DNA of 34,533 nt from Paracoccaceae bacterium (GTDB taxonomy: Bacteria; Pseudomonadota; Alphaproteobacteria; Rhodobacterales; Rhodobacteraceae): contig JALTNO010000309.1 of NCBI GenBank assembly GCA_027000645.1, positions 1 through 34,533 of the forward strand. Direction: 5' to 3'. Of this stretch, positions 1 to 34,533 are shown one piece after another; the stretch's first letter is position 1; each line of letters begins with the position of its first letter. The position numbers were made by a program, and so were the translations under genes. The notes under the pieces were generated by a model that did not search any database, was not told the DNA's origin, and saw only the letters and a list, made by a program, of their open reading frames with translations.

Positions 1-446
1 CCGCCCGGCGTGTCGGCCAGCCCCGCCCGCACGGTCAGCCCCATGGCGGCGCAATCGGCTTCAATCCGGCGGCACAACGCTTCTTCGCCACCGAAAAGAT
101 GTGCACACCCCGTCAGATCAATCAGCAGCGCATCGGGGGGATCCTCGGCCACCCGGGGCGAGAACTGCCCCGCCCAACGCCGCAGCGCGGCGAGAAACGC
201 CGCCTCGGCCGGTCCGTTGCGGGCGCGGGTGACAAGGCCCGCACAGACGGCATGGGCATCCCGCACCGGTTGCCCCACCCGCACCCCCGCCGCACGCGCC
301 TCGGCGCTGAGCGAGGAGACCACCTGCATGTTGCCCCTCTCCTCCACCACGGCCAGCGGCCCCGGCGGCAACCGGTGCCCGGCACGCAGCAGCCTCTCGG
401 CCCCGAGATGGGGAAACCACAGGGAAAGAATGCGACGGTTCGACAT
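1..446 (-). CDS. imuB: ImuB-like Y-family DNA polymerase (partial, N-terminal part; runs off window)
   Basis: Reverse-strand reading from ATG at 446: MSNRRILSLWFPHLGAERLLRAGHRLPPGPLAVVEERGNMQVVSSLSAEARAAGVRVGQPVRDAHAVCAGL...; typical ImuB N-terminus. Upstream in-frame ATG at 467 lies inside a LexA box, so 446 is preferred. Confidence 0.8.
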   Translation of the reverse strand, partial: MSNRRILSLWFPHLGAERLLRAGHRLPPGPLAVVEERGNMQVVSSLSAEARAAGVRVGQPVRDAHAVCAGLVTRARNGPAEAAFLAALRRWAGQFSPRVAEDPPDALLIDLTGCAHLFGGEEALCRRIEADCAAMGLTVRAGLADTPG

Positions 447-461
447 CTGCGGAAAGGATTT

Positions 462-476
462 GTTCATTGTTCGTTC
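462..476. promoter_or_regulatory. LexA box, GTTC-N7-GTTC
   Basis: GTTCATTGTTCGTTC matches exactly the alphaproteobacterial SOS consensus GTTCN7GTTC; located just upstream of imuB. Confidence 0.8.
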
Positions 477-525
477 AATACATTCGAATCGGCTCGCGAG
501 TCGAGCGGAACCGGAAAGAGAAACC

Positions 526-993
526 ATGCCGAACTTGTCCTCCGCACGGGCCATCGCCGTCATGCTGGTCGGGATCGTCGCGGCATTCTGGCTGTCTCTT
601 CCGGCCCCGGCCGCAGGGAAGAAGGACGCCGCCACCCATGTCCGGGACCGGGTCGCGGCAATGGTTGCGGCTCAGGCGGCGCTCGACATTCTCGGCGACA
701 TGTCCGGCGGCCGGCGCATGTTCGACCGCCGCCTTGCCCGAGAGGCACAACGCGACCTGTCGCGGCAGATTCGCGCCATTCCCTCCCTGTTCCGCAGCGG
801 GGGGGTGACTCCTCGATCACGGGCACGTCCGGCGATCTGGCAGGAATGGGACAATTTCACCCGCCTGTCGCGGCGCGCCGGTCGGGCCGTCAGGGCACTG
901 GACACGCGGCGACTGAACCGCATGAGGCAGGGGCTGACGGCGGTAGTGCAGGCCTGCCTGCAATGTCACGCACTCTACCGGCGACCGCCCTGA
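526..993 (+). CDS. Cytochrome c' / c556 family protein (exported, C-terminal CLQCH haem motif)
   Basis: MPNLSSARAIAVMLVGIVAAFWLSLPAPAAG signal peptide; ARPAIWQEWDNF and C-terminal CLQCHALYR as in PF01322-type cytochromes. Confidence 0.75.
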   Translation: MPNLSSARAIAVMLVGIVAAFWLSLPAPAAGKKDAATHVRDRVAAMVAAQAALDILGDMSGGRRMFDRRLAREAQRDLSRQIRAIPSLFRSGGVTPRSRARPAIWQEWDNFTRLSRRAGRAVRALDTRRLNRMRQGLTAVVQACLQCHALYRRPP

Positions 994-1169
994 CCGGGAT
1001 GGCGCGACCCGGCCCCAGGTCACGATATCGAACCATCTGCAGGCGAATTCCGGCGCGAGCGTCACCGAAATGTCGATTTCGAGAGTGACTTTCCACCGAA
1101 GGAACGCCACCAAGGGAAGGAACCGATGCGCCCGCGAAGGGATTTGACCAGGTCAGGGAGGACCGAACC

Positions 1170-2282
1170 ATGCGCACCCGTGCCGCCGTTGCATTCGAAG
1201 CCGGCAAGCCCCTGGAAATCATGGACGTGAACCTTGAAGGCCCCAGGGCCGGCGAGGTCATGGTGGAAATCAAGGCCACGGGCATCTGCCATACCGATGA
1301 ATTCACCCTCTCGGGCGCAGATCCCGAGGGGCTTTTCCCGGCGATTCTCGGCCATGAGGGGGCCGGCGTGGTGGTCGAGGTGGGCGAAGGCGTCACCAGT
1401 CTGAAGCCGGGCGACCACGTGATCCCGCTGTACACCCCCGAATGCCGGGAATGCGAATATTGCCTGCACCCCAGGACCAACCTGTGCCAGTCGATTCGCG
1501 AAACCCAGGGCCGCGGAGTGATGCCTGACGGGACCAGCCGGTTTTCCACCCTCGATGGCGATCCGATCCTGCACTACATGGGGTGTTCGACCTTCTCCAA
1601 CCACACGGTGCTGCCGGAAATCGCGCTGGCGAAGATCCGCGAAGACGCGCCCTTCGACAAGGTCTGCTATATCGGCTGCGGCGTCACCACCGGCATTGGC
1701 GCCGTCATCAACACGGCAAAGGTGGAAATCGGATCCCGCGCCATCGTTTTCGGGCTGGGCGGCATCGGGCTCAACGTGATCCAGGGGTTGCGGCTTGCCG
1801 GTGCCGACCAGATCGTCGGGGTGGACGTCAATCCCGACAAGAGGGAAATGGCCGAACGCTTCGGCATGACCGATTTCGTCAATCCCGACGAGGTAGAGGG
1901 AGATCTGGTGCCCTATCTCATCGATCTGACGAAAGGCGGCGCCGACTACACCTTCGACGCCACCGGCAACGTGCAGGTCATGCGGGCGGCGCTGGAAAGC
2001 GCGCACAAGGGCTGGGGCGAATCGATCATCATCGGCGTGGCCCCCGCCGGCGCCGAAATCTCCACCCGCCCGTTCCAGCTGGTCACCGGCCGGGTCTGGC
2101 GCGGCACGGCCTTCGGCGGCGCCCGCGGGCGCACCGACGTACCGAAGATCGTGGACTGGTACATGGAGGGCAAGATCGAGATCGACCCGATGATCACCCA
2201 CATCCTTTCGCATGACGAGATCAACAAGGGCTTCGACCTCATGCACGCAGGTGAAAGCATTCGTTCGGTCGTCGTCTACTGA
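1170..2282 (+). CDS. frmA: S-(hydroxymethyl)glutathione dehydrogenase / class III alcohol dehydrogenase
   Basis: [50 protein letters not shown]..; full-length 370 aa, class III ADH landmarks. Confidence 0.95.
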
Positions 2283-2300
2283 TCCCGCAACAAGCGGACC

Positions 2301-2351
2301 TTCATCTCGCCCGAAATACTCCGGGGGTGTGGGGGCTGGCCCCCACGCCTT
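2301..2351. repeat. Dispersed intergenic repeat copy 1 (CGCCCGAAATACTCCGGGGG + hairpin GTGGGGGC-TG-GCCCCCAC)
   Basis: Shares TTCATCTxGCCCxAAATACTCCGGGGG followed by a G/C hairpin with the copy at 26344; a degenerate reverse copy is at 14612. Confidence 0.7.
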
Positions 2352-2371
2352 CCCGCGATTATGGTCCGGCC

Positions 2372-3088
2372 ATGACTCGCACCAACAGAAACCGCCCGCT
2401 CTACGCCGTCCTCATCGACGCCGACAACATCCCGGCAAAACACGCTGCCGCGATCCTTGACGAAATCACCTCGTTCGGAGAACCGGCCCTGCGCCGGGTC
2501 TATGGCGACTGGTCGTCGGGACGGTTGAGCGCCTGGACAAGGGTCGTGCGCGACCTCGGCCTGGTGGCGCATCAGGAAACCGCCAACACCACCGGCAAGA
2601 ACGCCTCCGATATCGGCCTCGTCATCGATGCCATGGACATCCTGCACAGCGGACGCTTCGACGGCTTCGTGATCGTCTCGTCCGACAGCGACTTCACCGC
2701 GCTGGCCAACCGCATCCGCGAACAGGGCCTCGACGTGATCGGGATCGGAGAATCCAAGGCTCCGGTCAGCCTGCGCAACGTCTGCAACCGGTTCGTCCTG
2801 ATCGAGAACATCATCGCCGACCGCGACCCCAAAGCGACCGAGGTCAAACCCGCACGCACCCGGCCGGACAAGGCGATTCCCCTCATCATCGAGGCGATGA
2901 ACCAGATCGACCCGGATCAGGAATGGTTCCCGCTGGGACAGATCGGGCAGGCCATCATCGCCCGCCACCCCGATTTCGACACCCGCACCTATGGCGAGTC
3001 CAAGCTCAGCTCGCTTGTCGAGCGGCTCAAGCGGTTCGAGATCCGCCGCGGTGACGGCAACCAGCCCATGGTTCGCCGCGTGGACTGA
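2372..3088 (+). CDS. NYN domain (LabA/DUF88-like) protein with C-terminal OST-HTH/LOTUS domain
   Basis: YAVLIDADNIPAKHAAAILDEI..GRFDGFVIVSSDSDFTALANRIREQGLDVIGIG (PIN/NYN acidic motifs); C-term WFPLGQIGQAIIARHPDFDTRTYGESKLSSLVERLKRFEI (LOTUS-like). Confidence 0.88.
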   Translation: MTRTNRNRPLYAVLIDADNIPAKHAAAILDEITSFGEPALRRVYGDWSSGRLSAWTRVVRDLGLVAHQETANTTGKNASDIGLVIDAMDILHSGRFDGFVIVSSDSDFTALANRIREQGLDVIGIGESKAPVSLRNVCNRFVLIENIIADRDPKATEVKPARTRPDKAIPLIIEAMNQIDPDQEWFPLGQIGQAIIARHPDFDTRTYGESKLSSLVERLKRFEIRRGDGNQPMVRRVD

Positions 3089-3115
3089 GCCGGACCGGGC
3101 ACGCCGGCCATGCGC

Positions 3116-3736
3116 TCAGGCGGTGCCGAAACGGGCCATGAACATTTCCACCGCGTGGCGCACGACCTCCTCGATCTCGTCCTCGGAAAACTCCGCCTGC
3201 ACCCCGAACACCGCCCGCGGCCAAAGCCTGGCCTTGCACAGTTCGGAGAACTGGTCGGCCGCCATCCCCACATCCTCGATCGCCAGTTCGCCACGCGCCA
3301 CCGCACAGGACAGGTATTCCGACAGCCGGTGACGCCCCATTTCCGGCCCGTTCGCGTAAAACGCCCGCGCCAGATCGGGAAACCGTTCCTGTTCGGCCAC
3401 GCAGATCCGGAAGATCCGCAGCGCGAACCGCGACAGCATGAAGGTGACCGCGTGACGCGCCACCACGGTCAGGACCTCGCGCGGGGGGCGGCTTTCGTCG
3501 ATCGTCTCGGTGATCCGTTCCGCCATCCGTTCGCACTCGCAGCGGGCGATCTCCTTGAACAGCACGCGCTTGTCCGGGAAATAGCTGTACAGCGTCGCCT
3601 TCGAGACGCCGGCGGCACGGGCAATGTCGTCCACGCTGGCGCCTTCGAACCCGTCGGCCAGGAACACCTCGCGCGCCCCCTTCAGCACCTGGTCGAACTT
3701 GCGCCCCTTGCGCGGTACGGTGGTGATCTCGTTCAT
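3116..3736 (-). CDS. TetR/AcrR family transcriptional regulator
   Basis: GAREVFLADGFEGASVDDIARAAGVSKATLYSYFPDKRVLFKEI, classic TetR HTH. Confidence 0.93.
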   Translation of the reverse strand: MNEITTVPRKGRKFDQVLKGAREVFLADGFEGASVDDIARAAGVSKATLYSYFPDKRVLFKEIARCECERMAERITETIDESRPPREVLTVVARHAVTFMLSRFALRIFRICVAEQERFPDLARAFYANGPEMGRHRLSEYLSCAVARGELAIEDVGMAADQFSELCKARLWPRAVFGVQAEFSEDEIEEVVRHAVEMFMARFGTA

Positions 3737-3764
3737 CGGCTCTCCCGCCTTTCGCGATCAGTGT

Positions 3765-3778
3765 AAACCGTCCGGTTC
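3765..3778. promoter_or_regulatory. Candidate TetR operator (AACCG-TC-CGGTT inverted repeat)
   Basis: Perfect 5-bp arms at 3766-3770 / 3773-3777 in the tetR-mbfA divergent intergenic region. Confidence 0.45.
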
Positions 3779-3830
3779 AGTTCGGGCAAGCTGCCGCATC
3801 CGGTTGCACTCGCCGCTCCCGGCCCTATAA

Positions 3831-3847
3831 GCTGGAATCATTCTAAA
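3831..3847. promoter_or_regulatory. Irr-type iron control element (ICE)-like site upstream of mbfA
   Basis: GCTGGAATCATTCTAAA resembles the TTTAGAA..TTCTAAA ICE palindrome: right half intact, left half degenerate; 13 nt before the mbfA ATG. Confidence 0.6.
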
Positions 3848-3860
3848 CCGGAGCGGCCAC

Positions 3861-4835
3861 ATGCAGTTCTTCTCTTCCCGCAAGCGGTTCAGCGACCTGA
3901 CGGAACAGGAAATCCTTGCACTGGCAATCTCGTCCGAAGAGGACGATGCCCAGATCTACCGCAACTATGCCGAGCGGCTGCGCAAGGACTACCCCGACAC
4001 GGCCCGCATCTTCGACGACATGGCACGGGAAGAGGACGAACACCGCAAGCGGCTGATCGACCTGCACAATGCCCGCTTCGGCCCGGTGATCCCGCTGATC
4101 CGGCGCGAACATGTGGCCGGGTTCTACGCGCGGCGGCCGGTCTGGCTGGTGGAAAATCTCGGGATCGAACAGATCCGCGCCGAGGCGGAAGAGATGGAGC
4201 GCCAGGCCGCGCATTTCTATCTGACCGCCGCAAAGCGCACCACCGACGCGGCCACGCGCAAGCTTCTGGGCGACCTGGCGGCCACCGAGGCGCAGCACCA
4301 GCACATGGCCGGCGAGCTGGCCGAGCAACACCTCGACGACGAAGCCCGCGCCGCGGAAGAGCGCCACTCGCATCGCCAGTTCGTCCTGACCTGGGTGCAG
4401 CCGGGGCTGGCGGGGCTGATGGACGGGTCGGTCTCCACCCTGGCTCCCATCTTTGCCACCGCCTTTGCCACCCAGGATACATGGACGACCTTCCTTGTCG
4501 GCGTGGCGGCCTCGGTCGGGGCGGGCATTTCCATGGGCTTTACCGAGGCCGCTTCGGATGACGGCGAACTGTCCGGGCGCGGCTCGCCGCTCAAGCGCGG
4601 CCTGGCCTCGGGCATCATGACCACCGTGGGCGGGCTGGGCCATGCCCTGCCCTACCTGATCCCCGCCTTCTGGACGGCCACGATCCTGGCCGGCATCATC
4701 GTCTTCATCGAACTGTGGGCGATTGCCTGGATCCAGAACCGCTACATGCAGACGCCTTTCCTGCGCGCCACCTTCCAGGTGGTGCTGGGCGGTGCGCTGG
4801 TGCTGGCGGCGGGCGTGCTGATCGGCAGCGGCTAG
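3861..4835 (+). CDS. mbfA: Membrane-bound ferritin-like VIT1/CCC1 family protein (MbfA-type)
   Basis: N-terminal rubrerythrin/ferritin-like helices (SSEEDDAQIYRNYAERL..EEDEHRKRL.., ATEAQHQHM) fused to VIT1-type membrane domain (GLMDGSVSTLAPIFATAFAT..GFTEAASDDG). Confidence 0.9.
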   Translation: MQFFSSRKRFSDLTEQEILALAISSEEDDAQIYRNYAERLRKDYPDTARIFDDMAREEDEHRKRLIDLHNARFGPVIPLIRREHVAGFYARRPVWLVENLGIEQIRAEAEEMERQAAHFYLTAAKRTTDAATRKLLGDLAATEAQHQHMAGELAEQHLDDEARAAEERHSHRQFVLTWVQPGLAGLMDGSVSTLAPIFATAFATQDTWTTFLVGVAASVGAGISMGFTEAASDDGELSGRGSPLKRGLASGIMTTVGGLGHALPYLIPAFWTATILAGIIVFIELWAIAWIQNRYMQTPFLRATFQVVLGGALVLAAGVLIGSG

Positions 4836-4849
4836 AGCGCCCCGTCCAC

Positions 4850-5779
4850 ATGCTGGAGGTCTTCATCCGCACCCTGCCCTTCTTCGCCATCATCGGGCTG
4901 GGCTACTGGGCCGGGCACACCCGGTTCTTCACCCAGGAAGCGACCGCCTTCCTGACCAAGTTCGTGTTCTTCTTCGCGCTGTCGGCGATGCTGTTCCGCT
5001 TTGCCGCCACGCTGCCGTTTTCCGAGATCTTCGACGGCCGGCTGATTGCCGGCTATCTGTGGGGCACCGCCTTCGTCTATGGCATCGCCACCGCCGTCGC
5101 CTTCCTGCGGCGGCTGGACGTGCCCACCGCCGCCATCGAGGCCCAGTGCGCCGCCATCGGCAATACCGGCTTTCTCGGTCTGCCGATGCTGGCGGTCCTG
5201 TTCGGAGAAGCCGCCATCGGCCCGATCATGCTGGCGCTGTCGGTCGATCTGATCGTGTTTTCCAGCCTGATCGTGATTCTCGTCAGTGGCGGGCGCGACG
5301 GCGCGCTCTCGCCGGCGACTTTCCGGCTGATCGGCACGGGGCTGCTGCGCAACCCGATGATCATGTCGATCACCGCCGGTCTGATCTGGTCGGCGCTGTC
5401 GCTGCCGGTGCCGGGCGCGCTTGACGATTTTCTCACCATCCTGGGCGGCGCGGCAACGCCGGGGGCGCTGTTCGCGATCGGCGCGTCGCTTGCCGCCCGA
5501 AGCGCCGAACGGGTCCGGATCGCGGCGTGGCTGGGATTTGCCAAGCTGATCCTGCACCCGCTGTTCGTGGCTCTGGGGGTGATCTACATCTTCCCGATCG
5601 ACGCCTTCTCGGCGGCGGTGGTGATTTCGACCGCGGCGATGCCGGTTGCGGGAAACGTGTTCATGCTGGCCCAGCATTACGGCATCGCCCCGCATCGCGC
5701 CTCGGCTGCGATCCTGCTGTCCACCGCGGCCAGCATCCTGACCATCCCGACAATCATCTCCTGGGTCGGAACCTTCTGA
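4850..5779 (+). CDS. AEC family (auxin efflux carrier-like) transporter
   Basis: Hydrophobic 309-aa product MLEVFIRTLPFFAIIGLGYWAG..IGNTGFLGLPMLAVLFGEAAIGP..; AEC landmarks. Confidence 0.88.
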   Translation: MLEVFIRTLPFFAIIGLGYWAGHTRFFTQEATAFLTKFVFFFALSAMLFRFAATLPFSEIFDGRLIAGYLWGTAFVYGIATAVAFLRRLDVPTAAIEAQCAAIGNTGFLGLPMLAVLFGEAAIGPIMLALSVDLIVFSSLIVILVSGGRDGALSPATFRLIGTGLLRNPMIMSITAGLIWSALSLPVPGALDDFLTILGGAATPGALFAIGASLAARSAERVRIAAWLGFAKLILHPLFVALGVIYIFPIDAFSAAVVISTAAMPVAGNVFMLAQHYGIAPHRASAAILLSTAASILTIPTIISWVGTF

Positions 5780-5795
5780 CCGGCCCTCGCGCCGT

Positions 5796-5815
5796 GGCCC
5801 GGCCGCGGCCGGGCC
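5796..5815. terminator. Perfect GC palindrome between convergent genes (possible bidirectional terminator)
   Basis: GGCCCGGCCGCGGCCGGGCC, 20-bp perfect palindrome between the AEC gene (ends 5779) and irr (ends 5827); no U-tract. Confidence 0.5.
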
Positions 5816-5826
5816 GGGGGCGCAAC

Positions 5827-6246
5827 TCAGGCCTTGCGGCGCAGGCGGATCACCACATCGACCGAGGCGACCTCCACCCCTTCCGGCGGCTCGGGCAGGC
5901 GCCGGATTTCAAGCTGGTCGGCGGGGGCATCGGAAAGGCGGCCCTCGTCCTCCCAGTAGAAATGCGGGTGATCGTGGGTGTTCGTGTCGAAATAGCTTTT
6001 CGACCCGTCCACGGTGATTTCCTGCAGCACGCCGGCCGCGCAGAAGGCGCGCAACGTGTTGTAGACGGTCGCCAGAGACACCGCGGCGCCGGCCGCGCGG
6101 GCGGCCTCGAACAGGCTTTCGGCGGTAACGTGGCGGTGCCGGCCGTCACCGACCAGAAGTTCGGCCAGCGCAAGCCGCTGGCGCGTGGGCCTGAGACCGG
6201 CCCCGGTCAGCCACTCGGTGGCGATGGTCTGGCTGCGGGTCGTCAT
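5827..6246 (-). CDS. irr: Fur-family iron response regulator, Irr-like
   Basis: MTTRSQTIATEWLTGAGLRPTRQRLALAELLVGDGRHRHVTAESLFEAA..VSLATVYNTLRAFCAAGVLQEITVDGSKSYFDTNTHDHPHFYWEDEGRL; Fur fold, HxHxxFY region. Confidence 0.88.
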   Translation of the reverse strand: MTTRSQTIATEWLTGAGLRPTRQRLALAELLVGDGRHRHVTAESLFEAARAAGAAVSLATVYNTLRAFCAAGVLQEITVDGSKSYFDTNTHDHPHFYWEDEGRLSDAPADQLEIRRLPEPPEGVEVASVDVVIRLRRKA

Positions 6247-6293
6247 GCGCGCGTTCCGTCTTTCCTCCCCTTCCATATATGACGCAGGCAGGT

Positions 6294-6313
6294 TGGAATT
6301 CAATTGAATTTCA
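6294..6313. promoter_or_regulatory. AT-rich palindrome in the irr/fabA divergent region
   Basis: TGGAATTCAATTGAATTTCA; core AATTCAATTGAATT (6297-6310) is a perfect 14-bp palindrome. Confidence 0.5.
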
Positions 6314-6441
6314 TTCGCAGCTTGTCGCGCGGGCAGGTTGTCGCCCCGGCGGCTTGCGCTCTTGCAGCGGTGGCGGACCCGGTGATAGACGGGCGCAAAG
6401 GCGCCTGGCAGGCAGGCGCTCAAGGAAGGAGGCGCGGCAGC

Positions 6442-6951
6442 ATGGCCCTATACCCGACAAGCTTCGACAAGGAAGCCCTGCTGAAATGCGCGCGAGGGGA
6501 GCTTTTCGGCCCCGGCAATGCGCAACTCCCGGCCCCGCCGATGCTGATGGTGGACCGGATCACCGATATCAGCGCCGATGGCGGCGAACACGGCAAGGGC
6601 CATGTGGTGGCCGAATTCGACATTCACCCCGATCTGTGGTTCTTCGAATGCCATTTTCCCGGCAACCCGATCATGCCCGGATGCCTCGGGCTTGACGGGC
6701 TGTGGCAGCTGACCGGGTTCAACCTGGGCTGGCGCGGCTGGCAGGGGCGCGGCTATGCGCTGGGCGTGGGCGAGGTGAAGCTGACCGGCATGGTCCGGCC
6801 CGACCGCAAGATGCTGACCTATCACATCGATTTCACCAAGGCGATCCAGACCCGCCGCCTGACCATGGGCGTGGCCGACGGCCGGGTGGAGGCCGATGGC
6901 GAAGTGATCTACCTGGTCAAGGACATGAAAGTGGCCCTGTCCGAGAGTTGA
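6442..6951 (+). CDS. fabA: 3-hydroxydecanoyl-ACP dehydratase/isomerase
   Basis: [64 protein letters not shown]. Confidence 0.96.
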
Positions 6952-7005
6952 CCACCGGCCGCCGGGCGGTCAAGCTTGGACAAAATTCGCAACAGGAGAA
7001 CGCAT

Positions 7006-8235
7006 ATGCGTCGCGTCGTCGTTACCGGTCTGGGGATCGTGTCCTCCATCGGCAACAATGCCCGGGAAGTGGTGGACTCGCTCAAGACCGGCAGATCGGG
7101 GATCGAAACCAGCCCCGACATGATCGAACACGGATTCCGCAGCCAGATCGCCGGCACGCTCAAGCTCGACGTGACCGAGCATGTGGACAAGCGCACGCTG
7201 CGCTTCATGGGGCCGGGCGGGGCCTATGCCTATATCGCGATGAAAGAGGCGATTGCCGATTCCGGCCTGGAAGAGGCCGATATCGTGAACCCGCGCACCG
7301 GGCTGGTGGCCGGGTCGGGCGGTCCGACGACAAGCGCGCTTCTGGTCGCGCATCAGACGGTTCTCAAGACCGGGGCCACCAAGCGCATCGGCCCCTTCGC
7401 CGTGCCCAAATGCATGTCGTCCACGGTCAGCGCCAACCTATCCACCGCCTTCAGGATCAAGGGCATCAACTATTCCATCACCTCGGCCTGCTCGACCTCG
7501 CTGCACTGCATCGGCAACGCGGCCGAACAGATCATGATGGGCAAGCAGGACGTGATGTTCGCCGGCGGCGGCGAGGAACTGGACTGGACCCTGTCATGCC
7601 TGTTCGATGCGATGGGCGCGATGTCGAGCAAGTACAACAACACGCCGGAACGGGCCTCGCGCGCTTTTGACGCCGACCGCGACGGTTTCGTGATCTCGGG
7701 CGGCGGCGGCATCGTGGTTCTTGAAGAGCTGGAGCACGCCCTTGCCCGCGGCGCGAAGATCTATGCCGAGGTGACCGGCTATGCCGCCACCTCGGACGGG
7801 CACGACATGGTGGCCCCGTCGGGGGAGGGCGGCGAACGGGCCATGCGGCTGGCGCTTTCGACCCTGCCCGAAGGGCGCGAGGTCAGCTATATCAACGCCC
7901 ATGGCACCTCGACCCCGGTCGGCGACGTGGGCGAGGTCGAAGCCGTGCGCCGGGTGTTCGGAGAAGGCAGCACGCCCCCCATCAGCTCGACCAAGTCGAT
8001 GACCGGCCACGCACAGGGCGCGGCCGGCGCGCTGGAGGCGATCTTCAGCCTGCTGATGCTGGACAATGACTTCATCGCCCCCTCGATCAATGTCGAGACG
8101 CTGGACCCGGCGATCCGGCCCGGCGAAATCGCCACCGAGGCGGTGATGAATGCCGGTCTCGACAGCGTGATGACCAACAGCTTCGGCTTTGGCGGCACCA
8201 ACGGGTCGATGATCCTTTCCAGATATCGCGGGTAG
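7006..8235 (+). CDS. fabB: Beta-ketoacyl-ACP synthase I
   Basis: [60 protein letters not shown]. Confidence 0.96.
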
Positions 8236-8242
8236 ACGGGCC

Positions 8243-9034
8243 ATGACCAAGCAGTTGCAGGGCAAGCGCGGTTTGATCATGGGCGTTGCCAATGAACGAT
8301 CGATCGCGTGGGGTATCGCCAGGGCCATGCACGAGGCCGGCGCCGAGCTGGCCTTCACCTACCAGGGCGAAGCCTTCGGCAAGCGGCTGGCGCCGCTGGC
8401 CGAAAGCGTGGGCTCGGACTTCATGGTCGATGTGGATGTCACCGACGACGCATCGCTGGATGCGGCTTTCGCGGCGCTGGCCGAGCGCTGGCCGACCATG
8501 GATTTCCTGGTTCACGCCATCGCCTATTCGGACAAGGCGGAACTGACCGGGCGGTTCATCAATACCAGCCGCGAGAATTTCAAGAGATCTCTGGACATCA
8601 GCGCCTATTCCTTCATCGAGGTCGCCCGGCGGGCGCATCCGTTGATGAAGGAGAACGGGGGCACGTTGCTGACGCTGACCTATCAGGGCTCGGTCCGCGT
8701 GGTGCCCAACTACAACGTCATGGGCGTGGCCAAGGCGGCGCTGGAAGCGGCCACGCGCTACCTGGCCAACGATCTGGGCCCCGAAGGCATCCGCGTCAAC
8801 GCGATCTCGCCGGGGCCCATGAAGACGCTGGCCGGTGCGGCAATCGGCGGCGCGCGCAAGACCTACAAGTTCACCGAGGCCAACGCACCGCTGCGATCGA
8901 ATGCGACGCTGGATGCCGTGGGCGGCACGGCGGTGTGGCTTGCCTCCGACGCGGGGCGGTTCACCACCGGCGAAATCGTCCGGGTCGATGGCGGCTACCA
9001 CGTGTTGGGAATGCCTCAGCCCGAAAACATGTGA
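8243..9034 (+). CDS. fabI: Enoyl-ACP reductase (NADH)
   Basis: KRGLIMGVANERSIAWGIARAMHEAGAELAFTYQGE..NYNVMGVAKAALEAATRYLANDLGPEGIRVNAISPGPMKTLA. Confidence 0.95.
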   Translation: MTKQLQGKRGLIMGVANERSIAWGIARAMHEAGAELAFTYQGEAFGKRLAPLAESVGSDFMVDVDVTDDASLDAAFAALAERWPTMDFLVHAIAYSDKAELTGRFINTSRENFKRSLDISAYSFIEVARRAHPLMKENGGTLLTLTYQGSVRVVPNYNVMGVAKAALEAATRYLANDLGPEGIRVNAISPGPMKTLAGAAIGGARKTYKFTEANAPLRSNATLDAVGGTAVWLASDAGRFTTGEIVRVDGGYHVLGMPQPENM

Positions 9035-9053
9035 TCGCGACGGATGGCGGCCT

Positions 9054-9078
9054 TTCCGCGAGGTTTCCCGCGGAATTT
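9054..9078 (+). terminator. Candidate terminator after fabABI
   Basis: TTCCGCG-AGGTTTCC-CGCGGAA followed by TTT. Confidence 0.5.
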
Positions 9079-9125
9079 CATCAAGGTGCCGCAAGAAGGT
9101 CACAGTCCGGCGCTAACCGGGGGGC

Positions 9126-9434
9126 ATGGCACGGGATGGTTTCATCATCGACGACCCTTCGGATGCGCCGCAACGGCGCCCGCTTGCACATCGTCTGGTT
9201 CTGCTTGCGGTGGTTGCCACCTGCGGCCTGCTGGTGGCCATCGCGTTTCTGGCCGATGAAAGCATGTTCGACAGGCTGGAGAAGGCGACCGGTCGGCTGA
9301 CCGAACAGATCGGGATGGTCCTGCCGAACCCGGTCGAGAGCGTGCCCGTGGCACGCAGGATCGAACCTCCGCACCCCGTCGAGATCATCCCGCAGGGCGC
9401 GGGTGTCGGCGCGGCCGCCAGCCCTGGCGACTGA
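9126..9434 (+). CDS. Hypothetical small single-TM protein
   Basis: 102 aa, one hydrophobic segment (LVLLAVVATCGLLVAIAFLA); no family recognised. Confidence 0.6.
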   Translation: MARDGFIIDDPSDAPQRRPLAHRLVLLAVVATCGLLVAIAFLADESMFDRLEKATGRLTEQIGMVLPNPVESVPVARRIEPPHPVEIIPQGAGVGAAASPGD

Positions 9435-9456
9435 CGGCCGCGGCCGGAATCGTTTT

Positions 9457-9885
9457 TCAGCCGATGGAAACCAGCTCGATGGCGAAGGTCAGGTCCTGAC
9501 CTGCCAGCGGGTGGTTGGCATCAAGCGTCACTTCGGTTTCGCTCACCTCCACCACCGTCACCGGCACCACCTGTCCCTGCGGCGTCTGCATCTGCAGCAT
9601 GGTCCCGATCTCCAGCGGAATGTCCTCGGGGATGCCTTCGCGCGGCACCGCCTGGCGCATCTCGGGGTTGACCGGGCCGTAGGCCTCGTCGCAGGGGATG
9701 TTCACGGTCTTCTTCTCGCCCACTTCCATGCCCGGAAGCGCCTTGTCGAGGCCGGGGATGATCTGGCCGGACCCGACCTGGAACTCCAGAGGATCGCGCC
9801 CTTCGGAGCTGTCGAATGTTCTGCCGTCATCCAGCGTACCGGTGTAATGGATGCGAACGGTGTCGCCGGTCTTCACTTGGGTCAT
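9457..9885 (-). CDS. FKBP-type peptidyl-prolyl cis-trans isomerase (SlyD-like)
   Basis: VRIHYTGTLDDGRTFDSSEGRDPLEFQVGSGQIIPGLDKALPGMEVGEKKTVNI. Confidence 0.94.
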   Translation of the reverse strand: MTQVKTGDTVRIHYTGTLDDGRTFDSSEGRDPLEFQVGSGQIIPGLDKALPGMEVGEKKTVNIPCDEAYGPVNPEMRQAVPREGIPEDIPLEIGTMLQMQTPQGQVVPVTVVEVSETEVTLDANHPLAGQDLTFAIELVSIG

Positions 9886-9959
9886 ATATGCTCCGATCCT
9901 TGGGGAGTTGCAGAAAGCCCCAGCCTACAGGGCTGTCCGGGGATGTAAACCCGACCGCG

Positions 9960-10556
9960 TCAAACCGTCCCGTTTCCCCCCTTCAGCCTTGCCCGGCTTT
10001 GCGCCCATTTCTCGATGAATCGGTCCTCGTCCCCGTAATCCATGAAGTCGGCATAGCGTTCATGCACCCCGCGCACCCTTGCGGCATGCTTGATCGGGCA
10101 CCAGTAGGCCTCGGTCCGCGAGGCGATCTCGCGCACATAGGCGATCAGGCCGTTGGCATAGCCGCAATAGACGCAGTTCAGCTTCTGCAGGGCATTGAGA
10201 TAGGCAAGGTGATGGCGGTCGATGACGATGAAATCGCGCCGCGGCACGCGCGGGATGCCATAGACGGGGAAACAGATCCTCTGATACAGGGTGACGGCCA
10301 GGTCGAGCAGCACCAGCGGCACGATCAGTCCGTAGATCACCGGCGCGGTCAGCACCACCAGCGGACGTGCCGCCGACAGGAAATCGCGCAGGTGCATCCG
10401 CGCGGCGCGGTGGCGTTCGCGAACGCCCTCCTCGAACACCACGCGTCCCCGCTCCAGGTGATAGCGCAGACGCTGCCGGCGCGCCTCCCATTCGGCGTCG
10501 AGTTGCCGTTGCAGATCGCGAATCCGGTCGCGCAACGTGTCGATCCTGCTTGCCAT
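9960..10556 (-). CDS. Conserved-looking uncharacterised membrane-associated protein with CxxC...C motif
   Basis: N-terminal coiled-coil, TM segment (VVLTAPVIYGLIVPLVLLDLAVTL), C-terminal NCVYCGYANG..YWCPIKHA. Confidence 0.75.
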   Translation of the reverse strand: MASRIDTLRDRIRDLQRQLDAEWEARRQRLRYHLERGRVVFEEGVRERHRAARMHLRDFLSAARPLVVLTAPVIYGLIVPLVLLDLAVTLYQRICFPVYGIPRVPRRDFIVIDRHHLAYLNALQKLNCVYCGYANGLIAYVREIASRTEAYWCPIKHAARVRGVHERYADFMDYGDEDRFIEKWAQSRARLKGGNGTV

Positions 10557-10661
10557 GGCCCGATGTTTCCCTGTCTGTGGCGTTGTGAAGGACAAGATAG
10601 GCACCCCCCTTTCCTGTCGCCAGCCACCGTGCCAATGTCGCCGGAGAAAGGGGAATGACCA

Positions 10662-11351
10662 ATGCCGATCACTACCTGCGTTTTCGATGCCTACGGCACG
10701 CTGTTCGACGTCTCTGCCGCCGCACGCCTGGCCGCCGCCGGGCCGGAATTTCCGGCTCTGGCCGACCGCTGGGCCGAGCTGGCCGCGCACTGGCGGACGA
10801 AACAGCTGCAATATACATGGCTGCGCGCGATCGCGAATGCCCATGCCGATTTCTGGTCCGTCACACAGGACGGGCTGGACTGGGCGCTGCAGGCCACCGG
10901 CCTTGACGGGGACCCGGCGCTGCGACGGCGACTGCTGGATCTCTACTGGGAACTCCAGGCCTACCCGGAGGTGCCGGGGATGCTGGAGGCGCTCAAGGCC
11001 GCGGGGCTGAAGACCGCGATCCTCTCGAACGGGTCGCCCGACATGCTGGACGGGGCGGTGAAATCGGCCGGGATCGGCGGTGTTCTCGATGCGGTTCTGT
11101 CGGTGGAAAGCGTCGGCGTCTTCAAGCCCGACGCGCGGGTTTACGCACTTGTCGGGCAGCGGCTGGGATGCGCCGATGACGAGGTCCTGTTCGTGTCGTC
11201 GAACGGGTGGGACGCGGCGGCGGCAGCCGGGTTCGGCTTCGTCAGCGTCTGGGCCAACCGCGCCGGCGAACCGATGGAGCGCCTGCCGTGGAAACCGGCG
11301 CATGTGGTGGCGGACCTGACCGGCATTCCGGCGCTGGCGGGCATCCGGTGA
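10662..11351 (+). CDS. Haloacid dehalogenase type II (HAD superfamily)
   Basis: CVFDAYGTLFDV..ILSNGSPDML..SVESVGVFKPDARVYAL..VSSNGWDAAAAAGFGF. Confidence 0.92.
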   Translation: MPITTCVFDAYGTLFDVSAAARLAAAGPEFPALADRWAELAAHWRTKQLQYTWLRAIANAHADFWSVTQDGLDWALQATGLDGDPALRRRLLDLYWELQAYPEVPGMLEALKAAGLKTAILSNGSPDMLDGAVKSAGIGGVLDAVLSVESVGVFKPDARVYALVGQRLGCADDEVLFVSSNGWDAAAAAGFGFVSVWANRAGEPMERLPWKPAHVVADLTGIPALAGIR

Positions 11352-11400
11352 CCGGGCCGGCAGCAATCGCCGGGCGGCCGGGCGAGCGGGGCGAAACGGC

Positions 11401-12378
11401 ATGACCTCGCTGGCCATGATCGAGGCCGCGGCCGAGCGGCTGGCCGGCCGCGCCCGCCGCACGCCGCTGCTGAGCGCCCCCGCCCTTGACGAGATTGCCG
11501 GGCGGCGGGTGCTGGTGAAACCGGAATGTCTGCAACTGACCGGCAGCTTCAAGTTCCGCGGCGCCTGGGCGGCGATCTCGGCGCTGGATCCGGCGCTGCG
11601 GGCGCGCGGGGTCATCGCCCTTTCCAGTGGCAATCATGCCCAGGGCGTGGCGATGGCGGCGCGACTGCACGGCGTGCCGGCGGTGATCGTGATGCCGCGG
11701 GACGCCCCGCGCGTGAAGATCGAGGGCACCCGCGCGCTGGGGGCCGAACTGGTTCTCTACGACCGCGCCACCGACGACCGCGACGCCATCGCCGCCGAAC
11801 TGGCCGATGCGCGCGGGCTGACGCCCATCCAGCCCTTCGACAACCCGGCGGTGATTGCCGGGCAGGGCACGGTGGGGCTGGAAATCGCCGAACAGGCCGC
11901 GGACCTCGGGGTGAGCCGGGCCGAGGTGCTGGTACCCTGCGGCGGCGGCGGGCTGAGCGCGGGCGTCGCCCTGGCGCTGGAGGCGCGCGCGCCGGGCATG
12001 CGCCTGCGCCCTGTCGAGCCCGAGGGCTTTGACGACACCGCCCGTTCGCTGGCTGCGGGCCGGATCATGGGCAACGACCGGCTTGCTGGTTCGGTTTGCG
12101 ACGCGATCCTGACTCCTGCGCCGGGCGGGCTGACCTTCCCGATTCTCAAGCGCCTGTGCGGGCCGGGCCTTGCCGTGACCGACGATCAGGCCATGCAGGC
12201 CGTGGCGCAGGCCTTCGCCCGGCTCAGGATCGTGGCCGAACCGGGCGGGGCGGTGGCGCTGGCGGCGGCGCTGTTTCACCGCAGCCGGATCGAGGGCGAG
12301 ACGGTCATCGTGGTCGTCTCGGGCGGCAATGTGGATGCGGCGCTGTTTTGCAGGGCGCTGGAAGGGGGTGCTGCCTGA
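11401..12378 (+). CDS. Threonine/serine dehydratase family PLP enzyme
   Basis: CLQLTGSFKFRGA (PLP lysine), SSGNHAQGVA, PCGGGGLSAG. Confidence 0.93.
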   Translation: MTSLAMIEAAAERLAGRARRTPLLSAPALDEIAGRRVLVKPECLQLTGSFKFRGAWAAISALDPALRARGVIALSSGNHAQGVAMAARLHGVPAVIVMPRDAPRVKIEGTRALGAELVLYDRATDDRDAIAAELADARGLTPIQPFDNPAVIAGQGTVGLEIAEQAADLGVSRAEVLVPCGGGGLSAGVALALEARAPGMRLRPVEPEGFDDTARSLAAGRIMGNDRLAGSVCDAILTPAPGGLTFPILKRLCGPGLAVTDDQAMQAVAQAFARLRIVAEPGGAVALAAALFHRSRIEGETVIVVVSGGNVDAALFCRALEGGAA

Positions 12379-12441
12379 CGCTTTGCCGTCCGGCGCCGCT
12401 TGGCTATACCCGGAGGCGAAAACAGGAAAGAGGGGCAACCC

Positions 12442-13230
12442 ATGCACATGGCCGATCTGGGAGACGTTCAACTGCACTACCGCATCGACGGCGACCCCGA
12501 GGGCGCGCCGCTGGTCTTTGCCAATTCGCTGGGCACCGATCTGCGGCTGTGGGATGCGGTGGTGCCGCTTCTGCCGGGGGGCTTGCGGATCATCCGCTAT
12601 GACAAGCGCGGGCACGGGCTGTCCTCGCTGCCGCCGGCGCCTTACAGCATGGGCGCGCTGGTGCGCGATGCAGAGCGGCTTCTGGACATGCTCGGGGTGC
12701 GCGAGTGCGTGTTCGTGGGGCTGTCCATCGGCGGCATGATCGCGCAGGGGCTGGCGGTGAAGCGGCCCGATCTGGTGCGGGCGATGGTGCTGTCCAACAC
12801 CGGCGCCAGGATCGGCACGCCCGCGATCTGGGACGAACGCATCGCCGCGGTTAAGGAGCGCGGGATCGAGGCGCTGGCCGATGCCACCATGGAGCGCTGG
12901 TTCACCCGCGCCTTCCGCGCCACGCCGGAACTGGCGCTGTGGCGCAACATGCTGGTGCGCCAGCCGGCCGAGGGCTATGCGGGCTGTTCGGCGGCGATCT
13001 CGGGAACCGATTTCTATACCTCTACCAGCGGCCTGCGCCTGCCGGTTCTGGGCATTGCCGGGTCGGATGACGGCTCGACCCCGGCCGATCTGGTGCGCGA
13101 AACGGTGGATCTGGTGCCGGGGTCGCGCTTTCACCTGATCCGTCGGGCCGGGCATCTGCCCTGCGTCGAGCAGCCGGCGGAATATGCCCGCGTCCTGACC
13201 GGTTTCCTTCGCGAAACGGGGCATGTCTGA
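12442..13230 (+). CDS. pcaD: 3-oxoadipate enol-lactonase
   Basis: Alpha/beta hydrolase; VFANSLGTDLRLWD, DKRGHGLSS, GLSIGGMIAQGLAVKRPDLVRAMVLSNTGARIG. Confidence 0.88.
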   Translation: MHMADLGDVQLHYRIDGDPEGAPLVFANSLGTDLRLWDAVVPLLPGGLRIIRYDKRGHGLSSLPPAPYSMGALVRDAERLLDMLGVRECVFVGLSIGGMIAQGLAVKRPDLVRAMVLSNTGARIGTPAIWDERIAAVKERGIEALADATMERWFTRAFRATPELALWRNMLVRQPAEGYAGCSAAISGTDFYTSTSGLRLPVLGIAGSDDGSTPADLVRETVDLVPGSRFHLIRRAGHLPCVEQPAEYARVLTGFLRETGHV

Positions 13231-14564
13231 TGGCCGCATCCCTGTTCGACAGCGCCATGTTTTCGCGTCTCTTTCCAACCGGAGAGGCGGGGCGGCTGTT
13301 CACCGACAGCGCCGAGATCCGCGCCATGCTGCTGGTCGAGGGAGCTCTGGCGCGGGTGCAGGGCGCGCGCGGGATCATTCCGGCCGAAAGCGCCGCGGCC
13401 ATCGACCGCGCGGCGATGGAGGTGCAGATCGACGGCGCCGCCCTGGCAGACGCCACCGGCGAAAACGGGGTCTGCGTGCCGGGCCTGGTGACGGCGTTCC
13501 GCGAGGCGATGGCCGCACCCGAACATGCGCAATACGTCCATTGGGGCGCCACCTCTCAGGACGTCATCGATACCGCCCTGATGCTGCGGCTGCGCCGGGC
13601 ACTGGCGCTGATCGAGGCGGATGTGAGGGCAATGCTTGGCGAGCTGGCGCAGTTGGCCGAAACCCATGCAGATCTGCCGATGCCGGCCCGGACCTTCGGC
13701 CAGCACGCGAATGTCACCAGTTTCGGCGCGGTGGTGGCGGGCTGGGGCTGGCCCCTGGCGGGGCTGCTGGAAGAGTTGCCCGGTCTGCGCGGGGATTGCC
13801 TGCTAGTGTCGCTGTCGGGGGCGACAGGGACGGCCTCGCAGCTGGGTCCGCAGGCGGCGGCGCTGCGGGCGGATCTGGCCGCCGCGCTGGGACTGTCCGA
13901 TCCCGGCCGCGACTGGCACACCGACCGTGCTCCGGTGCTGAAGATCGCCGACTGGCTGACCCGCCTGGCGGTCGCCCTTGGCAAGCTGGGCGAGGATGCG
14001 GTCGAGCTGGCGCAGACCGGGATCGGAGAACTGGATCCGGGAGGGGCGGGCGCGTCCTCGACCCTGCCGCAGAAGCGCAACCCGGTGGCCCCATCGGTGC
14101 TGGTGGCGCTGTCCCGGCAGGCGGCGGGGCTTGCGGGCATCCTCCGGGGTGCCGCGGTTCAGCGTCACCAGCGCGACGGCGGAGCGTGGTTTGCCGAGTG
14201 GATGTGCCTGCCGCAGATCGTCCTGGGGGCGGCCGCGGCGGCCCGCATTGCCCGCCGGTTGAGCGCCGCGATGGCCCCCCGCCCCGAGGCGATGGCGGCG
14301 GCGCTGGACGCCACGGGGGGCCTTATCCACGCCGAGGCGCTGAGTTTTGCACTGGCATCCTTCCTTCCGCGACCCGAGGCGCAGGCCGCGACCAAGGCAT
14401 TGTGCCGCGAAGCGATGGAAAGCGGCGCCTCGCTGGCCGATCTGGTGGCGCGGGACTGGCCCCGGATCGACGCGGCCACCCTGTTCGATCCGTCGCGGCA
14501 GATGGGGCGGGCGCCTGAAGAGGCCCGCGCCTTTGCCGGCGCCGCGCAGGCGCTTGCCGGCTGA
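13230..14564 (+). CDS. pcaB: 3-carboxy-cis,cis-muconate cycloisomerase-like (fumarase/adenylosuccinate lyase superfamily)
   Basis: HWGATSQDVIDTALMLRLR, GGAGASSTLPQKRNPVAPS signature; TGATG overlap with pcaD. Confidence 0.88.
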   Translation: MAASLFDSAMFSRLFPTGEAGRLFTDSAEIRAMLLVEGALARVQGARGIIPAESAAAIDRAAMEVQIDGAALADATGENGVCVPGLVTAFREAMAAPEHAQYVHWGATSQDVIDTALMLRLRRALALIEADVRAMLGELAQLAETHADLPMPARTFGQHANVTSFGAVVAGWGWPLAGLLEELPGLRGDCLLVSLSGATGTASQLGPQAAALRADLAAALGLSDPGRDWHTDRAPVLKIADWLTRLAVALGKLGEDAVELAQTGIGELDPGGAGASSTLPQKRNPVAPSVLVALSRQAAGLAGILRGAAVQRHQRDGGAWFAEWMCLPQIVLGAAAAARIARRLSAAMAPRPEAMAAALDATGGLIHAEALSFALASFLPRPEAQAATKALCREAMESGASLADLVARDWPRIDAATLFDPSRQMGRAPEEARAFAGAAQALAG

Positions 14565-14611
14565 GCGGGCAAGGGATTGCGCCGGGGCGAGGGGAAGGAG
14601 TTCATGCGCCT

Positions 14612-14680
14612 GCAGGGGGCTCTGCCCCCGTCGCCCGTGCCGGGCGACTCCCCCGGGATATTTGCAGGCCAGAAAAAGAA
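14612..14680. repeat. Dispersed intergenic repeat copy 2 (opposite orientation, diverged)
   Basis: GCAGGGGGCTCTGCCCCCGTCGCCCGTGCCGGGCGACTCCCCCGGGATATTTGCAGGCCAGAAAAAG; contains CCCCCGGgATATTT, near reverse complement of AAATACTCCGGGGG. Confidence 0.6.
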
Positions 14681-14777
14681 CGTGACGGCGTGGCGCCGGT
14701 GATCTCTTGCCTGTGGCGCGCGCCCGGTTCACGGTAGCGGGAGGCAAGGACGGAGCAGGAGAAGGGAGAAGAGCGCC

Positions 14778-15869
14778 ATGCAGAAGATCAAGGCCGCCCT
14801 GTGCCGGGAATTTGGCGCACCGCTGGTGATCGAGGACATTCACATCGCCCCCCCCGGCATGGGTGAGGTCGAGGTGACGCTGGGCGCGGTTGCGGTCTGC
14901 CATTCCGACATTTCTTATGCGGAAGGCGCGTGGGGAGGCCCCCTGCCCGCCGTTTATGGCCATGAGGCTGCGGGCACGGTCACCGCCGTCGGCCCCGGGG
15001 CGGGCGGGCTCAAGGTGGGCGACGCGGTGATCGTGACCCTGATCCGCGCCTGCGGGTCGTGTCCGTCCTGTGCCTCGGGCCGGCCGACCATCTGCGAGAC
15101 GCCGATCGATGGCCTGAAGGGGCCGATCACGACCGTCGATGGCGAGCCGCTGTTTCAGGCCATGGCCTGCGGGGCATTCGCGGAAAAGGTGGTGGTGGAT
15201 CACAGCCAGGTCGTGAAGATCCCGCAGGCCATGCCCAGGGACGTGGCCTGCCTGCTGTCCTGCGGTGTCATTACCGGCGTGGGCGCGGTGGTGAACGCGG
15301 GCGGGATTCGGCCGGGTCAGGATGTGGTGGTGATCGGTGCCGGCGGCGTGGGGTTGAACGCCATCCAGGGCGCGCGCATTGCCGGCGCCCGGCGCATCGT
15401 TGCCGTGGACATGAGCGAGGAGAAGCTTGAGGTCGCCCGCCAGTTCGGTGCGACCCACGGGGTTCTGGCCACCGGGAAATCGCCGTGGCGGGACAGCTAC
15501 AAGGCCCTTGGCGGGCGCGGCGCGGATCTGGTTCTGGTCACCGTGGGGGCGATTCCCGCCTATGAGCAGGCGCCGCGCTACCTGGGCCGGGGCGGGCGCG
15601 CCATTCTTGTCGGCATGCCGCATTCGGGCGACATGGCCCGCTACGAACCCGTGGTCATGGCCGCCATCGGCCAGGGCATGATCGGGTCGAAGATGGGCGA
15701 CGTGGTGATCCAGCGCGACATCCCGTGGATGATCGACCTCTATGAACAGGGGCGGCTGAAGCTGGACGAGCTGATCTCGGGCCGCTGGTCGCTGGAACAG
15801 ATCAACGAGGCGATCGCCGACACGAAATCGGGCGGGGCGAAACGCAACGTGATCCTGTTCGAGAGGTAA
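14778..15869 (+). CDS. Zn-dependent alcohol dehydrogenase family protein (MDR)
   Basis: VCHSDISYAEG, YGHEAAGTVTAVG, CGSCPSCASGRPTIC, VIGAGGVGLNAIQGARIAGARRIVAVD. Confidence 0.93.
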   Translation: MQKIKAALCREFGAPLVIEDIHIAPPGMGEVEVTLGAVAVCHSDISYAEGAWGGPLPAVYGHEAAGTVTAVGPGAGGLKVGDAVIVTLIRACGSCPSCASGRPTICETPIDGLKGPITTVDGEPLFQAMACGAFAEKVVVDHSQVVKIPQAMPRDVACLLSCGVITGVGAVVNAGGIRPGQDVVVIGAGGVGLNAIQGARIAGARRIVAVDMSEEKLEVARQFGATHGVLATGKSPWRDSYKALGGRGADLVLVTVGAIPAYEQAPRYLGRGGRAILVGMPHSGDMARYEPVVMAAIGQGMIGSKMGDVVIQRDIPWMIDLYEQGRLKLDELISGRWSLEQINEAIADTKSGGAKRNVILFER

Positions 15870-15873
15870 CACC

Positions 15874-16518
15874 ATGTTCGACTATTCCCTTCTGCACTGG
15901 ACCACATTCCTGACCGCCGCGGTTCTGCTCAACCTGTCGCCGGGGCCGGACATCGCCTTCATCCTGGGCCGGACGGCGCAGGGCGGCCTGCGCAGCGGGT
16001 TCGCCGCGATGTTCGGCATCTGGGCCGGCGCCTTCGGCCATGTGCTGATGGCGGCATTCGGGCTTTCGGCGATTCTCGTCGCCTCGGCCACGGCGTTTAC
16101 GGCGGTGAAATGGATCGGCGCGGCCTATCTGGTCTGGATCGGGCTGCAGGCGCTGCGGTCGGGCGGCGGCGGCTTTCTGTCCGACCGCGACCCGACCCCG
16201 CCGGCGCCGCCGGGGCGGATCTTCCGGCAGGGGGTTCTGGTCGCCCTGCTCAACCCCAAGGTCGCGGTGTTCTTCCTCGCCTTCCTGCCGCAATTCGTCG
16301 TCCCCGGCGCGGGGCCGGTCCCGGCGCAACTGTTCCTGCACGGGATCCTGATCATCGCCGTCGCCGGACTGGTGGAACCGGCGCTGGTGCTGATGTCGCA
16401 CCGGCTGATGGCGGGTCTGAGGCGCAAGCCCTCCCTCGGCAGGTGGATGGACCGGACGCTGGGGGCGCTGCTGATCGGGCTGGGGGTGAAACTGGCCCTG
16501 TCGGGCCGGCCGGAGTGA
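15874..16518 (+). CDS. LysE/RhtB family translocator
   Basis: LLNLSPGPDIAFILGRTAQGGLRSGFAAMFGIWAGAFGHVLMAAFGLSAIL; LNPKVAVFFLAFLPQFV. Confidence 0.93.
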   Translation: MFDYSLLHWTTFLTAAVLLNLSPGPDIAFILGRTAQGGLRSGFAAMFGIWAGAFGHVLMAAFGLSAILVASATAFTAVKWIGAAYLVWIGLQALRSGGGGFLSDRDPTPPAPPGRIFRQGVLVALLNPKVAVFFLAFLPQFVVPGAGPVPAQLFLHGILIIAVAGLVEPALVLMSHRLMAGLRRKPSLGRWMDRTLGALLIGLGVKLALSGRPE

Positions 16519-16562
16519 ACGCGCGCGGGCCGGGAGCGGCGCGCGGCAGCGGATGAGGGTGC

Positions 16563-17798
16563 ATGATGAAGCTTCAGGATCTTGACGTCATCGTGACCGC
16601 GCCGCCCGCGCCGGGCTGGGGCGGGCGCTACTGGATCCTGGTCAGGCTGACCACCGACACCGGCATCACCGGCTGGGGGGAATGCTATGCCTCGTCCGTC
16701 GGCCCGGAGGCAATGCGCCACGTGATCCGCGACGTGTTCGACCGACACATGGCGGGCGAGAGCCCCGAAAACATCGAACTGATGTTCCGCCGCGCCTATT
16801 CCTCGGGCTTCACCCAGCGGCCGGACCTTACGGTGATGGGGGCGTTTTCGGGGCTGGAGATCGCCTGCTGGGACATTCTGGGCAAGGATCGCGGGCGGCC
16901 GGTATGGGCATTGCTGGGCGGGCGAATGAACGACCGGCTGCGCGCCTATTCCTACCTCTACCCCCTGCCCCATCACCCGATGCGGGAATTCTGGACCTCG
17001 CCGGAGATGGCCTCGGAAGCTGCGGCCGAGATGGTCCGGCGCGGCTTTACCGCCGTAAAATTCGACCCCGCCGGCCCCTACACGATCCGCGGCGGGCACA
17101 TGCCGGGCATGCGGGACATCGCGGTTTCGATCCGGTTCTGCAAGGCGGTCCGCGAGGCGGTGGGCGAGCGCGCCGACCTGCTGTTCGGCACCCACGGGCA
17201 GTTCTCGACCGCCGGCGCGATCCGGCTGGGGCAGGCGCTGGAGCCGTTCCTGCCGCTGTGGTTCGAGGAACCGGTCCCGCCCGACGACATGGAGGCGATG
17301 GCGCAGGTGGCGCGGACCGTACGCATCCCCGTCGCCACCGGTGAACGCCTGACAACCAAGGGCGAATTCGCCGCCGTGCTGCGCGCGGGCGCGGCCGGCA
17401 TCGTGCAACCGGCGCTGGGACGGGCGGGCGGCATCTGGGAGGCCAGGAAGATCGCCGCCATCGCCGAGACCTACAATGCGCAGGTGGCGCCGCATCTCTA
17501 TGCAGGGCCGGTGGAATGGGCTGCGAATGTCCATCTGGCCGCTTCGATTCCAAATTTCCTGCTCCTGGAAACCATCGAGACACCGTTTCACGATGCGCTG
17601 ATCGGGGGAGGTATTCGCGTTGAAGACGGCTTCGTCACCCCGCCCGACACGCCGGGCCTCGGGATCGAGGTGGATGAAGATCTTGCCCGCGCCCATCCCT
17701 GGTCGGGCGACGGGCTGCACCTCCAGATGCAGGAGGCCCCCTGCGACCATGCGCGGGGGAACGCCTTTCAGGGTGGCGCGCCGGCACGGGAGGAGTGA
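16563..17798 (+). CDS. Mandelate racemase/muconate lactonizing enzyme (enolase superfamily) protein
   Basis: ITGWGECYAS..AFSGLEIACWDILGKDRGRPVWALLGG..AVKFDPAGPY..WFEEPVPPDD..VATGERLTTKGEF..VQPALGRAGGI. Confidence 0.92.
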   Translation: MMKLQDLDVIVTAPPAPGWGGRYWILVRLTTDTGITGWGECYASSVGPEAMRHVIRDVFDRHMAGESPENIELMFRRAYSSGFTQRPDLTVMGAFSGLEIACWDILGKDRGRPVWALLGGRMNDRLRAYSYLYPLPHHPMREFWTSPEMASEAAAEMVRRGFTAVKFDPAGPYTIRGGHMPGMRDIAVSIRFCKAVREAVGERADLLFGTHGQFSTAGAIRLGQALEPFLPLWFEEPVPPDDMEAMAQVARTVRIPVATGERLTTKGEFAAVLRAGAAGIVQPALGRAGGIWEARKIAAIAETYNAQVAPHLYAGPVEWAANVHLAASIPNFLLLETIETPFHDALIGGGIRVEDGFVTPPDTPGLGIEVDEDLARAHPWSGDGLHLQMQEAPCDHARGNAFQGGAPAREE

Positions 17799-17863
17799 CT
17801 TCACATCCGCGGCGCGGTCGTGATAGCATACCGAGAATTGAATATTTTCAGGATGGGTGCCCC

Positions 17864-18211
17864 GTGACAGTTCAACCTGCGCAGAAGATGACCCCGAATG
17901 CCACCGACGAAATGGCGGCGAACGCGACCGACGCGGCGGCCTATCTCAAGACGCTGGCGCATGAAGGGCGGTTGATGATCCTGTGCCATCTGGGGGCGGG
18001 CGAAAAATCGGTCGGCGAACTCGAACAGCTTCTGGGCATCCGGCAGGCAGCGGTGAGCCAGATGCTGGCCCGCCTGCGCGAGGAAGGGCTGGTCGCCACC
18101 CGGCGTGACGGCAAGACGATCTACTATTCGCTCTCCGACGACAAGACCGAGCAGGTCATCGGCCTGCTGTATTCCCTGTTCTGCGGCAGGGAGAAGGAAC
18201 CGCGGGCCTGA
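17864..18211 (+). CDS. ArsR-family regulator resembling BigR/SqrR (sulfide/persulfide-sensing subgroup)
   Basis: LKTLAHEGRLMILCHLGAGEKSVGELEQLLGIRQAAVSQMLARLREEGLVATRRDGKTIYYSL; two Cys (MILCHL, SLFCG) as in BigR/SqrR. GTG start assumed; ATG at 17888 is an alternative. Confidence 0.82.
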   Translation: MTVQPAQKMTPNATDEMAANATDAAAYLKTLAHEGRLMILCHLGAGEKSVGELEQLLGIRQAAVSQMLARLREEGLVATRRDGKTIYYSLSDDKTEQVIGLLYSLFCGREKEPRA

Positions 18212-18263
18212 TCGCCGGCGGCCACCCGGAACCAAGGCCCGGCAAGCCGGCGGCCGGAACGAT

Positions 18264-21200
18264 TCAGTTCGAAACGTAACCCGCGACCACCTGCAACAGC
18301 TTGTAGGCCACGGCCGCGTCGTTTTCGACCACGGCCAGGAATTCCTCTTCCCCGATGCGCAGGCAGGTCAGGTCGGTTTCCGCGATCATGCTCAGCGCGC
18401 GAGGTTCCTTGCGGATCAGGCCCAACTCGCCCACCAGCGCGCCGGGACCGACCTTGGCGATCAGCTCGTCTTCGCGGTCTTCATGGGGCAGGTAGAGGCC
18501 GGCCTCGCCCTCGATCACCACGTAGGCACCGTCCGTGGGGTCATCATCCTTGTGGAACACGGCCTCGCCCGCCCTGGCGTGATACCAGCGCGCGCCGAAA
18601 CCGAGAAGCCGCAGATGGCGGCGGTCAAGGCCGGAAAACAGCGGAACCTGCTCGAGCGCCCGCACCTTGCGCGCAAGGTCGGCACTGGCGGCGCTTTCCT
18701 CCTCCTCGCGGATATGGACTTCTTCGCTCACGATCCGGCCCTGTTCGACCTCCACGAACATGTCGAAAGCGTCCGAATGTTCGAATGACGGTTCAAGATA
18801 GATCAGCGTGGCTTCCGGCAGCAAGTCGCGCAGGTTGCGGAACACGGCAATCTTCGTCTCCATGTCGAAACTCGCCAGCGCCCGGTCGAGGATCAGGATG
18901 TCGGGCCGCTTGATCGTGGCCCGGCAGAACGCCAGCGGCTCGGCGAAGGTGGCCGGGAGGTTCTGCCCTCCGACGGCGATCGGCAGGTCGTAGATCAGTT
19001 CCACCACAAGATCCCGCGCGCCGCTTTCCGTCAGCACGTCCGCCACCAGCCTGCGCACCTCGTCCGCCTTGGCCCCGGCGATTTCCGACACCTTTCCGAA
19101 CAACGCGTTTTCCAGGACCGTCAGCCCGGGCGAGAACCGGCCCTGGTCCAGAGGCTCGAACAGGCCGCCCAGGGTGGCGAGGAGCTCGCGTCCGTGAGTT
19201 CGGCGAAGCTCCAGAATGCGCGCCTTCATGTCATCGGTGAAGGCCGGGCCGATCTGTTCGGCCGAGATGCGGATCGGCACCGTCAGCAGGTAGGAGAGTT
19301 CTTCGTCGGACAGGGCCGAGGCGCCGGCATCGCGGGTCCGCTCCACCAGGTCGACGACCTTCTCATATGTGGCCGGCTCGACCCCGAGCCGCCGGAACAG
19401 CGGGTGATCGGTGCCATCGCGCCCGAAGATCTGGCGCAGCATGTCGATCACGTCGCGGGTCATGCGCACCAGCCCTTCATCCAGCCCCAGCCGGTGAAGC
19501 TGGGCCAGGAACGCGGTCTGGCGGGCCAGAACCTCTTGCGTGATCTCGACGCGGGGTATGGCGAACAGGAGGTTCTCGGCCACCGGCAGGGCCGGGTTGT
19601 AAAGTTCCGGGTCGAAGAAATAGGTGTACTGGGCAAGCCCCGCATCCTTCACCGCCTTCCGGACCCTGGGGCGCAACTCGACCAGGCGCGCGGCAAGTTC
19701 GGGATGCGCGGCGGGATCGAATTCCTGCTCCAGCCCGCGGCGCAACAGCGCCGCGCCCGGCCCCAGCCCCGAGATGAGCCGCAACCACCAGCGGCGGAGT
19801 TCTTCCTCGGACTCGAACCCGGCCAGTGTCGGGTCGGTCCAGTCCGCGTCGAAGGGATCGGGGCTGTTGCCGGTGCGCAGCGCCTCGGCCAGCGCGCCGG
19901 GATCGGCGGGTTCCCCCACCGGGCGGTATCGGACCGGCATCAGCACGTTGTCCCCGAACGTGCCCTGAAACAGCGCCGGCTTCGAGGTCGCATGGCCAAT
20001 GCGCAAGGCGATGACCTTCTGGTGGAGATCGCGCAGGCGCAGCCCGCCCATGGTCACTTCGCCCCGAGATGGCAGAACTTCGCGCGTCAGCAGGGCCGCA
20101 AGCGCCCGGCGGTCCTCTTCATCCGGAACGGCGATCGCGCAGGTCTTGCCGCCCGGGAAGGTGACGGCGAGATCTTCAAGCACGACATTGCCGTCGGTGT
20201 CGCGCACGTTGACATGATCCAGCACGATGTCGCCGGTCAGGCGCGGGATCTCCTCGGGATCGCCCTCGAACAGGGATTCGTCGATCATGCCCGGCGGCGC
20301 GAAGCGTTCGATGATGATGTCCCACCGAACCGCCATGTCCTGGGTCTGGTTGTAGTAGGTCAGCAACTCCTTCCATGGCGAGCTCAGGTCCTTGTAGGCC
20401 GCCAGCGCCGCCACCAGAGCGCCCAGCGACACCTCCCCCCGCAAGACGAGATAGCCGCCCACCGCGTAGAAGAAGAACGGCGTGAGCTGGGTGATGAAGT
20501 TGTTGAGAAACTTCATGAAAAATTTCTTCTGGTAGATCTGGAACCGGATCTCGAACAGCCGCCCCAGCCGCCGGGTGATCAGCGCCCGGCGATACCGCCA
20601 GCCGCCGCTGGTGCGCAGGGCGCTTGCCCCCGTTGCGGTTTCGCCGATCTCGCCGGCAAGCGCGCGCACCTCGCGGATGCGCCTCTTGTTGAGTTGGTTG
20701 ATCTGGCGCTGCATCCGCGGAATCAGCCACGCCTGCAACGGGATCAGCGCCACCGCCGCCAGCCCGAACCACAGGCTTTGCGTGAACAGGAAGAACAGGA
20801 TCGTGGCCATCTGCCCCGCCTGCAGGACCGGCTGGCTGATCGCATCCCCCATCAGGCCGCCCATGGGTTCGCTTTCGGCGGTGATCATGGAGACCAGCTC
20901 GCCCTGGCTGACCCGCTCGAAATAGGGTTGCGGGAACCGCAGGACCCGGGAGATCAGCTGATAGCGGAAACGGCGCAGCATCCGTTCGCTGAGGACGCCC
21001 TTCATGGTGTTGATGCGCATTTTCAGCAGGCCGTGTGCCAGAACCGCCGCCAGAAAGGCCAGGCACAGGATCCACAGGAACACGATCTGATCGACGCGGT
21101 AGCCCAGCACATCGATGGTCGCGCTGAACGAACCGATGGCATCGTTGATGATGCGCTTGGGCAGTTCCAGCGTGAGGTAGAGCAGCGGAAAGAGCGCCAC

Positions 21201-21365
21201 CGTCACCAGCAGGAGGATCAGCTGATCACGTTTCGAGTACTTCCAGATGAATCGGAAAAGCGAAGGTTCGATTTCTTCAACTCCGAAATGAGACGCAAGG
21301 GATGGTCCCGCGCATTCGCGCGCCTGTGGCCCGCCGAGGGGCGGGCGATCGTCCAAGGGTAACAA
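18264..21365 (-). CDS. ABC exporter-like protein with degenerate (pseudo-ATPase) nucleotide-binding domain and C-terminal cyclic-nucleotide-binding domain, 1033 aa
   Basis: N-terminal type-IV exporter TMD (FRYQLISRVLRFPQPYFERVSQGELVSMITAESEPMGGLMGD..); NBD-like region with AIAVPDEEDRRA, VGGQNLP, DILILDRALASFD; C-term FSGLDRRHLRLLGFG..AGEAVFHKDDDPTDGAYVVIEGEAGLY..GALVGELGLIRKEPRALSMIAETD (cNMP-binding). Confidence 0.88.
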   Translation of the reverse strand: MLPLDDRPPLGGPQARECAGPSLASHFGVEEIEPSLFRFIWKYSKRDQLILLLVTVALFPLLYLTLELPKRIINDAIGSFSATIDVLGYRVDQIVFLWILCLAFLAAVLAHGLLKMRINTMKGVLSERMLRRFRYQLISRVLRFPQPYFERVSQGELVSMITAESEPMGGLMGDAISQPVLQAGQMATILFFLFTQSLWFGLAAVALIPLQAWLIPRMQRQINQLNKRRIREVRALAGEIGETATGASALRTSGGWRYRRALITRRLGRLFEIRFQIYQKKFFMKFLNNFITQLTPFFFYAVGGYLVLRGEVSLGALVAALAAYKDLSSPWKELLTYYNQTQDMAVRWDIIIERFAPPGMIDESLFEGDPEEIPRLTGDIVLDHVNVRDTDGNVVLEDLAVTFPGGKTCAIAVPDEEDRRALAALLTREVLPSRGEVTMGGLRLRDLHQKVIALRIGHATSKPALFQGTFGDNVLMPVRYRPVGEPADPGALAEALRTGNSPDPFDADWTDPTLAGFESEEELRRWWLRLISGLGPGAALLRRGLEQEFDPAAHPELAARLVELRPRVRKAVKDAGLAQYTYFFDPELYNPALPVAENLLFAIPRVEITQEVLARQTAFLAQLHRLGLDEGLVRMTRDVIDMLRQIFGRDGTDHPLFRRLGVEPATYEKVVDLVERTRDAGASALSDEELSYLLTVPIRISAEQIGPAFTDDMKARILELRRTHGRELLATLGGLFEPLDQGRFSPGLTVLENALFGKVSEIAGAKADEVRRLVADVLTESGARDLVVELIYDLPIAVGGQNLPATFAEPLAFCRATIKRPDILILDRALASFDMETKIAVFRNLRDLLPEATLIYLEPSFEHSDAFDMFVEVEQGRIVSEEVHIREEEESAASADLARKVRALEQVPLFSGLDRRHLRLLGFGARWYHARAGEAVFHKDDDPTDGAYVVIEGEAGLYLPHEDREDELIAKVGPGALVGELGLIRKEPRALSMIAETDLTCLRIGEEEFLAVVENDAAVAYKLLQVVAGYVSN

Positions 21366-21487
21366 TCCGGCAACGGGCCGTGCAAACGGATTCGTTCCCC
21401 GACGCGACGGAACATCGGTCAGGGCATTTGCAGGTGCCGGCGATAGGCCCTAAGCTGGCCGCGACGAACCGGAGGGGAGGGATCGGG

Positions 21488-21880
21488 TTGTCGGATATCG
21501 TCGGGATGGTCCTGATTCTGTTCAGCCTCGTGCAGATCAAGCACATGTTTGCAGACTACTTCCTGCAGACGAGGCGGATGTTGTCGGGGCGGGGCGAGTA
21601 TCTGCACCTGGGCCGGGCGCAACATGCCGGCGTTCATGCTGTCGGCTCGGCGATCGTGTTCGGGCTGATCGGCGCGCCTCCCGGTTTCATCGCCGTCCTC
21701 GTGGTTCTGGAATGGATCGCGCATTTCCATATCGACTGGATCAAGGCACGTTACTGCGATTCGCGGGACTTCGATCCCTTTCAGGCTGGCTTCTGGCGGG
21801 CGGCGGGGCTGGATCAGGCCCTGCACCAGTTCACCTATATCGGCATGGTCTGGGCATGGGTCCGCTATGCGGCCATGTAG
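21488..21880 (+). CDS. DUF3307-like small membrane protein
   Basis: MSDIVGMVLILFSLVQIKHMFADYFLQTRRML..HAGVHAVGSAIVFGLIG..EWIAHFHIDWIKARY; start codon uncertain (TTG 21488 or ATG 21506). Confidence 0.7.
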   Translation: MSDIVGMVLILFSLVQIKHMFADYFLQTRRMLSGRGEYLHLGRAQHAGVHAVGSAIVFGLIGAPPGFIAVLVVLEWIAHFHIDWIKARYCDSRDFDPFQAGFWRAAGLDQALHQFTYIGMVWAWVRYAAM

Positions 21881-22301
21881 GCGCCCGCGACGCGAACGAC
21901 CGCAAACTGTTCTAGAAGCGCGTGCCAAGATAGCGGGATCGGGCGATTGCGGGATCTGGCGGGAGGGAGAACCGGGGCTGCAACAGGACCATCCGTCGGG
22001 ACCGGGGCGTGGCAACGCAGACCGACCGTCTTCGACACGACACAAGGCCCGACTTTGGACCTTTTCCCCATTACAACCCCGTCCCCCGGCAATTCAGGAA
22101 TTCAGGACTGCATCGGTAATCTCGCCCGTGCATTCATATTTTGCGCGCCCCCCTGATTGTGCAAGTTTTTTCGTCCGGCCGGCCTGAATACAGCCGAATC
22201 CCCGAAGAATCCGGAACCAAAACATCTGCCGAAATCGTCACTGTTTCCAAACCGGAAACTTTGAATTTCGCGCTCCGCGCAAGAATCTCTTGTCCGCCCT
22301 G

Positions 22302-22760
22302 TCAATCGGCCAGAATGCCGCCCTGCTTGAGCGTCCGCAGCACCATGTTGGTCTGCGCGTTGGCCACGGCCGGCTGCCGGAACAGGAAATCTTCCAGAAA
22401 CCTGTTATACGCCTCCAGATCGCGGCACAGCACCCGCATGTGGTAGTCCGCCTGCCCGGTGGTGGCGTAGCATTCCTGCACTTCGGGCCGCTGTTCGACC
22501 GCGCGATTGAACTCGACAATGCGATCGGGGTCATGGCGCGTCAGGTGCACATGCACGATCGCCTGGAATTCCAGCCCCATTGCCCGGGGGTTCGCGACCG
22601 CACCGTAGCGTTCGATCACCCCCGCCTCCTCCAGCGCCCGCACCCGCCGCCAGCAGGCCGAAGGCGACATACCCACGGCCGCTGCCAGATCGGCATTCGA
22701 GATCCGGCAGTCCCGCTGAAGAAGAGCAAGGATCCTGCGATCGCGGGGCTCAAGTTGCAT
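22302..22760 (-). CDS. Lrp/AsnC family transcriptional regulator
   Basis: MQLEPRDRRILALLQRDCRISNADLAAAVGMSPSACWRRVRALEEAGVIERYGAV; RAM domain downstream. Confidence 0.95.
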   Translation of the reverse strand: MQLEPRDRRILALLQRDCRISNADLAAAVGMSPSACWRRVRALEEAGVIERYGAVANPRAMGLEFQAIVHVHLTRHDPDRIVEFNRAVEQRPEVQECYATTGQADYHMRVLCRDLEAYNRFLEDFLFRQPAVANAQTNMVLRTLKQGGILAD

Positions 22761-22797
22761 GTTTCCGGTTTCCTGTTTCACAAACACGGAGGTTATC

Positions 22798-22872
22798 GAA
22801 ATATTCAACCATAATCCAGAAAAGGACACACGAATCTGGAACAATTTTTCACGATCATTCGGTTAATATTTC
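22798..22872. promoter_or_regulatory. Divergent AT-rich regulatory region, inverted repeat GAAATATTCAACC ... GGTTAATATTTC
   Basis: Half-sites at 22798-22810 and 22861-22872 between lrp (-) and the IOR gene (+). Confidence 0.55.
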
Positions 22873-22904
22873 CTCCACACGGGATTTCGACGGAAATTTT
22901 CGGG

Positions 22905-25900
22905 ATGACACGCCACAGCTTTGACATGCGGACCTATGATCTGGAGGACCGCTACCGCCTGACCACGGGCCGGGTCTTCCTGACCGGAACGCAGGCGCTG
23001 GTGCGGATCATGCTGGACCAGGCGCGGCGCGACCGAGCGGCGGGATGGAACACTGCCGGCTTCGTCTCCGGCTATCGCGGCTCGCCCCTTGGCGGGCTGG
23101 ATCTGGAGATGTGGCGCGCCCGCCAGTGGCTGGAGGGAAACCGCATCACCTTTCAGCCGGCGGTGAACGAGGATCTCGGCGCCACGCTGGTTCTGGGTGC
23201 ACAGCAGGCCAGCCTCGACCCCGACGCGCAGGTCGAGGGCGTCTTTTCCATGTGGTATGGCAAGGGCCCCGGCGTGGACCGCTCGGGCGATGCGCTGCGC
23301 CACGGCAACGCCTATGGTTCGGCCCCTAAGGGCGGCGTTCTGGTGGTGGCGGGCGACGATCACGGCTGCGTGTCGTCGTCGATGCCGCACCAGTCGGACG
23401 TGGCCTTCATGGCCTGGTTCATGCCGACGCTGAACCCGGCCACGGTGGGCGAGTATCTCGAATTCGGCGAATACGGGATCGCGCTGTCGCGGTTTTCCGG
23501 CACATGGGTCGGCTTCAAGGCGATCTCGGAAACCGTGGAATCGGCGCGCTCGGTGGAGCTGAAGCCCGACCGCGCGTTCCTTCTGCCCGAACTTGACGAC
23601 CTGCCCCCGGGCGGGCTGCATGTGCGGCTGAACGACCTGCCCAGCCCCGAGATCGAAAGCCGAATCCGGCACAAGCTGCGCGCGGTGCGCGCCTTTGTCG
23701 AGGCCAACCCGATCGACCGGCGGATCTACGACATCGAGGACGCCCATTTCGGCTTTGTCACCACCGGCAAGGGACATCTCGACCTGATGGAGGCGCTGCG
23801 CCTGCTGGGGCTGGACGAGGCCGCCTGCCGGCGGCTCGGCATCGACATCTACAAGGTCGGCATGGTCTGGCCGCTGGCGCTGCGCGACGCCATGCGCTTC
23901 GTCAGGGGCAAGCGCGAAGTGATGGTGATCGAGGAAAAGCGCGGCATCATCGAAAGCCAGTTCAAGGAATATTTCTACGACTGGCCCGGCGACAAGCCCG
24001 AGCGCATGGTCGGCAAATACGACGAGAACGGCGAACCGCTGGTGCCATGGACGGGAGAGTTGTCGCCCTTGCAGCTGGTGCCGCTGATCGCCCGCCGCCT
24101 GCACGCCTTCTTCCCCGACGAAGGGCTGCCCGAAAAGGCCCGCGCCCTGACCCGCGAACCCCCGATCCTGCTGCAGGTGCCGGGGGCGACGCGCACGCCG
24201 TGGTTCTGCTCGGGCTGTCCACACAACAGTTCGACCCATGTGCCCGAAGGCTCGCGCGCCTATTCCGGTATCGGCTGCCACGTCATGGCCAGCTGGATGA
24301 ACCGCAACACCGCCGGATATGCCCAGATGGGCGGCGAGGGCGTGCCCTGGGTGGCGGCCTCGCAATTCACCGGCGGCGGCCACGTCTTCCAGAACCTCGG
24401 TGAAGGTACCTGGTATCACTCGGGCAGCCTTGCCATCCGGCAGGCGGTCGCCGCGGGCACCAACATCACCTACAAGATCCTCTACAACGACGCCGTCGCC
24501 ATGACCGGAGGCCAGCCGGTGGACGGCCCCGTCAGCGTCGCCGGCATCGCCCAGACCTGCCGCGCCGAAGGGGTGAAGCGCATCGCGCTGGTCTCGGACC
24601 ATATCGGCAAGTTCGACCGCGCCGACTTCCCCCCCGGCACGACCTTCCACGACCGGCACGAGATGGACGCCCTGCAACGCGAACTGCGCGAGGTGCCGGG
24701 CGTCAGCGTGCTGATCTACGAACAGACCTGCGCCACCGAAAAGCGCCGCCGCCGCAAGCGGGGCAAGATGGAAGACCCCAGGCGCTTCGTCGTCATCAAC
24801 GAACTGGTCTGCGAGGGCTGCGGCGACTGTTCGGTCACCTCCAACTGCCTCAGCGTCGAACCGGTGGACACGCCTTTCGGGCGCAAGCGCCGGATCAACC
24901 TGTCGAACTGCAACAAGGACTTCACCTGCCTCGACGGGTTCTGCCCCAGCTTCTTCACCGTCGAAGGGGCCGAAAGGCGCCCGCCGCAGAGCGCCGATCT
25001 CGACCCGGCCACGCTGGCCGCCGACCTGCCCGCCCCCGAACTGCCGCCACTCACGCAATCCTACGACCTTCTGGTCACGGGGGTGGGCGGAACCGGCGTC
25101 GTCACCCTGGGCCAACTCGTCACCATGGCGGCGCATCTCGAAGGGAAAGGCGCCAGCGTGCTGGACTTCACCGGCTTTGCCCAGAAATACGGCACGGTGC
25201 TCAGCTTCATCCGACTGGCCCCCCGGCCCGAGGCGCTCAACCAGGTGCGCATCGACCGGGGCGCGGCACGGGCGGTGATCGGCTGCGACATCGTGGTCAG
25301 TTCCTCGCCCAAGGCCTCGGCCCATTACCGGCACGGCACGCGGGTGGTGCTGAACCGGGCCGAAATGCCCACCGGAGATCTGGTGCTTCACCGCGACGCC
25401 TCGCTGCGCGTGCCCGAACGCGAAGCCGCCATCGCCGCCGCCGTGGGCGCCGACAACCTCTCGGCCTTCGACGCCAACGCCACCGCCGAACAGCTCCTGG
25501 GCGACGCGGTCTACGCCAACGTGATGATGCTGGGCTTTGCCTGGCAACAGGGGCTGGTGCCGGTGAGCGACGCCGCACTGATGCAAGCGATCCTGCTCAA
25601 CGGCGTACAGGTCGGACGCAACCGCACCGCCTTCACCCTTGGCCGGGTGATGGCGGCCGCCCCTGAGCGGCTGTCCGACCACCTCCGCCCGCCCGCCACG
25701 CCCGACGAGTCGCTGGAAGAGATGATCGGCCGCCGCGCCGACTTCCTGGCCGAATACCACAACCCCGCCTGGGCCGAACGCTACCGGGCGGCACTGAGCC
25801 GGTTCCGCGCCGCGCTGCCCGATCCCGCGCCGGAAAAACCGATGCGCGCCGCCGCCCGCGCGTTGTTCAAGCTCATGTCGCCAAAGGACGAATTCGAGGT

Positions 25901-26336
25901 TGCCCGGCTGATGACCCGCCGCGAATTCTCCGAACACCTGGCCGAACGGTTCGAGGGCGATTTCCGCATCCGCTACCACCTCGCCCCGCCGCTCCTGCCC
26001 GCGCGGCGCGACGCTCGCGGACGGCCGCGCAAACGCGCCTTCGGGCCATGGATGGGGCCGGTCATGCGGGCACTTGCCGGCCTGAAGTGGCTGCGCCACA
26101 CCCCGTTCAACCCGTTCGGCTACCACGCCGAGGCCCGCCTGCACAGGGATCTGCTGCACTGGTATGAAACCGGCCTGCCCAATGCCGCCCGGCTCATCGC
26201 CGAAGGCCATCTCGACGCGGCGATGGTCTTCCTCGCCACCCCCGATCACATCCGCGGCTTCGGCCCGGTCCGCGCCGAATCCGCCCGCCACGCCCGGGCC
26301 AACGCCGAAACCGCCCTGCAACAACTCACCCCCTGA
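22905..26336 (+). CDS. Indolepyruvate ferredoxin oxidoreductase family protein (fused IorA/IorB-like)
   Basis: 1143 aa; [70 protein letters not shown]. Confidence 0.95.
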
Positions 26337-26343
26337 TCCCCCC

Positions 26344-26395
26344 TTCATCTTGCCCCAAATACTCCGGGGGGCGCGGGGGGGCAGCGCCCCCCGCC
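26344..26395. repeat. Dispersed intergenic repeat copy 3 (TTCATCTTGCCCCAAATACTCCGGGGGG + GC hairpin)
   Basis: Near-identical to the copy at 2301-2351, followed by a G-run / GCGCCCCCC hairpin. Confidence 0.7.
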
Positions 26396-26494
26396 GGCAC
26401 GGCGCTTGACTTGCCCCCGACCAACTGCCACATGGGCGCGACCAGACCCGCAACCGGGCGTTCCGTGGGCGCCGAACCGACGAGGAGTGCCGAT

Positions 26495-28441
26495 ATGGCC
26501 CAGATCTCCCTGACCTTCCCCGATGGCTCCGTCAAATCCTTCGATGCCGGCATCACCCCGGCCGAAGTGGCCGCCGGCATCTCCAACTCGCTGGCGAAAA
26601 AGGCGATCTCGGCCACGGTCAACGGCCGCCACTGGGATCTGCAATGGCCGATCGAGGAAAACGCCACCATCGCCATCCACACCATGAAGGACGAGGGTCC
26701 CGCGCTGGAACTGATCCGCCATGACCTTGCCCATATCATGGCCCGCGCGGTGCAGGAGATCTGGCCCGAAACCAAGGTCACCATCGGTCCGGTGATCGAC
26801 AACGGCTGGTATTACGATTTCGACCGGGAGGAACCCTTCACGCCCGAAGACCTCGGTGCCATCGAGAAGAAGATGAAGGAAATCATCAACCGCCGCGACC
26901 CGGTCACCACCGAAGTCTGGGACCGCGACCGCGCGATCCGCTTCTACGAGGCCTCGGGCGAACCCTACAAGGTCGAGCTGGTCGAGGCGATCCCCGAAGG
27001 CGAGCCGATCCGCATGTACTGGCACGGCCACTGGCAGGACCTGTGCCGCGGGCCGCATCTTCAGCATACCGGGCAAGTGCCGGGCGACGCCTTCAAGCTG
27101 ACCCACGTGGCCGGCGCCTACTGGCGCGGCGATTCCTCGCGCCCGATGCTGCAACGCATCTACGGGGTGGGCTTTCGCACCCGCGACCAGCTCAAGGCCT
27201 ATCTGCACATGCTGGAAGAGGCCGCCAAGCGCGACCACCGCAAGCTGGGCCGCGAAATGGACCTGTTCCATTTCCAGGAGGAGGCGCCGGGCCAGATCTT
27301 CTGGCACCCGAACGGCTGGACCATCTACACCCAGCTTCAGGACTACATGCGCCGCCGCCAGCGCGAGGGCGGCTATGTCGAGGTCAACACCCCCCAGGTG
27401 GTGGACCGCAAGCTGTGGGAAGCCTCGGGCCACTGGGAGAAATACCAGGAAAACATGTTCATCGTCGAAGTGGACGAGGAACACGCGCGGGAAAAGACCG
27501 TCAACGCGCTCAAGCCCATGAACTGCCCCTGCCACGTCCAGATCTTCAACCAGGGGATCAAGAGCTACCGCGACCTGCCGCTGCGCATGGCCGAATTCGG
27601 ATCCTGCAACCGCTACGAACCCTCGGGCGCGCTGCACGGGTTGATGCGGGTGCGCGGATTCACCCAGGATGACGCGCACATCTTCGCCACCGAGGACCAG
27701 ATCGAAGGCGAAACCGCCGAGTTCATCCGCTTCCTGTCGCGGATCTACGCCGATCTCGGCTTTCCGGATTTCAAGATCAAGTTCTCCGACCGGCCCGAGA
27801 CCCGCGCCGGCTCGGACGAGATCTGGGACAAGGCCGAACAGGCGCTGCTGTCGGCGACCCGCAAGGCCGGCATCGATCCCGAGCTCAATCCCGGCGAAGG
27901 CGCCTTCTACGGGCCGAAGCTGGAATTCGTCCTCACCGACGCCATCGGCCGCGACTGGCAGTGCGGCACCTTCCAGGTGGATTTCGTCCTGCCCGAGCGG
28001 CTGGACGCCAGCTATGTCGGCCCCGACGGGGCACGGCACCGCCCGGTCATGCTGCACCGCGCGGTACTGGGCAGCTTCGAACGCTTCATCGGCATCCTGA
28101 TCGAGGAACATGCCGGCAAGCTGCCCTTCTGGCTGGCGCCGCGGCAGGTGGTGGTGGCCTCGATCACCTCCGAGGCCGACGCTTACGTGCACGAGGTGGT
28201 CGCCACCCTGACCGCCGCCGGCATCCGGGCCGAGGCCGACATCCGCAACGAGAAGATCAACTACAAGGTGCGGGAACACTCGCTGGCCAAGGTGCCGGTG
28301 ATCCTGGCCGTGGGCGCGCGCGAGGTGGAAAGCCGCAGCGTTTCGGTCCGCCGGCTGGGCGAGAAGAAGACCACCGTCCAGTCGCTGCAAGAGGTGGCGG
28401 AAGAACTGGCGCGCGAAGCCACGCCGCCGGACTTGCGCTAG
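26495..28441 (+). CDS. thrS: Threonyl-tRNA synthetase
   Basis: TGS domain [21 protein letters not shown]; class II motifs [43 protein letters not shown]. Confidence 0.97.
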
Positions 28442-28468
28442 CTCCGTCGCGACTTGTCGCACCCGCCC

Positions 28469-28496
28469 TGCCCGGGCCGCCTGCGCCGCCCGGGCA
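28469..28496. terminator. GC hairpin between convergent thrS and 28526 CDS
   Basis: TGCCCGGGC-CGCCTGCGCC-GCCCGGGCA, 9-bp perfect stem, 10-nt loop; no U-tract. Confidence 0.5.
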
Positions 28497-28525
28497 TGCG
28501 CCGCAGCACCCGCGCCCCGCCCGGA

Positions 28526-28894
28526 TCAGAAATGCGCCTTCGGCTCATCCGGTTTGCCCGCGCCCAGCGCAAGCAGCCCCGCAACCCCGGTGAAGGCGAT
28601 GGGGAACATGGTGAAGACGTTGAAACCGAAGGCGTAATACATCCCCCCCGCCGACAGCAGCAGCAGGATGCCGCCCCAAAGCGCCCTTGCCCGCGCCATC
28701 GCGCCGCCGGCAATCGCCAGCAGCGGCGACAGGATCGAGGCCGCCCGGATCACCCCCACATTGGCGGCCTGTTCGAACAGGCCCTCCACCTCTCCGAACC
28801 GCTCGACCGCCTCGGTATAGCCGTAGCTGAAAAACCCGACGAACATCCCGATGATGCCGCCGATGATCCCCAGAACCAGTGCCGCGTTGCGCAT
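28526..28894 (-). CDS. Small membrane protein (DUF4064-like)
   Basis: MRNAALVLGIIGGIIGMFVGFFSYGY.. four hydrophobic segments, 122 aa. Confidence 0.65.
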   Translation of the reverse strand: MRNAALVLGIIGGIIGMFVGFFSYGYTEAVERFGEVEGLFEQAANVGVIRAASILSPLLAIAGGAMARARALWGGILLLLSAGGMYYAFGFNVFTMFPIAFTGVAGLLALGAGKPDEPKAHF

Positions 28895-28951
28895 GACCTT
28901 CCCTTTCCACCGCTTCCCTGACCGACCGGACCCTTGCAGAGGGATGCCCGC

Positions 28952-29269
28952 TCAGGCCAGGCCAAGGGCCGCGCGCGTGGCCGCGCTCCAGCCCAGATAC
29001 AGCGTGCCGTCCCGCTCGATCAGCGGCCGCTTCATCAACACCGGATGTTCGGCCAGCAGATCCAGCGGCGGCCGGTTGCGTTCGGATTCGGACAGCCCGC
29101 GCCAGGTGGCCGACCGCGTGTTGACCAGCGCCGCACCAAAAGTCGCATATGCCCGCGCCAGAAGATCGGCCGGCACGCCCTCGGCCCGGACATCGACAAG
29201 ACGCGCCCCGGGAAGCGATTTCAACGCCTTGCGGCAGGTGTCACAGGATTTCAGACCATACAGGATCAT
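28952..29269 (-). CDS. ArsC/Spx family (arsenate reductase-like) protein
   Basis: MILYGLKSCDTCRKALKSL..PVLMKRPLIERDGTLYLGW. Confidence 0.88.
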   Translation of the reverse strand: MILYGLKSCDTCRKALKSLPGARLVDVRAEGVPADLLARAYATFGAALVNTRSATWRGLSESERNRPPLDLLAEHPVLMKRPLIERDGTLYLGWSAATRAALGLA

Positions 29270-29490
29270 CTTTCCTTCCCTCGTTTCAACCGCAACCCTT
29301 ACCCGCAGCGGCCCCCCCGCGCATCCCTTTTCCTTGATTTTTTCCCGATCCGTGCAATCCTGTCGCCGGCGCCGCAGCCGATCAGACTTCCCGCCTTCCT
29401 GACACGAACGCCGGTCGCCTGAGGGACCCCGGCACCACCAAGACCCTGCCCCCGGGCGGAACAATGCAAGTCAGAAGGAGACACGGGAAC

Positions 29491-29697
29491 ATGCCGACCG
29501 GCACCGTGAAATGGTTCAATACCACCAAGGGATACGGATTCATCGCCCCCGATGACGGCGGCAAGGATGTGTTCGTTCACATTTCGGCCGTCGAACAGTC
29601 GGGCCTGACCGGCCTTGCCGACAACCAGAAGGTTTCTTTCGAACTGGTCGATGGCCGCGACGGGCGGCAGATGGCCGGAGACCTCAAGGCGCTCTGA
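29491..29697 (+). CDS. Cold-shock domain protein
   Basis: MPTGTVKWFNTTKGYGFIAPDDGGKDVFVHISAVEQSGL. Confidence 0.95.
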   Translation: MPTGTVKWFNTTKGYGFIAPDDGGKDVFVHISAVEQSGLTGLADNQKVSFELVDGRDGRQMAGDLKAL

Positions 29698-29730
29698 CAC
29701 ATCCCCGTCAGCTCCGCCACAGCGCATGGC

Positions 29731-29760
29731 CCGGCCCCGCCCCCGCAGACGGGGCCGGTT
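29731..29760 (+). terminator. Intrinsic terminator after csp
   Basis: CCGGCCCCG-N10-CGGGGCCGG followed by TTT. Confidence 0.65.
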
Positions 29761-29763
29761 TCC

Positions 29764-30066
29764 TCAGGCCAGATCGCGTTCCAGAACCCGCGCCAGCTTG
29801 TCCGCCGCGCCGCGAATGGCCGCGGTCACATCCGCCGCGTGATGCCTGACGCCCACCGGCTTGCGCCCGCGGGGATGCGCCTCCATCGCGCAGCGCTTGT
29901 CATCGGGGCCGCCCTTGTGGGCGTTCTCGTCAGCCACCCAGACCTCGACCCGGCTGAGCCGGTTCGCGCGCCCCTTGAGCGCCCGCTCAAGCGCCTCTTC
30001 CGCAAGCCTGAGGGCTGAGTCGTATCCGTGTATCGTGTCGTCGTTGTGGAGAATGACCTGCATCAT
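29764..30066 (-). CDS. HPF/RaiA-family ribosome-associated protein (short)
   Basis: RVEVWVADENAHKGGPDDKRCAMEAHPRGRKPVGVRHHAADVTAAIRGAADKLARVLER, HPF-like pattern. Confidence 0.72.
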   Translation of the reverse strand: MMQVILHNDDTIHGYDSALRLAEEALERALKGRANRLSRVEVWVADENAHKGGPDDKRCAMEAHPRGRKPVGVRHHAADVTAAIRGAADKLARVLERDLA

Positions 30067-30161
30067 TCGCTCCCCGATCTTGTTGGTGTCATACGCGACC
30101 TATGGGCGCGGGCACGGCGTTCAAGGGGCGCGCGGCAGAATGCCTGCGCCGGCGCCGCGGT

Positions 30162-31076
30162 TCAGTCGGGGGCGTTCAGGATCTGCCGGAACTCGCGCCA
30201 CTCGCGCGCGCTCAGGCCGGAATTTTCCTGCGTCACCGCCTCGCCCTTCAGCATCCGGCGCAGGCAGGCCAGCATCTGCGCGGAAAGGTTCACCGCGCCA
30301 AGGCGGTAATCCTCGAACGCCCGGTAGGCGAAGGGAACCCAGTCGGCGACGATGCGACAGATTTCCTCGGCATAGACGCGGATTTCGTACTGGGCATGGG
30401 CATCCGCCCGCAGCCGCAGGAAATGGAACAGATTGTGCAGGTCCACCTTCCAGTACCACTGGGTATAGATGTTCATCGGCAGGTTCATCCGGGCCAGTTC
30501 GCGGGCCAGGCCCTGCTGGCCATCCTGGCCGATCATCTGTTCGTAATGATCGTAGCAGCGCGCCGAATCGGCCTTGAGGATCTCCAGCACCCGCGCGGCC
30601 TCATCCCCCTCCAGCACTTCGCCCCGGCCCTGGTTGTTCACCTTCGACTGAGCCGCCACATGCTCGGGCGCGGGGATGTAGAATTCCCGATCCAGGATCG
30701 AATAGCGCGCCGAGTATTCGTTCACGTTGGCGGTGCGATGGCGGATCCACTGCCGGGCCACGAAAACGGGCAGCTTCACATGCAGCTTGATCTCGCACAT
30801 CTCGAAGGGGGTCGAATGCCAGTGCCGCATGAGATAGCGGATCAGCCCTTCGTCGTTCTGGACCGAGCGCGTCCCCTTGCCGTAGGACACCCGCGCTGCC
30901 TGGCAGATCGCGGCATCATCGCCCATGTAGTCGATCACCCGGACGAAACCGTGATCCAGAACCGGATGCGCAAGGTACAGGTGCTTCTCCATCCCTTCGG
31001 CCACGGCGCGCAAGGTCTGGCGCGGCTGCGACCGGAGGGCATCGATTTCGGCCTGTTGTTCGGGGGACAGGGGCAT
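30162..31076 (-). CDS. thyX: FAD-dependent thymidylate synthase
   Basis: ThyX motif [15 protein letters not shown] in a 304-aa product. Confidence 0.97.
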
Positions 31077-31267
31077 GGGACGGTTCCTTTTCGCACCGAA
31101 TCTGTTGCGCGTTCCACTCTATCTTGACGCGCCGCTGCGGTGAACCTCGGACCGGCCAGGGTCACCAATTGGTCACGCCCTGCCCGGCGGAACTTCATTT
31201 GCATTGACTTGCAGGGAAAAGGCGCGGATTCTCGTGCAAAACCCGAAAACAATGAAGGTTGAGGCAG

Positions 31268-32182
31268 ATGAAGCGGTTTTCGGCAGGCGTCGCGGCGTTC
31301 GTCGCGCTATCGGCATGTAGTGGCGGCAACCCGTTCGCCCCGACGACAGGCGGCGGAACGGGGACCGGAACCGGTGCGCCATCGATCCCGGCAGACCTGG
31401 CCGGCGATCTGACCAGTTTCACCTATGACCCGGTGGCCCAGACCCTGATCGTGCGCGGGGTCAGCCTTGACGACACGCCGTTCGAGGCGGTCTATACCCG
31501 CAAGCCGGGACTCGACCGGCAGGGGTACGAGGCCTACACCTCGCAGGAAAGCTCTCTGGGGCGGCACACCACGGCCTATGTCAGGGCCAGGGACGGGGTG
31601 AGTGCCGCGATCACCGTCTCCGGCGAACAGTTCGGCCAGTACTACGGCGGCAGCGGCTACGGCCGCGACGGCAGCTACTCGCCTCCCGATACCACCGTTG
31701 CCGGAGGGCTGGTCTCCTATGCGGGGGGCTATGTGGGCCTTCTGAACGCGGCGGGCAGCGGCGAAGACCTGTTGCCGGTGACGCCGGGCACGCCGACCGA
31801 CATCCTGCCCACGCAGGCGGCAGAAGTGGTGGGCGACATCTTCATCACCGCCGATTTCGCCGACAACACGGTGAACGGCATCGTCTACAACCGGGTGATC
31901 GCGGACACGGCGACGGCGGTCGAGAACCTCGAACTTGCGGGCGCCCCGATCGATGCCGATGGCACATTCACCGGCGACGTGACGCAGGACGCCGGCGCAC
32001 AGGTGGTCGGCACCTATGGCGGCATATTCGGCGGCACCGGAGCCAGCGCGGTGGCGGGAACCCTGTTCAGCCAGGGCCATATCGGCGCCCTTCCCGGCAC
32101 GGTCGAGGAATATGGCGTCTTCGTTCTCGAGAACTGCGGTGGAGCAGGTGCCGATCCGGTTTGCACCCAGCCGCGCCCGTGA
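31268..32182 (+). CDS. Predicted lipoprotein with C-terminal TbpB-like beta-barrel domain (candidate Slam substrate)
   Basis: Lipobox LSAC (MKRFSAGVAAFVALSACSGG), Gly/Thr linker, C-term GTFTGDVTQDAGAQVVGTYGGIFGGTGASAVAGTLF resembling the TbpBBD motif. Confidence 0.78.
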   Translation: MKRFSAGVAAFVALSACSGGNPFAPTTGGGTGTGTGAPSIPADLAGDLTSFTYDPVAQTLIVRGVSLDDTPFEAVYTRKPGLDRQGYEAYTSQESSLGRHTTAYVRARDGVSAAITVSGEQFGQYYGGSGYGRDGSYSPPDTTVAGGLVSYAGGYVGLLNAAGSGEDLLPVTPGTPTDILPTQAAEVVGDIFITADFADNTVNGIVYNRVIADTATAVENLELAGAPIDADGTFTGDVTQDAGAQVVGTYGGIFGGTGASAVAGTLFSQGHIGALPGTVEEYGVFVLENCGGAGADPVCTQPRP

Positions 32183-33566
32183 CCTGCTGCGCGCCGCGCT
32201 GCTCGCAACGGGGCTGATTGCCCCGGCAACGGGTGTTGCGGCAGAAGAGGAGAGCTTCACGCTCAGTCTGGCCCAGACGCGCCAGCTTGCGGTGCTGGCG
32301 CTGCAATCGGGCGATCTGGGCCTCGCCGTTCGCGCGGCCGAGGGGCTGCTTCAGGCGAACCCCGGCGATCCCTTCGCCCACTACGTCATGGCCGCGGCGC
32401 TCTTGCAGCTTGATCGCCCCGAGCCCGCCCGCGGGGCCGCCGCCCGCGCCTATCGCAACGCGCGTACCGGACCGGACCGGTTCGGCGCCGCCCAGCTTGC
32501 CGCGCGCGCGGCCTATGTCGGAGGCCATCCGACGCTGGCCCAGCTCTGGTTGCGCCGCGCGGCAATCCACGCCCCGGATCGGCGCGCCGAGGCGGTGGTG
32601 GCACGTGACTATCGGGTGTTGCGCCGGCAAAACCCGTGGGCCTTCCGCCTGCGGGCCGAGATGCGCCCGTCGAGCAATGTCAACAAGGGGGCGGATTCGG
32701 CGCTTCAGATCATCGACGGAGTGCCCGTGACCGGATGGCTTTCGGGCGCGGCGCAGGCGCTTTCGGGCCTGATCGGATCGGCGGACATCCAGTCCAGCTA
32801 TCGCTTTCGCCAGACGCGGGACAGCGCCACATCGCTTGCCGGCCGCCTTTACGTGCAGCGCGTGGCCCTGTCGGCAGAGGCCCGCGCCATCGCCCCCCGC
32901 GCCCGCAATGGCGACTATGCCTCGACTTTCGTCGAAATGTCGTTGCGCCACGGCTTCCGCGCCGGCCCGCGCGAGAGGGGCGGCACGGCGGCATTCGCCT
33001 TTGCCGGCGGCGAATCCTGGTGGGGCGGATACCGCAGTTTCCGCTATGCGAGGCTGAGTGCCGAACGCGACTGGCAACTGGGCGCAACCCGCGTGGACCT
33101 TCGCGCATTGGCCGAGAGGCGCTTCATGGCACGCTATTCGGTCAACGATGCCCGCATCCTGGAGTTTGGTGCCGAAATCGACCGCCCGCTTGCCAATGGC
33201 GACCGGCTGTCATGGACGCTGGCCTGGCGCGACACCGATGCGCGCCACCCCAACGGTACCTATCGGTCGGCCTCGATGCGGCTGGGTTATTCCTTCGGGC
33301 AGCCGGTGGGGCCGGTGCGGCTCAGCGTCGGGCTGGTGCTGGGCTGGTCCGACTACCCGGTGTTCTGGTCCGGCGGCTTCATCCGGGTTCCCGGCGGGCG
33401 GCAGGACAGGTCGGCCTATGGCGATGTCAACATGCTGTTTTCCAGGTATGATTACGCCGGCTTTGCCCCCATGCTGCGGCTGCGCGCGGGACGGAAGGAC
33501 TCCAACGACAGCCGCTACAGCATGAAGGAATTCTCGATTTCGCTCAGCATGGAATCGAAGTTCTGA
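32112..33566 (+). CDS. Slam-like outer-membrane protein (periplasmic TPR + DUF560 beta-barrel)
   Basis: Signal peptide-like N-term, TPR-like repeats (LALQSGDLGLAVRAAEGLLQANPGDPFAHYVMAAALLQ), FRLRAEMRPSSNVNKGADSA at barrel start, alternating strands ending in aromatic F (SISLSMESKF). Start uncertain (ATG 32112, GTG 32139 or 32148). Confidence 0.78.
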   Translation: MASSFSRTAVEQVPIRFAPSRARDLLRAALLATGLIAPATGVAAEEESFTLSLAQTRQLAVLALQSGDLGLAVRAAEGLLQANPGDPFAHYVMAAALLQLDRPEPARGAAARAYRNARTGPDRFGAAQLAARAAYVGGHPTLAQLWLRRAAIHAPDRRAEAVVARDYRVLRRQNPWAFRLRAEMRPSSNVNKGADSALQIIDGVPVTGWLSGAAQALSGLIGSADIQSSYRFRQTRDSATSLAGRLYVQRVALSAEARAIAPRARNGDYASTFVEMSLRHGFRAGPRERGGTAAFAFAGGESWWGGYRSFRYARLSAERDWQLGATRVDLRALAERRFMARYSVNDARILEFGAEIDRPLANGDRLSWTLAWRDTDARHPNGTYRSASMRLGYSFGQPVGPVRLSVGLVLGWSDYPVFWSGGFIRVPGGRQDRSAYGDVNMLFSRYDYAGFAPMLRLRAGRKDSNDSRYSMKEFSISLSMESKF

Positions 33567-33635
33567 CGCGGGGCCAATGCCGCTGGCTCTCGCGGCGAAA
33601 TGCGCTAACCTGTGGGCGAACAGCCGGAGGACGAC

Positions 33636-34064
33636 ATGGCACTGAGATATCTTCACACGATGGTTCGCGTGAAAGACCTGGAAAGATCCATGGCATTTTA
33701 CGAACTTCTCGGTCTGAAACAGACCCGCCGGTATGACAGCGAAGAGGGGCGATTCTCGCTGATCTTCATGGCGCCGCCGGGGCAGGAGGAGTGCCCGATC
33801 GAACTGACCTGGAACTGGGACGGGGACGAGGGCCTGCCCAGCGACAGCCGCCATTTCGGGCATATCGCCTATGGCGTGGACAACATCTACGACATGTGCC
33901 GGCACCTGATGGAAAACGGGGTGACGATCAACCGGCCGCCGCGCGACGGGCGCATGGCGTTCGTTCGCTCGCCCGACAACATCTCGATCGAACTTCTGCA
34001 GAATGGCGACCCTCTGGAGCCGGCCGAGCCATGGGTCAGCATGGAAAATATCGGGCACTGGTGA
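33636..34064 (+). CDS. gloA: Lactoylglutathione lyase (glyoxalase I)
   Basis: MALRYLHTMVRVKDLERSMAFYELLGLKQTRRYDSEEGRFSLIFM..ELTWNWD..FGHIAYGVDNIY. Confidence 0.94.
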   Translation: MALRYLHTMVRVKDLERSMAFYELLGLKQTRRYDSEEGRFSLIFMAPPGQEECPIELTWNWDGDEGLPSDSRHFGHIAYGVDNIYDMCRHLMENGVTINRPPRDGRMAFVRSPDNISIELLQNGDPLEPAEPWVSMENIGHW

Positions 34065-34423
34065 TCGCGGGGGCGGTGGCGGCCGCCCTGTCACAGCCGG
34101 TCGCGGCCGCCCCGGCATGCCGGCTGGCGCTGGTCCTTGCGATCGACGTGTCCTCTTCGGTCGATGCGGTCGAGGACGCGCTGCAGCGGCGCGGGCTGGC
34201 CGCGGCCCTGATCGCGCCCGATGTACAGGCCGCGTTTTTCGCATCCCCCCTGCCGGTCGCGCTGGCCGCCTATGAATGGAGCGGACGGGACAAGCAGGCC
34301 CTGCTGCTCGACTGGCGCCTGATCGAAACTCCGGCCGACCTGGCGGTGGCGGCCCGGACGCTGGGGCAATCGCGCCGGGGATACGACGACTACCCGACAG
34401 CAATGGGCTACGCGCTTGGCTAG
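34031..34423 (+). pseudogene. DUF1194 (VWA-like) protein, 3' truncated by apparent insertion
   Basis: MGQHGKYRALVIAGAVAAALSQPVAAAPACRLALVLAIDVSSSVDAVEDALQRRGLAAAL..YPTAMGYALG*; MIDAS-like DVSSS; ends abruptly with TAG at a composition switch. Confidence 0.7.
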
Positions 34424-34533
34424 TCACCTGGAACTGTAATCCGTATCATACTCGTATGTGGGTTTTGGAGGTGGTGCGATGGTTCGGGGTGTTGCGGATG
34501 CGGTGGTTCTTAGCGCCGAGGAACGGGTATTTC
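34423..34533 (+). mobile_element. Left end of an IS element (IS630-type suspected), runs off window
   Basis: Composition switch after TA at 34421-34422; RBS-like GGAGG then ATG at 34479. Confidence 0.6.
34479..34533 (+). CDS. Transposase N-terminus, IS630-like (partial)
   Basis: MVRGVADAVVLSAEERVF resembles IS630-family transposase starts; only 18 codons visible. Confidence 0.55.
   Translation, partial: MVRGVADAVVLSAEERVF

Follow-up and report, generated by a model that had tools for sequence, protein, structure and literature searches.

We have identified a family of alphaproteobacterial MsbA/ABCB-type half-transporters in which the nucleotide-binding domain (NBD) very probably carries three tandem Q-loop-to-signature subdomains and eroded ATPase residues, with a cyclic-nucleotide-binding (CNB) domain, its cassette intact, fused to the protein in the clade studied here. 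The gene lies in the window, by which we mean the whole 34,533-nucleotide stretch of Paracoccaceae DNA that was analysed, and its product is, on the likeliest reading, a half-transporter of the MsbA-like type that has become a pseudo-ATPase under putative cyclic-nucleotide control. The NBD is usually seen as among the most rigidly conserved of motor domains. In this family, three coupling-side motifs stay while the ATP site decays repeatedly, and the family occurs in about one third of the sampled alphaproteobacterial genomes. No published description of it was found in the open-licence literature.

The features of the locus are listed below. Residue numbers follow the 1033-codon open reading frame (ORF), and numbers in the structure model equal the ORF number minus 27.

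18264 to 21272, minus strand: pseudo-ABC transporter gene, 1002 aa from an inferred ATC start (homology, Shine-Dalgarno sequence, codon census)
21281 to 21284, minus strand: Shine-Dalgarno-like GGAG upstream of the ATC (GG at -11/-10 in 100%/96% of 81 loci)
21270 to 21272, minus strand: ATC taken to be the start codon (79 of 82 orthologous loci have ATA or ATC here)
20301 to 21260, minus strand: type IV (ABCB/MsbA-like) transmembrane domain (TMD), residues ~36-355 (Pfam PF00664, 7.8e-15; PDB relatives; model helices)
19935 to 20234, minus strand: N-terminal part of the NBD, residues 378-477 (alignment to ABC exporters and a canonical NBD profile)
20106 to 20132, minus strand: degenerate Walker A AVPDEEDRR, residues 412-420, with Lys to Arg and Ser/Thr to Arg (alignment and census)
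19644 to 20000, minus strand: module 1, residues 456-574, with Q-loop strand, DN helix, helical subdomain and first pseudo-signature helix (HHalign, model)
19173 to 19640, minus strand: module 2, residues 576-731, with strand, YNPALPVAENLLFA, helical subdomain and second pseudo-signature helix (HHalign, model, VIA-align)
18906 to 19172, minus strand: module 3, residues 732-820, with SPGLTVLENALFGK, helical subdomain and the signature helix preceding Walker B (HHalign)
19143 to 19922, minus strand: insert relative to an ordinary NBD, residues ~482-741 (model, structural alignment, NBD profile match)
18945 to 18959, minus strand: degenerate signature LPATF where LSGGQ is expected, residues 803-807 (alignment and census)
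18882 to 18896, minus strand: Walker B LILDR, residues 824-828, with the Asp kept and the catalytic Glu replaced by Arg (alignment and census)
18267 to 18653, minus strand: C-terminal CNB domain, residues ~905-1033, with the cassette GELGLIRKEPRA intact (Pfam PF00027, 7.3e-18)
21302 to 21880, plus strand: divergent DUF3307 gene, a conserved neighbour in Rhodobacteraceae, by position alone

The ORF as listed spans 18264 to 21365 on the minus strand, and we judge it to be real. Pfam recognises its two ends, ABC_membrane (PF00664) with 55.7 bits against a cut-off of 28 and cNMP_binding (PF00027) with 64.8 bits against 27.5; between these domains there was no Pfam match, and ABC_tran (PF00005) fails to match. 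MsbA-, PCAT- and TmrAB-like exporters in NCBIfam and the PDB match the protein in two pieces, one comprising the TMD and the first part of the NBD (to residue ~476) and the other beginning at residue ~766-792, so that the stretch between them corresponds to the insert described in the earlier note. The NCBIfam model for the MsbA lipid A flippase (TIGR02203) gives 122.6 bits, below its cut-off of 602. A 722-aa antisense ORF (19194-21362, plus strand) was disregarded: the homology sits in the minus-strand frame, and the antisense frame probably reflects high GC content.

The window gene appears to start at ATC, as part of a predicted, conserved pattern of AUA/AUC initiation. The window offers no ATG, GTG or TTG codon close to the point where homology begins. 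At the corresponding position in 82 Rhodobacteraceae loci (L006-L087), which are related rather than independent, ATA occurs in 62, ATC in 17 and ATG in 3; ATA accounts for 3.4% of the Ile codons that these genes use. Of these loci, 49 lack a canonical start anywhere from the preceding in-frame stop to the codon in question, and the first canonical start beyond it usually lies 17-22 codons further into the gene. The intervening codons are conserved as protein, with 65% of differences at third positions, and the start annotated for TM1040_RS03855 of Ruegeria sp. TM1040 falls 51 bases within the region of the match. Distant relatives have ATG at the corresponding codon in 46 of 66 rows, and the paralogues L098 and L115 retain an ATG start. 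Starts other than AUG, GUG and UUG are known, such as the AUU of infC, and initiation at AUA/AUC that is conserved within a lineage would be a rare natural example of a non-canonical start.

The distance between the Walker A-like and signature-like positions, put at about 390 residues in the earlier note, measures 384 (Lys position 419 to signature 803), compared with 89-108 (median 97) in 32 ordinary NBDs of the same genome. Both motifs are degenerate here. The three repeated segments described in that span were found where they had been reported, to within a base or so: LFQGTFGDNV in module 1 (residues 465-474; 19944-19973), NPALPVAENLLFAIP in module 2 (residues 590-604; 19554-19598) and SPGLTVLENALFGKV in module 3 (residues 745-759; 19089-19133). 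Of 67 family members, 65 keep the Asn of this ENxLFG-type motif in module 1, and all 67 keep it in modules 2 and 3.

For the repeat test, a family alignment of 68 rows was cut into three non-overlapping module profiles, which were compared by HHalign. Modules 2 and 3 matched with a score of 83.2 over 61 columns, modules 1 and 3 with 38.3 over 80 columns, from the Q-loop through the signature helix, and modules 1 and 2 with 43.0 over 50 columns, with a second, ordered match (24.8) between the two pseudo-signature helices. These scores are far above the column-shuffled controls (best of 60 shuffles per module pair, 15.6-17.5) and reversed profiles (17.7 or less), and the internal repeat is thus beyond chance. 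Against a canonical NBD profile built from the same genome, module 1 matched around the Q-loop (97%) and module 3 from there through to the end (99.8%); module 2 independently gave a weak match at the same Q-loop positions (65%). The insert adds two further copies of the Q-loop-to-signature helical subdomain, for a total of three, ahead of the real signature.

The predicted structure has the same layout. The AlphaFold model has a mean pLDDT of 84.6, with ~80-96 in the insert, which is confidently folded; neither a coiled coil nor a disordered linker, the outcomes named as evidence against a duplication, is seen. The order of strand, EN helix, helical bundle and long helix is present three times, at residues 456-574, 581-731 and 736-817, and Walker B comes after the third copy. 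The ABC NBD core is complete in the model: the ComA NBD (3vx4_A) aligns over 231 of 239 residues (rmsd 2.8, Z 24.9; model residues 347-871). Module 2 predicted alone has a pLDDT of 92.3 and a pTM of 0.87. Foldseek with this module gave no match below E 0.9, and VIA-align returned mostly ABC exporters that are individually weak (Z 2.1-2.9). The compact ones among its alignments cover residues 1113-1190 and 473-544 of mouse P-gp and 1164-1235 of ABCB11, which we take to be the Q-loop-to-signature-helix segment. The Z values are unconvincing by themselves, and their register agrees with the sequence evidence. Profile scores, the AlphaFold model and the module 2 register together support the proposal that the insert came from partial NBD duplication.

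The architecture is widespread. A search with a profile of the insert only found the family in 131 of the 385 genomes sampled across Alphaproteobacteria, and all 31 positives among 398 genomes of a phylum-wide (Pseudomonadota) sample were alphaproteobacterial. The domain architecture suggested as new does combine insertion with duplication, but it is common to an alphaproteobacterial family and not unique to the window gene. All three modules are spanned by every one of the 67 aligned members, and no one- or two-module member was found among full-length insert-profile matches, a query that favours the full insert. Many Rhodobacteraceae carry a close relative of full length. Outside Rhodobacterales, most members are ~880-950 aa long and have plainer motifs (TxxDNLFYG, YNxNATxAENLLFGTP and YNAAAxxQDNILFGK). 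Some Rhodobacteraceae genomes, such as G178 (L165, L166, L167) and G355 (L171, L172), contain two or three divergent copies each, and such copies occupy different neighbourhoods within one genome. One copy from a metagenome-assembled genome (L063) has its frame broken in two by an in-frame stop or sequencing error. There are also TMD-only relatives of 351-433 aa without an NBD (L218:7773-9077, L219:7773-9038, L093:1399-2454, L094:1297-2535); in Phaeobacter and Sulfitobacter, two of them belong to copper-resistance clusters carried by conjugative plasmids.

The ATPase motifs (Walker A GxxGxGK[ST], LSGGQ, catalytic Glu, H-loop His) are absent from the window protein, which has AVPDEEDRR, LPATF, LILDR and no His at these places. 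The ATPase residues are lost except the Walker B Asp throughout its clade, where 62 of 84 loci have APSEEDRR as Walker A and the others a comparably degenerate form, and where the signature is LPAVF or similar. Across the family, the Walker A Lys is kept in 28 of 67 members, Lys together with Ser/Thr in 4 of 67, the catalytic Glu in 26 of 67 and the H-loop His in 18 members. An unusual Walker A form, GxxGSGKE/D, recurs in 22 of the 67 (e.g. L117, L113, L130), with the Lys kept and Glu/Asp at the place of the Mg2+-coordinating Ser/Thr. All five scored residues are kept in a single member (L114) out of 64 distinct ones, and on an unrooted tree of the TMD the loss or gain of the Lys takes 8 changes. 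Triplication thus seems compatible with an intact ATPase set; decay probably came after it, repeatedly, if the direction suggested by the unrooted tree is right. Since some relatives keep all or most ATPase residues, loss of hydrolysis would be a trait of clades rather than of the architecture. A homodimer of the window protein is, we expect with considerable confidence, unable to hydrolyse ATP, and the degenerate NBD might bind ATP or another nucleotide. Strong purifying selection acts on every domain in the clade, with dN/dS values, at a dS near saturation, of 0.038 for the TMD, 0.086 and 0.054 for the two NBD parts, 0.096 for the insert and 0.047 for the CNB domain.

In type I (ABCB-like) exporters, a degenerate site normally has a canonical counterpart (PMC7756269). 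Because known degenerate exporters keep one canonical site, the main rival reading is that the window protein is the degenerate half of a heterodimer, as in TM287/288 and TmrAB, with a canonical half encoded elsewhere in the genome providing the ATP site. The genome could supply such a partner, as it holds 93 PF00005 matches, some in exporter-length ORFs. We nevertheless consider this reading unlikely: no canonical half-transporter is found among the conserved neighbours in Rhodobacteraceae; the loss takes in Walker A, signature, catalytic Glu and H-loop at once, unlike in known degenerate sites; and L114, with the same triplication, has all five residues, which suggests a self-sufficient ancestor.

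The CNB cassette keeps its Glu and Arg in 84 of 84 loci, with the strict form in 76 and small variations in 8; one of these 8, L088, has Asp in place of the Glu. The CNB domain is fused in the window's clade and is usually the next gene elsewhere in the family, and the fusion requires one change on the TMD tree. Separate CNB proteins beside distant members carry GEIAILCDVPRT or similar in 14 of 14 cases. Cyclic-nucleotide control of the transporter through this putative regulatory domain stands at roughly even odds.

Gene order differs between the branches of the family. Distant members share a conserved cluster in which divergent GT28-like and GT4 glycosyltransferase genes, two of them GT4, and a His phosphatase-family gene are followed by the ABC and CNB genes and often, after CNB, by a Methyltransf_17 gene (L162-L164, L168, L173, L179, L180, L212, L215). 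Annotated rhizobial records likewise have glycosyltransferases, the ABC gene and the CNB gene in consecutive order. In Rhodobacteraceae a divergent DUF3307 membrane-protein gene takes the place of this neighbourhood, adjoining the family gene in ~80 loci (L006-L085), and the window gene has no glycosyltransferases alongside. That the family as a whole moves glycolipid or glycan-type cargo is a tenable proposal that we rate slightly short of even. The S. meliloti 1021 homologue lies at pSymB 841,666-844,993 and may be SMb20813. The latter has been termed an msbA homologue (PMC10945364). Identity with MsbA2 (SMb21191), an MsbA-like exporter whose gene stands beside glycosyltransferases on pSymB (PMC3687685), was rejected, as the msbA2 operon lies at ~938 kb, ~97 kb away.

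A different reading is that the protein is not a transporter but a membrane sensor or scaffold, its TMD and pseudo-NBD relaying a cyclic-nucleotide signal to other proteins. A dead ATPase next to an intact CNB cassette would suit such a role, as would the TMD-only relatives in copper-resistance clusters, but the TMD is the most constrained part of the protein (dN/dS 0.038) and glycosyltransferase clusters of the kind usual for export surround the distant members; we regard a sensor or scaffold as improbable. Much less probable still is an insert of unrelated origin with EN motifs that are convergent or due to chance: it could draw on the absence of a strong Foldseek match for module 2 alone, and is opposed by profile scores of 38-83, where the null reached at most 17.5, by a motif Asn that is near-invariant at three sites and by the weak ABC-exporter matches of module 2, which fall on the Q-loop-to-signature segment of either NBD. 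An unrelated or disordered insert was therefore rejected, given the pLDDT of ~80-96, the fold of module 2 and the HHalign matches. A decaying pseudogene or assembly artefact, to which the lost catalytic residues might point, can be dismissed: almost every one of 80 public loci has a full-length ORF, as do further genomes, dN/dS is below 0.1, and there is no sign of relaxed selection (dN/dS near 1) or of frameshifts in the majority of strains.

For the preferred reading, an MsbA-like half-transporter turned pseudo-ATPase, we propose the following mechanism. The protein, assumed to act as an inner-membrane homodimer, would use its NBDs, no longer hydrolysing ATP, as an enlarged coupling platform, the extra helical subdomains adding contacts to the coupling helices or to the partner NBD. 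Binding of a cyclic nucleotide to the CNB domain, not an ATP cycle, would then set the conformational switching of the TMD. The ancestral role may have been the flipping or export of a glycolipid or glycan precursor made by the adjacent glycosyltransferases. That the extra modules serve as added coupling or dimer surfaces is plausible, if tentative. An outright exchange of ATP for cyclic nucleotide, in which dead sites and a tripled helical subdomain as platform would leave a CNB-gated, ATP-independent permease or lipid scramblase, is a more speculative idea that we hold doubtful. Retention of the coupling-side motifs alongside decay of the ATP site separates the mechanical-coupling role of the NBD from its catalytic role, and the family is a natural test of whether the ABC fold can function without ATP hydrolysis. 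The gene clusters also point to an undescribed cyclic-nucleotide-linked envelope function beside glycosyltransferases in rhizobia and their relatives.

The window protein shares with MsbA, TmrAB, PCAT1 and TM287/288 the TMD fold, the order of TMD and NBD and an NBD core that is complete from end to end. It differs from MsbA-type exporters in its two extra modules, in its lost Walker A, signature, catalytic Glu and H-loop and in the added CNB domain. TM287/288, TmrAB, TAP and CFTR have likewise lost catalytic residues in an NBD whose fold is kept, but they retain a canonical site in the partner (PMC7756269), whereas a homodimer of the window protein would have every site dead. The cassette GE(L/I)...PR(A/T) of Crp and the PKA regulatory subunit (PF00027) is intact in the window CNB as well; unlike in the Crp/PKA type, the domain is fused to or encoded beside an ABC pseudo-transporter, and the window protein has no DNA-binding domain. 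S. meliloti MsbA2 resembles the family in being an MsbA-like exporter encoded beside glycosyltransferases, at a different pSymB locus.

Follow-up and report, generated by a model that had tools for sequence, protein, structure and literature searches.

The 34,533-nucleotide contig of a Paracoccaceae bacterium analyzed here (the window; JALTNO010000309.1) carries, at positions 31268–33566 of the forward strand, a gene for a lipobox-containing lipoprotein that overlaps a gene for a protein with TPR repeats and a predicted outer-membrane barrel. This arrangement raises the question whether the two proteins are the substrate and the translocator of a secretion system of the Slam type, as the original prediction held. 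Both open reading frames are indeed found at this place and on this strand, and the motifs quoted in support of the prediction, VVGTYGGIFGG...VAGTLF and MRPSSNVNKGADSA, are present. Both are also conserved as proteins, with the closest relatives showing 60% identity for the channel and 59% identity for the lipoprotein, so that the observation goes far beyond what could be expected by chance. The analysis described below indicates that the two genes very probably represent a translationally coupled T11SS (Slam, DUF560 family) cargo/translocator cassette of the 'cluster 3' kind found in marine Rhodobacteraceae, with the lipoprotein predicted to be translocated and anchored at the cell surface.

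The lipoprotein gene (31268–32182, forward strand) starts with an ATG and encodes a protein of 304 aa, which the lipobox, the family matches and the fold of the AF2 model identify as a predicted T11SS/Slam cargo. The sequence and its conservation delineate a signal peptide with the lipobox LSA-C (residues 1–17; 31268–31318, forward strand), ending in the predicted lipid-anchored Cys17, which is invariant in all 104 aligned relatives, although this invariance is slightly favored by the way the sequences were selected: the start codons were picked with the lipobox in view, and seven of the 111 cargo loci, which are cut by a contig end or have no clear lipobox, were mostly excluded from this alignment. 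Searched alone, the window lipoprotein produced only sub-threshold matches to slam_lipo (NF041636, E = 0.0019) and TbpB_B_D (E = 0.029). With a permissive cut-off, slam_lipo is matched by 50 of the 104 homologues (best E-value 3.5e-9), FHBP_C by 35 (1.1e-6) and TbpB_B_D by 31 (6.2e-7). The AF2 model built from the alignment (pLDDT 90.4) shows, besides a disordered linker, two folded parts: a beta domain at the N-terminal side and an eight-strand barrel at the C-terminal side. The secondary structure of this model places a predicted handle or effector domain at residues ~41–145 (31388–31702, forward strand) and the eight-stranded barrel at residues ~146–290 (31703–32137, forward strand), with strands running from 148–162 to 280–289; the TbpB_B_D and slam_lipo matches fall within the barrel. 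The top 50 matches in a PDB fold search with this model are all fHbp, TbpB, NHBA or the haemophilin HphA, that is, the fold as modeled is that of the known Slam/T11SS cargo. The proposed TbpB-like C-terminal barrel is thus borne out at the family level by the profiles, the model and the PDB matches.

The cargo C-termini are of two kinds, one ending in ...ETGGFI(L/V)xR and the other with a Cys-x(n)-Cys tail, each represented in 31 of 76 sequences. The window cargo belongs to the second kind (32130–32182; ENCGGAGADPVCTQPRP), in which the tail might be closed by a disulfide.

In its combination of a handle domain, an eight-strand barrel and a lipobox, the cargo resembles TbpB, fHbp and HpuA of Neisseria, which are often encoded beside Slam. 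TbpB, however, has two lobes and works in the context of the TonB-dependent receptor TbpA, whereas the window cargo has one barrel and no receptor is encoded among its neighbors. A related cargo fold is also found in the TXISS-1B/haemophilin systems (HrpB-HrpC, HphA; PMC8406197), HphA being among the matches of the window cargo. The cargos of those systems are soluble proteins processed by signal peptidase I (PMC8406197), unlike the lipobox-containing window cargo, and the window cargo family further differs from them in the lack of haem-uptake genes nearby and of a conserved His in the consensus of the cargo alignment. Haem binding via a conserved His, considered as a candidate function, is accordingly unsupported, the mature cargo proteins containing a mean of 1.6 His each. 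The pair is not flanked by any receptor, haem or iron genes, the neighbors being thyX, a glyoxalase gene and a DUF1194 gene, in agreement with the initial remark that a transferrin-binding context is missing.

The channel gene (32139–33566, forward strand) has its best start at the GTG at 32139 and encodes a 475 aa protein with the C-terminus ...SKF; an in-frame alternative GTG at 32148 agrees with the start of the closest homologue. When compared to Pfam alone, the window protein showed no match to SlipAM (PF04575), only to TPR families (TPR_19, E = 7.6e-4). It was not matched in a PF04575 search of the window's own genome either, a single-protein search against the PDB gave no match, and a search of genome contigs for related loci with this protein as the query found no relative. 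Membership was therefore judged from family profiles. A homologue search yielded matches in 12 of 41 genomes, including the window's own, and 11 of the 12 channel homologues scanned match PF04575 (best E-value 1.9e-10). Comparison of the channel profile (A3, 117 members) with a reference profile of nine strong SlipAM proteins (A4; E-values from 1e-22 to 1e-36) using hhalign revealed similarity with a probability of 100 and E = 5.4e-44 over 395 columns that span both the TPR and the barrel regions. Hence the assignment to DUF560/Slam in the original prediction holds at the family level, but the window protein on its own remains unmatched.

The AF2 model of the channel, obtained with A3 (mean pLDDT 94), shows seven TPR-like helices at residues ~44–164 (32268–32630, forward strand), the predicted periplasmic domain, which together with the TPR_19 match confirm the TPR assignment. 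These are followed by 14 long strands of a predicted outer-membrane barrel at residues 167–473 (32637–33557, forward strand), with the PSSNxN motif at its start and a Phe at its end. The barrel-opening motif is conserved, N180, N182, G210 and P444 are invariant in the A3 alignment, and 115 of the 117 channel proteins have the C-terminal Phe. Additional matches to the T3SS chaperone SctY and to PrsT reflect generic TPR similarity. In a PDB fold search with this model, BcsC and PelB, which are TPR-barrel exporters or porins, came out best, no Slam structure is present among the PDB matches listed for it, and one member of the channel family weakly matches PGA_TPR_OMP. These similarities would fit a polysaccharide-export porin of the BcsC, PgaA or PelB type, with the lipoprotein as a periplasmic accessory factor. 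Such porins have a 16-strand barrel and are encoded near genes for polysaccharide synthases or modification enzymes. Among the neighboring ORFs examined, there is no polysaccharide synthase gene; furthermore, the match to the SlipAM profile extends over the full length of the protein, the fold of the lipoprotein encoded alongside is that of T11SS cargo, and the barrel contains 14 strands, as predicted for the Slam barrel (PMC5449769). We consider this possibility highly improbable and, on the basis of the strand number and the Slam profile match, reject the identification of the channel as a polysaccharide porin. The domain architecture is that of Slam, which consists of a TPR N-terminal domain and a predicted 14-strand DUF560 barrel (Hooda et al. 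2017, PMC5449769), both features being common to the window channel and Neisseria Slam1/Slam2. Compared to the Slam1/Slam2 pairs of Neisseria, the window pair shows very low sequence identity, contains a single-lobe cargo, lacks a transferrin receptor or iron context, and has a function that is predicted here.

The lipoprotein and channel genes overlap by 44 bp, or by 35 bp if the later GTG at 32148 is used. Among 120 homologous channel loci gathered by family-level sampling, a gene of the lipoprotein family is located directly upstream of the channel gene in 111 (~93%), which, together with the overlap, supports the proposed Slam substrate/translocator gene organization. An additional locus (L159) encodes a divergent lipoprotein upstream of the channel, which was recognized by its lipobox, lies outside the cargo HMM and was counted separately. 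At 108 of the 111 loci, the spacing from the cargo stop codon to the channel start falls within -95 to +32 bp, which makes co-translation of the two genes probable. According to the matches listed for 298 genomes, 135 genomes have both a strong channel match and a cargo match, 9 the channel only, 3 the cargo only and 151 neither (Fisher p = 3e-69, a value to be taken as descriptive because the cut-offs, E ~1e-30 for the channel and ~1e-10 for the cargo, were chosen after viewing the match lists and the cargo model was built from channel-adjacent loci).

The pair can, nevertheless, be separated: a small number of translocator genes (e.g., at locus L144) stand without a cargo gene beside them, and in two genomes (G306 and G133) the cargo occupies the site without an adjacent translocator. 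One could accordingly propose that the lipoprotein faces the periplasm, that the adjacency of the two genes is a matter of operon history only, and that the translocator serves cargo encoded elsewhere. The near-exclusive co-occurrence of cargo and channel, the coupled gene order, the joint divergence of the two proteins (see below) and the barrel fold that the cargo has in common with verified Slam cargo all argue against this proposal, which we regard as very improbable.

By analogy with the characterized systems, the Slam-type channel most likely exports the lipoprotein encoded by the overlapping gene. In characterized Slam systems, the cargo is exported by Sec, lipidated and transferred to the outer membrane, its unfolded barrel is held by Skp, and it then crosses through Slam and becomes anchored at the surface (PMC9090332, PMC5449769); Slam has been found to move TbpB in proteoliposomes with Skp (PMC9090332). 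Taking translocation, surface exposure and the order of steps from these precedents, the window lipoprotein would leave the cytoplasm via Sec, receive its lipid at Cys17 and reach the outer membrane via the Lol pathway, with Skp as the holdase. Next, the translocator would use its TPR domain to capture the still unfolded C-terminal eight-strand barrel of the cargo and its 14-strand barrel to let the cargo through to the outside of the cell; there, the cargo would remain lipid-anchored, with its N-terminal domain exposed. A Skp/OmpH gene is present in the window's genome.

The gene neighborhood of the pair includes, upstream, thrS (threonyl-tRNA synthetase), a cold-shock gene and thyX (30162–31076, reverse strand; TIGR02170, 9.9e-63) and, downstream, a gloA-like glyoxalase I gene (33636–34064, forward strand; PF00903, 2e-18; glyox_I, 7.7e-28) and a DUF1194 gene (34031–34423, forward strand; PF06707, 2.2e-29). 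Both thyX and gloA lie outside the cassette and are conserved at cassette-free sites. In a sister genome of the same genus (G001), whose thyX and gloA are 90% identical to those of the window, these genes are 197 bp apart, the slot between them is empty, and an intact DUF1194 gene follows. The gap is shorter than 450 bp in 48 of the 59 cassette-free genomes with thyX and gloA on one contig. Several cassette-free genomes hold an unrelated gene in the slot, such as DUF817, suggesting that this site is variable. Genes of similar sequence occupy it at loci L186, L187, L188 and L190; the copy scanned, that of L187, encodes a DUF817 protein (PF05675).

The DUF1194 gene of the window (region 34031–34533; L174, 4424–5456) is truncated, with the match covering only positions 1–101 of the 206 in the model. 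Its frame ends at 34424, and about 110 bp further on there is an N gap in the scaffold, the two sides of which resemble reverse complements, with an IS transposase-like ORF beyond; the truncation is probably due to an insertion element or a mis-join.

Grossman et al. (2025; PMC12282271) reported a locus of this type in Rhodobacteraceae/Roseobacteraceae, where it represents the marine cluster 3 T11SS; according to these authors, no T11SS had been described previously in this group. In their Fig. 8, the locus carries the locus tags of the marine strain Ruegeria pomeroyi. The published locus shares with the window thyX, an SPII cargo lipoprotein, the T11SS outer-membrane protein, lactoylglutathione lyase and DUF1194, and the cluster 3 co-occurrence list also includes threonyl-tRNA synthetase and the cold-shock gene that are found upstream in the window. 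The predicted SPII cargo of cluster 3 is 282–375 aa long, with a C-terminal eight-strand barrel (PMC12282271). The window comes from another genome and differs in its truncated DUF1194, and is a further example of this locus type.

One possibility raised for cluster 3 is that the cargo or partner of the translocator is DUF1194, a vWA-like protein (PMC12282271), rather than the lipoprotein. DUF1194 is indeed encoded near 79 of our 120 translocator loci, as it is in 102 of the 145 loci of PMC12282271. However, among 77 genomes that lack the translocator, at least 43 also have it beside gloA (within 1.5 kb), including the sister genome with the empty slot, and in the window it is truncated, yet cargo and translocator are intact. 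With DUF1194 as cargo disfavored by the cassette-free sites, there is little to recommend this interpretation, and the lipoprotein remains by far the better candidate. The retention of thyX, gloA and DUF1194 at cassette-free sites points to a conserved neighborhood into which the cassette was inserted or from which it was lost, and co-occurrence of these genes with the T11SS need not, therefore, imply a common function; they look like conserved neighbors rather than T11SS partners. This indicates that the reported association of cluster 3 with thymidylate synthase, glyoxalase and DUF1194 mainly reflects the conserved synteny of the insertion slot.

By domain count, TbpBBD domains were reported in only 8 of 145 cluster 3 loci, whereas 10 of 11 syntenic loci proved to encode cargo when inspected; three reasons were proposed for the scarcity, namely that cargo is not co-encoded, falls below the threshold or has been lost (PMC12282271). 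The present survey bears on whether cluster 3 channels seldom meet cargo, carry sub-threshold cargo or lost it: the presence of cargo at 111 of 120 loci supports the view that it is nearly always there, below the usual detection thresholds. The result is a pair of cargo and channel that is simple and lends itself to testing, in bacteria for which, as of PMC12282271, no T11SS had been described before.

With the thyX distance removed, a correlation remains between the pairwise distances of the cargo and those of the channel (partial r 0.37–0.45, not reached in any of 500 permutations), whereas the correlation of gloA distances with those of cargo or channel is about zero. The median corrected distances are 1.4–1.7 for the cassette and 0.25–0.31 for thyX and gloA. 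This joint divergence could fit either faster divergence alone or exchange. Going further, cargo and translocator might form an exchangeable lock-and-key cassette in the fixed thyX-gloA slot of marine Rhodobacteraceae, with a joint divergence that is some five- to sixfold that of the neighbors and independent of it, which would suggest that alleles are exchanged or that the exposed lipoprotein is under strong selection (by phage, grazer or algal host), and that its ligand is unlike those of known Slam cargo; we put this forward as a tentative and somewhat doubtful scenario.

In three genomes, a lipoprotein of the cargo family is found alone in the thyX-gloA slot (G192, G306 and G133; loci L183, 1916–2830, L194, 1649–2761, and L195, 1644–2768). 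G306 and G133 carry other SlipAM proteins elsewhere, so the lone cargo may be served in trans. In L194 (4019–4609) and L195 (3972–4598), small ORFs for lipoprotein-like or secreted proteins with barrel-like sequence are located beyond thyX; a Pfam scan of the L194 ORF gave no match, and these ORFs could encode further T11SS cargo.
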